Source of the DNA: Prochlorococcus sp. AG-363-C02
GTDB taxonomy: Bacteria; Cyanobacteriota; Cyanobacteriia; PCC-6307; Cyanobiaceae
Assembly: GCA_003278345.1 (NCBI GenBank)
Contig: QCFH01000002.1
Coordinates: forward strand, 1-64,000
Reading direction: 5' to 3'
DNA: 64,000 nt
Part shown: piece by piece, positions 1 through 64,000 of the stretch
Layout: the number at the start of each line of letters is the position of its first letter
How positions within the stretch are numbered: the first letter of the stretch is position 1
Notes under the pieces: generated by a model
Told to the model about the DNA's origin: nothing
The model's database searches: none
Seen by the model: the letters and a program-made list of their open reading frames with translations, nothing else
Translations under genes and position numbers: made by a program

Positions 1-1
1 C

Positions 2-592
2 GTAAAATGCTTGGATACATTTCTAGTACATCAAGCATCAGATTTAATGAGAGAAGATAGTTCAATTCTTATTGATTGGCTTTTATCAATTAAAGAAAGA
101 GGTTTGACCAAAAAAATTGGTATATCTATATATGAAACATCTGATATTAATAGCTATTTTATTGAATTATTTGATGTTGTTCAATTACCACTATCATTAT
201 ACGATCAGAGATTTTTGAATAATGGCCTGCTCCAAAAATTAAAACATAAAAATATAGAGATCCATGCAAGAAGTATATTTCTTCAAGGTCTTATTCTTGA
301 ACGTAATAAGAACTGGCCCAAAATCATCTCAAAGAGTTTCAAGAAACATCATTCAGAGCTTGAAGAAAATTTAATGGAAAGTGGAATAACCTTATTACAA
401 GCAGCTATAGGGTTTGTTAGGAATTGTGAGGATATAGACCTAATACTTATAGGTGTAACAAGTCTGGTTGAATTACAAGAGATAATTAAAGTATGGGAAC
501 ACTATGAAAATTCGCAGTTAAAACATTGGGATTTTTCAAATTGGGCCTGGGATAACAAACAAGATATAGATCCACGTTTATGGAAGCGGTGA
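2..592 (+). CDS. aldo/keto reductase family protein, C-terminal part (frame is open to the left window edge)
   Basis: Frame stays open upstream of the listed TTG (VKCLDTFLVHQ...); AKR-like 'LVHQ', 'KKIGISIYE', 'VTSLVELQEI'. Confidence 0.7.
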   Translation, partial: VKCLDTFLVHQASDLMREDSSILIDWLLSIKERGLTKKIGISIYETSDINSYFIELFDVVQLPLSLYDQRFLNNGLLQKLKHKNIEIHARSIFLQGLILERNKNWPKIISKSFKKHHSELEENLMESGITLLQAAIGFVRNCEDIDLILIGVTSLVELQEIIKVWEHYENSQLKHWDFSNWAWDNKQDIDPRLWKR

Positions 593-596
593 AACT

Positions 597-1268
597 ATGA
601 ACAAAAAGCAGCGAGATTATTTCCTTGATACTGAGGGAGATTCTTATTATGAACGTAACAAAATAAGTTCAAATAGATCTGATCCCACAGATAATTCTTT
701 GGACCCTCTAATTGATTTGTTGACTAATCTTCCAATTGAAAAAGAAAAAGGTGGTGAAGAATTTAAAGTGTTAGAAATAGGCTGCGGGGATGGTAGTAGA
801 CTGCAAACCCTTAAAGAAAAATTTAATTTCTCCGTATTTGGTATTGACCCAAGTAAAAAGGCAATTGAAGAATCTAAAAGTAAAGGAATCGAAGCTTTTG
901 TAGGAACTGCGGATAAATTACCTTTCTTAAATAATAACTTTGATATAGTTATTTATGGATTTTGTCTTTATTTATGTGATAGATCAGATCTTTTTAGTAT
1001 TATTTCTGAAGCAGATAGAGTTTTAAAGAAATCTAGTTGGCTTGCTATTCTAGATTTTTGGTCTAAGTCAGATAAAAAATTTCCTTATCATCACAAAGAT
1101 AACATTTTCAGTTACAAATTTGATTATTTTAAAATGTTTACTTGGCATCCACATTATACTATTTATGATCATAAGATTAGAGATCATAAGACAAATAACT
1201 ATACTGATGTTGAGTACAATTGGGTAGGTACAACAATCATAAGGAAATCAGCCGACGAAAAGATTTAG
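597..1268 (+). CDS. class I SAM-dependent methyltransferase
   Basis: Motif I 'VLEIGCGDGSRL', followed by 'DKLPFLNNNFDIV'. Confidence 0.75.
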   Translation: MNKKQRDYFLDTEGDSYYERNKISSNRSDPTDNSLDPLIDLLTNLPIEKEKGGEEFKVLEIGCGDGSRLQTLKEKFNFSVFGIDPSKKAIEESKSKGIEAFVGTADKLPFLNNNFDIVIYGFCLYLCDRSDLFSIISEADRVLKKSSWLAILDFWSKSDKKFPYHHKDNIFSYKFDYFKMFTWHPHYTIYDHKIRDHKTNNYTDVEYNWVGTTIIRKSADEKI

Positions 1269-1278
1269 TTTAATTATT

Positions 1279-3315
1279 ATGTTTAATAAAGTTGCACTAA
1301 TAATACAAGCAAGAAATAATTCATCACGTCTTCCAGGGAAGGTAACTGCTGATATAGCAGGTAGAACAATGATTGAATTTCAAATAGAAAGGTTAAAAAG
1401 ATGTAAATATGTTGATGAAATATTTATTGCAACAACATGCAACAAGGAAGATGATGTTCTTGAGAGAATATCACAGTCATCAAATATAAGAATAGTTAGA
1501 GGAAGTGAGCACGATGTCTTAAGAAGATTTAGAGAAGTTTGTTTTAAATCAAATGCAGATATTTTTATTAGAATTACTGGAGACTGCCCTCTAATTGATC
1601 CATTATTAATAGATAAAGCCATAAATATTTTTAAAGAAAGAAAACCAGATTACCTATCTAATATCTCTCCACCTACCTTCCCAGATGGTCAAGATATAGA
1701 AATTTTCACAAGAGAGCTACTAATTGAAACCGAATCTTCCTGTAATAACGAAAGTGAAAGAGAACATGTAACTCCATGGATGAGACATACAAATAAGTAT
1801 AGAAAATATAATATAAAAAATGATATAGATTACTCTGACATGAGATGGACTGTCGATGAGCCGGAAGATCTTAAAGTTATAAGGTTAATAGTCAAAGAAT
1901 TCAAAGGACTTTCTACATTCTCATGGAATGAGATAATTGATTTATATGAAGAGAAGCCTCATATTTTTGAAGCTAATAAAATATTTCAGCGTAACGAAGG
2001 TTCAACTTTATCTAAGGGGAAAAAATTATGGAGAAGGGCTAAAAGAGTTATTCCAGGAGGCAATATGCTTTTATCAAAAAGGCCTGAAATGTTTTTGCCA
2101 GAGAAATGGCCAAATTATTTTAAAAAAGCAAAAGATTGTTATGTATGGGATTTAGATGGTAGAAAGTTAATTGATATGAGCATAATGGGAATTGGTACAA
2201 ATATCCTTGGCTATGGTCATCCCGAAGTTGATGAAGTAGTGCAAAAAGTAATATTAAATGGAAATATGTCTACATTAAACTGTCCCGAAGAAGTTTATCT
2301 AGCAGAGAAGCTAATTGATATAAATCCATGGTCTGAAATGGTTAGATTTGCAAGAACCGGTGGAGAGGCTAATGCAATTAGCATAAGAATCGCAAGAACA
2401 TATACAGGGAAAGATATTGTTGCTATTTGTGGTTATCATGGTTGGCATGATTGGTACTTAGCAACAAATTTAAAGGATCAATCAGGATTAGATGAACATC
2501 TTTTACCAGGATTAAATCCAACGGGAGTACCTAAAAACCTTAAAGGAACAGTTTTACCTTTTCAATTCAATTGTTCAGATGAAGAATTAGAAAAAATATT
2601 TAAAAATAATAAATTGGCCGCTATTAAAATGGAGGTTCAAAGATCTATAGAACCTAGAATTGGTTTTTTAGAAAAGATTAGAGAACTTTGCCATAAATAC
2701 TCAGTTGTACTTATTTTTGATGAATGTACTTCTGGTTTTAGAGAAACATTAGGTGGTATACATCAAAAATATAATATCTTTCCAGATATGGCGATATATG
2801 GTAAAGCTCTTGGCAATGGTTATGCAATAACCGCCGTAATAGGGAAAAGGGATATTATGCAAGCCTCGCAAGATAGTTTCATTAGTAGTACATTTTGGAC
2901 CGAAAGAATAGGCCCTTCAGCTGCTATTAAAACAATTGAAGTAATGGAACGAGAAAAAAGCTGGGAACAGATAACTACAAAAGGCAATTATGTTCGTCTA
3001 GGTTGGGAAAGAATCGCCAATAAATATGGTCTTCAAATTGAAATTCAAGGTATACCATCTTTATCAACATTTAGATTTATTAGTAAAAACTCCCTTGAAT
3101 ATAAAACAATCTTCACACAAGAAATGCTTGTCTATGGATATTTAGCAAGTTCAATTTTTTATCCTTCTATCAAGCACGATCAAACAATTTTACGCGAATA
3201 TTTAACTAAAGTAGATAAAGTATTTTCTCTAATAAGAGAATGTGAGGATGGCATGCCATTAGACAATATTCTCAAAGGACCAGTATGCCATCAAGGTTTT
3301 AAAAGACTTAACTAA
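1279..3315 (+). CDS. fusion: SpsF-type cytidylyltransferase (N-term) + glutamate-1-semialdehyde-aminomutase-like aminotransferase (C-term)
   Basis: N-term 'ALIIQARNNSSRLPGKV...RITGDCPLIDP'; C-term 'YVWDLDGRKLIDM...FARTGGEANAISIRIART...IFDECTSGFR...YGKALGNG'. Confidence 0.8.
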   Translation: MFNKVALIIQARNNSSRLPGKVTADIAGRTMIEFQIERLKRCKYVDEIFIATTCNKEDDVLERISQSSNIRIVRGSEHDVLRRFREVCFKSNADIFIRITGDCPLIDPLLIDKAINIFKERKPDYLSNISPPTFPDGQDIEIFTRELLIETESSCNNESEREHVTPWMRHTNKYRKYNIKNDIDYSDMRWTVDEPEDLKVIRLIVKEFKGLSTFSWNEIIDLYEEKPHIFEANKIFQRNEGSTLSKGKKLWRRAKRVIPGGNMLLSKRPEMFLPEKWPNYFKKAKDCYVWDLDGRKLIDMSIMGIGTNILGYGHPEVDEVVQKVILNGNMSTLNCPEEVYLAEKLIDINPWSEMVRFARTGGEANAISIRIARTYTGKDIVAICGYHGWHDWYLATNLKDQSGLDEHLLPGLNPTGVPKNLKGTVLPFQFNCSDEELEKIFKNNKLAAIKMEVQRSIEPRIGFLEKIRELCHKYSVVLIFDECTSGFRETLGGIHQKYNIFPDMAIYGKALGNGYAITAVIGKRDIMQASQDSFISSTFWTERIGPSAAIKTIEVMEREKSWEQITTKGNYVRLGWERIANKYGLQIEIQGIPSLSTFRFISKNSLEYKTIFTQEMLVYGYLASSIFYPSIKHDQTILREYLTKVDKVFSLIRECEDGMPLDNILKGPVCHQGFKRLN

Positions 3316-3319
3316 ATCA

Positions 3320-4630
3320 ATGCATAACAATTACTCTACTCTTGATATTTATGGTGCGGGCCTGTATGGAATATTATTAGCTCAAAAATTAGCATGTGAA
3401 TCTAAAATCAAGGAATCTAATATAAGGATAAGACTGATTGAGAAAAACGATAAGATATTGCCAGGCTGGGAAAGTGTGACAATAAATGGACTAAAGTTTA
3501 ATAATGGGTTTCATGGAATAGAGATGCCTAGATCGCATATTTTATATGAATCATTGTCACAGCTAATTCCTAAGAATTCATTAGAAAAAATAGATAATTT
3601 AAGATTAATCTCTATTAATGGAAATATAGTTAAATCTGGTCATCCATTATCTAAATGGCCTACTGATATTATCCAAGGTCTAAAGAATTTAGATAAGGAA
3701 CCTAGATTAGAAAAATCTATTGACGTCAAAGAGGAGCAATTATTTAATAGTCTTGAATCTTATACATTAGGCAAAATTATTAAAATCTGTAGCGACAGAT
3801 TTTCTGATAAATTAACAGACTCATGGCATCTATTTTATCCTTGGTTTTTTCCAGCAGAATTTTATAAAGCAAATGCTTATGATGAAGGTACAAAATTCAG
3901 ATCAAAAGTAAGTGAAGGGTATATTAAACCATACTATCTTCAACCAAGTACTGGATTATTTTCAGACTTGTCATTAGTAATTGAAAAACGTTTATGTGAA
4001 AAAAATATAGAGATTATAAAAGGTAGATCTTTTGAACCAAATTCATACATAGAAGCTAATGATGTGAAATCAGAAAATCCACTTAATATTTGGGCTTCTT
4101 CATCTGCTAATTTATTTAATACTTTTGACAAAGAGTCAGCAATAAATCTTATAGCATCATCCCGTCAGATCTGTATCGCCTTATATACAATTAACCAGGA
4201 AAAACTTAATTCATGGGCAAATAAGTTCGATTATTTGCCAACTGAAATACTATGCCTTGAAGATTCTATACCGACTATGAATCGGATATCATTTCCAAAG
4301 CAATATAATAATATTTCGAAGAATAGTTACATATTTATTGAATACTTTACAAGAGGGAATTCAATCACCCAAGATGAGATCGATTCAACTAAATTATATT
4401 TATCTAAAATCTTTAATGGTGTAATCGAATATAAGGATTGCAAGACAACCAGAAAAGCATTTAGTCTTAAACAAAAAGAAATAAGATCGTCAAAAAGAAA
4501 AATAGAGCTTCTTTCTAAAAAATTAGGAATTACCAACCCTTATATATACTGGGGGCCGATAAATATGGCAAAATGTGGAATTGAGGCACATAATAGTTTT
4601 GAAAAGATATTAAAGCATATAAACATGTGA
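3320..4630 (+). CDS. FAD/NAD(P)-binding oxidoreductase-like protein (amine oxidase/protoporphyrinogen oxidase-like)
   Basis: N-term dinucleotide-binding 'LDIYGAGLYGILLAQKLA...RLIEKND'. Confidence 0.5.
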   Translation: MHNNYSTLDIYGAGLYGILLAQKLACESKIKESNIRIRLIEKNDKILPGWESVTINGLKFNNGFHGIEMPRSHILYESLSQLIPKNSLEKIDNLRLISINGNIVKSGHPLSKWPTDIIQGLKNLDKEPRLEKSIDVKEEQLFNSLESYTLGKIIKICSDRFSDKLTDSWHLFYPWFFPAEFYKANAYDEGTKFRSKVSEGYIKPYYLQPSTGLFSDLSLVIEKRLCEKNIEIIKGRSFEPNSYIEANDVKSENPLNIWASSSANLFNTFDKESAINLIASSRQICIALYTINQEKLNSWANKFDYLPTEILCLEDSIPTMNRISFPKQYNNISKNSYIFIEYFTRGNSITQDEIDSTKLYLSKIFNGVIEYKDCKTTRKAFSLKQKEIRSSKRKIELLSKKLGITNPYIYWGPINMAKCGIEAHNSFEKILKHINM

Positions 4631-4805
4631 TTTTTCTTTAGCAATATTTATATTTATATGTTTTACTTTTCGAATTGATTTTTTCATCTTTAAAAACACC
4701 AGCTTTTATAAGCAGGAGTAACTATTAAAATGAGTAATGAACATACATAAAATAATTTAGTATAAAAATATCTAATATTTATAAAATCAAGAATTAATTT
4801 TAACC

Positions 4806-5984
4806 TTACATTACTTTTTTAAAATTAATTTTCAATTGATTATATATATACTCTTGCTGAGAAAATGTTAAGCCTGGGAAAAGAGGTAAAGAAAAAGCTC
4901 TACTTGAATAATCCTCAGAGGCAGGGAACTGCCCCTCCTTAAATCCAATTGATTGATAATAGGGTTGTGTATGCACTGGAATATAGTGAAGTTGAACTCC
5001 AATATTAGATTTACGCATTAAATCAAAAATCACTGAATGATGAATTGCTAACTGAGGCTCTAATAAAATTACAGCAAGGTGAACAGATGATATAACATCT
5101 TTTGGAATTTCCAAAAAAGTAATAGGTAAAGTGCTTAAAAGTGACTTGTAATTAGATAATAAATTGTTTCTTTCTTTTACTATATTACGTATTCTTTTTA
5201 GCTGACTTAATCCAAGTGCTGCATTTATATCACTCATCCTGTAATTAAATCCCAGATCTTGCTGCTCATAAGTCCATGAAAAAATTTTACTCCCAATAAA
5301 TTCACTTTTATTCTTTGTAATTCCATGACTTTTTAACTTCTCTAACCTCTTGGCTAGTTTTAAGTCATTAGTTGTAATCATTCCTCCTTCTCCAGTAGTA
5401 ATCATTTTCACAGGATGAAAGCTAAATATAGTAATATCACTATATTTACAACTACCTACTGGGTCTCTATTGTATGAACCTCCCAAAGCATGACTTGCAT
5501 CCTCAATAATACTAAATCCATACTCTTTGGATAATCTAAATATTTCTTTCATAGCACAACTAGTTCCAGCAAAATGAACAGGAACAATAATTTTTGGAAT
5601 TTTCTTTTCTTTCTTTGCTTTTCTAAGTTTTTCCTCAAGTAAATGTATTGAAATCAAACCCGTTGAAATATCAATATCAACAAAATCTATAGATGCATCA
5701 CAATAGAGTGCACAGTTTGCTGAAGCTACAAATGTATTAGGTGACGTCCACAAAATATCTCCTTTTTCAAGACCTAGGGCTAAACAAGATATATGCAGAG
5801 CACTTGTTGCACTGTTAGTTGATATTGCATACTTTGCGCTTGCTACATCTGCCAATCTAGATTCAAACTCTTTTGATATTGGCCCTTGCGTAATTAAAGG
5901 ACTTCTTAAAACTTTATTTACTTCTTTTATATCCTCTTCAGATATAATTTGTTTGCTATATGGTATAAATTTATCTTGATTCAT
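4806..5984 (-). CDS. pseC: UDP-4-amino-4,6-dideoxy-N-acetyl-altrosamine transaminase, PseC-like (DegT/DnrJ family)
   Basis: 'VNKVLRSPLITQGP', 'TNSATSALHISCLALG', 'IIEDASHALGGSY', 'TIFSFHPVKMITTGEGG'. Confidence 0.85.
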   Translation of the reverse strand: MNQDKFIPYSKQIISEEDIKEVNKVLRSPLITQGPISKEFESRLADVASAKYAISTNSATSALHISCLALGLEKGDILWTSPNTFVASANCALYCDASIDFVDIDISTGLISIHLLEEKLRKAKKEKKIPKIIVPVHFAGTSCAMKEIFRLSKEYGFSIIEDASHALGGSYNRDPVGSCKYSDITIFSFHPVKMITTGEGGMITTNDLKLAKRLEKLKSHGITKNKSEFIGSKIFSWTYEQQDLGFNYRMSDINAALGLSQLKRIRNIVKERNNLLSNYKSLLSTLPITFLEIPKDVISSVHLAVILLEPQLAIHHSVIFDLMRKSNIGVQLHYIPVHTQPYYQSIGFKEGQFPASEDYSSRAFSLPLFPGLTFSQQEYIYNQLKINFKKVM

Positions 5985-5996
5985 AATTCAGAAAAC

Positions 5997-7013
5997 TTAA
6001 ACAGGTAAAAAATTTGGTTCAACATTTAATTTTATTTGAGATCTCAATTCATCTACACTTAAAAAGTGTGAATTATTACTAGAATCATAAGAAAAATTCT
6101 TATCCATATGTATAAATTTAGATACTTCTTTATTAGTTCCTTTATAGATACTTGAATTGGACAATATTGCGTAATATCTACCAAAATCAATTGTATTATG
6201 ACTATCAGATTTTGTAATCATTTCTTCATGTAGCTTTTCTCCTGGTCTAATTCCAATAATTTCTTTTTTACAACTAGGACCTATTGCTTGGGCTAAATCA
6301 GAAATTCTATAACTAGGTATTTTAGGAACAAATATCTCGCCACCCTCTGCATTGTCTAGAGCCCAAAGTACTAAATCAGCTCCTTCATCCAAGGTAATAT
6401 TAAATCTAGTCATTTCCATATGAGTTATTGGCAAAACCCCTGTTAAAGACTTCTTAATAAAAAAAGGAATAACTGATCCTCTTGAACCCATAACATTTCC
6501 ATATCTAACTACAGAAAAACGAATATTTCTTAAACCCTTAATATTATTTGCAGCAACAAATAATTTGTCTGAACAAAGCTTTGTTGCTCCATAAAGATTT
6601 ATTGGTGCAGCGGCTTTATCAGTGCTTAAAGCAATTACTCTTTTAACATTAGTCTCCAAGCTAGCTTGAATAACATTTTCACTTCCAAGAACATTTGTCT
6701 TAACAAATTCTATTGGGTTATATTCAGCTGCAGGGACTTGCTTTAATGCTGCCGCATGAATAACAGTATCTATATCCTCTAAAGCCCTTTTTAGACGACT
6801 ATAGTCTCTTACATCTCCCAAGAATAGTCTTATCTGAGGGAAAAGCTTCTCAGGATAAGATTCTCTTATCTCCCATTGTTTCAACTCATCACGACTGTAG
6901 ATAACGAGTCTTTCTATCTCATAGTTATCATTATTAAGTAATTTGGAGATCAAAGCCCTGCCTAGGCTTCCAGTAGCTCCTGTAATTAAAATTCTATATT
7001 TCATTTTTTTCAT
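5997..7013 (-). CDS. pseB: UDP-N-acetylglucosamine 4,6-dehydratase (inverting), PseB-like
   Basis: 'ILITGATGSLGRALISKL', 'HAAALKQVPAAEYNPIEFVKTNVLGSENVI', 'STDKAAAPINLYGATKL'. Confidence 0.88.
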   Translation of the reverse strand: MKKMKYRILITGATGSLGRALISKLLNNDNYEIERLVIYSRDELKQWEIRESYPEKLFPQIRLFLGDVRDYSRLKRALEDIDTVIHAAALKQVPAAEYNPIEFVKTNVLGSENVIQASLETNVKRVIALSTDKAAAPINLYGATKLCSDKLFVAANNIKGLRNIRFSVVRYGNVMGSRGSVIPFFIKKSLTGVLPITHMEMTRFNITLDEGADLVLWALDNAEGGEIFVPKIPSYRISDLAQAIGPSCKKEIIGIRPGEKLHEEMITKSDSHNTIDFGRYYAILSNSSIYKGTNKEVSKFIHMDKNFSYDSSNNSHFLSVDELRSQIKLNVEPNFLPV

Positions 7014-7579
7014 TTTAATACTTGAGTCAAAGATTTTAAGTTATAAAATCAAGTTTAAAACCAAATAAAGATTTCTGCTAAAAGTTAAGCAGCATTATCC
7101 TCAAATAAATTTAAGCATGATTATTCAATAATACAACAGACGGGGATTTTACTGCAATAATAAGAAGTTTTAAAGCTAATTATAAAACTTTTTAGTTTGT
7201 AATTCATTTTCTTAAAAATAGCAAGATAAAGATTATATTTGATTTATTCTTGAAAGAAGCTATTCAATATAAAAAATTAACTACTATTTAACATCGCAAT
7301 ATCAACCCGCATGAAAGAATATTTTATATCCATAAGATAAAAAAAGATTACAAAAAATAATAAAGTATTTTAATAAATCTATCTTTTTAATACTAACTAT
7401 TATAGTGAAAACCTAATGCTATTTTTAAATATAATAAATAGAAATTATATAAGAAAGAATAACAGTTATTAGACCTTAATGAGATCATGTATCATAAAAT
7501 TTGATATTACGACAAAAAATGTATTATTATCTTATCATCTATACAAAAGCGCTCAAGCAAACAGTAAGAAAAAAAATCC

Positions 7580-8176
7580 ATGAACGTACTAGTTCTTTCT
7601 CCCTACCCTTCAGAAATATTATTTACTCTAAAAAGAGAAGGTGATATATATATAATCCATACTGAGGAATTAACTTTAGACTTATTAGAGAGAAACTCAA
7701 TTGAATATATTATTTCATATGGTTATAAATTTATAATATCAAAAGAGATAATAGAATATATGCACAATAATATAATTAATCTGCATATAAGTTACTTACC
7801 TTATAATAAAGGTTATTATCCTAATCTTTGGAGTCATATTGATAGCACACCCTGTGGGGTGTCTATTCATAAAATTGATGAGGGGATAGATACTGGATCA
7901 ATAATATTTAGAAAACCTGTTGAAATAATAGTAAAAAATCATACATTTGAATCTTCATATACTCTATTAAGAGGTGAAGTAGAAAAACTATTTAACGAGA
8001 AATGGAAAGAGATAAAGAAAAATAATTTTAAAATTGTAAAAATAGACTCTAAAGGTAGCTACCACTCTAAAAGTCAAGGAGATAAAATTTTATCATTACT
8101 AGAAGCAGGTTGGAAGACAAATATATTAAAAGCACTTGAAGTTATCAAAAAAAATAAATCCCTAGCATTAGATTAA
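7580..8176 (+). CDS. formyltransferase-like protein (methionyl-tRNA formyltransferase fold; probable sugar N-formyltransferase)
   Basis: 'INLHISYLPYNKGYYPNLW...GVSIHKIDEGIDTGSII' (NxHxSxLP plus Asp motif). Confidence 0.75.
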   Translation: MNVLVLSPYPSEILFTLKREGDIYIIHTEELTLDLLERNSIEYIISYGYKFIISKEIIEYMHNNIINLHISYLPYNKGYYPNLWSHIDSTPCGVSIHKIDEGIDTGSIIFRKPVEIIVKNHTFESSYTLLRGEVEKLFNEKWKEIKKNNFKIVKIDSKGSYHSKSQGDKILSLLEAGWKTNILKALEVIKKNKSLALD

Positions 8177-8212
8177 ATAACTGCTACAGTATCAAGATGA
8201 ATTAATTTTCTA

Positions 8213-8638
8213 ATGATTGAGGCAATAGAAGTAAATAAAAATAATTCAGAACACATAAAAGAATTATATAATCTTATCAAGTCTAAAACTTTCAATATCA
8301 GTCATGAAAATATTCCAACTTTTAATGAACACAAGAAATTCGTAAAATCAACACAATATAGAAAATGGTATTTAATCTTAAAAAGTTCAAACTGCATTGG
8401 CTCTTATTACCTTACCCAAGATAATGTTATTGGATTGAACTTATTATCCAATGACTATATAGAATATGTTGAAATCATAAAACATATTATCAATGATCAT
8501 AAACCTTTGCCTCCTATTTCATCTTTACGCTCTAAATATTTTTTGATTAATGCAAACCCAAACAATATTAATCTTATCAAGGCCTTAAAATCCCTAGACA
8601 TGGAACATATTCAAGATACATATGCTTACAAAGTATAA
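8213..8638 (+). CDS. GNAT-like N-acetyltransferase (possible PseH equivalent)
   Basis: 141 aa; 'KWYLILKSSNCIGSYYLTQDNVIGLNLL...INANPNNINLIKALKSLDME' GNAT-like; lies between formyltransferase and pseI. Confidence 0.5.
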   Translation: MIEAIEVNKNNSEHIKELYNLIKSKTFNISHENIPTFNEHKKFVKSTQYRKWYLILKSSNCIGSYYLTQDNVIGLNLLSNDYIEYVEIIKHIINDHKPLPPISSLRSKYFLINANPNNINLIKALKSLDMEHIQDTYAYKV

Positions 8639-8713
8639 TATAGTAATATTTCATAAACATAAAATGATCAGCAGTTTATAATAAAAAAAGAACAATTATT
8701 ATAACTATAATAA

Positions 8714-9781
8714 TTGACAAAAAACGAAAGTATTATCATGCTAGAAATCAATTGTAGAAAGATTGGCTTAGATCAACCCCCTTATATTATCGCTGAGTTA
8801 TCAGCTAACCATAATGGATCCATAGAAAAGGCAAAACAAACAATTCAATTAGCTAAAGATTGTGGTGCTGATGCAATTAAGTTACAAACATATACCCCTG
8901 AATCTATGACAATTGATTGTGATAAAAATGATTTTATTATCAAAGAGGGTTTATGGGAAGGATATAAACTTTTTGATCTTTACCAAAAAGCAAGTACACC
9001 TTATGATTGGCATACTGAATTATTTAAATATGCCAGGAATATAGGGATTACAATATTTTCTACTCCTTTTGATGAAAATGCAGCTGACATTCTCGAAAAA
9101 CTTGATACACCAGCTTATAAAATTGCATCTTTTGAGTTAACAGATTTACCTTTAATTGAATATGTGGCAAGGAAGGGAAAGCCAATGCTTATTTCAACAG
9201 GAATGGGGAATCTTGAAGAAATATCTGACGCAGTTAAGACGGCTGAGAATAGTGGATGCAAAGAAATCCTTTTGTTTCATTGCATAAGTAGCTATCCAAC
9301 CCCCTCTTGCGAGGCAAATATTAGATCCATTGAAACTCTCAGAGAGAAATTCAAATGTCCCATTGGACTATCAGACCATACTCTCTCGGATACGGCTGCG
9401 ATGGCTGCGGTCTCTTTAGGAGGAGTAGCTATAGAAAAGCATTTTATAATAAACCGAAAAGAGAAAGGTCCAGACAGTCAATTTTCTATCGAACCACCTG
9501 AATTAAGAGAACTTGTAAAAAATACAAAAGCATGTTGGGAAACTTTAGGGAGTGGTAGATTTGAAAGATCTTCTCTTGAATCTAAAAGCAAAGTTTTTCG
9601 AAGATCATTATATTTTGTGAAAGATATTAAAGCAGGAGAAACTATTACCAAAGAACATATAAAAAGGATAAGACCAGGGTTTGGGTTAAAGCCAAAGTAT
9701 TTTAATGATATACTCAATAAAAAGGTGTCGGTGGACGTATCTAGAGGTGATCGTGTCACATGGGATGTTATAAAGACATAA
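8714..9781 (+). CDS. pseI: pseudaminic/N-acetylneuraminate-type synthase (NeuB family) with C-terminal SAF/antifreeze-like domain
   Basis: 'PYIIAELSANHNGSIEKAKQTI', 'ADAIKLQTYTPESMTID', 'GLSDHTLSD', 'FRRSLYFVKDIKAGE'. Confidence 0.88.
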   Translation: MTKNESIIMLEINCRKIGLDQPPYIIAELSANHNGSIEKAKQTIQLAKDCGADAIKLQTYTPESMTIDCDKNDFIIKEGLWEGYKLFDLYQKASTPYDWHTELFKYARNIGITIFSTPFDENAADILEKLDTPAYKIASFELTDLPLIEYVARKGKPMLISTGMGNLEEISDAVKTAENSGCKEILLFHCISSYPTPSCEANIRSIETLREKFKCPIGLSDHTLSDTAAMAAVSLGGVAIEKHFIINRKEKGPDSQFSIEPPELRELVKNTKACWETLGSGRFERSSLESKSKVFRRSLYFVKDIKAGETITKEHIKRIRPGFGLKPKYFNDILNKKVSVDVSRGDRVTWDVIKT

Positions 9782-9789
9782 ATAAAAAA

Positions 9790-10467
9790 CTATTTATTTT
9801 TATTAAATAGTCTAATATTTGCATAAATCTGATTATCTTTAATTTCAGCATTTTTAAATTCAATTTTATATTCTCCGAAATTTATATAAGAACGTTCATA
9901 GTCTTCACCATCTACCATTCTTATTCTGTCATAAATTTCTCCAAGTGATAATGAGCTATCAATTTCATTATTCTCGTAAGTGAGTCTCTTAAAATAAAAA
10001 GGTTGACCTTTTTGTATTATTGGTTCGGGATTAAACTTAGAAATATCTATTATCATATCCTCTATATGTGTAGAAATCCGTGCGAAAATTTCATCTATAT
10101 TTCCTTCTAAAGAAACTTCTATAGTCTTATATATTGGTCCACCATCAAGTGTTTTACTCATTCTCAATGCACATATTGGAGATTTTTTATAGCCTTTTAA
10201 TATTAAATTTTGAATAGGTGAACCACCTCTTCCATATGGTAAAGGTGCTGTATGAAAAATTATACATTCATATCTATCATATATTTCCGAATTAACTATC
10301 CAACTCCAGTGAGGAAAAAAAATATACCTGGGATTTATCTTATCTAATATTTCAATTGTAAGTTCATCTTTATCTTTAATATAATAAATTGAAAGTTTAT
10401 TATATTCATTAGATTTGGGATGTCTTGAGAACCAATCCTTAGATGTAGCTACAACATAATTTCTCAT
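9790..10467 (-). CDS. formyltransferase-like protein (variant active-site motif)
   Basis: 'IIFHTAPLPYGRGGSPIQNLI...ALRMSKTLDGGPIYKT'. Confidence 0.65.
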   Translation of the reverse strand: MRNYVVATSKDWFSRHPKSNEYNKLSIYYIKDKDELTIEILDKINPRYIFFPHWSWIVNSEIYDRYECIIFHTAPLPYGRGGSPIQNLILKGYKKSPICALRMSKTLDGGPIYKTIEVSLEGNIDEIFARISTHIEDMIIDISKFNPEPIIQKGQPFYFKRLTYENNEIDSSLSLGEIYDRIRMVDGEDYERSYINFGEYKIEFKNAEIKDNQIYANIRLFNKNK

Positions 10468-11150
10468 CTTTCTATCTTCCTGATTACCTCAAAAGCCTCA
10501 GCATAATTTAATCCTACTTGATTTCCCCTACATTTTGCTAAATTTTCAACCCCATTCATAGATCTCGAATGCGGAGCACTTCTTATTTCTGCAGAATATG
10601 CATTTAAGGCATTTAATTTATTATTCCAAAAACTAGTTATATCAATATATAAATTTGGATTAAATGAATTTGTAATAGATTTATGACCGAAATCAGTTGA
10701 AGATGGAACCTCAAATGTACGAATTTCATGCCAAATATCATTAGGTTCTGGTCTGAATGCAGTGAGTGTAGCCTCACAAACTATTCTGTGATCAATATTC
10801 AAATCAGCTGCACTATGTGTATAAATAATAGTTGGTTTAATTTTATGTTTAGCATACTCAATAAATTTAATAATCTTCAATAATGAAATGGAATCCATAG
10901 AATTGTCAGGGAAGCCCCCTGGAGCCAACCATTTAAAGCCTAAAGCGATAGAAGCTTCTTCAGCCGAATTTGCTCGATGATCAGCATTTATTTTTGAGGG
11001 TTTATCTCTTGCTCCTACTCCATCTGTCATAGACAAGGCGTATACTTCATCTCCATTTTTAACATGCCTAGATATTGTCCCGCCTAAACCTAATGTTTCA
11101 TCGTCAGTATGTGCAACTATAACCAACACTTTATTACTAGAGGTATGCAT
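10464..11150 (-). CDS. PIG-L/LmbE-family deacetylase
   Basis: 'VLVIVAHTDDETLGLGGTISRHVKNGDEVYALSMTDG' (AHxDDE metal motif), 'DLNIDHR'. Confidence 0.85.
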   Translation of the reverse strand: MHTSSNKVLVIVAHTDDETLGLGGTISRHVKNGDEVYALSMTDGVGARDKPSKINADHRANSAEEASIALGFKWLAPGGFPDNSMDSISLLKIIKFIEYAKHKIKPTIIYTHSAADLNIDHRIVCEATLTAFRPEPNDIWHEIRTFEVPSSTDFGHKSITNSFNPNLYIDITSFWNNKLNALNAYSAEIRSAPHSRSMNGVENLAKCRGNQVGLNYAEAFEVIRKIER

Positions 11151-11541
11151 TTTGTCTAAAGTAATATTGATAGTTTAGACTATTCTAATTAACTAGGCAT
11201 GGTAATATTGTTATATTGAACAAAAAATTTATAAAAATATTACTTTTATCATAATAATTATAGGTAAATCAATTGAATTTTAGATAAAGCAATAAATCAA
11301 ACGGTAATCTCTGAGGAATGATTATATTTGGTAAAGAGAAAACCTAAAAAGGATTCCATCTTTATTTCTTTTTCTGATATAAATTACTAAATTTTCAATG
11401 CTTCAAACATATTCATAGATATTAATATCAATAAAAAAAGGAATTGATTAAGAAGATTTTGAATTATAAACAAAAATAATATCAAAGGCCATGTAATTAA
11501 ATTATCATGGTAAACTAAAGAAAATTAGTGCTATTTGATAA

Positions 11542-12612
11542 GTGATGAGTTATAAACCAAAGAATTTTACTGGATTATTTATAATAAGCAACCCAAGAAT
11601 GCTTCTAGATACTTTAATACTTGGAAGAAAGTATAAGAGAGTGATCGTAATAATAACTTTATCTAAAGAACATACAGAAAATTCTAGAAAAGCAATTATC
11701 TCCGAGTTGAAAAATAATATTCCAGATATCAAAATAATTGATATTCATTTTGATAATCAGTGGTCCATATATAGAAAGGCAGCTATTGCAGAAGGAAAAA
11801 AGAAATTAAAACCCTTAATCAATCAAATAAATATAGAAAAATCAGATGTTTACTGCAGTCCAAACTGCTGTGCGATTTCTTTATTAATGTCATTGAAAAC
11901 AAAGATTAATATTCTTCAACATGGTGATCATGAAATATTCAATAATATGTTTCCCATAATTCGTAAATTATACACATTTTATAAATATGGAGAATTTTAT
12001 AAAGGCGCAAATGCATATTTTGGCTGTGTTAGACTAAAAAGATTTTTTAGATTGTTTATAAATTATCATTGTATTTGGGACGATTTTACTAATGATTATG
12101 AAAAAAGAGATGATCAAATTTATATATTACTTTGGCCTGAATCTAATGTATGGGATAACATCACAGACGAGCAAATTGAATTAGCCAACTCACTTTTAGA
12201 TTTATTCATCAACAAAACATCTATTAAAGATAATCAAATATTTATCAAATTCCATCCAAGGCAATTAGCTAAATTAAATCAGGAAAAAATTGATAAAGGT
12301 ATTAAAGAACTAAATATATATAAAGATAAATGTACTCACATAGCAAAGCTTAATAAGAATTTAGAATATTTACCTGTTGAAATGGTTTATTATTTACTAA
12401 ATCCAAAACATTTATATAGTATTGATTTTGGGTCTATGACATCATGGAATTTATCATGCCTGCCTAACACTACTAATTACAGTCTTCAATTTGAACTTAG
12501 CACTTATTTACTTAAATCTCTTAAGAAAAGACATTTATTTTCAAGATTAATACTCCATTTTATTGTTGACAAGCCGCCAATCAACCTTTATTTAAGAAAG
12601 AAAAGGTATTAA
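11542..12612 (+). CDS. hypothetical protein; possible sialyl/polysialyltransferase-like glycosyltransferase
   Basis: Overall pattern resembles polysialyltransferase-like proteins ('LFIISNPRMLLDTLIL', 'NILQHGDHEIFNN', 'FIKFHPRQ') and it sits in a nonulosonate cluster. Confidence 0.4.
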   Translation: MMSYKPKNFTGLFIISNPRMLLDTLILGRKYKRVIVIITLSKEHTENSRKAIISELKNNIPDIKIIDIHFDNQWSIYRKAAIAEGKKKLKPLINQINIEKSDVYCSPNCCAISLLMSLKTKINILQHGDHEIFNNMFPIIRKLYTFYKYGEFYKGANAYFGCVRLKRFFRLFINYHCIWDDFTNDYEKRDDQIYILLWPESNVWDNITDEQIELANSLLDLFINKTSIKDNQIFIKFHPRQLAKLNQEKIDKGIKELNIYKDKCTHIAKLNKNLEYLPVEMVYYLLNPKHLYSIDFGSMTSWNLSCLPNTTNYSLQFELSTYLLKSLKKRHLFSRLILHFIVDKPPINLYLRKKRY

Positions 12613-12789
12613 ACTAATAATAAGGATATTCTTATAAATAATTTACTTAAGTAGAAGAATTAACTAGCCAAAATTAAATTATAGATCTTTGAATCTCCTT
12701 GAAAAATTTAGTTTCCTTATTTATAAGCTAGTTTTATTAAAAAGAATAAAAAGATTTAACATTTCTAAATTATGATATAAAATATAAAA

Positions 12790-12826
12790 ATTTTAATGCT
12801 ACTTAAGACTTAAGTAGCATTAAAAT
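12790..12826. repeat. perfect inverted repeat, 18-bp arms with 1-nt centre
   Basis: ATTTTAATGCTACTTAAG-A-CTTAAGTAGCATTAAAAT. Confidence 0.9.
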
Positions 12827-12919
12827 CAAATTAATTAATCTTAATGAAATAAGAAATTTTTAAACAACCTTTTTACTTGAACTCGATCAGCTGATAGAAT
12901 TTAATGAATTTAATCTATT

Positions 12920-13765
12920 ATGCTAGAAAGGACTGATATTTTGCCGAGTAATTTTAATTACTTGGATTATCTAAATGAATTCGGATTAGCCGAACTAGTA
13001 GGGAATGCGACAATCCCAAAAGAGATTGAATCAAAAACAATACATCCTCCTTTATTTTCTGTTGATCAAAATAACAAAACGCCCTTTCCTGTTGAATATG
13101 ATGACTTAATTAGACTGCACTATCTTGCTTGCTCAAGAAAAGTTACGACAATACTTGAATTTGGACTTGGTAAAAGCACATCGATTCTAGGTAATGCTTT
13201 ATTTAATAATAAGAAAAGATATTATAAATACACCTCATCAAAGTTAAGAAGAGGCAACTTATATCAATGTTATTCTGTTGATAATTATCAATCCTGGATA
13301 GATGAATGCAAGAGAATCATTCCAAAAGATCTTTTAGAAAATAAGATTATTAATATAGAATTAAGCACAGTAATCACTGGTCAGTTTCAAGACAAAATAT
13401 GTACGTATTATGATCCATTACCAAATATATGCCCTGATTTTATTTACTTAGATGGGCCTGATCAGTTCTCTGCTAAAGGAGATATAAGAGGCCTGAGTAC
13501 AAAGCATCAAGACAGAATGCCCATGGCAGCTGATATTCTATCAATCGAACATTTTCTTCAGCCAGGTACATTAATTGTTGTAGATGGTCGAACAGCAAAT
13601 GCTCGATTTCTTTTAACTAACTTACAAAGGAAATGGGGATACTATCATTCTGAAGATTGGGATCAACATTTTTTTGAATTACAAGAAATACCTCTAGGTA
13701 TTTACAATAAAAATATGATTGATCATTGTCTAGGTGAAGAATATTACCAAAGACTTGGTAGATAA
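12920..13765 (+). CDS. hypothetical protein with class I methyltransferase-like features
   Basis: 'TTILEFGLGKSTSILGNALF', 'DFIYLDGPDQFSAKGD', 'LIVVDGRTANARFL'. Confidence 0.5.
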   Translation: MLERTDILPSNFNYLDYLNEFGLAELVGNATIPKEIESKTIHPPLFSVDQNNKTPFPVEYDDLIRLHYLACSRKVTTILEFGLGKSTSILGNALFNNKKRYYKYTSSKLRRGNLYQCYSVDNYQSWIDECKRIIPKDLLENKIINIELSTVITGQFQDKICTYYDPLPNICPDFIYLDGPDQFSAKGDIRGLSTKHQDRMPMAADILSIEHFLQPGTLIVVDGRTANARFLLTNLQRKWGYYHSEDWDQHFFELQEIPLGIYNKNMIDHCLGEEYYQRLGR

Positions 13766-13904
13766 TCAAAAATAGTGGAATAAAAATAATTCTATTAATA
13801 AATTTGATATTTAATTATTTTCTGCAAGCTAAATTATATTTATCTAGTCAATTTTATAAATTAACCTATATTTATTTCTTAATAAAATAAAAACGATTTA
13901 CAGT

Positions 13905-14630
13905 CTAGTTAAAAATTCTATTATATAAATTAGGATCTTTATAGAGCTGATAATCTAAAAAATCAAAATCCTCTTCAATATCTATTTCCTGAGTAACAGG
14001 AGTAATAAAAGGAATGCAGTAATTACCATGAATAGACTTATTATCTCGAATGAAATCTGCTGATAACAAGTCAATATAACCATTTGCTATATAAGTTGGA
14101 GGGAAACTTTGTCTAGGATTGTTTACACTATCTAAGTCTGCATTTATTAATCCAAGTTCTTTTAACCTTCCATCTTTTGTGATTTCCAAACTTTTATATG
14201 CTGATTCAGCCATTGGATGAATAGAACGAAGTGATGTTGCATTATTATTTTTTTTAAAAACTTCTATCGCCTCGTCCATAAGCAAAGGGTCTCTAAAAGG
14301 AGTCGTAGGACGGATATGTGCAATAATTTGAGGATTGTCATTATTTTCACTAAACCAATCAAGAGCATGAGCTACAAACTCATAATCAGTTGATGTATCT
14401 GTTGATATTTCTTTTGGGCGCAAGAATGGAACCATAGCACCTAAATTTATAGCAATGTTTTTATAATCCTCGGAATCAGTAGAAACATAAACTTTATCAA
14501 TCAATTGACTTTTGATACAGGCTTTAATTGACCATTCCAACAAACAATGTCCTGACAGTTTCCTTATATTTTTGTCAGGTACTCCTTTTGATCCAGACCT
14601 TGCAGGTATTATTGCGATAGTTAAAGCCAA
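13905..14630 (-). CDS. neuA: acylneuraminate (CMP-nonulosonate) cytidylyltransferase
   Basis: 'IAIIPARSGSKGVPDKNIRKLSGHCLLEWSIKA', 'VYVSTDSEDY', 'HIRPTTPFRDP'. Confidence 0.88.
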   Translation of the reverse strand: MALTIAIIPARSGSKGVPDKNIRKLSGHCLLEWSIKACIKSQLIDKVYVSTDSEDYKNIAINLGAMVPFLRPKEISTDTSTDYEFVAHALDWFSENNDNPQIIAHIRPTTPFRDPLLMDEAIEVFKKNNNATSLRSIHPMAESAYKSLEITKDGRLKELGLINADLDSVNNPRQSFPPTYIANGYIDLLSADFIRDNKSIHGNYCIPFITPVTQEIDIEEDFDFLDYQLYKDPNLYNRIFN

Positions 14631-14929
14631 TTGATTATCCCATTAAGACTTTGCAGTTATTTTATTATAAAACAAAAAAGTTTTTTTGCATCAAAAATAA
14701 ATATTTAAAATGAGAATTTAATAATTTCTTTTTATTGAAAGTATGATTCTTAATCCATAAAAATACATCGTAGGATTATATTAATGTCTCATAAAACTTT
14801 ATCCTATTTATCTAATTATTTTTTTAATAATAGCCTAATTATGTAAATCTTAATAACATAAATATCTTTATTAGTTAAACCACAGAAGATAATTTATTTA
14901 TATTTTATAAAAGTGCTCGTTCATTCAAG

Positions 14930-15763
14930 TTACCAAATTGATCTTCCACCATCCATTACCAGGTTATGCCCATTCATATAGGAAGATGCTTCGGAACATA
15001 GGAATTGAATAGAAGATTTATATTCATCATTTTTCGCCATCCTGCCTAAAGGTATAAGTGAAGATAACTTAGCAACAAAATCATCAGGCTGACTTGTATA
15101 TACTCCACCAGGAGAAAGTGAATTACATCTAATATTATATCCTAACCAATAAGTAGCTAAGTATTTAGTTAATCCAATTAAACCTGATTTGACTACTGAA
15201 TAAGTTACAGGCTTAACGGGCTGATTATCATCTCTTAATCCTGATTGCTTATATATTCTCTGATCAGGTGCAATAACAGAAAGGTCAGATGCAATGTTTA
15301 AAATACATCCACCAGCCTTATTCTTAGCCATCTCATTCCCAAAAATTTTGCTACAAAGAAATGCTCCAGTTAGCCCAACTGCAATTTGTTTATCCCATTC
15401 CTGAACAGAGAAATTTTCTAACCTTGATGAACTTTTAAGGTTAGAATCTTTGTCTATCTTAGGGTTAACTGCTGCATTATTTATTAAAATATTTATTGCT
15501 ATATTCTTATTTAATAAATCTAAGTTAACATCCATTATTGATTTCTCAGAAGTAACATCCATACGATAAATAAATATAGATGAGGATGAATATTCCTTCA
15601 TAAGAGAATTCTGAACTCTTTGTAAATTAGGAAAGTCAATATCGGTTAATACGACAATTGCTCCACACTCTAATAACGCCAAAGCATGCTGGATTCCAAG
15701 CAATCCAGAAGCTCCTGTTATTAAAGCTGTCTTCCCTTTTAAATTGAAATTACTATTATTCAT
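14930..15763 (-). CDS. SDR-family oxidoreductase
   Basis: 'TALITGASGLLGIQHALAL', 'INILINNAAVNPK', 'YSVVKSGLIGLTKYLA', C-term 'NGHNLVMDGG'. Confidence 0.85.
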   Translation of the reverse strand: MNNSNFNLKGKTALITGASGLLGIQHALALLECGAIVVLTDIDFPNLQRVQNSLMKEYSSSSIFIYRMDVTSEKSIMDVNLDLLNKNIAINILINNAAVNPKIDKDSNLKSSSRLENFSVQEWDKQIAVGLTGAFLCSKIFGNEMAKNKAGGCILNIASDLSVIAPDQRIYKQSGLRDDNQPVKPVTYSVVKSGLIGLTKYLATYWLGYNIRCNSLSPGGVYTSQPDDFVAKLSSLIPLGRMAKNDEYKSSIQFLCSEASSYMNGHNLVMDGGRSIW

Positions 15764-17142
15764 TCAATAATTTCTATAATTTCTTTAATTGAATCATTTA
15801 GTACATTAATACCTTCTAAAAGTGCTTCATCTGTAATAACAAGAGGTGGACCTAACTTTATTGATTCTCTACCAGTATGAACTACAAGTAAACCTTTCTG
15901 CATACACCTCTCAGCAACTCTACTACTAAATATTTTATCAGGTTTATGAGTATTGGGACATTTAAATAATATTGCAGCAATCAGACCTTTACCAAATACA
16001 TAACTAACCCTTTCTGGGTATTGAAATTTTATTCTTTTTAACTCATCAAACAAAATCTTTTCTTTTCTATTTGTTTCTCTAATTAAATCTCTTTCTCCAA
16101 TCTCGTCCAAAACAGCTAGTCCTGCAGCACAAACAAGTGGATTCGCTGAGTGAGTACTACTCATATTCCCAACATCTGGAAGATCCATAATTTCCTTACT
16201 TCCCAAAACTCCAGAAAGTGGGACTCCTCCTCCCATTCCTTTACCAACACATATCAAATCAGGTACAACATCATAATGCTCAAAACCAAATTTCTTCCCC
16301 GTTCTACCAAAGCCAGACTGCATTTCATCAAAAGTGAGTAATATATTATTTCTCCTGCAGATATCTGATATTGCTGAAACAAAATTCTTGGGATAAAAAA
16401 TAGCCCCCCACCCCTGAAATGTCTCAAGATTAAATCCACAGATATCATTTTCTATATTTATTCCTTTCTTCTTCAAATTTTCAATTGCACTCATTAGAAA
16501 ATCTACACTATTTTCATTATTAACAACCCATGGATATGGAAATGGTATATGGTGAATATCTTTATCTTGGTAACCTATCCATTCTTTCTGATTCAAATTT
16601 CCGCTCATCATCTGAGCACCAAGAGTCCGTCCATGCCAATTATTTTCTACACATATTATTCCCAACCGTTTCTTTCCAACTTTTTGACCATTCATTCTCA
16701 TTAATTTCAATGCTGCTTCAGTAGATTCAGTCCCCGCAGATAATAAAAATGCTTTTTCAAAAGGTTTACCTGCAAAATCAATTAACTTTTCTAAATAATT
16801 TGCACGAATCTTATTAGCATATGCATAACAACTAAAAAGAGGATTATCTAAAGTAGATTTAATTGCTTTAGATACACGACTATTTGAATGTCCAACATTT
16901 GCAACAAAAATTGTAGATGTAAAATCAATCCAACAATTGCCTGCAATATCATAAACCCTATGACCTTTTGCTTTTTCCCAGACAATTGGTAACTGACCAT
17001 GCATTGATCTTGACTCAACAACCTCAAGTCGATTAAGAATCTCCCTAGTTCCAGGTGCAGGTATCTTAGTCTTAATTAATATATTTTTAGTTTTTAAGGG
17101 TTTAACAGCCTGTGGCTCAAGGTGAAATTTGTAATTTGACAT
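15760..17142 (-). CDS. class III PLP-dependent aminotransferase
   Basis: 'FLLSAGTESTEAALKLMR', 'NNWHGRTLGAQMMSG', 'LLTFDEMQSGFGRTGKKFGFEHYDVVPDLICVGKGMGGG'. Confidence 0.88.
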   Translation of the reverse strand: MSNYKFHLEPQAVKPLKTKNILIKTKIPAPGTREILNRLEVVESRSMHGQLPIVWEKAKGHRVYDIAGNCWIDFTSTIFVANVGHSNSRVSKAIKSTLDNPLFSCYAYANKIRANYLEKLIDFAGKPFEKAFLLSAGTESTEAALKLMRMNGQKVGKKRLGIICVENNWHGRTLGAQMMSGNLNQKEWIGYQDKDIHHIPFPYPWVVNNENSVDFLMSAIENLKKKGINIENDICGFNLETFQGWGAIFYPKNFVSAISDICRRNNILLTFDEMQSGFGRTGKKFGFEHYDVVPDLICVGKGMGGGVPLSGVLGSKEIMDLPDVGNMSSTHSANPLVCAAGLAVLDEIGERDLIRETNRKEKILFDELKRIKFQYPERVSYVFGKGLIAAILFKCPNTHKPDKIFSSRVAERCMQKGLLVVHTGRESIKLGPPLVITDEALLEGINVLNDSIKEIIEIIE

Positions 17143-17465
17143 AAATATTACTTGATTTTTAATTAAATAATCTTTGGGAGATTCTCATATACTTTTTATT
17201 ATAATCACAATTATCAATTAAAACTGTAAAACATCTTCAAACTATACATTCTACATTTGACTGATCATTACATATCAATGCTGTAAATAATTTACAAATA
17301 ATAATAAAGTTCAAAACTATCGTCACTAAACTATATAAATCAAAGAGGATTATGTGGATAACAAAAAAAATCATAGTAAAGAAAAAAGAATTTATCAAGT
17401 AAAACCTTTATCAATTGTTCATTTATAACTAAGATGCTGTAAGTTTAAAACTAGGTTAATTTCTA

Positions 17466-18323
17466 TTGATGAATAGTAAGCTTGGTTTTATGCAAGGTCG
17501 CCTTTCAGAAATTGTTGATGGCAAGATTCAATCATTCCCTTGGTTAGAATGGGAAGATGAGTTTAAGAAGGCAAGAGAGATATCTCTTAATTTAATGGAA
17601 TGGACATTAGATCATGAAAGGTTAAGTGAAAACCCATTAATGACAAAACCAGGACGAGAAAGAATCACTCAATTAAGTCATAAAAATAATATACGCATTG
17701 AATCAATAACTGGAGATTGTTTTATGCAAGAACCTTTTTGGAGAAAGAAAGATTTAGAAATTCAAAATATATTAAAAAAAAGCTTTATTGAAGTCTGTAA
17801 TTCTTCATCAAGTCTAGGAATAAAATACATAGTTGTGCCAATAGTTGACAATGGAAAAATTGAGAATGAAGTTGAAGAAAAGAGATTAATTAATTTTTTA
17901 TTAGAGCATGAATTATTCTTAAAAAAGAAAAGATTATGTATTCTTTTTGAATCAGATAAACCTCCCAAAGATTTAGCGAGATTGATAAATAAATTACCTC
18001 GAAACTTATTTGGAATTAATTATGATATTGGGAATAGTGCATCTCTAGGATTTAATCCAGAGGAAGAAATTTCTACATATGGTGATCGAATATACAATGT
18101 GCATATAAAAGACAGATTAAAAGCAGGTGTTACTGTTCCTCTTGGTTCAGGTAATGCTGATTTTCAAAAAGTTTTCCAATGCTTGGAAAAACAAAAATAT
18201 AAAGGCAACTTTATTTTACAAACTGCTAGAGCTAAAGATGGGAATCATTTAGATTCAATTGTCAAATATAAAAAATTAATAATAGAATATCTTAAAGAAT
18301 TTAAAACCTTTGGTATATTTTAA
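17466..18323 (+). CDS. xylose-isomerase-like TIM-barrel sugar isomerase/epimerase
   Basis: 'LGFMQGRLSEIVDGKIQSFPWLEWEDEF', 'FGINYDIGNSASLGFNPEEEI...IYNVHIKDR'. Confidence 0.7.
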   Translation: MMNSKLGFMQGRLSEIVDGKIQSFPWLEWEDEFKKAREISLNLMEWTLDHERLSENPLMTKPGRERITQLSHKNNIRIESITGDCFMQEPFWRKKDLEIQNILKKSFIEVCNSSSSLGIKYIVVPIVDNGKIENEVEEKRLINFLLEHELFLKKKRLCILFESDKPPKDLARLINKLPRNLFGINYDIGNSASLGFNPEEEISTYGDRIYNVHIKDRLKAGVTVPLGSGNADFQKVFQCLEKQKYKGNFILQTARAKDGNHLDSIVKYKKLIIEYLKEFKTFGIF

Positions 18324-18362
18324 TTAACTTATAATTATTTATCAATAGGTTATATCATCTAT

Positions 18363-19118
18363 ATGAATCTAAACCTCTCAGGCAAGAAAGCTTTGATTAC
18401 TGGATCCAGCCAAGGAATTGGATTTTTTATTGCTAAGGCACTTAATAAACAAGGTTGTGATGTTGTATTAAATTCAAGAAACTCTTTGTCTTTAGAAAAA
18501 GCTTTAAAAGATATACCTGGATCAAAAGGTTTTGTTGCAGACATTAGTTCCTTTGAAGGTGCTAAGTACCTTATAGAAAAAACTATTGAATCTATAAAAT
18601 CACTTGATATATTAATTTGCAATGTAGGCAATGGGAAATCAGTACCCCCTGGTAATGAATCTCCAGAAGAATGGCAGAAAGTTTTTGCAAATAATCTTTG
18701 GAGTACGACAAATATGGTTGAAGCAAGTTGGGATCTATTATCAAAAAACAAAGGTGTGGTCGTATGTATTTCATCTATCTGTGGAATTGAAGTAATACCG
18801 TCTGCACCAATTACTTACTCAACTGCAAAAGCTGCTCTTAATCATTATGTTAAATCTATTTCAAAACCACTAGGAAAGCATGGGGTAAGGATAAATGCAA
18901 TCGCCCCAGGAAATATTTTGTTTGAGGGTTCTGTATGGGATAAAAAAATAAAAAAGAATCCTAAAGGAGTAGAGACAATGCTAAAGAAAGAAGTATCTTT
19001 GAATAAGATCGGTCATCCAAGTCACATAGCAGATTTGAGCTGTTATTTATGTTCTCCTTTGTCATCATTCACAACTGGATCAATCTGGACAGTGGATGGG
19101 GGGCAAGTAAGAAGTTGA
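18363..19118 (+). CDS. SDR-family oxidoreductase
   Basis: 'KALITGSSQGIGFFIAKALNKQG', 'YSTAKAALNHYVKS', 'GSIWTVDGGQ'. Confidence 0.85.
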   Translation: MNLNLSGKKALITGSSQGIGFFIAKALNKQGCDVVLNSRNSLSLEKALKDIPGSKGFVADISSFEGAKYLIEKTIESIKSLDILICNVGNGKSVPPGNESPEEWQKVFANNLWSTTNMVEASWDLLSKNKGVVVCISSICGIEVIPSAPITYSTAKAALNHYVKSISKPLGKHGVRINAIAPGNILFEGSVWDKKIKKNPKGVETMLKKEVSLNKIGHPSHIADLSCYLCSPLSSFTTGSIWTVDGGQVRS

Positions 19119-19168
19119 CTTAAAATAGCCAATTATCATACTTATTTATCAAATAAAGATAATAATAA

Positions 19169-19618
19169 ATGTTCCTACTTCGACACATTGCAATAGTCTG
19201 TAAAGGAGATATAGGGATCCTCATGGAATTCTATAAGTCTTTATTTAATCCAATAAAAATAATCATAAGCGAAGAGTCGGGAGCACAAGTTGAAGAGATT
19301 ACTGGTATTAAAGGAATATCAATTATAACCTGTAAAATGACTACTAAAGATTTAGTTTTAGAGTTGATTTCATATAAAAACCCAACGGCAAAAATATTTA
19401 TCCATGAATCTCCAGCTTTTTCTGGATTTAATCATATTGCATTTACCGTAGACGACTTCCAAGAAGCAAAGAAAATACTAAAAAAAAGTGGAGGGACTAT
19501 TCTTAGCGAAGGTATTACAAGTTACAATGATAAAATTAAAAATGCAGCATATACTTTAGATCCTGAAGGAAATATTTTAGAAATTGTAGAAGAAAGAATC
19601 AATAATAATAAAATATAA
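19169..19618 (+). CDS. VOC/glyoxalase-superfamily protein
   Basis: 'LLRHIAIVCKGDIGILMEFYKSLF', 'SGFNHIAFTVDDFQEAKKIL', 'AAYTLDPEGNILEIVEE'. Confidence 0.75.
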   Translation: MFLLRHIAIVCKGDIGILMEFYKSLFNPIKIIISEESGAQVEEITGIKGISIITCKMTTKDLVLELISYKNPTAKIFIHESPAFSGFNHIAFTVDDFQEAKKILKKSGGTILSEGITSYNDKIKNAAYTLDPEGNILEIVEERINNNKI

Positions 19619-19650
19619 TTAATAGAATAATCTAAATAGATTTAAGTAAT

Positions 19651-20577
19651 TTATGTTATCGCTATATTCTTGTATTCTTCTTCATTTAGCAGAGTCCTTA
19701 AAGAATCAAATATAAATAAATGATGATATAATGAACTTCTAATATCAGGTAAGTTAGGATTAACTCCCTGAAGAATTTGCTCTATTGATTCAGTCGCATG
19801 TACTGATAAATGAGGGATATAACTTTCATCATCTTTAGTGTATAACTTAGGGTGATCATAAATATATGATTTTATATTAGTATTTTTTTCAACGTTAATG
19901 ATTAATAATCCAGGCTGAAACATCGTATCTATATCAACAAATCTAAGATAAAATTTATCATCTGGTGTTTGAAAATGTAATACACCCTTGAATTCTTTGT
20001 ACCCCTTTCGCTTACTCTCAATTAATCTAGAACAAAATGATTTCTCTAGATTAAGAATCAAATTATTTATATTTAATAATTCACAGATTAAATCAATAAA
20101 ATGAACCCCATTACATAATATTCCCCAATTACTACCGTTAACCTCAACCCCACTAATACCTCTTTCAACTAAATTCTTGAAGGAAGTTTTCCTCATCCAC
20201 TGATTTACATAGACTGAATTTTTATAAGATAAAAGCATTTCCGATGCCCTTCTGAAGATTTTTTCATTAGGAAAAAGAAATTTTTCAAGAAGTAACTTAC
20301 CTTTATAGTTTTTGTTTATTAATTTCTCAACGATACCAAACCTTTGGTTGGAATTAGTGGATACAATAATTAGATCTGAATTTATTACTGATTTATCTAT
20401 CTTTGAAGAAGTAATGATTTCAATATCATTTATATTTTCAATTGAATTTATTCTTGGCTGAAGATTTGATATACAAAGTTCTATTAAAATAATTTTTTTT
20501 ATGCACTGTAATTTTAGAGCAGCCTGCAAATGTCTAAAACCAATATTTCCAACACCAATTATTGAAATTGTATACAT
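19651..20577 (-). CDS. Gfo/Idh/MocA-like NAD(P)-binding oxidoreductase
   Basis: 'TISIIGVGNIGFRHLQAALKL', 'DLIIVSTNSNQRFGIVEKLINKNYKGKLLLEKFLF'. Confidence 0.65.
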   Translation of the reverse strand: MYTISIIGVGNIGFRHLQAALKLQCIKKIILIELCISNLQPRINSIENINDIEIITSSKIDKSVINSDLIIVSTNSNQRFGIVEKLINKNYKGKLLLEKFLFPNEKIFRRASEMLLSYKNSVYVNQWMRKTSFKNLVERGISGVEVNGSNWGILCNGVHFIDLICELLNINNLILNLEKSFCSRLIESKRKGYKEFKGVLHFQTPDDKFYLRFVDIDTMFQPGLLIINVEKNTNIKSYIYDHPKLYTKDDESYIPHLSVHATESIEQILQGVNPNLPDIRSSLYHHLFIFDSLRTLLNEEEYKNIAIT

Positions 20578-20592
20578 TTTTTTATCCTAGGA

Positions 20593-21531
20593 TCAGTTCC
20601 AAGCATCTCTCAACCACTCCATCTGCTTTAGTGATTCATCAATTGATGGCATTTTCTGCATATTAGGATTATTGTGATTAACAATAATATCCTCACATAA
20701 CTCTAGAATTCCATATTTTTGAAGGGCGAATTTCATACTTGGTGCTTTCATCTCTTCTCCAATAGGTATATATTGCCGAATGTGCTTATTCTCACTAGGT
20801 TCAATAACACTAAAGGCATTTAGTATTTTTGCAAACTCAATTGGCTTAACCTTGATAATATTACCAGAATCAAGATAAAAAGTTATTGAAAAGTTTTCAT
20901 AGGCTCCATAATTCATATTTATTATAATCTCTGAGACATCTTTGCTATTTGTAATTATTGTCATAGATCTTTCTTGTTTTTTTCTATAAAGAGGCATTGC
21001 TAATTCTCCACAAATATAAAATAATAAATCAATTACATGTATCGAATTAACAGGGATAGCAATAGGCATATTATTCCATTTCTTATTTGAATTCTTCTCA
21101 GGTAGATTAACAACAACTTTATCTATTTTTTTATTTCTCGAAGTTTGCCTAATATCCTCAACCCAGTAATAGTATCTTCTATTCATTAACAACCTAAGAT
21201 CTCTTCGCTTGAAAGTTTTGATTTCATCTATATCTAAAGATACGGGCTTTTCCGTATAAATCTGGGATTTTCTTTCAGAATATTTTGATAATACTTGAAG
21301 ATGAGAATTCTCATCCGTACATACAAGAACAATGTCGCTATTGTAATTCAATTCTTCTTTTTCGGAAATCAAAGCATTTAATCCAATTTGCTCCACAGCA
21401 CAAGATGTGTTTTTAGAATATAGGTTTCTGTAGAGTAGTTTTGATTCAACTCCTAAGTAATTAAAATGTTTATAATATAATCTTGCCATATATCCAGTAC
21501 CTATAATTAATATTTTCATTTTAGATACCAC
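20593..21531 (-). CDS. Gfo/Idh/MocA-like NAD(P)-binding oxidoreductase
   Basis: 'MKILIIGTGYMARLYYKHF', 'DIVLVCTDENSHLQVLSKY', 'IYTEKPVSLD'. Confidence 0.65.
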   Translation of the reverse strand: MVSKMKILIIGTGYMARLYYKHFNYLGVESKLLYRNLYSKNTSCAVEQIGLNALISEKEELNYNSDIVLVCTDENSHLQVLSKYSERKSQIYTEKPVSLDIDEIKTFKRRDLRLLMNRRYYYWVEDIRQTSRNKKIDKVVVNLPEKNSNKKWNNMPIAIPVNSIHVIDLLFYICGELAMPLYRKKQERSMTIITNSKDVSEIIINMNYGAYENFSITFYLDSGNIIKVKPIEFAKILNAFSVIEPSENKHIRQYIPIGEEMKAPSMKFALQKYGILELCEDIIVNHNNPNMQKMPSIDESLKQMEWLRDAWN

Positions 21532-21619
21532 ATCTTAAAAATATTAATTCCTATTATAAACACTATAATCAAATAGTCACAAAAATGTATTATTGGTATT
21601 TACTTTACATAGTAGTTGA

Positions 21620-21931
21620 TTAAGAAATAAAGTATACTTTCCTAAGTCCAGAAGGGTAAAAGTATCTTCACTTAAACCCCGCAACAATTAACAAACACCT
21701 AAAAAGATTGGGTTGGGAGAAGAGACTTACTGCAATGGTTGGAGAAATGTTCTTGTCACCTCAGGACAGAGCAGGTGAGTTTCAAAAGGGGATTATCTTT
21801 CGACAAATCGAACACACTGAACACAAACAGGGAACCGAGGTGCATATGACAACACTCAGTTTTTAGAGAAAAGAAGAGAGCTGATGAATTGGTGGACTAA
21901 GGAATTATTCACTCAAGGGATGGAGATATAA
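21620..21931 (+). pseudogene. degraded tyrosine recombinase (phage/island integrase), C-terminal catalytic part with several frameshifts
   Basis: Joining frames gives ...VYFPKSRRVKVSSLKP/ATINKHLKRLGWEKRLTA/HGWRNVLVTSGQ/AGEFQKGIIFRQIEHTEHKQGT/RGAYDNTQFLEKRRELMNWWTKELFTQGMEI*, with the HxxR box, RQIxH box and AYD...LEKRRxLMxWW tail of P4-type integrases; lies 47 bp from tRNA-Ser. Confidence 0.75.
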
Positions 21932-21978
21932 AAAATATTTTCAGGAATTCTTATTGTTGGGTATATCTGAAGTCGGAA

Positions 21979-22063
21979 CGGAGAGGGTGGGATTCGAACC
22001 CACGGATAGTTTCCTATCAAACGATTTCGAATCGTTCGCTTTCAGCCACTCAGCCACCTCTCC
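21979..22063 (-). tRNA. tRNA-Ser (anticodon CGA)
   Basis: GGAGAGGTGGCTGAGTGGCTGAAAG...AACGATTCGAAATCGTT...GGGTTCGAATCCCACCCTCTCCG; long variable arm; acceptor pairs 7/7. Confidence 0.95.
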
Positions 22064-22113
22064 TTAAAGTGAATATTAAAACAGATCTTACTAATAAAAT
22101 AGTTTTATCAACC

Positions 22114-23136
22114 CTATTCCCAACCTGCTTTAGTCATAAGGTTAATAGCTTTTGCATTATATTTTCCCAATTGATATATAGATACTGTATCAGGAGTAAA
22201 TCCACCAAAACGCTTAACTTCAGGGCTCTGATTGAATCCTTTTAAAGGATGCTCGTAGGTAGGTCCCGCAAGTCCTGTACTTCCTTCAGGAGAAGCTAGA
22301 AACTCCAAAAGCTCTATTGCTTCTTTTTTATTTGTTGCATATCTAGCTAGCCCACCTGCACTAACATTTACATGTGCAGGATTAGGAGTTATTACTTCAA
22401 CCCTTTGGGCTAATTTTTTATCTTTAGTTCCATTTACGCCAGCCAACATTCGAGCAACATAGTAATGGTTAACTATACCGACCCCACATTTTCCTTGTGC
22501 TACCGCCCTAGTTATACCAATATCTCCAGGAAAATATGGCTCAGAAACATTTGAAATCATTTTATTTAACCAAGTCTTAGTTTCTTTCTCTCCCCTTAGG
22601 ACAAATTGATTTGCAACTAAAGATTGGTTATAAGGACTATTTCGTTTTCTCAAGCAAACTAAGCCTTTCAAAGATGGGTCAGCTAAATCTGAATAGCTAT
22701 TGATTTTATTGATGTCTACAATCTTTGGATTTGCAACCATAACTCTTACTCTTCTTGTAAGTGCATACCATCTTCCCTGTGAATCTTTATACTCCTTTGA
22801 AACATTAACCTCTAATTTATTAGATCTATAAGGCTGTAATAGTCCGAGTTTCGCTGCATTACTAATTCGAGCTGCATCAACTAGCAAGATTACATCTGCT
22901 TTTGATTTTTTACCCTCTCTTTTCAATCTTTCAATCAAAGAAATACCAGTTGCTTCTATGAGCCTTACTCTTATTCCAGTTTCATCTGCAAACTTCTTAA
23001 AAACTTGTCTATCAGTATTGTAATGTCGGCCCGAATAAACTCGTACTTCCCTTGTATTTGCTCTCAACGAACTTACAGAATTGAATAATAAAGTAGCAAA
23101 TGCTAGTGAGGAAATAAAACCAGCTATCCTTTTCAT
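22114..23136 (-). CDS. futA: iron(III) ABC transporter substrate-binding protein (FutA/IdiA family)
   Basis: Signal peptide; 'EVRVYSGRHYNTDRQVFKKFADETGIRVRLIEATG', 'NHYYVARML'. Confidence 0.85.
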   Translation of the reverse strand: MKRIAGFISSLAFATLLFNSVSSLRANTREVRVYSGRHYNTDRQVFKKFADETGIRVRLIEATGISLIERLKREGKKSKADVILLVDAARISNAAKLGLLQPYRSNKLEVNVSKEYKDSQGRWYALTRRVRVMVANPKIVDINKINSYSDLADPSLKGLVCLRKRNSPYNQSLVANQFVLRGEKETKTWLNKMISNVSEPYFPGDIGITRAVAQGKCGVGIVNHYYVARMLAGVNGTKDKKLAQRVEVITPNPAHVNVSAGGLARYATNKKEAIELLEFLASPEGSTGLAGPTYEHPLKGFNQSPEVKRFGGFTPDTVSIYQLGKYNAKAINLMTKAGWE

Positions 23137-23238
23137 TTAAAACAGTTTAATCAACTTAAAATATATAATAATCACAAAGAAAGGCCTAGCAATAGAAGAG
23201 AACCTCTTTGATGTCCATTTTATACCCAGCCATGTATC

Positions 23239-23260
23239 ATTTTACTATCTATAGTAAAAT
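23239..23260. promoter_or_regulatory. palindromic candidate operator in the futA / small-secreted-protein divergent intergenic region
   Basis: ATTTTACTAT-CT-ATAGTAAAAT, perfect 10-bp arms. Confidence 0.4.
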
Positions 23261-23293
23261 TGAAAAGGCAAAATATAATAAGACAGCAAATCA

Positions 23294-23533
23294 ATGATGA
23301 GTAAAAGATCACCAGTTGCTATTTTTTTAGCAGCCTCAACATTAATGGCTTCAGCAGCTATAACCAACAATGTTAGTGCTGGAGAAGGGGAATACGGAGG
23401 GCTAAAAGAATGGAATACAGATCAAGGAATTGATGAAGAAAGCAAACTAGATAAAGATGCTAAAAAAGCAAAGAAAAAAGCAAAAGATAATGATGTTTGC
23501 ATCCCTATTGGTGAAGGTGAAAATTGCTGGTGA
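23294..23533 (+). CDS. small predicted secreted protein (79 aa)
   Basis: N-terminal signal peptide, Lys/Asp-rich centre, two Cys near the C-terminus (DNDVCIPIGEGENCW). Confidence 0.6.
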   Translation: MMSKRSPVAIFLAASTLMASAAITNNVSAGEGEYGGLKEWNTDQGIDEESKLDKDAKKAKKKAKDNDVCIPIGEGENCW

Positions 23534-23593
23534 AAATCAATCAAGATAACTTAGCCCCTGATTAAAAAAATTATCTTGATTAATTTTTTCAAT

Positions 23594-23631
23594 AAAAAGG
23601 AGTGCCCTTATAAAAAGAACACTCCTTTTTT
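23594..23631. terminator. bidirectional Rho-independent-like terminator between convergent genes
   Basis: AAAAAGGAGTG ... CACTCCTTTTTT hairpin, poly-A and poly-T on either side. Confidence 0.7.
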
Positions 23632-23657
23632 AAGTTCTTATCTCTAAAAGGTTGAAA

Positions 23658-24926
23658 TTAGAACTTGAAAGTTGTCTGAACTAATGCGCCAATGTAATCA
23701 TCATGACCATTAGCATTTCCATCCATTCTATCAGTGGCACCATAAATTGATGGTGTGAGGGTTACGCCATCATTAATTTGATAGTCATAATAAATTTCCC
23801 AAGTTAAACCACTCTTAGATCCATCATCAGCACCACCTTGTCTTTCACTAGCTGTTGTTGGAGAAGCAATTGCTGCTGCAAGTCTATTACCATCTTGGAA
23901 TGCATCCTTCCAAGTTAAACCTGTCATCCAAAGAGTTGTCTCTTCTGCGTCGCCAGCATTACCAGCATCATCTATGTTCATCCGGTCAAAACCAAATTGA
24001 ACAGAAGGCATGAGTCCAGTTTCTTCTGGCTTCCAATAAGCTCTTAAGCCAATGCCAGCAGCATTACCTGTAAGTTGATCTGCTGCATCACTAGAAGTGT
24101 AACCAGCCCAGTCATAACAACCACCATCTGCACCTGTAGCATTTCCACAATGGTGTCTTGCATAAGCTAAGGAAACTTGCATTCTAGGAGAACCATACTC
24201 AACTTTAGAAAGCCACTTTCCATTTGTTTCGTCAGTCAAAATACCATTTGTGGAATTGTCACCTGACCTAACATGATAGTTAGATGAAACTGCCCATCTA
24301 AAATCTGATGGAGAATCAGTTTGTTGTATCCAAGCCGCTCCGAAACCAGGAGAAGTACTTGAACCATAAACGGCTCCGTTACCTCCCAAAGCATGTGACT
24401 TCAATACAGGCTTATAGATTGATGGTGAACTAGCCAACATGTAATAGCCTTCAATTCTTGGGCCAAACCAAACTTTAAATTCGTCACCTACAGGGAATTC
24501 ATACCAAAGTTTGTCTACTTGCAATGCATTACCTGCATTGTTAGCAGCTTGCAAGTGAGTACCGTAAGCAGTGTTTTCCCAAGGGGTTGAAGCCATGTTG
24601 CCTGTTTTTATACGGGCATATAAACGGTCTTCACCAGTAAAACTGGTATTTACATTAAAAGTAGATACATAACCAGAAGTAAGCTTGTCTCCCATCTGGG
24701 TGCCAACAGTGATGTCATCATCTGTGTTTAATGCACCAACATTAAAAGTAACCTTACCAGTTACTTTAGTTGATGTCTCATAATCTGAGAATTGACCTGC
24801 AGTTAGATCTGCTGAATCAACATCTAGGTTAACTTCGTTTGCAGTAGCAGCTATTGGAGCTAAAAGCCCAAGAGCAGCAGGTGCTATCAGCAATTGCTGA
24901 AAAAATTTCATTTTAGGATTCCTCAC
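23658..24926 (-). CDS. outer-membrane porin-like protein (cyanobacterial Som/OprB-like)
   Basis: Signal peptide, beta-rich repeats, C-terminal 'YIGALVQTTFKF' ending in aromatic Phe. Confidence 0.7.
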   Translation of the reverse strand: MRNPKMKFFQQLLIAPAALGLLAPIAATANEVNLDVDSADLTAGQFSDYETSTKVTGKVTFNVGALNTDDDITVGTQMGDKLTSGYVSTFNVNTSFTGEDRLYARIKTGNMASTPWENTAYGTHLQAANNAGNALQVDKLWYEFPVGDEFKVWFGPRIEGYYMLASSPSIYKPVLKSHALGGNGAVYGSSTSPGFGAAWIQQTDSPSDFRWAVSSNYHVRSGDNSTNGILTDETNGKWLSKVEYGSPRMQVSLAYARHHCGNATGADGGCYDWAGYTSSDAADQLTGNAAGIGLRAYWKPEETGLMPSVQFGFDRMNIDDAGNAGDAEETTLWMTGLTWKDAFQDGNRLAAAIASPTTASERQGGADDGSKSGLTWEIYYDYQINDGVTLTPSIYGATDRMDGNANGHDDYIGALVQTTFKF

Positions 24927-25010
24927 AAATTACCCAAGAAATGGGTAAACAAATTTTATCTGCTCTTGAAATTGTGCATAGAAGCACAGGTTACTTTCTC
25001 TTGTACTCTT

Positions 25011-25898
25011 TTATACCAAGGATTTATTTTCATTGTAAAGCAATGGGAATCCTAGCTTTTTTCTTTCCTCAAGCCATAAATCTGCAACACTACGAGCTAA
25101 ATTCCTAATTCGAGCAATTGTTGCTGTCCTCTCAGTAACTGAAATCGCTCCTCTAGCTTCTAAAAGATTAAAAGTATGGCTACATTTTAGAACGAAATCC
25201 AATGCAGGTGAGGCTAAATCCTTTTTTATTAATGATTTAGCCTCACTTTCATAAAGGTCAAACATCTCATTTAAACGTTTGGGATTAGATTCTTCGAAAT
25301 TAAACTTGCAGTTTGCCTTCTCAAAAGGAAGCCAGATGTCACCATATGTGTGAGTATTATTCCACTTTAGTTCCCATATACTTTCAACATTTTGTAAGTA
25401 CATAGCAATTCTCTCCAATCCATATGTGATCTCAATAGATACGGGACGACAATCTAAACCTCCACATTGCTGGAAATAAGTAAATTGAGTGACTTCCATT
25501 CCATCAAGCCATACTTCCCATCCAACCCCCCATGCTCCCAAAGTTGGTGATTCCCAATTATCTTCTACAAAGCGGAAGTCATGTTCTCCTTGCTTAATTC
25601 CCAAAGCTTCAAGAGATGCAAGATAAATCTCTTGTATATTATCTGGAGATGGTTTGATTAGAACTTGATATTGAAAGTAATGTTGAGCTCTATTTGGGTT
25701 GTCGCCATATCTACCGTCAGCAGGCCTACGACATGGCTCTGCATAAGCAACTGCCCAAGGTTCTGGGCCAATTGCACGAAGAACTGTATGAGGGCTCATC
25801 GTGCCAGCACCCTTCTCTGTGTCATATGGTTGCAACAAAATGCATCCTTTTTCACACCAAAAGGCATTTAGACTTGAAACAATGTCCTGGAAATACAC
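25011..25898 (-). CDS. glyQ: glycyl-tRNA synthetase alpha subunit
   Basis: '[38 protein letters not shown]', '[32 protein letters not shown]'. Confidence 0.97.
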
Positions 25899-26100
25899 TA
25901 TGCAGTCCTCCCAATGTTTTCAGAGCTCAGATTTAGGAGAAAAGTAGGAGAGCAAGGATTCAAAACAAACTTAGGAGAAAAGATGTGTGATGTGTCAGAA
26001 GAACATGAGGAGAAGATAATCGTCATTTTGGATTTGTTCTCCCTTTTCTTTTGCTCAACTAATCCTATCTATTTGTGTAATCAATGACACGCAAATATCT

Positions 26101-26196
26101 ATGAACAATCAAACAAATCGCTACACATTGAGAGTAATATATATGCACTACTCTGTCCTCCGAAGAAGCGTGACGGTTGGATTAAGGAAAGCGTAA
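26101..26196 (+). CDS. possible small ORF (31 aa)
   Basis: MNNQTNRYTLRVIYMHYSVLRRSVTVGLRKA; basic; no other support. Confidence 0.2.
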   Translation: MNNQTNRYTLRVIYMHYSVLRRSVTVGLRKA

Positions 26197-26446
26197 ATGA
26201 AAATTATCTCCAACAATCATATTCGATATAAGAAATGCATTTATCAATAAAAATCTACTTACTAATAAAAAATAAAAAAAGTTCTTAAAATTAATTCAGT
26301 TAGATTTAGCTCAATACTTCAAAAAGATATTAAATAGAAATTGGCTTTAAAATAATGCTTTATATTGCAAGAATATACTATTAGATTTAAATACTTTTTT
26401 TTCTAGGTCTTAGAGTTTATGTATTAGAAAAAAAAGTAAGATTAAT

Positions 26447-27061
26447 TTAGAATATATTTTCAATTAAAAGTTTACCTTTATCACAGATTTCTTGTTGAGA
26501 TGGAAAGATTTCTTCTTCACAACAACATTTTCCTATTGGATTATTAAATTTCCAGTTAATCAAACCCGTTCTTATAGGACATGGGCACTGTTTTCCTATA
26601 GTTAAATTATTCAATTCTAAGCTTGAAAAAGGATCATAGTCTTCTGTAAACAAGATTTCTTTAAACCGAAGTGAATATAATTTATTCCATTGATGAAAGC
26701 ATTCTAAATGCTTAATTAATTCTTCAAAAGCGAATTTTCTATCTTCTATTTTATCTACTTGAATTTGTTGATAAAAAAAATCTCTCATGAATTCAGAACA
26801 ATTTTTAGCTTCATAATCATTAAAGGGAGTTACCTTTTGCTTAGATGAAATTAAATAATTGATTTTATCTTCAACGAACTTGATTTTATCTTCTAAATTT
26901 TTGACCTTAACAGTTAAGGGGATTATATTTCGAGTACTAAGTGCATTTGAAAGAAGCTCTGAAATAAATGAAGTAATAGTTTTACCTTCAAGTCTTGATT
27001 TTTCCTTAATCTCTGCCAAAAGGGCTGGATCAATATTTATATTTAATTGCGTGCGTACCAT
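26447..27061 (-). CDS. ribbon-helix-helix-like DNA-binding protein with Cys-rich C-terminus
   Basis: N-term 'MVRTQLNINIDPALLAEIKEKSRLEGKTITSFISELL'; C-term 'GKQCPCPIRTGLINWKFNNPIGKCCCEEE'. Confidence 0.6.
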   Translation of the reverse strand: MVRTQLNINIDPALLAEIKEKSRLEGKTITSFISELLSNALSTRNIIPLTVKVKNLEDKIKFVEDKINYLISSKQKVTPFNDYEAKNCSEFMRDFFYQQIQVDKIEDRKFAFEELIKHLECFHQWNKLYSLRFKEILFTEDYDPFSSLELNNLTIGKQCPCPIRTGLINWKFNNPIGKCCCEEEIFPSQQEICDKGKLLIENIF

Positions 27062-27193
27062 TTTTGAATGGAGGAGAAAGAAAGTTTTTTAAATTCAGTA
27101 GAAGAATCATCTGATGTTGATTTATAATAACAAATAAAATATTATAAGTAAATATTTTGATCGTCTAGTCAATCTAGGCAGCTCTATGGATGA

Positions 27194-27403
27194 TTGGAAT
27201 GTTTTTTGTTCTGGGGAATAAATAATTCAAATTCAAATAACAGTCCTTACTCAGATTATATACAAGAAGGACAAGCATCCTTCGGGAAAAATTCCAATGC
27301 AGGTGAAATTGCTTCATTAAAGAAAATTGCCCACGAGATAGGAATGCGCTTGGAAGAAATGATCTCCCTAGCACTTAAAAAATATAACGAGCATATAAAA
27401 TAA
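27194..27403 (+). CDS. small hypothetical protein (TTG start or frameshifted 5' end)
   Basis: 69-aa ORF with no early ATG; coding-like C-terminus 'AGEIASLKKIAHEIGMRLEEMISLALKKYNE'. Confidence 0.4.
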   Translation: MECFLFWGINNSNSNNSPYSDYIQEGQASFGKNSNAGEIASLKKIAHEIGMRLEEMISLALKKYNEHIK

Positions 27404-27443
27404 TCTAAAAAATCAATTGCTGAAAAAAAACACAAGAGACATT

Positions 27444-27475
27444 CCAATCAGAAGGTCCAATCAGAAGGTCCAATC
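27444..27475. repeat. short tandem repeat, 13-bp unit CCAATCAGAAGGT, about 2.5 copies
   Basis: CCAATCAGAAGGT CCAATCAGAAGGT CCAATC. Confidence 0.85.
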
Positions 27476-27689
27476 AATCTAAAAATACAGCTGCAATCTA
27501 TTTATTAACCAAGTACTTATAGGACGAATAGAAATAAAAATATTTACTTTCTCTATAAAAATCAACAAAGTAAATTAAATTTTTCTAGTCAAGGGAAAAA
27601 TACAAGCTTGGTGAAAAGCTAACTGCATGGCTTGTTTTAATTAGAAAAATATTTTGGCTATGATTTAAGATAAGAATTCAATCATCACA

Positions 27690-28145
27690 ATGTCCTTAAA
27701 AGTTGGGGAAAAAATACCTGAGTTTTCTTTATTAGATCAAACAGGTAAAACAAGAACAAACAAAGAATTTAAAGGGAAACCACTGGTATTGTTCTTTTAC
27801 CCAAAGGACGATACTCCAGGCTGCACAATTGAAGTCTGCGGATTTCGAGATAAATATGATTTATTTAAAATCCTAGGTGGTCAAATTTGTGGAATCAGTA
27901 ATGGCAGTGAGAAAAGTCATCTTTTATTTGCAAGCAAGAATAAACTTCAATATCCATTGCTATGCGATGAAAAAAACTCTTTAAGGAAAGCATTTGGTGT
28001 CCCAAAATTCTTAGGTTTAATTGAAGGCAGAGTTACTTATATAATTGATCAGGATGGAATAATAAGACATATTTTTGAAGATCTATTAAATGGACCTGCT
28101 CATATAAAAGAAGCCCTAAAGGTTCTTAAAAAAATACAAAATTAA
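27690..28145 (+). CDS. bcp: peroxiredoxin, Bcp/PrxQ-type
   Basis: 'LVLFFYPKDDTPGCTIEVCGFRDKYD'. Confidence 0.92.
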   Translation: MSLKVGEKIPEFSLLDQTGKTRTNKEFKGKPLVLFFYPKDDTPGCTIEVCGFRDKYDLFKILGGQICGISNGSEKSHLLFASKNKLQYPLLCDEKNSLRKAFGVPKFLGLIEGRVTYIIDQDGIIRHIFEDLLNGPAHIKEALKVLKKIQN

Positions 28146-28209
28146 AACCAACGTATTTTTACGTTTCCCTTCTGAATATTTATCTAAACATTCTATAATC
28201 TAAAAAAAT

Positions 28210-28611
28210 CTAATAAGTACGAGCTTTAACAATTGCTATCTCAAAGCTAAACTCATTGTATAAACGAAGTACTTCAGAACTAAGGTCATTAAAAGCAATA
28301 TCTCCTTTTAAACAGGAGTTTACTAACTCAGCCGCCTCATAACGAGTCAAAGCTTGACCAATTCTAAGGCTTTGCAAAGGGGGATTATCTACGCATCCAT
28401 AACTTCTAATTAAATTCTGTAGGGCAGTATAGGCCCAATCTCCTGGGAGAATATCAGAAAATAGAATATTTTGATTTTGCTGCACTTCTTTAACAGATTT
28501 CTTAGAAAAATCAGAAACATCTTTATTATAAACATCTGCTGAATAAGCAGATAAAGGGTCTAAAAAACCTAAAGATGAAAAAACTAAAAGAATGAACTTT
28601 GAAAGGCTCAT
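28210..28611 (-). CDS. short secreted protein with a single SLH-like domain
   Basis: Signal peptide; 'DILPGDWAYTALQNLIRSYGCV...RIGQALTRYEAAELVNSCL'. Confidence 0.7.
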   Translation of the reverse strand: MSLSKFILLVFSSLGFLDPLSAYSADVYNKDVSDFSKKSVKEVQQNQNILFSDILPGDWAYTALQNLIRSYGCVDNPPLQSLRIGQALTRYEAAELVNSCLKGDIAFNDLSSEVLRLYNEFSFEIAIVKARTY

Positions 28612-28976
28612 TAAGATTCCCCTTAAGGATATTTTTATCTATTCTCTTTGTAACTCATATTTTATAAAGTGCAAAGTCAAACTGATTGAAAGTCTCTTTT
28701 AAGGTACTAAGTAAAGAATCACTTATTAACATTACCAACTCTCCTAATTTAGAAAAATATTCAACTATAAGAATTTTCGCTATTTCTCTTTCTTTTTTTA
28801 TCTCAATTACCAATTCAAGTAATTATTAGATCTCAGCTTATTTAGATAAAGACATGCTCCTTTAAGGTGGAAGCACATTGTTTAAGCTCAATAAAGACTT
28901 TTAACTATTTCAAGCACAGCAACTTAATCACTGTATTCTTTGCTTAAATCTATAAAATTTTAGGAACACTAAAAGT

Positions 28977-30041
28977 ATGCAGACCTACGGAAACCCAAAT
29001 GTCACTTATGACTTTTGGGCTGGTAATTCTTCGGTTACCAATCGCTCTGGTCGATTTATTGCCTCACATGCTGCGCATACAGGAATGATCGCTTTTGGGG
29101 CAGGTTCAAATACTCTTTTTGAACTTTCTCGTTTTGACCCTTCTCTACCAATGGGAGACCAAGGTCTTATATTCCTGCCGCACTTGGCCTCAGTAGGTAT
29201 TGGCTTCGATGAAGCTGGAGTATGGACAGGTGCAGGTGTAGTAACTATTGCAATTGTCCATTTAATCCTTTCAATGGTTTATGGAGCAGGGGGCTTAATG
29301 CATGCAATATATTTCCCTGACGACATGCAAAAGAGTAACGTTGCTCAGGCAAGAAAATTCAAATTGGAATGGGATAACCCAGATAATCAAACTTTTATTC
29401 TTGGTCATCATCTAATTTTATTTGGACTTGCTTGCGCTTGGTTTGTTGAATGGGCAAGAATTCATGGAATATATGACCCTGCTCTTGGCGCAGTTAGACA
29501 GGTTAATTACAATCTTGACTTGTCAATGATATGGGAAAGACAGGTTAATTTCTTAAATATTGATAGTCTCGAAGATGTAATGGGTGGGCATGCCTTCTTG
29601 GCATTTGTTGAAATTACCGGCGGATGCTTCCATGCAATAGCTGGCTCTACAAAATGGGAAGACAAACGTCTAGGTGAATACGACAGATTAAAAGGTGCTG
29701 GACTACTTTCAGCTGAGGCAATACTTTCCTTCAGTCTTGCTGGAATTGGTTGGATGGCTATAGTTGCTGCTTTCTGGGTTTCACAAAATACAACAGTTTA
29801 CCCAGTAGAGTTTTATGGTGAACCTTTAAATAGAGCTTTCGTTGTTGCTCCAGCATTTGTAGATTCTATTGACTACAGCAATGGGATTGCACCTTTAGGA
29901 CATTCAGGAAGGTGTTGGACAGCCAATTTCCATTATATAGCTGGCTTTTTTGCCTTACAAGGTCATCTTTGGCATGCACTCCGTGCTATGGGTTATAACT
30001 TCAAAGATTTAGCTGCAAAGTTAACACCAAGTTCAACATAA
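28977..30041 (+). CDS. pcb: divinyl chlorophyll a/b-binding light-harvesting protein (Pcb/IsiA family)
   Basis: 'MQTYGNPNVTYDFWAGNSSVTNRSGRFIASHAAHTGMIAFGAGSNTLFELSRF'; six-TM CP43-like pattern. Confidence 0.93.
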   Translation: MQTYGNPNVTYDFWAGNSSVTNRSGRFIASHAAHTGMIAFGAGSNTLFELSRFDPSLPMGDQGLIFLPHLASVGIGFDEAGVWTGAGVVTIAIVHLILSMVYGAGGLMHAIYFPDDMQKSNVAQARKFKLEWDNPDNQTFILGHHLILFGLACAWFVEWARIHGIYDPALGAVRQVNYNLDLSMIWERQVNFLNIDSLEDVMGGHAFLAFVEITGGCFHAIAGSTKWEDKRLGEYDRLKGAGLLSAEAILSFSLAGIGWMAIVAAFWVSQNTTVYPVEFYGEPLNRAFVVAPAFVDSIDYSNGIAPLGHSGRCWTANFHYIAGFFALQGHLWHALRAMGYNFKDLAAKLTPSST

Positions 30042-30051
30042 ATATATAAAC

Positions 30052-30086
30052 AAAAAAACCTCGCTTAAAAAGCGAGGTTTTTTTTT
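30052..30086 (+). terminator. Rho-independent terminator downstream of pcb
   Basis: AAAAAAACCTCGCT-TAAAA-AGCGAGGTTTTTTTTT. Confidence 0.92.
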
Positions 30087-30334
30087 GCTTATAATTCATA
30101 TCATCTAATTTAAACCTAATAATAAAAATCCAAAGTTTAAACGCTAAATAAAAATCAATATTGTAGGTTATTGTTTCATTGATTTTTTATCATACTGAAA
30201 TTCATATAAACAAATTCTCCACTCAAGCATGCTATGAAAAACATAACAATCCTTTTAAAAGATTAATTTTTTATTATTTAATGATTTTTCTTAAATTTTG
30301 ATAGATTTACATTTAAGTAGAAAATATTGCTACC

Positions 30335-30520
30335 TCAAGTTTCTTCTCCCCATCTTCTTCCTATCTCAAACCCCCAAGACTTAGCTAATTTAACGACTTG
30401 ATCATGATTTTCACAAGAGGCTAACTCAGCTCTTCTGTTAGGTATTTCCTCCAATGAATCAAGCAATGCAACAAGGGCATTTACTTTACAAGTAAACCTA
30501 TCCAAGTCGTCATAGGACAT
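30335..30520 (-). CDS. small Nif11-like domain protein
   Basis: 61 aa; 'LDSLEEIPNRRAELASCENHDQVVKLAKSWGFEIGRRWGE' resembles Nif11/NHLP leader-type domain. Confidence 0.5.
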   Translation of the reverse strand: MSYDDLDRFTCKVNALVALLDSLEEIPNRRAELASCENHDQVVKLAKSWGFEIGRRWGEET

Positions 30521-30654
30521 GATTTTTTACTCAGATTAAATACTTATAAAAAATTTTAACTCTGAGCTTCCAAAATATTAGATTCTTGTGGAATTTGCCA
30601 AAAATCAGCCTCACCATGGTAAGGTCTTCTTAAGATTTTCTTAATGTTTGTAAG

Positions 30655-30789
30655 ATGGAAATCCTCGCGAGCAAAAGAGCGGAAATTCTTTCTGTAAAAA
30701 AAGATAGAGTTAGATTAGCTAATGTGCTAAGGATAGCTATTGCTAAGTTGCAAAGAGCCCAAGGAAAAACCAATCTGATTAATGAATAA
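30655..30789 (+). CDS. possible small hypothetical protein (44 aa)
   Basis: MEILASKRAEILSVKKDRVRLANVLRIAIAKLQRAQGKTNLINE. Confidence 0.4.
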   Translation: MEILASKRAEILSVKKDRVRLANVLRIAIAKLQRAQGKTNLINE

Positions 30790-30792
30790 AAA

Positions 30793-30888
30793 ATGAATAT
30801 AGATTTTTCCAACCCACTTACTAGCTTTATAATATTTGGTTTTATTTCCTATTTCCTAGGATTTTCATTACGTGCAATTATAAAATGA
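30793..30888 (+). CDS. possible single-TM miniprotein (31 aa)
   Basis: MNIDFSNPLTSFIIFGFISYFLGFSLRAIIK, 3 nt after the previous small ORF. Confidence 0.35.
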   Translation: MNIDFSNPLTSFIIFGFISYFLGFSLRAIIK

Positions 30889-30910
30889 TTTTAACTAATT
30901 CTTGCAAAAA

Positions 30911-32734
30911 TTAGTACCTTTCATTTTTAAATTCATTCCAATCAGGCTCAAAGCCTTTTGATCTAAGTAAAGTCTCTTTCTTCTCAAGTGTTTTCAAGTC
31001 TAAACGCCATATTTTATATACTCCAAAAGTTCCTAATTCATTTTTATAAATAGATTTCCAATGTGGATAAGAACTTGTTTCCCTATCAATTACCAAAAGC
31101 AAAGTATTGTATTTTCTATTTGAAGTTTCTATTTTCTGTTTCCAATTCTCTCTTTTTTCTAAACGAATTCTATTAGATAAATTAACTAAACCAACTTCGT
31201 CATGAGACTCATATGTCACAAGTTGTTTAGTATAAAAATGAAGAGAAGGCTTGACTGCACCAACCATAGCTATAGGTTCATTATTCTTTTGAACCATTAA
31301 AAGCTTTTTGGATACTTCTCTAACAGGCTTATGGCGCAAATTATCAGCTAATTTCCATAAAGGTAACATAAAGAACATATGCATAAATATTAAAGGTATT
31401 TGAAGAAAAATAAGACTTCTTAAATTAAAATTAAATACAAAATAAAAGCTTATAGCCGCTATAGTTAATATAAAAAAAGCCGCTTTTATATTTAATTTGC
31501 TATTTAATAATTCTATTCCTAAAGAAGGCATTTCTGGGTCATTTATAGATAAAATCCATATATCAGGATTGGAAAGAGTTAATCCCAATAAAATCATTAA
31601 TATGGCTATAATTAAATATGAAAGAGAATGCTTACTTAGAGACCTTTTTTTATTAATTGACTCCAAGGCAATCATAATTGACGCTGCAGGAACTGCTGGT
31701 ATCCAGTAGCTTGGTAGTTTTGTGGCAGCAAAAGAAAATAATAAAAGGACAGAAAGCAGCCAGCTGCCGCAGAAATTTAACAATGATCTTTCTAATCTTT
31801 GTGAATAAGGTGTATTAAATGCAACAATAGAATCACCAAAATCTCTTAACGCCATAATAAGAAATGGAGTAAAAGGTAATGATGAAATTAATAATATTAG
31901 GATGAAAAACCACCATGGCTGAGAATGGTTATTAACTACAGAAGTTAATCTTTGAAAATTATGATAACCAAAGAAGCTATCCCAAAAAGGCTTACCCTCA
32001 ACAATTAGTTCTGCTATATACCAAGGCAAGCTAACAAATAAGCTTATAAGTAATCCTTTTATAGGTTTTGTTTTCCTAAAAAGCGTTAAATAGTCTCTTT
32101 GAATGAAGCCAAATATTGTAAATGTCATTATTGACAACACTAATGCAACTGGTCCTTTGGTAAGAACAGCTAAGCCTAATATCACCCATGGAAGCCAAAA
32201 GTTTTTAACAAGAGGTTTTTTATAATTTCTCCAATTAAGAATCAAGCTGATTCCTAATGTGGAGCATAGGAGAGCATCGCTAACTGCAATTCGGCTCCAA
32301 ATAACTACTAACGGAGAAAGCGCAAAAACTAAAGAGGTTATAACAGCAGTCCTTCTTGGCGAAAGATCATTTTTAACTGGGAATTTCATTAAAGTATCTC
32401 CCAGAACAATCATCATTAAAATGGTAGAGATTGCAGAAGGTAGACGCGCTGACCATGTTCCTAAAGGATCCCAATTCTCCTGTCCTGGTATTAAATAAAA
32501 AGTTCCCATTAACCAATAAATTAATGGGGGTTTGTCAAATCTAGTAAGCCCGTTAACTCTAGGTGTCAGCCAATTACCTGTATCACTCATTGCACGACTT
32601 GCTGCAGCAAAAAGGGGTGGAGTCTCATCAACCAAACCAGTTGAACCTAGTTGCCAAATGAAAAGAAAAATCCCAAGAAAAAGTATCAGGCAAATCCCCT
32701 TTTTATATTGATTATTAGAAATTGATATTTTCAA
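30911..32734 (-). CDS. ArnT/PMT-family membrane glycosyltransferase
   Basis: 'VDETPPLFAAASRAMSDTGNWLTPRVNGLTRFDKPPLIYWLMG'; multiple TM segments. Confidence 0.85.
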   Translation of the reverse strand: MKISISNNQYKKGICLILFLGIFLFIWQLGSTGLVDETPPLFAAASRAMSDTGNWLTPRVNGLTRFDKPPLIYWLMGTFYLIPGQENWDPLGTWSARLPSAISTILMMIVLGDTLMKFPVKNDLSPRRTAVITSLVFALSPLVVIWSRIAVSDALLCSTLGISLILNWRNYKKPLVKNFWLPWVILGLAVLTKGPVALVLSIMTFTIFGFIQRDYLTLFRKTKPIKGLLISLFVSLPWYIAELIVEGKPFWDSFFGYHNFQRLTSVVNNHSQPWWFFILILLISSLPFTPFLIMALRDFGDSIVAFNTPYSQRLERSLLNFCGSWLLSVLLLFSFAATKLPSYWIPAVPAASIMIALESINKKRSLSKHSLSYLIIAILMILLGLTLSNPDIWILSINDPEMPSLGIELLNSKLNIKAAFFILTIAAISFYFVFNFNLRSLIFLQIPLIFMHMFFMLPLWKLADNLRHKPVREVSKKLLMVQKNNEPIAMVGAVKPSLHFYTKQLVTYESHDEVGLVNLSNRIRLEKRENWKQKIETSNRKYNTLLLVIDRETSSYPHWKSIYKNELGTFGVYKIWRLDLKTLEKKETLLRSKGFEPDWNEFKNERY

Positions 32735-32767
32735 TTTATTTTAAAAATAATATAGTTTATTTTATTT

Positions 32768-33856
32768 TTAAGCATCTATTTCTTCAACAATCCAAGAACA
32801 AATTCTTTTCGCAAAAGATTTATAAGAAGCTTTCTGCATTGCCCAATCTCTACAATTCTGTCTATCTATTTTTTCTGTTTTCAAAACAGCCTCTTTTAAT
32901 CTTCCTATATCATCAGGAGGAACAAGCCAACCAGTCAAACCTGATTTGACAAGTTCACCAGGACCTCCTCGGTCATAGCTAATAACTGGAACACCACAAG
33001 CCATTGCTTCTATAACTACATTTCCATAGGCCTCATTCCATTTTGGAGTATTAACAAAGGCTCTACAGCAACCTAATTGTTTTTGAAATTCTTCTGTCTT
33101 TAGAAACCCTCTCCATTTTATTGTCCCATTTGGTACTAGTGATTCTATTTCAGAGGCATAGTTTTCATCTTCTATTACTCCCCACACATGTAATTCGTCT
33201 CCTAATAAAGCGGCAACTTTTGCCGCATCTTCCAATCCTTTTTCTTTTGCAACTCTTCCAGCCCAACCTAAAGGGCCCGTAGTGGATGATTGAAAAGAAT
33301 ACTTTTTTAAATCAAACCCATTCCCTAAAACAATTGGATCTTTCACTAATTCATAATCAGAAGCTTGACTAAAAGTATGAAAAGCCATTCGATAATGATG
33401 AGATTTAGATAATTTTTTAACTACATCGCCCATAACTCTTGAGACACATCCCATGCTAATTAAATGAAATAGCTTTGCTTCTACATAGGGCGTAACCCAT
33501 AAAGGAAGCCAGTCGTAAGACAAGTTCAATATGGCATCATAATTTTTACCTGCTGTTAAAGCGGTTTCTAATAATTTTGGAAGGACACCATCTATAGGGA
33601 TTGATATTGGAGAATCTAAATTTTGGTGTTGCCAACTTAATTGTTCCATTCCAGGAATTTTTATAACTTCTGCAGCTTCGCAATCAGATGGCAAGCATGA
33701 GCCTTCCGGAGCTACTAAAAGTACTTCATGGCCTATTTCCAAAAGCCCCTTAATTATTGAAACCAAAGTCAATTCAACTCCTCCTCCTTTCCCACTTCCC
33801 AATGAACCAATAGGAGTACTAATTAAAACAAATTTAAGAGGTCTAGATAGCATCAA
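32768..33856 (-). CDS. glycosyltransferase family 4
   Basis: 'GWAGRVAKEKGLEDAAKVAALLGDELHVWG', 'EAYGNVVIEAMACGVPVISYDRGGPGELVKSGLTGWLVPPDD'. Confidence 0.88.
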   Translation of the reverse strand: MMLSRPLKFVLISTPIGSLGSGKGGGVELTLVSIIKGLLEIGHEVLLVAPEGSCLPSDCEAAEVIKIPGMEQLSWQHQNLDSPISIPIDGVLPKLLETALTAGKNYDAILNLSYDWLPLWVTPYVEAKLFHLISMGCVSRVMGDVVKKLSKSHHYRMAFHTFSQASDYELVKDPIVLGNGFDLKKYSFQSSTTGPLGWAGRVAKEKGLEDAAKVAALLGDELHVWGVIEDENYASEIESLVPNGTIKWRGFLKTEEFQKQLGCCRAFVNTPKWNEAYGNVVIEAMACGVPVISYDRGGPGELVKSGLTGWLVPPDDIGRLKEAVLKTEKIDRQNCRDWAMQKASYKSFAKRICSWIVEEIDA

Positions 33857-34809
33857 GAAATTCTTTGAGGAGAATCATCTTTGATCGAATTTATAGGTTC
33901 CCACAATCTTGATCTCTGACTTACTAGAAATACAGACAATAAAACAAACAGAACACCACACCATTGCAATAACTCAAGTCTTTCACCCAACCAAACGCCT
34001 CCTGAGATCAAAGCAAAAACAGGGGTTAAAAACGTAAGTGTACTAAAGCTTGTAAGTTCTTTTCGGCTGGCAAACCAGAAAAACAGACCATAAGCCAATG
34101 CACTTCCAAGGAAAGTAGCATAAGCCATTAAAAGCCATTCCTCTCTGCCCCAATTAGGAATAAAAGATCCTCCATTAAGATTATGTAAAGCAGCTAATGG
34201 CAAGCTTCCAAGAACCATATGCCAGCCGGTAATAGAAACTGGATCACTTTCTTTACAAGTAAATCTTATTAATACCGTCCCTAAAGCCATTGCCATAGCA
34301 GCACCGAGCATCCAACCTTGTCCGCGACTAAATAAATCTAATTCAAATGCTTCCTGTCGCATTAAAAACCAATGGCCTAATACTTCTGGTGAAACTCCTA
34401 TGCAAATTATTCCTCCTAGGCCAATAATCAAACCAATCCAACCAATCGGATTAATCGGATCACCAAAAAGAGTTCTTGCAAGCAGAGCAACTAGTAAAGG
34501 TTGAGAATCAATAAAAACAGATCCCAAGCCTGCTCCAGTCTCAACCAATCCTTTAGTTAAACAAAACTGAAATAAAGTTCCATCAATAAACGTAAAAGCC
34601 AAAAACCACCAAAAATCAACTTTTGCAATTTTCAAAGGTCGTCTTAAAAACAGAACAGCCGTAAGAACAAAAATCCCAGCCGGGAAAAGTCTTAAAACGG
34701 CAACAAACTCAGCTCCCCCAGATTTCACCAAAGGAGCCATTGCAGCCATTGAAGACCCCCATAATGCAAAAGGCAAAATCATTAACAACCAATTCAACTT
34801 CTTAAACAT
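33853..34809 (-). CDS. EamA/DMT-family transporter (start moved to internal Met)
   Basis: 'MFKKLNWLLMILPFALWGSSMAAMAPLV'; about ten TM helices; the upstream 32 codons overlap divergent sppA. Confidence 0.85.
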   Translation of the reverse strand: MFKKLNWLLMILPFALWGSSMAAMAPLVKSGGAEFVAVLRLFPAGIFVLTAVLFLRRPLKIAKVDFWWFLAFTFIDGTLFQFCLTKGLVETGAGLGSVFIDSQPLLVALLARTLFGDPINPIGWIGLIIGLGGIICIGVSPEVLGHWFLMRQEAFELDLFSRGQGWMLGAAMAMALGTVLIRFTCKESDPVSITGWHMVLGSLPLAALHNLNGGSFIPNWGREEWLLMAYATFLGSALAYGLFFWFASRKELTSFSTLTFLTPVFALISGGVWLGERLELLQWCGVLFVLLSVFLVSQRSRLWEPINSIKDDSPQRIS

Positions 34810-34847
34810 GGCCACAGCTTGGAAGCTTCTTTTTAATATCCAAAGGA

Positions 34848-35672
34848 ATGCTTTTAAAAGAAATGATCTGGCCTTGGCGTCGAAAATCCAGAAAAAGGAT
34901 GGCAAGAATCATCATTGATGGTCCTATCAACGGTTCTACTAGGAAAGTTGTTCTCAAAGCCTTGAAACAAATAGAGGAAAGAGAATTCCCAGCCCTATTG
35001 CTTAGAATCGACAGTCCAGGGGGGACTGTGGGAGATAGCCAAGAAATACATGCTGCACTTCTTCGACTTAGAGAAAAGGGCTGCAATGTTGTAGCTAGCT
35101 TTGGCAACATATCAGCTTCTGGAGGAGTTTATGTAGGGGTGGCAGCCGAAAAAATTATTGCAAACCCTGGAACAATCACAGGATCCATTGGAGTAATTCT
35201 TCGTGGTAATAATCTATCGAAATTACTTGAGCGTATTGGAATTCGCTTTGAAACAGTTAAGAGTGGTCTTTTTAAGGATATCCTTTCTCCAGATAGGGCT
35301 TTAACAACTGAAGAAAGGTCACTACTTCAATCATTAATAGATAGTAGTTACGACCAATTCGTAAAAGCTGTTGCCACTGGAAGAAACCTTAGTGAAGAAA
35401 ATGTAAAGAGCTTTGCTGATGGAAGGGTTTTCACTGGCACACAAGCCAAAGAGCTTGGTTTAATAGATGAAGTTGGTGATGAAAATGATGCTCGACTACT
35501 AGCAGCTAAACTAGCTGATCTAGATGAAAAGCTCACTCCAATTACACTTGGAAAACCTAAGAGAAAGTTAATGGGTTTACTTCCTGGTGGAAGTGCTGTT
35601 TCAAAAATATTAGAAATTCTAAATATGGAACTTTCAACAAGTGGTCAAATCCTTTGGCTATTTAAGCCCTAA
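34848..35672 (+). CDS. sppA: signal peptide peptidase SppA (S49)
   Basis: 'ALLLRIDSPGGTVGDSQEIH', 'ISASGGVYVGVAAEKIIANPGTITGSIGV'; probable start at 34848 or at 34902 (MARIII). Confidence 0.92.
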   Translation: MLLKEMIWPWRRKSRKRMARIIIDGPINGSTRKVVLKALKQIEEREFPALLLRIDSPGGTVGDSQEIHAALLRLREKGCNVVASFGNISASGGVYVGVAAEKIIANPGTITGSIGVILRGNNLSKLLERIGIRFETVKSGLFKDILSPDRALTTEERSLLQSLIDSSYDQFVKAVATGRNLSEENVKSFADGRVFTGTQAKELGLIDEVGDENDARLLAAKLADLDEKLTPITLGKPKRKLMGLLPGGSAVSKILEILNMELSTSGQILWLFKP

Positions 35673-35694
35673 TAAATTTGAAAAAGCAATTCAA

Positions 35695-36057
35695 ATGAAC
35701 ATACAAGCTATAAGAGGGGCAACTACATGCTTGAACAACTCTTCTGAAGCTATTGAATTAGCAGTAGAAGAATTGATTAATGAATTAATCAAACGCAATG
35801 AGCTTAATTCTGATCAAGTTATTTCTGTAACTTTCTCAGTAACAAGCGACCTAAATGCTTGTTTCCCTGCTGCAATAGCAAGAAAACAAAGCGGCTGGGA
35901 GAGTGTTGCTTTACTTGATTGTCAGCAAATGTATGTAGAAGGAGATTTACCTTACTGCGTTAGGATTCTTGCATTAGCAAAGCTTTCGGATGATCAGTAT
36001 CCACAACATACTTATCTAAGGGAAGCAATCTCGCTTCGCCCTGATAGATCCTCATAG
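35695..36057 (+). CDS. aroH: chorismate mutase, AroH type
   Basis: 'MNIQAIRGATTCLNNSSEAIELAVEELI', 'SVTFSVTSDLNACFPAAIAR'. Confidence 0.92.
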   Translation: MNIQAIRGATTCLNNSSEAIELAVEELINELIKRNELNSDQVISVTFSVTSDLNACFPAAIARKQSGWESVALLDCQQMYVEGDLPYCVRILALAKLSDDQYPQHTYLREAISLRPDRSS

Positions 36058-36151
36058 CAATGAGGAGCATCATCCATCACATCCTAAAGCAGCACGAATA
36101 GTTAACGTTTAAACTATTTAAAAAAGCAAATTTTCCGCTAAATCTCCTGAC

Positions 36152-36736
36152 ATGTCTAATCATAGAGTCAAAGCAAAACTAGGAATTCTTACTAAGAAAT
36201 TATCAGCTTCTCTATTGATCATTAGTACATTTACAGGGATTGGAATCTTTGGAACCAGTCCATCTATAGCGAATACTGGGATTGATTTCATTTGGGATTC
36301 AAGCACTAATTTTAAAAAGCTAAGGTATCTACAAAGTTCAAATGAAAGAAATGACAGAGCAACTTATTACTTTTTCCTAAGAGCGAGAGATCGTAAAACA
36401 GACATGTTAAAAGTAACTATAAAAGTCCCAGAGTATTTTGATGCAGATATAAAAAGCAAGAAGCTAGTTTTCTGCAAAGTGAAAATTGGTGGATATACCT
36501 CTAGGACAAAGTGCATTGAGGATATTCCTTCCAAAATTGAGGTAAACAACACGCAAACTTCCATTGATATCTATCCAGAGAGTGTTATCCCAGTAAGTAG
36601 GGATACTTATGCATTAAAAATGAAAATAATAAATCCAAGGAAATCAGGCATGTTTCAGTTTCATGCCTATGCACAACCTCCAGGAGATGTCCCTATCTCT
36701 GGTTATGTTGGGTCTTGGAACATAGATATCAGGTAA
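36152..36736 (+). CDS. DUF2808-like secreted protein
   Basis: Signal peptide; 'YYFFLRARDRKTDMLKVTIKVPEYFDADI', 'VIPVSRDTYALKMKIINPRKSGMFQFHAYAQPPG'. Confidence 0.6.
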   Translation: MSNHRVKAKLGILTKKLSASLLIISTFTGIGIFGTSPSIANTGIDFIWDSSTNFKKLRYLQSSNERNDRATYYFFLRARDRKTDMLKVTIKVPEYFDADIKSKKLVFCKVKIGGYTSRTKCIEDIPSKIEVNNTQTSIDIYPESVIPVSRDTYALKMKIINPRKSGMFQFHAYAQPPGDVPISGYVGSWNIDIR

Positions 36737-36791
36737 CCTGATAAATTAAATAAATAGTAAATGAACCAACTTCTTATACAAAGGCTAAAAC

Positions 36792-36930
36792 AATGACTAA
36801 ACGTACTTTTGGGGGAACAAGCAGAAAAAGAAAAAGGGTTTCAGGCTTTAGGGTAAGGATGAGAACCCATACTGGGAGGAGTGTAATTAGAAGTCGAAGA
36901 AAAAAAGGGAGATCTCGCCTTGCTGTATAA
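36792..36930 (+). CDS. rpmH: 50S ribosomal protein L34, apparent +1 frameshift in this sequence
   Basis: [16 protein letters not shown] in one frame, then [29 protein letters not shown] in the next; ATG-to-TAA span is 139 nt. Confidence 0.85.
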
Positions 36931-36989
36931 GGTGAAATTTAGAGGAAAATTAAATTATTAGAAAAATAACGAAACACATAATAGTTAAA

Positions 36990-37379
36990 ATGGTACTTCC
37001 AAGAGAGATGAGAATAAAAGGATATAAATGTTTTGACTACATTCATAAATATTCAAGACGATATAAAGGAAATTCAATGGTGCTAAAGGTTGCAAGAGCT
37101 AATAACAATTTAATTAGTTCTAAGAAAAACAGCACTAAAGATTCTTTTTCTTGCCGATGCGCAATTTCAATAAGCAATAAGGTAAGCAAAAAAGCAGTTG
37201 AGCGGAATCGACTAAGAAGACTTATTCATAACCATCTTAGAATTAAGCTTTTCAAAGATCAGAGATTTTCTAACTATTGGACCCTAATAAGTCTAAATCA
37301 TAATTGCATTAAAAAAAATACAAGTGATCTATTAAATGAATGCGATAAGTTATTTCTAGATGCAGGTTTTTGTAAATGA
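36990..37379 (+). CDS. rnpA: ribonuclease P protein component
   Basis: 'MVLPREMRIKGYKCFDYIHKYSRRYKGNSMVLKVARA', 'CAISISNKVSKKAVERNRLRRLI'. Confidence 0.92.
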   Translation: MVLPREMRIKGYKCFDYIHKYSRRYKGNSMVLKVARANNNLISSKKNSTKDSFSCRCAISISNKVSKKAVERNRLRRLIHNHLRIKLFKDQRFSNYWTLISLNHNCIKKNTSDLLNECDKLFLDAGFCK

Positions 37380-37777
37380 TAAAATCCCTTGAAAAAACTT
37401 TTTATGAAGGAGCACCTGCAAAGGAAGACTTGATTTTAAATTTAATTGCAGGAGCTACATTAATAGGTTTACCCTTTACTGCTGGAGCTTTAATAAGGGC
37501 CTTATGGCTGCGTTTCAAAATTACCAACAGAAGGATTTCTGTTACTGGTGGTTGGCTTGGCAAGGAAAAATCGCAAGTTACATATAGTCAAATAAAAGAG
37601 GTTCGTTCCATCCCAAGAGGATTAGGCTCATATGGAGATATGGTCATAGTCTTAAAAGACGGGGCAAAGCTAGAAATGCGCTCCATTCCTAAATTCAGAG
37701 AAGTTGAGACCTTTATAAAAGAACAAATAAATGAAACATCCTCAAGAAATCCATCAATGAAGTCAGAAGGGTTCTGA
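37376..37777 (+). CDS. PH-domain membrane protein
   Basis: 'FKITNRRISVTGGWLGKEKSQVTYSQIKEVRSIPRGLGSYGDMVIVLKDG'. Confidence 0.8.
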   Translation: MIKSLEKTFYEGAPAKEDLILNLIAGATLIGLPFTAGALIRALWLRFKITNRRISVTGGWLGKEKSQVTYSQIKEVRSIPRGLGSYGDMVIVLKDGAKLEMRSIPKFREVETFIKEQINETSSRNPSMKSEGF

Positions 37778-37866
37778 ACTTCAATTAAATTCACCAAATA
37801 CTTCACAGACTTATTATCTTTACTAAGTACTGGCATGAGCCTTTTGTCCTTTCTTTTTGAGCCATC

Positions 37867-39003
37867 GTGATTGGGTACATCTCTGACAATCTACTCATCC
37901 CGATTCTGGATTTCTTTTATCGGTTAGTTCCTAGTTATGGATTAGCAATTGTTGCTCTAACAATTGTTATTAGGCTTGCACTATTCCCTCTAAGTGCAGG
38001 ATCAATAAGAAGTGCTAGGAGAATGAGAATAGCTCAGCCTGTAATGCAAAAGCGTCAGGCTGAAATCAAAAGTAGATATGCCAATAATCCACAAAAGCAA
38101 CAAGAAGAGCTGGGGAAGCTTATGGGGGAATTTGGCAGTCCTTTGGCTGGATGCCTCCCTCTATTAGTTCAAATGCCAATATTATTTGCATTGTTTGCGA
38201 CTTTAAGAGGATCACCTTTTGCAGATGTACCCTATCTTGTTAATTTAAAAATCCTTCCTCCTGAACAGATAGCAACAGTAGAACCAAAGCCTTTTACAAG
38301 CCCTAGGCATTCAATATTTATTTCAGAAAAAGATCATTTCCCTGTTGTCGCATCACTTCCCGGTGGCACAAAAATTGCTGCTGGCGATTCCGTTAATATT
38401 AACCTTGAGACTCTTTCTGGAGAAAAATACAACAATCTACTTGATAAATATGAGAATGGGAAAAAATTCACACCCACCTGGAAGCTTACTAAAGGATCAG
38501 ATTTAGCTAGTGTTTCTTCTGATGGAACTGTCACAGCCAAGTATCCAGGAGATGCCACAGTAGAAGGAAGGATTCCTGGTTTGGCTGCCAAAAGTGGATT
38601 CTTATTTATCAAAGCCCTAGGTCAAGTGGGGTTCTATGTAGATGGATCAATAAATTGGGATATTGCAATACTCGTTGGTGGGTTTGGACTAACACTTGTC
38701 ATTTCACAAGTTCTTTCAGGACAAGGTATGCCTCCAAATCCTCAACAGGCAACCGCTCAAAAAGTCACCCCTATAATGATTACTGGCATGTTTTTATTTT
38801 TCCCTCTGCCAGCAGGAGTTCTCTTGTATATGGTTATTGCAAATATATTTCAAGCATTTCAAACCTTTCTGTTAAGTAAAGAAGAGCTTCCTGAAAATCT
38901 TCAGAAAATACTTAATGATCAACTTAAAAACAAAGAAATACCTGCATCTTCAGCTATTATCGATTCTGAAAGACTGCCTTTTGAACCAAAGAGTAATAAA
39001 TAA
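37867..39003 (+). CDS. yidC: membrane protein insertase YidC/Oxa1 with Ig-like insertion
   Basis: '[48 protein letters not shown]', '[20 protein letters not shown]'; GTG start. Confidence 0.92.
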
Positions 39004-39049
39004 TTATTTATAAGACTATTTTCATTTGTTTAATTCTTAATTTAAATGC

Positions 39050-40540
39050 TTGAATAAATTTATGAAGAAGTGGAATGATCAACTTGATTTACTAATCAAA
39101 TCTAGAACTCCCTTAATTCTTATAAGGACTAAAGAAGAAGAAAGAGTAGAAATATTGATAAAAGAAGCAACAAAACGCCTATCAAATAGAAGGCTTGCAA
39201 CTTGGGATTATGTAGATGGATTAAAAGGAGTTCTAAATTCTGATGGTCTTGGATCAAGACAACCAATGGCTATTTTGCAATGGTTGGAAAAAGTAGATTC
39301 ATCCCAGCCAACTATTCTTCTAGCAAAAGACTTTAATCGCTTTTCAGATGATGCTGGTATAGCAAGAATGCTTAGAAACTTATCTGCAAAATTAAGAAAT
39401 ACTCCCCATACAATTATATTGATTGCATCAAACTGGTCACCTTCTAGTGATCTAGAAGAATGTCTAACCATTCTTGATCTTCCCCTGCCACAAGAGAAAG
39501 AGCTAAGAATCCTTCTTGAAAATATTTCCAATGCAAGTGGCTCTAATCTAAACAATGAAACTCTTGAAGAACTTACCCATGCCTGCAGTGGGTTAAGTGA
39601 AATAAGAGTTAGGCAAGTAGCTGCAAGAGCGCTTGCTCAAAGAGGCAAGCTAAGCAAAGCGGATCTTCCAGAAGTACTAGATGAAAAAAGGCAAGCTGTT
39701 GCAAGGAGTGAGGTCCTAGAGTATTTCGAAACCAAAGCAACTACTTCAGACATTGGGGGTTTAGATGCTCTTAAAGTTTGGCTGAAACAAAGACATGCAG
39801 CTTTTTCTGATGATGCTCGTAATTTTGGTTTACCACTACCAAGAGGTGTATTACTAATAGGTCCTCAAGGAACTGGAAAGTCATTAACAGCTAAAGCAAT
39901 AGCCCATAGCTGGTCTATGCCTCTACTTCGTCTTGATGTTGGTCGGCTTTTTGCTGGACTTCTAGGAGCTAGCGAGGCAAAGACAAGAGAAACTATTCAA
40001 TATGCTGAGTCAATGGCTCCTTGCGTCCTTTGGATAGATGAAATAGACAAAGGTTTTGGAGGTGATGCAAGAAGCGATGGAGGAACTAGCCAAAGAGTAC
40101 TAGCAAATGTTCTTACATGGATGGCAGAGAAAAAAACTGCGGTTTTTGTAGTTGCTACGGCTAACGGAATAGATCGCATGCCTGCAGAATTGTTACGCAA
40201 AGGCAGATTTGATGAAATTTTCTTACTTGATCTCCCTAGTCGTGAAGAACGTTTCAAAATTCTGGAGCTTCACATCAATCAGCGCCGTCCCAAATTGAAT
40301 ATTCCTATCCAGACAGTTGTTGACAGAACAGAAGGTTTTTCAGGAGCAGAGCTGGAACAAACCGTTATAGAAGCTATGCATCATGCATTTTCTGAAAGGA
40401 GAGAGCTTTTAGAAACCGATTTAATTCTCGCCGCAACCCAATTAATTCCACTCTCAAAAACTGCAAAAGAACAACTCGATTTCCTAAAAGATTGGGCATC
40501 TTCTGGAAGAGCAAGACCTGCATCACTTAAAATTACTTAG
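39050..40540 (+). CDS. AAA ATPase, Ycf46-like
   Basis: 'GVLLIGPQGTGKSLTAKAIA', 'CVLWIDEIDKGFGG', 'MPAELLRKGRFDEIFLLDLP'. Confidence 0.9.
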   Translation: MNKFMKKWNDQLDLLIKSRTPLILIRTKEEERVEILIKEATKRLSNRRLATWDYVDGLKGVLNSDGLGSRQPMAILQWLEKVDSSQPTILLAKDFNRFSDDAGIARMLRNLSAKLRNTPHTIILIASNWSPSSDLEECLTILDLPLPQEKELRILLENISNASGSNLNNETLEELTHACSGLSEIRVRQVAARALAQRGKLSKADLPEVLDEKRQAVARSEVLEYFETKATTSDIGGLDALKVWLKQRHAAFSDDARNFGLPLPRGVLLIGPQGTGKSLTAKAIAHSWSMPLLRLDVGRLFAGLLGASEAKTRETIQYAESMAPCVLWIDEIDKGFGGDARSDGGTSQRVLANVLTWMAEKKTAVFVVATANGIDRMPAELLRKGRFDEIFLLDLPSREERFKILELHINQRRPKLNIPIQTVVDRTEGFSGAELEQTVIEAMHHAFSERRELLETDLILAATQLIPLSKTAKEQLDFLKDWASSGRARPASLKIT

Positions 40541-40548
40541 AAAAACAA

Positions 40549-41826
40549 GTGTTAGACCTGAGACAACTTAGAGAAAACCCAACTCTTATTGAAGAAGGGC
40601 TATTAAAAAGGGGATTAAAGGTTGATTTAACCTCTCTAAAGAAAGATATTGAAAAGCTTAGAAACCTAGAGCAGCAAAGGAGCGAATTACAATCGGAAGG
40701 AAATTTAATTGGTAAAGAAGTTGGTCAGCAAATAAGAAATGGTTCAAAACCTAATTCAAAGGAAATATTATTTTTACGAAATAAAGGCAATGAAATCAAG
40801 AAAAAAGTTGCTCTTCTCGAGGAAGAAGAAAAAACATTATCAAAAAAAATCAAATCAATTATTCTTCATTATCCAAATATTCCATACAAAGGTTGTCCTG
40901 AAGGTAAAGATGATAGTGCTAACAAATTAATTCGTAAGTGGGGGCATCCTAAAAAAGACGAAAATTATAAAGAACATTGGCAAATTGCCGAAAAATTAAA
41001 AATCATTGATACAGAACGGTCTGTACGAATTGCAAAAAGTCGATTTGCGACTCTCTTTAATCAAGGTGCTCGATTAGAGAGGGCATTAATTAATTTTATG
41101 CTTGATATTCATACATCTAAAGGTTATATAGAGGTACTTCCTCCTGCTCTTATAAATACTGCAAGTCTTAAAGGTTCTGGCCAACTTCCAAAATTTGAAG
41201 AAGAAATATTCCGCTGCTCAGAAGATAATCTTTGGCTTACTCCTACGGCAGAAGTACCTTTAACCTCTCTACATAGAGATGAAATAATTCCTTTTAATAG
41301 TTTACCTCTTAAATATGTTGCTTATAGTCCATGTTTTAGAAGAGAAGCTGGAAGCTATGGTAGAGACACTAAGGGCTTAATAAGACTTCATCAATTCAAC
41401 AAAGTTGAACTTTATTGGTTCACTAATGCTGATAGATCAAAAGAGTCTCATCAACAAATAACCGCAGACGCAGAAAGCATTCTTCAGGCGCTGGAATTAC
41501 CTTATAGAGTTATTGAACTTTGCACAGGAGATCTTGGTTTCTCAGCTTCTTGCACATACGATTTAGAAGTTTGGCTTCCTGGATCTAATGCATTTAGAGA
41601 AATTTCCAGCTCAAGCAATTGTGATGACTTTCAAGCAAGAAGGTCTTCTATTAGAACAAAACAAGGGAAACAAACCAATCTGGTTCATACACTTAACGCA
41701 AGTGGATTGGCAATAGGTAGAACAATGGCTGCAATCCTAGAAAACGGGCAACAAAAGAATGGGCATGTCAAAATTCCGGAGGCACTAGTGCCATACTTTG
41801 GCGAGAAGGAATTGAAACCTCAATAA
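40549..41826 (+). CDS. serS: seryl-tRNA synthetase
   Basis: 'MLDLRQLRENPTLIEEGLLKRG', 'LTPTAEVPLTSLHRDEII', 'SPCFRREAGSYGRDTKGLIRLHQFNKVE'. Confidence 0.96.
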   Translation: MLDLRQLRENPTLIEEGLLKRGLKVDLTSLKKDIEKLRNLEQQRSELQSEGNLIGKEVGQQIRNGSKPNSKEILFLRNKGNEIKKKVALLEEEEKTLSKKIKSIILHYPNIPYKGCPEGKDDSANKLIRKWGHPKKDENYKEHWQIAEKLKIIDTERSVRIAKSRFATLFNQGARLERALINFMLDIHTSKGYIEVLPPALINTASLKGSGQLPKFEEEIFRCSEDNLWLTPTAEVPLTSLHRDEIIPFNSLPLKYVAYSPCFRREAGSYGRDTKGLIRLHQFNKVELYWFTNADRSKESHQQITADAESILQALELPYRVIELCTGDLGFSASCTYDLEVWLPGSNAFREISSSSNCDDFQARRSSIRTKQGKQTNLVHTLNASGLAIGRTMAAILENGQQKNGHVKIPEALVPYFGEKELKPQ

Positions 41827-41832
41827 AACAAT

Positions 41833-42915
41833 ATGAATATTTTTGCCTCGATTTCAGTTTTAGCACTCTTAATTTTCTTCCATGAAGCTGGACATTTTCT
41901 CGCCGCAACCATTCAAGGGATTAAGGTTAGTGGTTTTTCAATAGGATTTGGTCCAGCAATTATAAAAAAAGAATTCAAAGGTGTAACTTATTCTCTCAGG
42001 GCTTTGCCACTTGGAGGATTTGTCTCTTTCCCAGATGATGACAAGGCTAGTGGCATTCCTAAAGATGATCCTGATCTGCTCTCCAATCGACCAATATCTC
42101 ATCGACTATTTGTTATTTCTGCTGGAGTAATTGCAAATCTTTTTATTGCTTGGATTGTTCTTTGTGGACAAGCAACATTTATAGGTTTACCTAACCAGAC
42201 AAACCCTGGAGTATTAATTATCGATGTTCAACAAAAGCAAGCAGCAGCCATATCTGGACTATCGCCTGGCGATCAAATTATTAGCATTGATGGAATTAAT
42301 TTAGGGACAGGTCAAGAAGCGGTTGAAAATATGGTCAGTCGAGTTAAAAAATCACCAGGTAAAACTTTATCAATTGAAAAAAGCTCAAACGGTATAAAAG
42401 AACTAATAAAACTTACTCCAACCGAATATTTAGGAGATGGGAAAATAGGGGCTCAGTTGCAAGCAAATTTTGACGGAAGTATGGTTTCTGCAAAAGGTTT
42501 TTCGGAAATTTTAAATTACACTAATGCAAAATTTTCTAATCTACTAATAAAAACAATACAAGGATATAAAGGTCTTTTTACCAATTTTAGTTCTACATCA
42601 AAGCAACTAAGCGGACCGGTAAAAATAGTTGAACTAGGTGCTCAGCTTTCTGATCAAGGAGCATCAGGATTAATTCTGTTTGCAGCACTAATTTCTATCA
42701 ATCTTGCAGTATTGAACTCATTGCCATTTCCTCTTCTTGATGGAGGTCAATTTGCCCTAATAATTATTGAAGCTCTTAGAGGGAAGCCAATTCCAGAAAA
42801 AATTCAAATGTGGTTTATGCAATCTGGTTTTTTTCTCTTAATAGGTCTTAGCATATTGCTGATAATTCGTGATACAAGTCAATTAGAGATTTTTAAGCAA
42901 TTGACCAACAAATAA
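41833..42915 (+). CDS. rseP: RseP-like M50 site-2 protease with PDZ domain
   Basis: 'LALLIFFHEAGHFLAA', 'LPFPLLDGGQFALI'. Confidence 0.92.
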   Translation: MNIFASISVLALLIFFHEAGHFLAATIQGIKVSGFSIGFGPAIIKKEFKGVTYSLRALPLGGFVSFPDDDKASGIPKDDPDLLSNRPISHRLFVISAGVIANLFIAWIVLCGQATFIGLPNQTNPGVLIIDVQQKQAAAISGLSPGDQIISIDGINLGTGQEAVENMVSRVKKSPGKTLSIEKSSNGIKELIKLTPTEYLGDGKIGAQLQANFDGSMVSAKGFSEILNYTNAKFSNLLIKTIQGYKGLFTNFSSTSKQLSGPVKIVELGAQLSDQGASGLILFAALISINLAVLNSLPFPLLDGGQFALIIIEALRGKPIPEKIQMWFMQSGFFLLIGLSILLIIRDTSQLEIFKQLTNK

Positions 42916-42973
42916 CAAAAATCATGAGGGTTAGGGAGTAAAATCTAGGCATTAATTAATAAAGAAGGCGTAC

Positions 42974-43276
42974 ATGGCCAAAAAATCAATGATTGCTAGA
43001 GATGTTAAGCGTAAGAAGCTAGTAGAGCGCTATGCATCCAAGCGCAAAAGTTTATTAGATCAATTTAATTCTGCAAAAGATCCTATGGAGCGTTTAGAAA
43101 TCCATAGAAAGATTCAAGCACTTCCAAGGAACAGTGCCCCTAGCAGGATAAGAAACAGATGTTGGGCGACTGGGAAGCCAAGAGGTGTTTACAGAGACTT
43201 TGGACTTTGCCGCAACCAATTAAGAGAAAGAGCTCACAAGGGTCAACTCCCTGGGGTGGTTAAATCAAGCTGGTAA
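42974..43276 (+). CDS. rpsN: 30S ribosomal protein S14
   Basis: '[24 protein letters not shown]', '[31 protein letters not shown]'. Confidence 0.97.
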
Positions 43277-43468
43277 ATAGGGAAATCAAGAATTTACTTT
43301 GAATGTAAAAATATTTTTTTTTGTTCAAATAATAGTCCAGCAATAGGTTTAACCCGAAAATGCCTTTTACATAACTGTTCAGAAAAAACAGTAATTGCTT
43401 AATTAATAAGCAATAAGTGCCTATCAGGTGCAAGAATGATTAAAGATAAAAAGACATAAGCAAACAAC

Positions 43469-45637
43469 GTGCAAGGTCAGACAACGTCGGTCTCTTTCGA
43501 TGGTCGGGAAATACGGCTAACTACAGGGAGATATGCACCACAAGCAGGTGGTTCAGTATTAATAGAGTGCGGTGACACTTCTGTTCTCGTAACTGCAACA
43601 CAAGGTCAAGGCAGAGAAGGAGTTGATTTCTTGCCTTTGAGTTGTGACTACGAAGAAAGACTATATGCAGCAGGCAGGATACCTGGCAGCTTCATGAGGC
43701 GTGAGGGACGCCCCCCAGAAAGGGCAACTTTGATTTCTAGACTTATTGATCGTCCTCTTAGACCTCTTTTCCCTGGGTGGATGAGAGATGAAATACAAGT
43801 TGTTGCAACTTGTCTTTCTCTAGATGAACGAGTACCTGCGGATGTACTTGCCGTTACTGGCTCTTCGATGGCAACACTTTTAGCAGGCATACCTTTTCAT
43901 GGACCAATGGCTGCAGTAAGAGTAGGGCTGCTAGGTGATGACTTCGTATTAAATCCAAGTTTTAGAGAGATTGAAAGAGGAGATCTAGATCTCGTAGTTG
44001 CAGGTACGCCTGATGGTGTTGTGATGGTTGAAGCTGGCTCTAATCAGCTCACTGAACAGGATGTTATTGAAGCTATTGACTTTGGATATGAAGCAGTTAA
44101 TGAATTGATTAAAGCACAACAATCAATCTTAAAAGACGCAGGTATTACTCAAGCAAAGCCTACTGAGCAAGAAGTTGATCAAACTGTTCCAGCGTATTTG
44201 GAAAAAAATTGTACTAAGCCCATAAGTTCACTTCTTAAAGAATTCTCTCTATCCAAAAAAGAGAGAGATAACAAACTTGAAGAAATTAAATTAAATTGTG
44301 CTGAAAAAATTGATTCTCTGAAAGATGACAACGCTGTAAAAAAATTAATAACAGCAAACTCAAAATTATTGGGCTCAAGCTTTAAATTACTCACCAAAAA
44401 GCTTATGAGAGAACAAATAATAAAAGACGGCAAGAGAGTTGATGGGAGAGCTCTTGATGAAGTAAGAGAGATATCAGCAGAAGCAGGAATATTACCTAAA
44501 AGGGTTCATGGTTCTGGTCTGTTCCAAAGAGGTTTAACACAAGTTCTTTCAACAGCAACACTGGGCACTCCAAGTGATGCTCAAGAAATGGATGACTTAA
44601 ACCCTAGTCCTGACAAAACTTATATTCATCACTACAACTTTCCCCCATACTCAGTTGGCGAAACAAAACCAATGAGAACACCTGGTAGGCGAGAAGTTGG
44701 ACATGGAGCACTTGCTGAACGTGCAATTATTCCTGTGCTACCACCAAAAGAATCATTCCCATATGTATTGAGAGTTGTTAGTGAAGTACTTAGTTCCAAT
44801 GGTTCCACTTCAATGGGGTCGGTTTGTGGAAGCACCATTGCATTGCTTGACGCAGGGGTTCCTCTCAAGGCTCCTGTAAGTGGAGCAGCAATGGGACTCA
44901 TAAAAGAGGGTAAAGAAATTAAAATTCTCACAGACATTCAAGGAATTGAAGATTTCCTAGGTGATATGGACTTCAAGGTTGCTGGAACAGAAAAAGGTAT
45001 TACCGCCTTACAAATGGATATGAAAATAACTGGCTTACCTATAAAAATTATTGGAGACGCAATAAATCAAGCAAAACCAGCGAGAACTCATATTCTTGAA
45101 AAGATGGTAGAGGCTATTGAAAAGCCAAATGAAAATCTATCTCCTCATGCGCCAAGACTATTAAGTTTCCGAATAGACCCTGAGCTTATTGGAACAGTTA
45201 TAGGCCCTGGAGGCAGAACAATCAAAGGAATAACTGAGAGAACAAATACAAAAATAGATATTGAGGATGGAGGAATAGTAACCATTGCATCTCATGATGG
45301 AGTTGCGGCAGAAGAAGCACAAAAAATCATTGAAGGCTTAACAAGAAAAGTGCATGAAGGTGAAGTTTTTACAGGTTCAATAACTCGAATAATTCCTATT
45401 GGTGCTTTTGTTGAGATCCTTCCAGGAAAAGAAGGAATGATTCATATATCTCAGTTATCTGAAGCCAGGGTTGAGAAAGTAGAAGACGTTGTAAAAGTTG
45501 GAGACGAAGTTACTGTTAGGGTTCGAGAAATAGACAATCGTGGAAGAATAAATCTAACCTTACGTGGTATCCCACAAAATGGAGATATGCAATATTACCC
45601 ACAACCCACACCAACTCCAGTAGCCCCTTTAATGTAA
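43469..45637 (+). CDS. pnp: polyribonucleotide nucleotidyltransferase (PNPase)
   Basis: '[47 protein letters not shown]', KH '[15 protein letters not shown]', S1 domain; GTG start. Confidence 0.97.
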
Positions 45638-45660
45638 AAGAAAATTCAAATACTTAACTT

Positions 45661-46587
45661 TTAAACTAAAAAAGTAGGATCAATTTCTAATAATTCTCTT
45701 TCAATATACTTACAAAGTTTTTCATGATTTTTGCCATGACTTGCAACTAAACAGCCCCACTGATTTCTATCTCCAGTGTTGTAAGAAAGTTTCTTTAAAT
45801 TTGCATGCGTAAAGCTACCACCAGCAGCATTAAGTACTGCTTCAGGTGCTGCCATATCCCAATCTTTTGGTGCTGTTCTAGCTGATAAAGACAAATAGAA
45901 ATCCGCCTCTCCTTTTAATATTTTTGCAACCTTACAGCCAACACTACCAACTATCTTCTTTTCTAAAAAAGGTATTGCATCAATTAATTTTTCAAGTTTC
46001 TCATCTCTATGACTCCTACTAGATACAAGGGTCATTTCAGAAATTTTGTTTTTCTTACTAAAGGAAAATGATTTTTTATTTCCATGCCGGTCTTCACACC
46101 ATGCACCAAAACCTGCTACTCCAAACCAAAGCTCTTCTAATTCAGGTATCAAAACCACTCCCAGAGTTGGAATATTCGAATTAAGCAAAGCCAAGTGCAC
46201 TGCATATTCTCCTGTCCCTTTAAGAAAATCTTTTGTTCCATCAAGAGGGTCTAATATCCAAATCCATTTTTTATTTATTTCAACTCCCTCCGGAAAATCT
46301 TCCTTTGCATTTTCTTCGCTAAGCATGGACCATGAAGCCAAAGGGAAGTTAATATTTAGTCCATTAAGCAACCAACTATTTACAGCAAGATCTGCCGCCG
46401 ATACAGGCCCATCTCCACCATCTTGAACACTTAATGCTTTAGGAAATCCATAAGGCGGCTTTTCTCCTTTGGAATATGCCAACAAAATATCGGCAGCTCC
46501 CCAACTAAGAAAACGAAGTTCTCTCAATAAGTCATCCAATCTCACTCCTTTAGGAAGTTCAACCTCTTTTTTCATAATGGATTCCAA
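45661..46587 (-). CDS. cysQ: 3'(2'),5'-bisphosphate nucleotidase, CysQ-like (start may be 46575)
   Basis: 'KWIWILDPLDGTKDFLKGTGEYAVHLAL', 'APKDWDMAAPEAVLNAAGG'. Confidence 0.85.
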   Translation of the reverse strand: MESIMKKEVELPKGVRLDDLLRELRFLSWGAADILLAYSKGEKPPYGFPKALSVQDGGDGPVSAADLAVNSWLLNGLNINFPLASWSMLSEENAKEDFPEGVEINKKWIWILDPLDGTKDFLKGTGEYAVHLALLNSNIPTLGVVLIPELEELWFGVAGFGAWCEDRHGNKKSFSFSKKNKISEMTLVSSRSHRDEKLEKLIDAIPFLEKKIVGSVGCKVAKILKGEADFYLSLSARTAPKDWDMAAPEAVLNAAGGSFTHANLKKLSYNTGDRNQWGCLVASHGKNHEKLCKYIERELLEIDPTFLV

Positions 46588-47464
46588 AAATGATTGCCTT
46601 TCAAAAAAACAATCTGAACCAATCCCAGGTGTGCTCTATCTAGTAGGTACTCCAATAGGTAATCTTGGAGATTTTTCACCTAGAGCAAGACATCTTCTTT
46701 CAAACGTATCAGTTATTGCATGCGAAGACACTAGATACAGTAGACAACTTCTTGAAAAATTCCAAATTAAAGCCAAACTTGTAAGCTTTCACAAATTCAA
46801 TACCTACGAAAGGATTCCAAAACTACTTAAATTACTCAATCAAAATGAAATTATTGCTTTGATAACTGATGCAGGGCTTCCTAATATTAGTGACCCTGGC
46901 GAAGAGCTTGTAAGCGCTACAATTGCAGCCGGTCACAAAGTTATTTGTATTCCAGGTCCTTGCGCAGCTACAACTGCCCTTGTTGCTAGTGGTCTTCCTA
47001 CAAAGAGATTTGCCTTTGAAGGATTTCTTCCTTCCAAAGCAAAAGAACGCAAATCAATTTTGAAGATCATTTCTCAAGAAGAAAGAACTACAATCATTTA
47101 CGAATCTCCTCACAAATTACTAAAGCTCCTTGAAGAGTTATCTGTGGTTTGTGGAAAAGAAAGGCCATTACAAGTTGCAAGAGAGCTTACAAAGCTACAC
47201 GAAGAGCAAGTTGGGTCAACTATTGATGAAGTTTTTAGGCATTTTTCAGAGAACAAGCCAAGAGGAGAATTTACTCTGGTTTTAGGTGGGTCTCAAAAAA
47301 ACATAGCCAAAACAAGTGATCTCGATTTGATTAAAAAGATAAAATATCTTCGAGAGAGTGGACTAAGCACTAGTAATGCAATAAAAGTGATTGCTGGTGA
47401 AACAGAATGCTCTAAAAATTATCTTTATTCACTAATTCATGAAAAAAATATAAATAATAGTTAG
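46577..47464 (+). CDS. rsmI: 16S rRNA (cytidine1402-2'-O)-methyltransferase
   Basis: 'GVLYLVGTPIGNLGDFSPRARHLLSNVSVIACEDTRYSRQLL'; start moved to 46577. Confidence 0.93.
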   Translation: MDSKNDCLSKKQSEPIPGVLYLVGTPIGNLGDFSPRARHLLSNVSVIACEDTRYSRQLLEKFQIKAKLVSFHKFNTYERIPKLLKLLNQNEIIALITDAGLPNISDPGEELVSATIAAGHKVICIPGPCAATTALVASGLPTKRFAFEGFLPSKAKERKSILKIISQEERTTIIYESPHKLLKLLEELSVVCGKERPLQVARELTKLHEEQVGSTIDEVFRHFSENKPRGEFTLVLGGSQKNIAKTSDLDLIKKIKYLRESGLSTSNAIKVIAGETECSKNYLYSLIHEKNINNS

Positions 47465-47472
47465 TATCAGAT

Positions 47473-47739
47473 TTGAATAATCAAAAAGTACAATATTTTT
47501 TTGCAATGGTCAGAAAATTTCTTATATCTGGAATAAATCTTGCGAATTGTACACTGCTAGTTTTAATGTTAGCGCTTGGTTCGCAAAATTTAAGCGAGCG
47601 CCATAGCTTAAATCTAGGGATATCATCTACTGAAAAGTTACCATCAGGATTCTTAATAGGAATGTCAATTGTTTTAGGATCATTCAGTGGTAGCTTAACA
47701 ACATTAATTTTAATTCCATCAGAAGAAAGTAACTTATAA
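47473..47739 (+). CDS. small two-TM membrane protein (LapA/DUF1049-like)
   Basis: Two hydrophobic segments, 'LMLALGSQNLSERHSLNLG...FLIGMSIVLGSFSGSLTTLIL'. Confidence 0.45.
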   Translation: MNNQKVQYFFAMVRKFLISGINLANCTLLVLMLALGSQNLSERHSLNLGISSTEKLPSGFLIGMSIVLGSFSGSLTTLILIPSEESNL

Positions 47740-47748
47740 AGAATTGTT

Positions 47749-48456
47749 TTAACTATCTAATGATATTAATGAGTCATCCATTATTAATCTAGTAATACCT
47801 TTTGCAAGTAAATAGGAAGAAGAGATGGAAAAAACCTTTGAATCTGGTATTTTTAAAACCCTTTGATTTCTTGAACAATTTCTCTTAGCAACCCTCTGAC
47901 TTGAATATAAAGAGATTGCCAACCTAGCTTTTTCTTTTTCTGAAAGAAAAGTCCATTCAGCAAAATCTTTTAGAGGCTTAGATTCAATTTCCGTTTTTTT
48001 ATCTATTAGCATGTATACAATTTTTTGAGGCCAGGGGAAAGAATCCAAAGGTATGCAAGAAACTTCCTTTTGTTCTTCTGGGAATTCATCGAAATTCAAT
48101 GGTGCAATTTCAAAAAATTCATCAGAATTCGTTGAAGAATATTTTGTCTCAATATTCCCATCTAAATCATTTGGATCAAGAGAGTTTATATTGGAAAGAT
48201 CATTAGAAGAAAGGCTTTCAAGTATTTCTTTTGAAGGATCAATTTGATCTTTAGCATTTGTAAGTTTAGAAGAGCTAAACTTACCTCTTTTTCCTTTTAT
48301 TTCAACATATTCTTCTTCGGTTAAAAAAGATTTTACTGCTCTTGTAATTGTGCCAGGAGTGCAGCCATACTCTTTTGAGAGACTTGTTAGTGATTTACCA
48401 GAACAAAAACCCTCTAATATTCTCTTTTTTACAATCTCCGTGAGTTTTTTGGCCAC
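47749..48456 (-). CDS. helix-turn-helix domain protein
   Basis: 'VKKRILEGFCSGKSLTSLSKEYGCTPGTITRAVKSFL' HTH; acidic/Ser-rich linker; conserved-looking C-terminus. Confidence 0.65.
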   Translation of the reverse strand: MAKKLTEIVKKRILEGFCSGKSLTSLSKEYGCTPGTITRAVKSFLTEEEYVEIKGKRGKFSSSKLTNAKDQIDPSKEILESLSSNDLSNINSLDPNDLDGNIETKYSSTNSDEFFEIAPLNFDEFPEEQKEVSCIPLDSFPWPQKIVYMLIDKKTEIESKPLKDFAEWTFLSEKEKARLAISLYSSQRVAKRNCSRNQRVLKIPDSKVFSISSSYLLAKGITRLIMDDSLISLDS

Positions 48457-48507
48457 AAAGCTTTTAGATACAACTATATAAACCTACTTTGCCAAAACTC
48501 CTATTGA

Positions 48508-48669
48508 GTGAAATATGAAGAACAACAAGTTGCCAAGCTGAAAATTAAAATCAGATCTCAACAAAATCATTTGGATTTCTATTTTAATCTAAGGCAAGTA
48601 TATGCACTGCTTAATAAATATTGTTTTCATGCTGGAATCAAATCCTCGAGAGGAGCCAAAGTTAAGTAA
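48508..48669 (+). CDS. possible small protein (53 aa, GTG start)
   Basis: MKYEEQQVAKLKIKIRSQQNHLDFYFNLRQVYALLNKYCFHAGIKSSRGAKVK; uninterrupted frame just upstream of tRNA-Arg. Confidence 0.4.
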   Translation: MKYEEQQVAKLKIKIRSQQNHLDFYFNLRQVYALLNKYCFHAGIKSSRGAKVK

Positions 48670-48733
48670 AGTTGTATATGTGCTTGGGGAATCGAATCCT
48701 ACGCTTTGAGGGCAAAGCCCCATTCAATAACAA

Positions 48734-48807
<74 letters not shown>

Positions 48808-49231
48808 CTTTATTAAGTTAAAAATAAAACCAATTAAGTTTAAAATAATAAAAATATAATAATGATATTTCTTATTCTACAAACAATTTAGTAAATAATA
48901 GAGAATTAATATTAACTTATAGTATTTATTTATAGTAATTATTTTTTAAAATCTAATCATAGTTTAAAAATTAATTATACATTCCAGCTGTCTTCTATAG
49001 CCAGATATCATTACAAAATATATGTATTCAAGAATATACATTTATTAATTTTTTTAATTAAAGCATTTTGTGATACCTGACAAACAGGTCAATAGATTTA
49101 ATAAAGAGAATCTAGTTATTAATAAAAAATTACTTATATAAAACTAATTCCAAAGAAAGACAAATGTATACTAGTTTCATTAGTTATTATGATTAGCATA
49201 TATTTGTTTACGAGCTGATTTGGTATAAAAC

Positions 49232-50359
49232 ATGACAAAGAAAGCAATTATAACAGGGATAACAGGGCAAGACGGAAGTTATCTTTCTGAACTTCTTTTA
49301 AGCAAAGGATATGAGGTTCATGGCCTTAAAAGAAGGTCTAGCAGTTTCAATACAAGTAGGATTGACCATCTTTATCAGGATCCTCATGAGGATAATCCAA
49401 AGTTAATTCTTCACTATGGCGACCTTACAGATAGCACTAATCTTATTAGGGTTATTCAATATGTCCAGCCAGACGAGATATACAACCTAGGTGCTCAAAG
49501 TCATGTTGCTGTAAGCTTTGAGACTCCAGAATATACCGCTAATTGTGATGCGCTTGGTACTTTAAGAATTCTTGAAGCTGTAAGGATTTTAGGCTTGACA
49601 AAAAAAACCAAAATCTACCAGGCAAGTACTAGCGAACTTTATGGAAAGATACAAGAAGTGCCACAAACTGAAAACACACCTTTCTACCCTAGGAGTCCAT
49701 ATGGAGTAGCAAAGCTATATGCCTATTGGATAACAGTAAACTATAGGGAAGCTTACGGTATTTATGCATGTAATGGAATTCTTTTCAACCATGAAAGTCC
49801 AAGAAGAGGAGAAACATTTGTCACAAGAAAAATCACTCGTGGTCTTAGTAGAATCAATGCTGGACTAGAGTCATGCTTATATATGGGTAATCTTGATTCC
49901 AAAAGAGACTGGGGACATGCAAAAGATTATGTTGTTATGCAATGGTTAATGCTCCAACAAGATAAACCTGAGGATTTCGTTATAGCTACAGGAAGAATGG
50001 AGACTGTCCGAAAATTCATCGAAATAAGCGCAGAAAAACTCGAATGGAACAAAGACACTAAAGGACCTTCAATTATTTGGGAAGGAAATGGCATCGAAGA
50101 AGTTGGACTTCGACCAGATACAAGAGAAATAGTCATCCGAATTGATCCTAAATATTTCCGACCAAGTGAAGTCGATCAACTACTTGGATCGCCAACTAAA
50201 GCATCAGAAAAACTTGGATGGGCCCCAAAAACAACCTTAGAAGAATTAATAACAGAGATGATAAATAAAGACAAAGAAGAAGCTTTAAAAGAATCGATTT
50301 TGAAAAAAGAAGGATTTAAAATTTCAGGTTCTATAGAATCGCCTCCATCAAATACATAG
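49232..50359 (+). CDS. gmd: GDP-mannose 4,6-dehydratase
   Basis: '[48 protein letters not shown]', '[20 protein letters not shown]'. Confidence 0.96.
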
Positions 50360-50386
50360 AAAATTCTAAATGTTTCTAATTTACCA

Positions 50387-51385
50387 ATGAATAAGAAAAT
50401 ATCACCTAATGAAAAAATATTTATTGCTGGTGGAAATGGTATGGCAGGAAGTGCGATATATAGAATGCTAAAAAAAGCTGGTTATGGAAGAGATATTAAT
50501 GGAGGGAGTATACTTATGCCCACAAGAAAAGAATTAGACTTATTAGATATAAATGCTGTACAGAAATGGTTTAAATTAAATAAACCAACAATAGTTATAC
50601 TTGCTGCTGCAAAAGTTGGGGGAATAATGGCAAACCATACTCAGCCTGCAAGCTTCCTTTTAGATAATATTAAAATCCAATCCAATGTAATAGAATCAGC
50701 TTGGTTATTTGGAGCCAAAAGATTACTTTTTCTTGGCAGTAGTTGCATTTATCCAAAATTTGCTGATCAACCTATAAAAGAAGAATCACTACTAGAGGGA
50801 TCTCTTGAGCCTACAAATGAGTGGTATGCAATATCAAAAATTTCTGGAATAAAGCTATGCGAATCTTTAAGAATTCAATATGGCTTTGATGCAATTTCTT
50901 TAATGCCAACAAATCTTTATGGCCCTGGAGATAATTATCATCCGACACAAAGCCATGTCATGGCATCTCTGATAAGAAAATTCTGTGAAGCAGTGAAAGA
51001 TTCATCTTCTTCAGTAACATGTTGGGGATCAGGCGCTCCATTAAGAGAGTTTTTACATGCTGATGATCTCGGAGAAGCCGCAGTCTTTGCTCTTGAAAAT
51101 TGGGATCCAAGCTCTAATGATGCTCCAGTTTGCAAATCTGGTAGAACTTTAACTTTTCTAAATGTTGGAACTGGTTTAGATATATCAATTAAAGATCTTT
51201 CAGAAAAGATAGCAACCGCTACTGGATTCAAAGGTGAAATAATTTGGGACAGAAGTAAGCCTGATGGAACTCCAAGAAAGCAATTAAATATAAAAAGAAT
51301 GAAAGAAATGGGTTGGACTGCAAAAATTGATATAAGTGAAGGAATAAAGCGAACAGTATCAAATTATATTAATGATTCTATTTAA
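50387..51385 (+). CDS. fcl: GDP-L-fucose synthase
   Basis: 'IFIAGGNGMAGSAIYRML', 'AAAKVGGIMANHTQPASFL', 'LLFLGSSCIYPKFADQPIKEESLLEG'. Confidence 0.95.
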   Translation: MNKKISPNEKIFIAGGNGMAGSAIYRMLKKAGYGRDINGGSILMPTRKELDLLDINAVQKWFKLNKPTIVILAAAKVGGIMANHTQPASFLLDNIKIQSNVIESAWLFGAKRLLFLGSSCIYPKFADQPIKEESLLEGSLEPTNEWYAISKISGIKLCESLRIQYGFDAISLMPTNLYGPGDNYHPTQSHVMASLIRKFCEAVKDSSSSVTCWGSGAPLREFLHADDLGEAAVFALENWDPSSNDAPVCKSGRTLTFLNVGTGLDISIKDLSEKIATATGFKGEIIWDRSKPDGTPRKQLNIKRMKEMGWTAKIDISEGIKRTVSNYINDSI

Positions 51386-51571
51386 CTTTTTTAAAGCAAG
51401 ATTTTCACTTTAATTAAAACAAAGGTCAAAATCACATTATGTTTTAAATTTTATTTGCGAGGCAAAAGCATCTTAAAAATTAAATCTTTAAGATTAATCC
51501 AAAAAGTATGATAAATTTGCAAATCAATTATAGAATAAAATCTATTTTAGAACAGACCAATAGGAGATAAA

Positions 51572-53011
51572 ATGGCCTTTAAAGTTAAGAACATATGTTG
51601 TATTGGGGCAGGTTATGTTGGAGGTCCAACAATGTCAGTAATGGCTGATCATTGTCCTGAGATACAAGTCAATGTTGTTGATATTAACCATCAGAGAATA
51701 AATAGTTGGAATGATCCTGATCTTAGAAATCTACCAATTTATGAACCAGGTCTAAACGAAATTGTGAAAAGATGCAGAGGTAAAAACCTACATTTTTCAA
51801 CTGAGGTTGAAAGAAATATTGCACAGGCAGATATAGTATTTATCTCGGTGAATACACCTACAAAAACAAAAGGCTTTGGCGCTGGCCAAGCTAGTGATCT
51901 AAAATGGGTTGAAACATCTGCACGAAAAGTTGCCAAGTATGCAAGAGGGCACACAATCGTTGTTGAAAAAAGCACCTTGCCAGTAAGAACTGCTGAAGTA
52001 ATTAAAGAAATTCTTATATCAGCAAAACCCTCTTCAGATCAATCCGAGCCTTCTACTTTTGATATTTTGTCGAATCCTGAATTTATGGCTGAAGGTTCTG
52101 CAGTAAAAGATCTTGAAAAGCCTGATCGAATTCTTATAGGAGGTGAAAATCATGATGCAATAAATACTTTAAGTGAAATTTATAAATACTGGGTTCCTGA
52201 AAAAAAGATATTACATACAAATATTTGGAGCAGTGAATTAGCAAAACTTACAGCAAATGCTTTTTTAGCACAAAGGATAAGTTCTATTAATTCTATTAGT
52301 GCCTTATGCGAAGCCACTGGAGGTGACGTAAGAGAGGTTTCAAGAGCTATTGGATCAGATAGCAGAATTGGTTCAAGATTTTTAGATTCTGGTCCCGGCT
52401 TCGGTGGAAGTTGTTTTAAAAAAGATATTCTTAATCTTGTTTATTTATCTAGATATTTTGGCTTACCCGAGGTCGCTGATTTTTGGGAAGGAGTTGTTCA
52501 TCTAAATAATTGGCATCAACACAGAGTCTCCCAATTAATCATTAAAAAGCTTTTTGGAACATTGTCGGGAAAAAAAATTGGTGTTTTAGGATTTGCATTT
52601 AAGGCAAACACAAATGACACTCGCGAATCAGCCGCAATACAAATATGCAAAGATTTACTTGAAGAAGGAGCAAGACTATTTATTCATGATCCGAAAGTTA
52701 ATCCGTTAAATATATCTAATGATTTAGGTATTTCTCCTATAAATAAAGTTTTAGAGTCAAATAATTCTTTAACTTTTCAATCCGATGGCTCATGGAGTAA
52801 AGCTAGCCAGATATCTGAAGCAACAAAAGAAGCAGATGCGATTTTGGTTCTTACTGAATGGGAGGAATATTCTAAAATAAATTGGGAAAAGGAGTCAAAG
52901 CAGATGCGATATCCAGCATGGGTTTTTGACTCAAGGTCAATACTTGATGCAAAAAGAGTTATAAACTCAGGGCTTAATTTTTGGAGGATAGGAGATGGAA
53001 CAAATTTATAG
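51572..53011 (+). CDS. ugd: UDP-glucose 6-dehydrogenase, eukaryote-like subtype
   Basis: '[42 protein letters not shown]', '[25 protein letters not shown]', '[26 protein letters not shown]'. Confidence 0.95.
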   Translation: [479 protein letters not shown]

Positions 53012-53235
53012 AAAAGGTTTTAAATTTTCAAAAGTATTTTTAAAGTCATTAAATCCATCTATTTTTAGATAAAAACTTTCTATATTTCTATTAACATTAG
53101 TTTCTTGATATTAAGTCAAGCAAGTTAGATTCAAGTATTGAATTTATCCTAATATATAGTTATAATATAAAATTTAAAAGTCAAATATACTATACAATGT
53201 TTATAAAAAACATAAAGTTGGAACTTGATTTATTA

Positions 53236-54588
53236 TTATAGTCTCCCACTATGATGTGATGGTATTGATCCTCTGGCATTAAAAACAACTCTTATAGTTT
53301 TAAGCATTATAAGCAAATCAAGTAGAGTTGAAAAATGAAGTAAATAATATAAATCATAACTTAATTTATTAGATGAATCTTTTACAGAAGCTCCATATGG
53401 ATAATTAACTTGAGCCCAGCCGCTAAGACCAGGTCTCATGAGATATCTGAGTTGATAATGAGGTATTTTGCTTATAAGTGATTTCTCTATTTCTGGCCTT
53501 TCAGGTCTAGGTCCTATAAGACTCATTTGACCAGTAAGAACAGACCACAGCTGAGGTAATTCGTCTATTCTAGTAGATCTTAATATCGAACCAATAAAAG
53601 TTATTCGAGAATCATTTTTTTTTGCCCATTGAGCTCCGCTCGATTCAGCATTAGTTCTCATAGTACGCAATTTATAAATTCTAAAAGGAGCACCTCCAAA
53701 TCCTGATCTTATGTGTGAATAAAACACAGGTCCTCTATCCTCTAATTTTATTAATAAAGCTGCAATTAGAATAAATGGTGAGGTTATTAATAACAGAATA
53801 ATGCTTATTAGGAACTCACATAATCTCTTTAATCTTAATTGAAATGTACCTTTGGGTAAAGAAAATCTATTGCTCAAAAAATACATATTGTTAAATAGAT
53901 TAGGAGGATATCTCTGAAGAACAACTTCTGACCATTCTAAAATAGAAAATATTTCAACACCTTTAATCTTAAGTTTTAATATCTCATCTAAATCTATTTT
54001 CTCAAGAATATCAAAGTTTTCTATAATAATTCCACTATGTTTTTTTAATGATTCAGAATTTATTTCAAAGTTATTCTGAAAATCAATTTTACAATCTACT
54101 CTAGACCAATTCAATTGCTCCGTAAGATTAGCATAAGATTCTTCTGATCCAATCAACAGCCAATTTTGCTTTTTAACTAATAGTGTTACAAAGAAAAAAT
54201 TAATTAAGAGCTGAAATAAACTACTTAATATTGCAATCAATGAAAAGAAAGAGAATACTTTGACATTATATAAAATATCTATCATATTACCGATCAAAAG
54301 ACTTAAAACTGCTAATGAAGCTATTGATAAGAAACAGACAATAAAACTTTTTAATATATTTTTTATAATTATATATATATACTTTTCCAATTTATATGTG
54401 TATCTTCCAAAGACATAGCTGGAAACAATCCAATTAATTGATACAAATATGAAAGGTAACGAAAAAAATATTGAATTTAATGATTTACTTGAAAAAATAG
54501 AGAATGAAAAAAATATTATTAAAAAATCTACAATCGCAAATATAAGAATATGTTTTCTAGTAATTAACCAGGGTATATTATTTTTCAT
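53236..54588 (-). CDS. polyprenyl-phosphate sugar-1-phosphate transferase (initiating glycosyltransferase)
   Basis: 'RGPVFYSHIRSGFGGAPFRIYKLRTMRTNAE', 'RSTRIDELPQLWSVLTGQMSLIGPRPERPE', 'RPGLSGWAQVNY'. Confidence 0.93.
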   Translation of the reverse strand: MKNNIPWLITRKHILIFAIVDFLIIFFSFSIFSSKSLNSIFFSLPFIFVSINWIVSSYVFGRYTYKLEKYIYIIIKNILKSFIVCFLSIASLAVLSLLIGNMIDILYNVKVFSFFSLIAILSSLFQLLINFFFVTLLVKKQNWLLIGSEESYANLTEQLNWSRVDCKIDFQNNFEINSESLKKHSGIIIENFDILEKIDLDEILKLKIKGVEIFSILEWSEVVLQRYPPNLFNNMYFLSNRFSLPKGTFQLRLKRLCEFLISIILLLITSPFILIAALLIKLEDRGPVFYSHIRSGFGGAPFRIYKLRTMRTNAESSGAQWAKKNDSRITFIGSILRSTRIDELPQLWSVLTGQMSLIGPRPERPEIEKSLISKIPHYQLRYLMRPGLSGWAQVNYPYGASVKDSSNKLSYDLYYLLHFSTLLDLLIMLKTIRVVFNARGSIPSHHSGRL

Positions 54589-54608
54589 TTTACTAAGTGC
54601 ATATATAT

Positions 54609-55862
54609 TTAATCAGTGAGTATCTCGTACAACATATAAGTTTGAACAGTTTTAGCAAAAGGTGAAGTAGCTTCTTCTATTATCTCAGCTGCTATATTAA
54701 ATCCACTTTTATTAACTGCTAATATATCACCTGATTTTAAATATTGATTACTAGTTGATCCTCTTTTACTATTTTTATTATATCTGAAACGGGTTTTAGC
54801 CATTGTCCCGTCCTTCTTGATCCTCAAGAGCGTTATTGGGCCTCTCAAAGCTCTTAAGCCTGACATAAGCAGGGCATCATTTACAGTAGAAGATTTGGTT
54901 AACAATAAAATGCCTGGCTTTTCTACCCTTCCAGAGACAAAAACAGTTATTTCTTTAGGATTTAAATTTGACATCATTGCCTTACTTAATTGAACCAAAG
55001 TTTCCTGCGAACTTTTAGATACTTTAATAACATCCCCATCTGCAATTCGTATATTTTGACTTTGATCACCATCTTCAATTACTTTTAAAAAATTAACCTT
55101 TGTCCTTATAAGACCTCCTCCATTTGAAAGAGTATTCTTTCTAACAATTTCTATATTAGTTAGATTGCTATAAGGTGTTATACCTTTTGCTACCTTAATA
55201 GCATCAAATAAAGTAGGGAAATAACCTGTCGGACCAGCTAGATTTGCAGATGCAAGTTGCCTTCTAGCAATATATTCAGTAGATCCTATTCTTTCTGATA
55301 AATCTCTTCTATTAAGACTACTTTGCCTTTCTTGGAAAGCAGAGATTTTGTTTATGTCTTTAAGTAATTTTGGATTTGAATTATTAGTGCTCAGAATATC
55401 AGAAGGTGGTGCACCAAAGGAGCCAGCCAATATATGCATTCCAGGCTCTTCAACTTCCCCAGATATATAAAATCTAATAGGTCGGTAATGAGCAACTTCT
55501 ACTTTAACATTTGGCTTTAAAAGAATTCCTTCAAAACGTTTATTTAATAATTCCTGTAATTCATTTATAGTTAACCCACTAACAAAAATATTGTTTATCT
55601 TTGGTAGTGTTATAGAACCATTACCATCAATAATATAGAAATTAGTAAGGTAACCTAGATTCTTATCTATGATTACCTTAAGAGTATCGCCCTGACCTAA
55701 AATGTAATCAAAATTTGTTTTTTTATCTAGATATTCTTCTTTTGGATGATTTTCTGATTCTATAGAAGCATATGTATAAATTGTTGAGTTCCCAACCAAC
55801 AAGGATATAAAGAAAATTATATTAAATATTTTTTTTGAAAGTTTCAATTTAATTGGTTTCAT
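54609..55862 (-). CDS. polysaccharide export protein, Wza-like (SLBB domains)
   Basis: 'YILGQGDTLKVIIDKNLGYLTNFYIIDGNGSITLPKINNIFVSGLTINELQELLNKRF', 'VFVSGRVEKPGILLL'. Confidence 0.88.
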   Translation of the reverse strand: MKPIKLKLSKKIFNIIFFISLLVGNSTIYTYASIESENHPKEEYLDKKTNFDYILGQGDTLKVIIDKNLGYLTNFYIIDGNGSITLPKINNIFVSGLTINELQELLNKRFEGILLKPNVKVEVAHYRPIRFYISGEVEEPGMHILAGSFGAPPSDILSTNNSNPKLLKDINKISAFQERQSSLNRRDLSERIGSTEYIARRQLASANLAGPTGYFPTLFDAIKVAKGITPYSNLTNIEIVRKNTLSNGGGLIRTKVNFLKVIEDGDQSQNIRIADGDVIKVSKSSQETLVQLSKAMMSNLNPKEITVFVSGRVEKPGILLLTKSSTVNDALLMSGLRALRGPITLLRIKKDGTMAKTRFRYNKNSKRGSTSNQYLKSGDILAVNKSGFNIAAEIIEEATSPFAKTVQTYMLYEILTD

Positions 55863-55939
55863 TTAGTTAGATTAGTTTCTTTAAAAGGTTTAAAGCTTTA
55901 ACTGATTGGCTAACAATCATTATTTTATATAAAAGCTTC

Positions 55940-57670
55940 TTAATTTGCCAATAATATTAAACCCTCAACCTTAATGCATTGAATAGACAATCTATTTCTA
56001 AATTTAATTGCTTCATTTTTTGTCATGGATCCTAATGAGGTTAGTAGTATTTGTTTAGAACAAGCTTTGGCTTCAACAAGGTTCTCTGTTACTTCAAATT
56101 TTCTTGGAGAAATTTCTTCTACCAGTTTTTTACGTAACAACTCTTTCCACTCTTCTGAAATATTCCCTAATATAATAAAAGCAATTTTTTTGTCATCAGT
56201 TGTATTTAATATGGTTCCATCTGCTATTAATCTTATTTCCTCATCTAAATCTACGAAGTTAAATGTATCTATTAGATTGACATCAAGATAAGTTAAAAGT
56301 TTCTTTTTATTATATATAATTCCGGTTTTGTTTTCTTTTACTATTGAGAATAAAGAGCCTGTTAAGAAGCCTCCTAATAAGCCTAATATAATAAGATTTG
56401 ACATTTTAGGAGCAACTTTATTGCTAAGCAAGGTTGGTGTTGTAATTAATTCCCATGGGTCAGACGAACGTGCAGCTTCAAGTGCCAATAATCTTCTTTC
56501 AGACTCTAGTTTTATCAAGGTATTCTCATCTCTAGCAGCTTCATTTGCTAATTCCTTAAATTTTATAAGAACATCCCTAGGCCTTTCATTTGAAGTTTTT
56601 ACAGACATTAAAGTATCTCTCTTTGCTTCTAAATGTCCTATTAATAGAGGTTTAAGTTTATAAACTAAGGATTCCCTCTCTTCCTTCAACGCTAGTAGAT
56701 CATCATCATTATGTTCTAAAAATATATTTAACTTACTTAATGATATATCTATTGATTCTATCTTATTTGTAATACTTCTAGCCTGATTTTGTGCTCTCGC
56801 TTTTGCTAGAAAAATCTCAGGATTTATATTAGGATTGTTCAAGCTGGCTATTTCTATATCTATTCTATTCATCTCATTTATTGCCGCTATTCTATTCTGT
56901 TCTGTTCCAGTTAGTTGTAAATTCGAAATATTTCCAAATGTCATTAGATTCTTATCTGTAAAGCTATTGCTAATGCCAGCAATTAAATTATATTTTGAAG
57001 AATAATCTTCAAACATTTCTCTTGAAATCCTTCCTTTTTCCTTATAGATTAAAATCTGCTCGTCTAAATGATCTATACCCTGTCTAATTCCTTTATCCCT
57101 ATCCCTATTTGAGAATTTTTGATAGGCAGTAGACATATCATTCAAAACTTTATTAATTCTTGTCTTGCTTGTATCTTTATAACTAATATTAAGAACAGAG
57201 GTTCCTTTCTTAAGCTCTATCTTTAAATTACTTTTTAGCCAATGTCTAAACTTCCATCCTGTAATATTTTTCCCGGAAGCCAACATATCTTTTTTAACAT
57301 AGTCAAAAATAGGCATAAGTACTGAAGGACTTTTAAGAATTTCTACTTCAGTAGCTAGCTCATTTGCCTTCCCGCTAACACCTCCCAGCTGACTTAAAAT
57401 TTGATTATTAAGTTCCTGCATAGAGCCAGGTCTTGATTTTGATTCATCATTAGATGCAAGAACAATCTGTAAATCTCCCTGCCAAACAGGTTCTTTTCTT
57501 ATAGCGTTAAACAAGCCTAGGCATATCCCAAAGACAGTAAATATAATTATTGATGTTTTGTTTCTTATTAATGTATTAAAAATTTCCTGCAAATCAATCT
57601 CATCATCCACTTCTTGCTGATTAGTGGGATTAATATTAGATGGATTTTTGTTTTCTGTATAATTCTCCAT
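55940..57670 (-). CDS. Wzz/Wzc-like polysaccharide co-polymerase, no visible P-loop
   Basis: 'DLQEIFNTLIRNKTSIIIFTVFGICLG...WQGDLQIVLA'; coiled-coil centre; second TM 'LIILGLLGGFLTGSLFSIV'. Confidence 0.82.
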   Translation of the reverse strand: MENYTENKNPSNINPTNQQEVDDEIDLQEIFNTLIRNKTSIIIFTVFGICLGLFNAIRKEPVWQGDLQIVLASNDESKSRPGSMQELNNQILSQLGGVSGKANELATEVEILKSPSVLMPIFDYVKKDMLASGKNITGWKFRHWLKSNLKIELKKGTSVLNISYKDTSKTRINKVLNDMSTAYQKFSNRDRDKGIRQGIDHLDEQILIYKEKGRISREMFEDYSSKYNLIAGISNSFTDKNLMTFGNISNLQLTGTEQNRIAAINEMNRIDIEIASLNNPNINPEIFLAKARAQNQARSITNKIESIDISLSKLNIFLEHNDDDLLALKEERESLVYKLKPLLIGHLEAKRDTLMSVKTSNERPRDVLIKFKELANEAARDENTLIKLESERRLLALEAARSSDPWELITTPTLLSNKVAPKMSNLIILGLLGGFLTGSLFSIVKENKTGIIYNKKKLLTYLDVNLIDTFNFVDLDEEIRLIADGTILNTTDDKKIAFIILGNISEEWKELLRKKLVEEISPRKFEVTENLVEAKACSKQILLTSLGSMTKNEAIKFRNRLSIQCIKVEGLILLAN

Positions 57671-57924
57671 TGCTTAATTTTAGCACTCTAGGCGGTTAGG
57701 AACTTAATGCTATTAGAACAAGTATTCAAAAATCTCAAAATATTTCATCTTTATCAAATGCAAACTTTAAAAGAATTTGAGCAAAGAAGATGTATTAAAC
57801 TTCGTAATTTTTACTGAAGTCTTCTTATTTTCGTTGGAATTATATATTTTTATCGCAACATAAATCCTTAATCTTGATTTTAATCAGCAAAAAATTATGA
57901 TCTTTTATATAAAATATTATCTCC

Positions 57925-58959
57925 ATGGCTAAACGTCCTATTTTGATTACAGGAGCAGCAGGTTTTATTGGTGCCGCTTTGGTCAAGGAGCTTTTATTAA
58001 ATGGTGAGAAAGTAATTGGAATAGATAATTTGAATAATTATTATGATGTAAATTTAAAGAAGTCTCGACTAGATAATATAAATAGATTAACAATTGCAAA
58101 TCATGCTACATGGAGATTTGAGCAGATATCTATAAACGACTTCAAAGCTTTAAGTGATATTTTTGAATCTTACTCACCTAGAATTGTAGTTAATCTTGCT
58201 GCCCAAGCAGGAGTAAGACATTCTATGAAATTCCCTTCTGATTATATTCAGAGCAATATAGTTGGATTTACTAATTTAATTGAATTATGTAAGACTAATA
58301 ATATTGAGAATCTTATATATGCTTCTAGTAGTTCTGTTTATGGAGGTAATGAGAATTACCCATTCTCAGAAAAACAATCTGTTGATCATCCAATAAGTCT
58401 TTACGCAGCAACTAAAAAATCTAATGAGTTAATCGCGCATACCTATAGTCATCTATATGGTATTCCTTCAACTGGATTAAGATTTTTTACCGTATATGGT
58501 CCCTGGGGAAGGCCTGATATGGCACCGATGATTTTTGCCAAGTCAATACTTTCTCGTGAGCCTATATCAATATATAACCACGGAGAAATGAAAAGAGATT
58601 TTACTTATATTGATGATGTTACAGAGGCTATAAAAAGATGTTGTTATCAACCTGCAACTTCAAATCCTAATTTCAATAAAAACTTCCCAGACCCATCCAC
58701 CTCTTTTGCTCCACATAGGATTTTTAATATTGGAAATAGCAATTCAATACCATTAATGGAATTCATAAAAACTATAGAGGATTACCTAGAGATAAAAGCA
58801 ATAAAGCATTTTATGCCAATTCAACCAGGAGATGTTATTTCTACAGCTTCTGATAACAAAGCTCTTGAATCTTGGATAGGTTTTAAGCCATCAACATCAT
58901 TAAAAATAGGTATAAGTAAATTCATAGATTGGTATAAAGAGTATTATGATATAAACTAG
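57925..58959 (+). CDS. NAD-dependent epimerase, probable UDP-glucuronate 4-epimerase
   Basis: 'ILITGAAGFIGAALVKELLLNGEKVIGIDNLNNYYDVNLKKSRL', 'AAQAGVRHSMKFPSDYIQSNIVGF', 'LRFFTVYGPWGRPDMA'. Confidence 0.88.
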   Translation: MAKRPILITGAAGFIGAALVKELLLNGEKVIGIDNLNNYYDVNLKKSRLDNINRLTIANHATWRFEQISINDFKALSDIFESYSPRIVVNLAAQAGVRHSMKFPSDYIQSNIVGFTNLIELCKTNNIENLIYASSSSVYGGNENYPFSEKQSVDHPISLYAATKKSNELIAHTYSHLYGIPSTGLRFFTVYGPWGRPDMAPMIFAKSILSREPISIYNHGEMKRDFTYIDDVTEAIKRCCYQPATSNPNFNKNFPDPSTSFAPHRIFNIGNSNSIPLMEFIKTIEDYLEIKAIKHFMPIQPGDVISTASDNKALESWIGFKPSTSLKIGISKFIDWYKEYYDIN

Positions 58960-59008
58960 TATTTTATTAATATGTATTTAGAATGTTTTATAAGAAATTA
59001 ATGCTCTA

Positions 59009-60079
59009 GTGAAAACTGTAATTGCAACAGGTGGGGCCGGATTTATTGGAAGCCACACAAGTCTAGTTTTACTTCAAAAGGGAATCAACTTAATAGTTAT
59101 TGATTCTCTTGAAAATAGTTCTGAAAAGGCTATAGAAGCTATTAACGAATTATTATCTGATATAGATCCTAAAAATAGGGGTGAATTATATTTTAGGAAG
59201 GGCGATATCAGAAATTATAATTGGCTTAATAGTATTTTTATAGAATTTAAATCTAAAGGAATACCTGTTGAAGCTTTAATTCATTTTGCAGGTTTAAAAG
59301 CAGTGGAAGAATCTATTAAATTACCTTTGAGGTACTGGAACAACAATGTAAGTGGTTCAATTAATCTTTTGCAAGTAATGAAAGAGAATGACTGTCGAAC
59401 AATAGTTTTCAGTAGTAGTGCAACTATTTATTCAAGCAAAGATTGTTCTCTAGGTGAATCTCTTGTCGAAGATTCTTTATTTAGTCCAATAAATCCATAT
59501 GGAAATACAAAACTTACTATAGAAAATATTCTAAAGGATGTTTATTATAGTGAGCCAAAATTATGGAAGATATGCAATCTGAGGTATTTTAATCCAGTAG
59601 GTGCTCATTATTCAGGAAAAATAGGTGAAAGTCCTTCATCAATTCCTAGCAATTTATTTCCTTATATTTCCCAGGTATCTATTGGAAAATTAGAAAAATT
59701 ATCTATTTTTGGGAATGATTGGCCTACAAAAGATGGTACATGTATAAGGGACTACATACACATAATGGATCTTGCGGAAGCTCACTATGCTGCATTACTT
59801 TATCTAATTAAAGAGGAGCCTCAAGTTATAAGTTTAAATATTGGTACTGGATCAGGTAAAAGTGTCCTGGAAGTAGTCGATACCTATGCAAAGGTCAATC
59901 AATGTACCATTCCTTATGAATTTGTTCCCAGAAGAAAAGGAGATGCTGCTTTCGTTGTAGCAAATAATCAATTAGCTCTAGAAAAATTAGACTGGGAACC
60001 TAAAAGAAATTTAATAGATATGTGTAGAGACGCATTTAAATGGCAGCAACTAAATCCGAATGGTTTTAATGATTATTAA
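59009..60079 (+). CDS. galE: UDP-glucose 4-epimerase
   Basis: 'VIATGGAGFIGSHTSLVLLQKGINLIVIDSLENSS', 'LRYFNPVGAHYSGKIGE'; GTG start. Confidence 0.93.
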   Translation: MKTVIATGGAGFIGSHTSLVLLQKGINLIVIDSLENSSEKAIEAINELLSDIDPKNRGELYFRKGDIRNYNWLNSIFIEFKSKGIPVEALIHFAGLKAVEESIKLPLRYWNNNVSGSINLLQVMKENDCRTIVFSSSATIYSSKDCSLGESLVEDSLFSPINPYGNTKLTIENILKDVYYSEPKLWKICNLRYFNPVGAHYSGKIGESPSSIPSNLFPYISQVSIGKLEKLSIFGNDWPTKDGTCIRDYIHIMDLAEAHYAALLYLIKEEPQVISLNIGTGSGKSVLEVVDTYAKVNQCTIPYEFVPRRKGDAAFVVANNQLALEKLDWEPKRNLIDMCRDAFKWQQLNPNGFNDY

Positions 60080-60107
60080 TCTTTGCTTTTATTCAAAATT
60101 TTAATTG

Positions 60108-60722
60108 TTATGAATTTACTAAAGTTTGAACAGACTCCCATTTTGTTGGTTTTTGTTTTAATTCTGGCAAGCTTACCAATAAATGCCAAACTACAGCTTG
60201 AAAGGCTTCAGAATGAGGAGTTATCAGTTCTGAATTAACAATTGGTATTAATATAGATGCCTTTGCTATTTCTCTTGTATATCCATTATCTTTGCCGACT
60301 ATTCCTACTACCGGAGTTTTTCTTTCCTTAGCAAACTCTAATGCTTTAACTATGCAAGGACTAATATTTAATTGGAGATTTCCTCCTCCAACAGAAAAAA
60401 CGAAAATCAAATCATTAGATGTAAGGTTACTTACGTCAAGCCATGCACTAAAAATCGTTTCCCATCCCTCGTCATTTGTTCTGGCTGTTAACTCAGAAAC
60501 ATTATCTGTAGGTGCATAGCATTCAACACCTGCAAGTTTTCTAAAATCATTTACAGCATGAGAGCAATTACCAGCACTCCCACCTACACCAATAAAAAAA
60601 ACTCTACCTTTTCTAGACCTTGTATCTATAATCTCCTTTGCTACTGACTCTACCTCTATTTGATCTATACTGGAGGCAATCAGACTGACCTCTTTAAAGT
60701 AACTATCAATAAAGCTTCTCAT
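60108..60722 (-). CDS. SIS-domain sugar-phosphate isomerase (GmhA-like)
   Basis: 'GRVFFIGVGGSAGNCSHAVNDF', 'DLIFVFSVGGGNLQLN', 'TPVVGIVGKDNG'. Confidence 0.78.
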   Translation of the reverse strand: MRSFIDSYFKEVSLIASSIDQIEVESVAKEIIDTRSRKGRVFFIGVGGSAGNCSHAVNDFRKLAGVECYAPTDNVSELTARTNDEGWETIFSAWLDVSNLTSNDLIFVFSVGGGNLQLNISPCIVKALEFAKERKTPVVGIVGKDNGYTREIAKASILIPIVNSELITPHSEAFQAVVWHLLVSLPELKQKPTKWESVQTLVNS

Positions 60723-60968
60723 TTGTGATAGATATGTAAAGTTTTGAATTTATTATAACTTATTGCTTTAGAGTTAATTTATAGCATAACTTATTGTTAT
60801 CTTTATTTTATTGCGATAAAATAAATAGAAATCTAAAAAGTTAGATAGTAAAACTAAATTACAATTACATATATATATTTTATAAATGGAAATATAAATA
60901 AATTATATTAATTGGATACAAAGAAAGCAAATCTAAAAGAATTAGAGATTATAAGGTATTATATATAA

Positions 60969-62468
60969 TTGTCTTTACTGCTTAATGTTATGAATATTGC
61001 AGTTATTGGAAGCGGAGTAACAGCCTTTGCTGCTGCATCATATCTTAGCAAAAAAGGATTTTCGGTCGATTGCATTGCTCCTAGAATTGAACCAATGAAG
61101 AAAGAAATTGACAAAGTTTATTGTTCAGAAAATTCAAATAAATTTCTTAGTTCACCTAAGCTTAATAGAGCTGACTTTATTTACAGTAAAAATATAAGCG
61201 ACAAAGTCTTTCCTAAAGAATGTAAAGACTTTACTGGGATTGAGATAGTTGATTCTATCGGTCTTGCAAGATATTGGGGGGCTAATTTAGCTAAGTATGC
61301 TCTTAATGAAAGCATTAACAAACTAAATCTATGTAATGAGGATAGGAATTTTTTAGAAAATCTTATACCTACTTTAAATGTAAATGAATTTTACCAAGAA
61401 CTAAATAATAACAAGTATGTACAGAATCTAAAAAAATCTTCTTTTTCTTCTAATAAAAATTACAACCAAACTAGTTTAGAAATATTTGACGCCACTCTTG
61501 CTATATGGAAAAACAAATGTAACCTTGATAGCCTACCGGACGAAAGAAAAAATGAAGCTATATTTGGTAGTAATTTTTTGATGCCAAATTCTTATCAATC
61601 AATAAATGGAAGAGTAGTTGATATAATGAATATATTTGATAAGAACAAGTCATTAGTTATTAAAGTTAAATTTAAAAATACATTTATTTTAAAGTCATAC
61701 GATTATATTTTTGTTGCTTGCGGGGCAATAGGGTCTTATAGGCTGATATCAAATATTTGCAAAGACACTTCAAGTTTAGGAATATCTCACAAGATAAAAC
61801 ATCATCCAATGATATCAAGACTTGCTTTTGTTCCTAATCTAGAATGCCCCAAAAAATATATATCAATGAGTAATTTTGATATAGCAATGACTGTCAATAA
61901 ATGCAATATTTATTTAAATTTCTATCCGCTTAAAGGGTTATTTAATTCTTATACTCGTAACAGTTTAAAAAGTAAGTATATATTCAAAATAATTAAAAAG
62001 ATTTATATTTTACTGAATATTAAATCTGATAGCCCGTTATCAATCAGCTGGTGGATTGACAGATTATACATTTCTTCTTTATACTTTGATTCAGATTTAT
62101 CTTCATCATATATAACAAGTAGCAAAGATAATTTAATTACAATAAATGGTGGCTTCAGGGCTGATTTCCAGAAACTAATACTAAGGAATACAATGCCTAT
62201 GATTAAAAGTAAATTAAAAAATAAAAAAATCTTTTTAATACCCTTTATATCAAAAATTCATAAGCCAGGTTCAGATCTTCATTATTCAAGTACTCTAATA
62301 AATTATACAAATAAAGAATCTAATCTTTCTATAAATAAAAAAACTGATTCGAGAATATTTACAATTGATTCTTCTTCATCTGAATATTTACCAACTGCAA
62401 ATCCAACATACTATTTTATAGCAAGAGCTATAAAACTAGCAAGTGATTTTAGTACTTCAAAGCGCTAA
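60969..62468 (+). CDS. FAD-dependent oxidoreductase, divergent GMC-like
   Basis: 'MNIAVIGSGVTAFAAASYLSKKGFSVDCIAP', 'YIFVACGAIGSYRLI', C-term 'KPGSDLHYSS...DSSSSEYLPTANPTYYFIARAIKLA'. Confidence 0.65.
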   Translation: MSLLLNVMNIAVIGSGVTAFAAASYLSKKGFSVDCIAPRIEPMKKEIDKVYCSENSNKFLSSPKLNRADFIYSKNISDKVFPKECKDFTGIEIVDSIGLARYWGANLAKYALNESINKLNLCNEDRNFLENLIPTLNVNEFYQELNNNKYVQNLKKSSFSSNKNYNQTSLEIFDATLAIWKNKCNLDSLPDERKNEAIFGSNFLMPNSYQSINGRVVDIMNIFDKNKSLVIKVKFKNTFILKSYDYIFVACGAIGSYRLISNICKDTSSLGISHKIKHHPMISRLAFVPNLECPKKYISMSNFDIAMTVNKCNIYLNFYPLKGLFNSYTRNSLKSKYIFKIIKKIYILLNIKSDSPLSISWWIDRLYISSLYFDSDLSSSYITSSKDNLITINGGFRADFQKLILRNTMPMIKSKLKNKKIFLIPFISKIHKPGSDLHYSSTLINYTNKESNLSINKKTDSRIFTIDSSSSEYLPTANPTYYFIARAIKLASDFSTSKR

Positions 62469-62556
62469 TAATCATAGAGAAGTAAAATGATGCTAAGGAC
62501 TATTATATATTCATAATAAAGCATGTTAAAGTTAAATTAGTCTTTATATTTAAATA

Positions 62557-63717
62557 ATGGATAAGACAGGTTATATTGAGGTTTCATTTGTAATTCCCTG
62601 CTTAAATGAAGAAAAAACGTTAGCCAAGGTTTTAGAAAACTGCCATGAAACAGGTCTAAAATTCAAATCATATGAATTGATCGTTGCCGACAATGGTAGT
62701 AGCGACAATTCAATTAATATCGCAAAAGAAAGTAGGGCTCAAGTAGTTAATGTTAAAAATAAGGGATATGGGTCTGCTTTAAAAGAAGGGTTAAAACAAG
62801 CTATAGGTGAATATGTTGTAATGGGAGACGCAGATTTGACATATGATTTTGCAGATTCAATAAATATGATACAAAAGCTGAAAGATGAGGATACTTCACT
62901 TGTTATGGGGAATAGGTTTTTAGGAACAATAGAAAAAGGTGCTATGCCAATGCTTCACAAATATATAGGAAATCCTATTCTAACTTTAATTGGTAAAGTA
63001 TTTTTTGGAGCTGATATTAACGACTTCCATTGTGGGTTAAGAGCATTTGTAAATAAAGATATTAAAGAGTTGAATTTAAAGTCGCAAGGAATGGAATTTG
63101 CCAGTGAAATGGTTATAAGAGCATGCCTTGCTGGGTTAAAACTTTCAGAAGTATCTGCAAACCTAAGAAAAGATCATCCAGAAAGAAACCCGCACCTTAG
63201 AACATGGCGAGATGGTTGGCGTCATTTAAAATTCATGTTCTCATTCAGTCCTAAATATACTTACTTCCCTTTATCACTATTTTTTATAATAAATTCTATA
63301 TTAGTATTTATATTAAATTTAACTCAACAGGTTCCATTTTCAGGAACAAATTCTCTGGCATTTAGTGTAGTACTTTATGTATGTGGATTATGGGCATCAT
63401 CTGAGTATATAAGTTCAAGACTTTTGCTGGCAACAAAAATAAAGTACAAAAACTCATTTTTCTCTGATATTTTATTTAAGTTTGTTAGATCTAGATCATT
63501 TCTAGATAGATCATTTCAGATAGTTTTATTCCTTATTTCAATAGCTATAACAATTATAGTTTCACTTTATATAAAATCGAATGGAAATTATGAATATTTT
63601 TCTGAACGTTCCTCTCAGCTTAAATTTTATATATCAATGATATTATCTAGTACATCACTATATATATATTTAGTTGCATCTAAAATTAATACGTTTTCTT
63701 GGTTACATGATAATTAA
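62557..63717 (+). CDS. family 2 glycosyltransferase (DPM1-like) with C-terminal TM segments
   Basis: 'VSFVIPCLNEEKTLAKVLENC', 'LIVADNGSSDNSINIAKES', 'VMGDADLTYDF'. Confidence 0.9.
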   Translation: MDKTGYIEVSFVIPCLNEEKTLAKVLENCHETGLKFKSYELIVADNGSSDNSINIAKESRAQVVNVKNKGYGSALKEGLKQAIGEYVVMGDADLTYDFADSINMIQKLKDEDTSLVMGNRFLGTIEKGAMPMLHKYIGNPILTLIGKVFFGADINDFHCGLRAFVNKDIKELNLKSQGMEFASEMVIRACLAGLKLSEVSANLRKDHPERNPHLRTWRDGWRHLKFMFSFSPKYTYFPLSLFFIINSILVFILNLTQQVPFSGTNSLAFSVVLYVCGLWASSEYISSRLLLATKIKYKNSFFSDILFKFVRSRSFLDRSFQIVLFLISIAITIIVSLYIKSNGNYEYFSERSSQLKFYISMILSSTSLYIYLVASKINTFSWLHDN

Positions 63718-63726
63718 TCTAAAAAT

Positions 63727-64000
63727 TTAGTAATTAAATTTATCTAAAAATCCAGGGAAGCAAATGTTCGGAGAATTCCTTAAAGCTCTTCCAGTAGTGT
63801 AAGCCTTAACTCTAGGACTGAAAATAGAAAGCCTCTCTAATAAAAACTGACTTACTATAGGTATTCGTAGTGCTTGTGTGTGTTTTATATTTTGAAGTTC
63901 TTTGAATTTATATTTTTTTAAACCAACACTTAAAATTTTATGGTCAAAGGATGCCTGATTTAATGCGATGCAATTTATTATCTTATAAATATCAACAATT
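63727..64000 (-). CDS. hypothetical protein, C-terminal part (runs off the right window edge)
   Basis: Open minus-strand frame of 91 codons ending ...KAYTTGRALRNSPNICFPGFLDKFNY*. Confidence 0.6.
   Translation of the reverse strand, partial: IVDIYKIINCIALNQASFDHKILSVGLKKYKFKELQNIKHTQALRIPIVSQFLLERLSIFSPRVKAYTTGRALRNSPNICFPGFLDKFNY

Follow-up and report, generated by a model that had tools for sequence, protein, structure and literature searches.

Tycheposons of Prochlorococcus were reportedly treated by Hackl et al. in Cell in 2023. PMC10872708 describes them as cargo-carrying elements of 4–200 kb associated with seven tRNA genes in Prochlorococcus, and PMC10872708, PMC10187409, and PMC11389934 give a tRNA boundary, a tyrosine recombinase, and variable cargo as their features. 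The locus analyzed here has a tRNA gene, tRNA-Ser(CGA), at one boundary, while the repeat of the tRNA 3′ end that marks the far boundary in its relatives was not found in the window. Since the recombinase is represented by a fragment in place of a functional protein, the feature would be classed as a tycheposon remnant rather than a member. We consider it very probable that this is a dead, tycheposon-like integrative element, once located at the 3′ end of tRNA-Ser(CGA), which is a hotspot across picocyanobacteria.

The window, meaning the whole 64,000-nt stretch that was analyzed, corresponds to bases 1–64000 of contig C2 in a 1.42-Mb genome (42 contigs, 77% complete) and exhibits a G+C content of 32%. 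The closest named relatives of its integrase are Prochlorococcus records. The features around the remnant are as follows:

1–20577, no strand assigned: remaining part of the glycan island, running off the contig start (NeuB, PIG-L, cytidylyltransferases, DegT, Polysacc_synt_2, formyltransferases, and class-III aminotransferases)
20593–21531, minus strand: Gfo/Idh/MocA oxidoreductase, the final gene of the glycan island, with its start toward the integrase remnant
21630–21931, plus strand: integrase pseudogene with its TAA (21929–21931), identified by frameshift-aware alignment, shuffle significance, and tree
21932–21978, no strand assigned: 47-bp spacer between the integrase stop and the tRNA, the last 14 bp being a possible surviving element end
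21979–22063, minus strand: intact tRNA-Ser(CGA), whose 3′-terminal 11 nt are the att core repeated in the elements of relatives
22114–23136, minus strand: extracellular solute-binding protein gene, the conserved right-hand neighbor of the tRNA in most relatives compared

Between the Gfo/Idh gene and tRNA-Ser(CGA), the largest open reading frame does not exceed 52 aa, and no terminator-like site was found around the tRNA/integrase junction.

By frameshift-aware alignment, positions 21630–21928 were matched to residues 337–437 of P0001, an intact 437-aa tyrosine recombinase that is the product of a gene in G027 (AG-363-O06). This alignment scored 333, while the same scoring gave a mean of 28 and a maximum of 44 for 200 dinucleotide shuffles, and at most 40 for 291 other stretches of the window. 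The G027 gene was also recovered by a DNA search of 100 relatives, being 73% identical to the remnant, and P0001 itself scores above the Pfam cut-off for Phage_integrase, with a match to the phrog_1 integrase at 6.6e-32. A peptide stitched across frames in the preliminary description matched the NCBIfam integrase model NF007246 (E 1.5e-10), although its 40 bits fall well under the curated cut-off, which is set for whole proteins, and phrog_24775 was matched at E 1.7e-12. The same peptide found no match in Pfam, which is the one result that would suit a non-integrase origin, in which the likeness arises by chance or from conserved noncoding DNA. This origin has practically no probability, as the 73% DNA identity, the frameshift-aware alignment, and the shuffle test refute it; Pfam does match the intact relative, and the remnant sequence is not conserved in relatives that lack the integrase. 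The homology to the catalytic domain of P4/CP4-57-like tyrosine integrases is real and beyond chance, and the remnant is the broken last quarter of such a protein, lying 47 bp from tRNA-Ser(CGA) at the 3′ end of the tRNA. The preliminary description had called it a decayed C-terminal tyrosine integrase on the plus strand that ends 47 bp short of the 3′ end of tRNA-Ser(CGA), and this is confirmed: the TAA is complete at 21931, and the tRNA has its 3′ end at 21979. The start had to be moved from 21620 to 21630, where the homology begins. Viral contigs, scanned for the intact integrase family, yielded no relative, phage records held only distant integrases (<30% identity among the matches listed), and a profile of four integrase sequences had no match among solved structures.

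The alignment also corrected the reading frame. The true first stretch, KYTFLSPEG*KYLHLNP, runs continuously with ATINKHLKRLGW, and the VYFPKSRRVKVSSLKP given for it earlier was read in the wrong frame; the frameshift placed at CCCC/GCA is an artifact of that misreading. Instead, an in-frame TAA at 21657–21659 terminates the frame prematurely, and frameshifts are located near 21735, 21773, and 21837. Of the at least four single-base disruptions that had been proposed, the first is thus a misread frame. The RQIEH box, with Gly changed to Glu, and the tyrosine of AYD are readable as the preliminary description stated. The HxxR box, listed there as retained, has its His codon broken at 21735–21736. 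Arg I and everything else upstream of integrase residue 337 are absent from the remnant, and the first 336 codons were found nowhere in the whole assembly, so that the complete catalytic set R...HxxR...H...Y does not occur in an open frame. The gene is dead and the remnant is a pseudogene, because Arg I is absent, the HxxR His codon is broken, and a stop stands at 21657. Identical residues are encoded at 66 of the 98 codons comparable with the G027 integrase, with a dN/dS of about 0.2–0.3, which indicates that most of the divergence arose under constraint and that the death of the gene came later. A gene that is unbroken in the cell itself, with frame breaks introduced by the sequencing or assembly of a single-cell genome, is very unlikely. 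The fragmented, 77% complete assembly is consistent with a single-cell origin like that of the named relatives, but such errors would have to place one stop and three frame breaks within 300 bp while neighboring genes stay open over hundreds of codons, and they would explain neither the loss of the 336 N-terminal codons from the whole assembly nor that of the tRNA-facing cargo.

A 33-row tree grouped the remnant with five intact integrases at a support of 99/98, namely those of G027, G058 (AG-363-N20), G016, G003 (AG-412-P08), and G415. These intact relatives come from other Prochlorococcus single-cell genomes, and the loci of the clade are mostly at tRNA-Ser(CGA). The integrase and this tRNA share one contig in G003, G016, and G027; they lie on separate small contigs in G058, where the link is inferred from an att copy, and the G415 copy adjoins tRNA-Ser(TGA). 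In the three genomes with a continuous contig, the integrase points toward the tRNA across 4–10 kb of cargo, which includes a C5 methylase with its neighbor in G027, a serine recombinase and other genes in G003, and TPR genes in G016. A small AlpA-like gene lies upstream of the integrase in the intact relatives, giving the plan [11-bp copy of tRNA 3′ end]-alpA-int-cargo-[tRNA], and a similar arrangement of integrase and tRNA-end repeat was found for wider-family elements at tRNA-Asn, tRNA-Thr, and tRNA-Ser(GCT). A 63-aa open reading frame of the same sequence occurs near tRNA-Ser in G027, G016, and G058 (L033:1412–1603, L035:14697–14888, and L037:4109–4300), for which Pfam returned no match.

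The att core consists of the 11 nt CGGAGAGGGTG (plus strand, 21979–21989), which form the 3′ terminus of tRNA-Ser(CGA). Direct copies of 11–16 bp are located about 250–300 bp before alpA in G027, G003, and G058, and the nearest copies found in G016 are about 6.5 kb away; the chance expectation for this 11-mer is about 0.001 per locus. Both the assignment to P4-type, tRNA-targeting integrases and an earlier insertion event at the 3′ end of tRNA-Ser, as put forward in the preliminary description, are supported by these relatives. Within the window, the tRNA 3′ end is not repeated. When the longer tRNA arm was sought in the rest of the assembly, the only near-matches belonged to two other tRNA-Ser genes. 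On the tRNA side, positions 21965–21978 agree at 11–12 of 14 positions with DNA beside the att/tRNA cores of other genomes, a level reached by 13 of 3000 random AA-ending stretches, and this is suggestive only of an element end still present there. Several att copies, among those of L033, L034, L036, L044, L045, L057, and L093, have in common a post-core DNA pattern (TCC..., TTCAG.ATGA, AGTCCTGAAC), which possibly corresponds to arm-type integrase binding sites. In G005, the DNA beside the tRNA holds four direct repeats of the tRNA-Ser 3′ end (L045:3628, 7782, 9624, and 10797), which suggests stacked elements without this integrase type.

Compared with the intact plan, the locus in the window lacks alpA, the far repeat, the N-terminal three quarters of the integrase, and the 4–10 kb of cargo. 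An element with a P4/CP4-57-type integrase would have integrated at the 3′ end of tRNA-Ser(CGA), after which one or more deletions presumably removed these parts, so that the element collapsed to about 350 bp and lost the capacity for self-excision. Decay by point changes after this collapse would be the simplest history. The genus-wide search returned no genome with the same remnant and no close sister with a fuller version, so that the deletion steps are deduced from the architecture of the relatives rather than observed. The join between the remnant and the glycan genes could be an assembly chimera, in line with a fragmented and 77% complete assembly, but a chimera leaves four inactivating changes in 300 bp unexplained. 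Excision of an inner element, with the remnant belonging to an outer one, was also considered; this too needs a deletion of the cargo, and it would look the same at this locus. A second decayed copy of the same integrase type was found in G123, which is likewise C-terminal-only, frame-broken, and near tRNA-end repeats. There is an outside chance that the joint loss of alpA, the far repeat, and the 5′ part of the integrase, with only its C-terminus kept, is a recurrent way of locking an element in, seen also in G123, which here left a stable junction between the tRNA and the glycan island. Next to the G123 remnant (L097:9658–10009) is a type I restriction-modification-like pair, and the tRNA-Ser 3′ end recurs at 522 and 2160. 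In the remnant's own genome, a further integrase fragment, split over two short overlapping frames (G000:C19:7648–7818; L002, 1220–1707), adjoins tRNA-Tyr and tRNA-Thr(GGT) and is possibly another dead insertion scar.

The preliminary description went further and took the pseudogene as the scar of the event that delivered the glycan island, the surface-sugar genes of 0–21.5 kb (NeuB, PIG-L, cytidylyltransferases, DegT, and Polysacc_synt_2). According to this proposal, the integrase brought in the whole island at once and the pseudogene marks its right-hand end, which agrees with its position exactly between island and tRNA and with the adjacency of cargo and integrase in intact elements. The loci of the relatives lend it no support, and we regard it as improbable. 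In the clade, the cargo is located between the integrase and the tRNA and not behind the integrase N-terminus, but the glycan genes lie on the other side. Relatives of the glycan genes are also present at the locus where genomes lack this integrase there: the region flanking the tRNA contains relatives of NeuB (75%), PIG-L (70%), the formyltransferase (70%), and a 141-aa gene (64%) in G051, and a DegT relative (60%) in G004, and no integrase homologue was found at the tRNA-Ser locus of either genome. Moreover, the intact G003 element, bounded by att copies, separates the tRNA from the glycan genes. A second att copy is absent within the 21.9 kb of the window left of the tRNA, and elsewhere in the assembly only tRNA genes were matched. 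On the island side of tRNA-Ser, each relative compared carries a different gene set, so that this side is hypervariable in all of them, whereas the solute-binding gene opposite is constant in nearly all. Where the contig reaches the far flank (G004, G028, G029, and G045), this is a core block of psbD/psbC, maf, and cobQ, names that were given by eye from the proteins. A search of the remnant's own genome for cobQ, as a marker of the left core flank of the island and run without a positive control, gave nothing, and this flank is probably missing from the assembly. Delivery by the integrase of the remnant is hence unsupported rather than excluded, because the far end of the island is unassembled. 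It is possible that some earlier element delivered the island. Returning to the collapsed element, the glycan island would most likely be a separate occupant of the same hotspot, either older or independently exchanged.

The remnant is an ordinary, already known kind of genomic scar, and taken alone it amounts to routine annotation. It adds a further genome to the record of a tRNA-Ser hotspot at which Prochlorococcus carries mobile elements next to surface-glycan genes, and it gives the caution that an integrase scar need not be the vehicle of the island beside it. Among known systems, it matches the model of the P4/CP4-57-type integrases that occur with AlpA (NF007246 / PRK09692), and an AlpA-like gene adjoins the integrase in its intact relatives; it differs in that the sequences are distant (<30% among the phage-collection matches listed), AlpA is lost, and the integrase is broken. 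A second clade of tRNA-Ser(CGA) integrases, found in larger picocyanobacterial genomes (e.g., G022, G042, and G309), has the same tRNA target and a related integrase. It nevertheless forms a separate clade, and its integrase, adjacent to the tRNA, is directed away from that gene, opposite to the orientation in the clade of the remnant. As for tycheposons, the window keeps only the integrase fragment and the tRNA, without cargo, second boundary, or mobility, whereas the intact relatives match them in tRNA boundary, tyrosine recombinase, and variable cargo.
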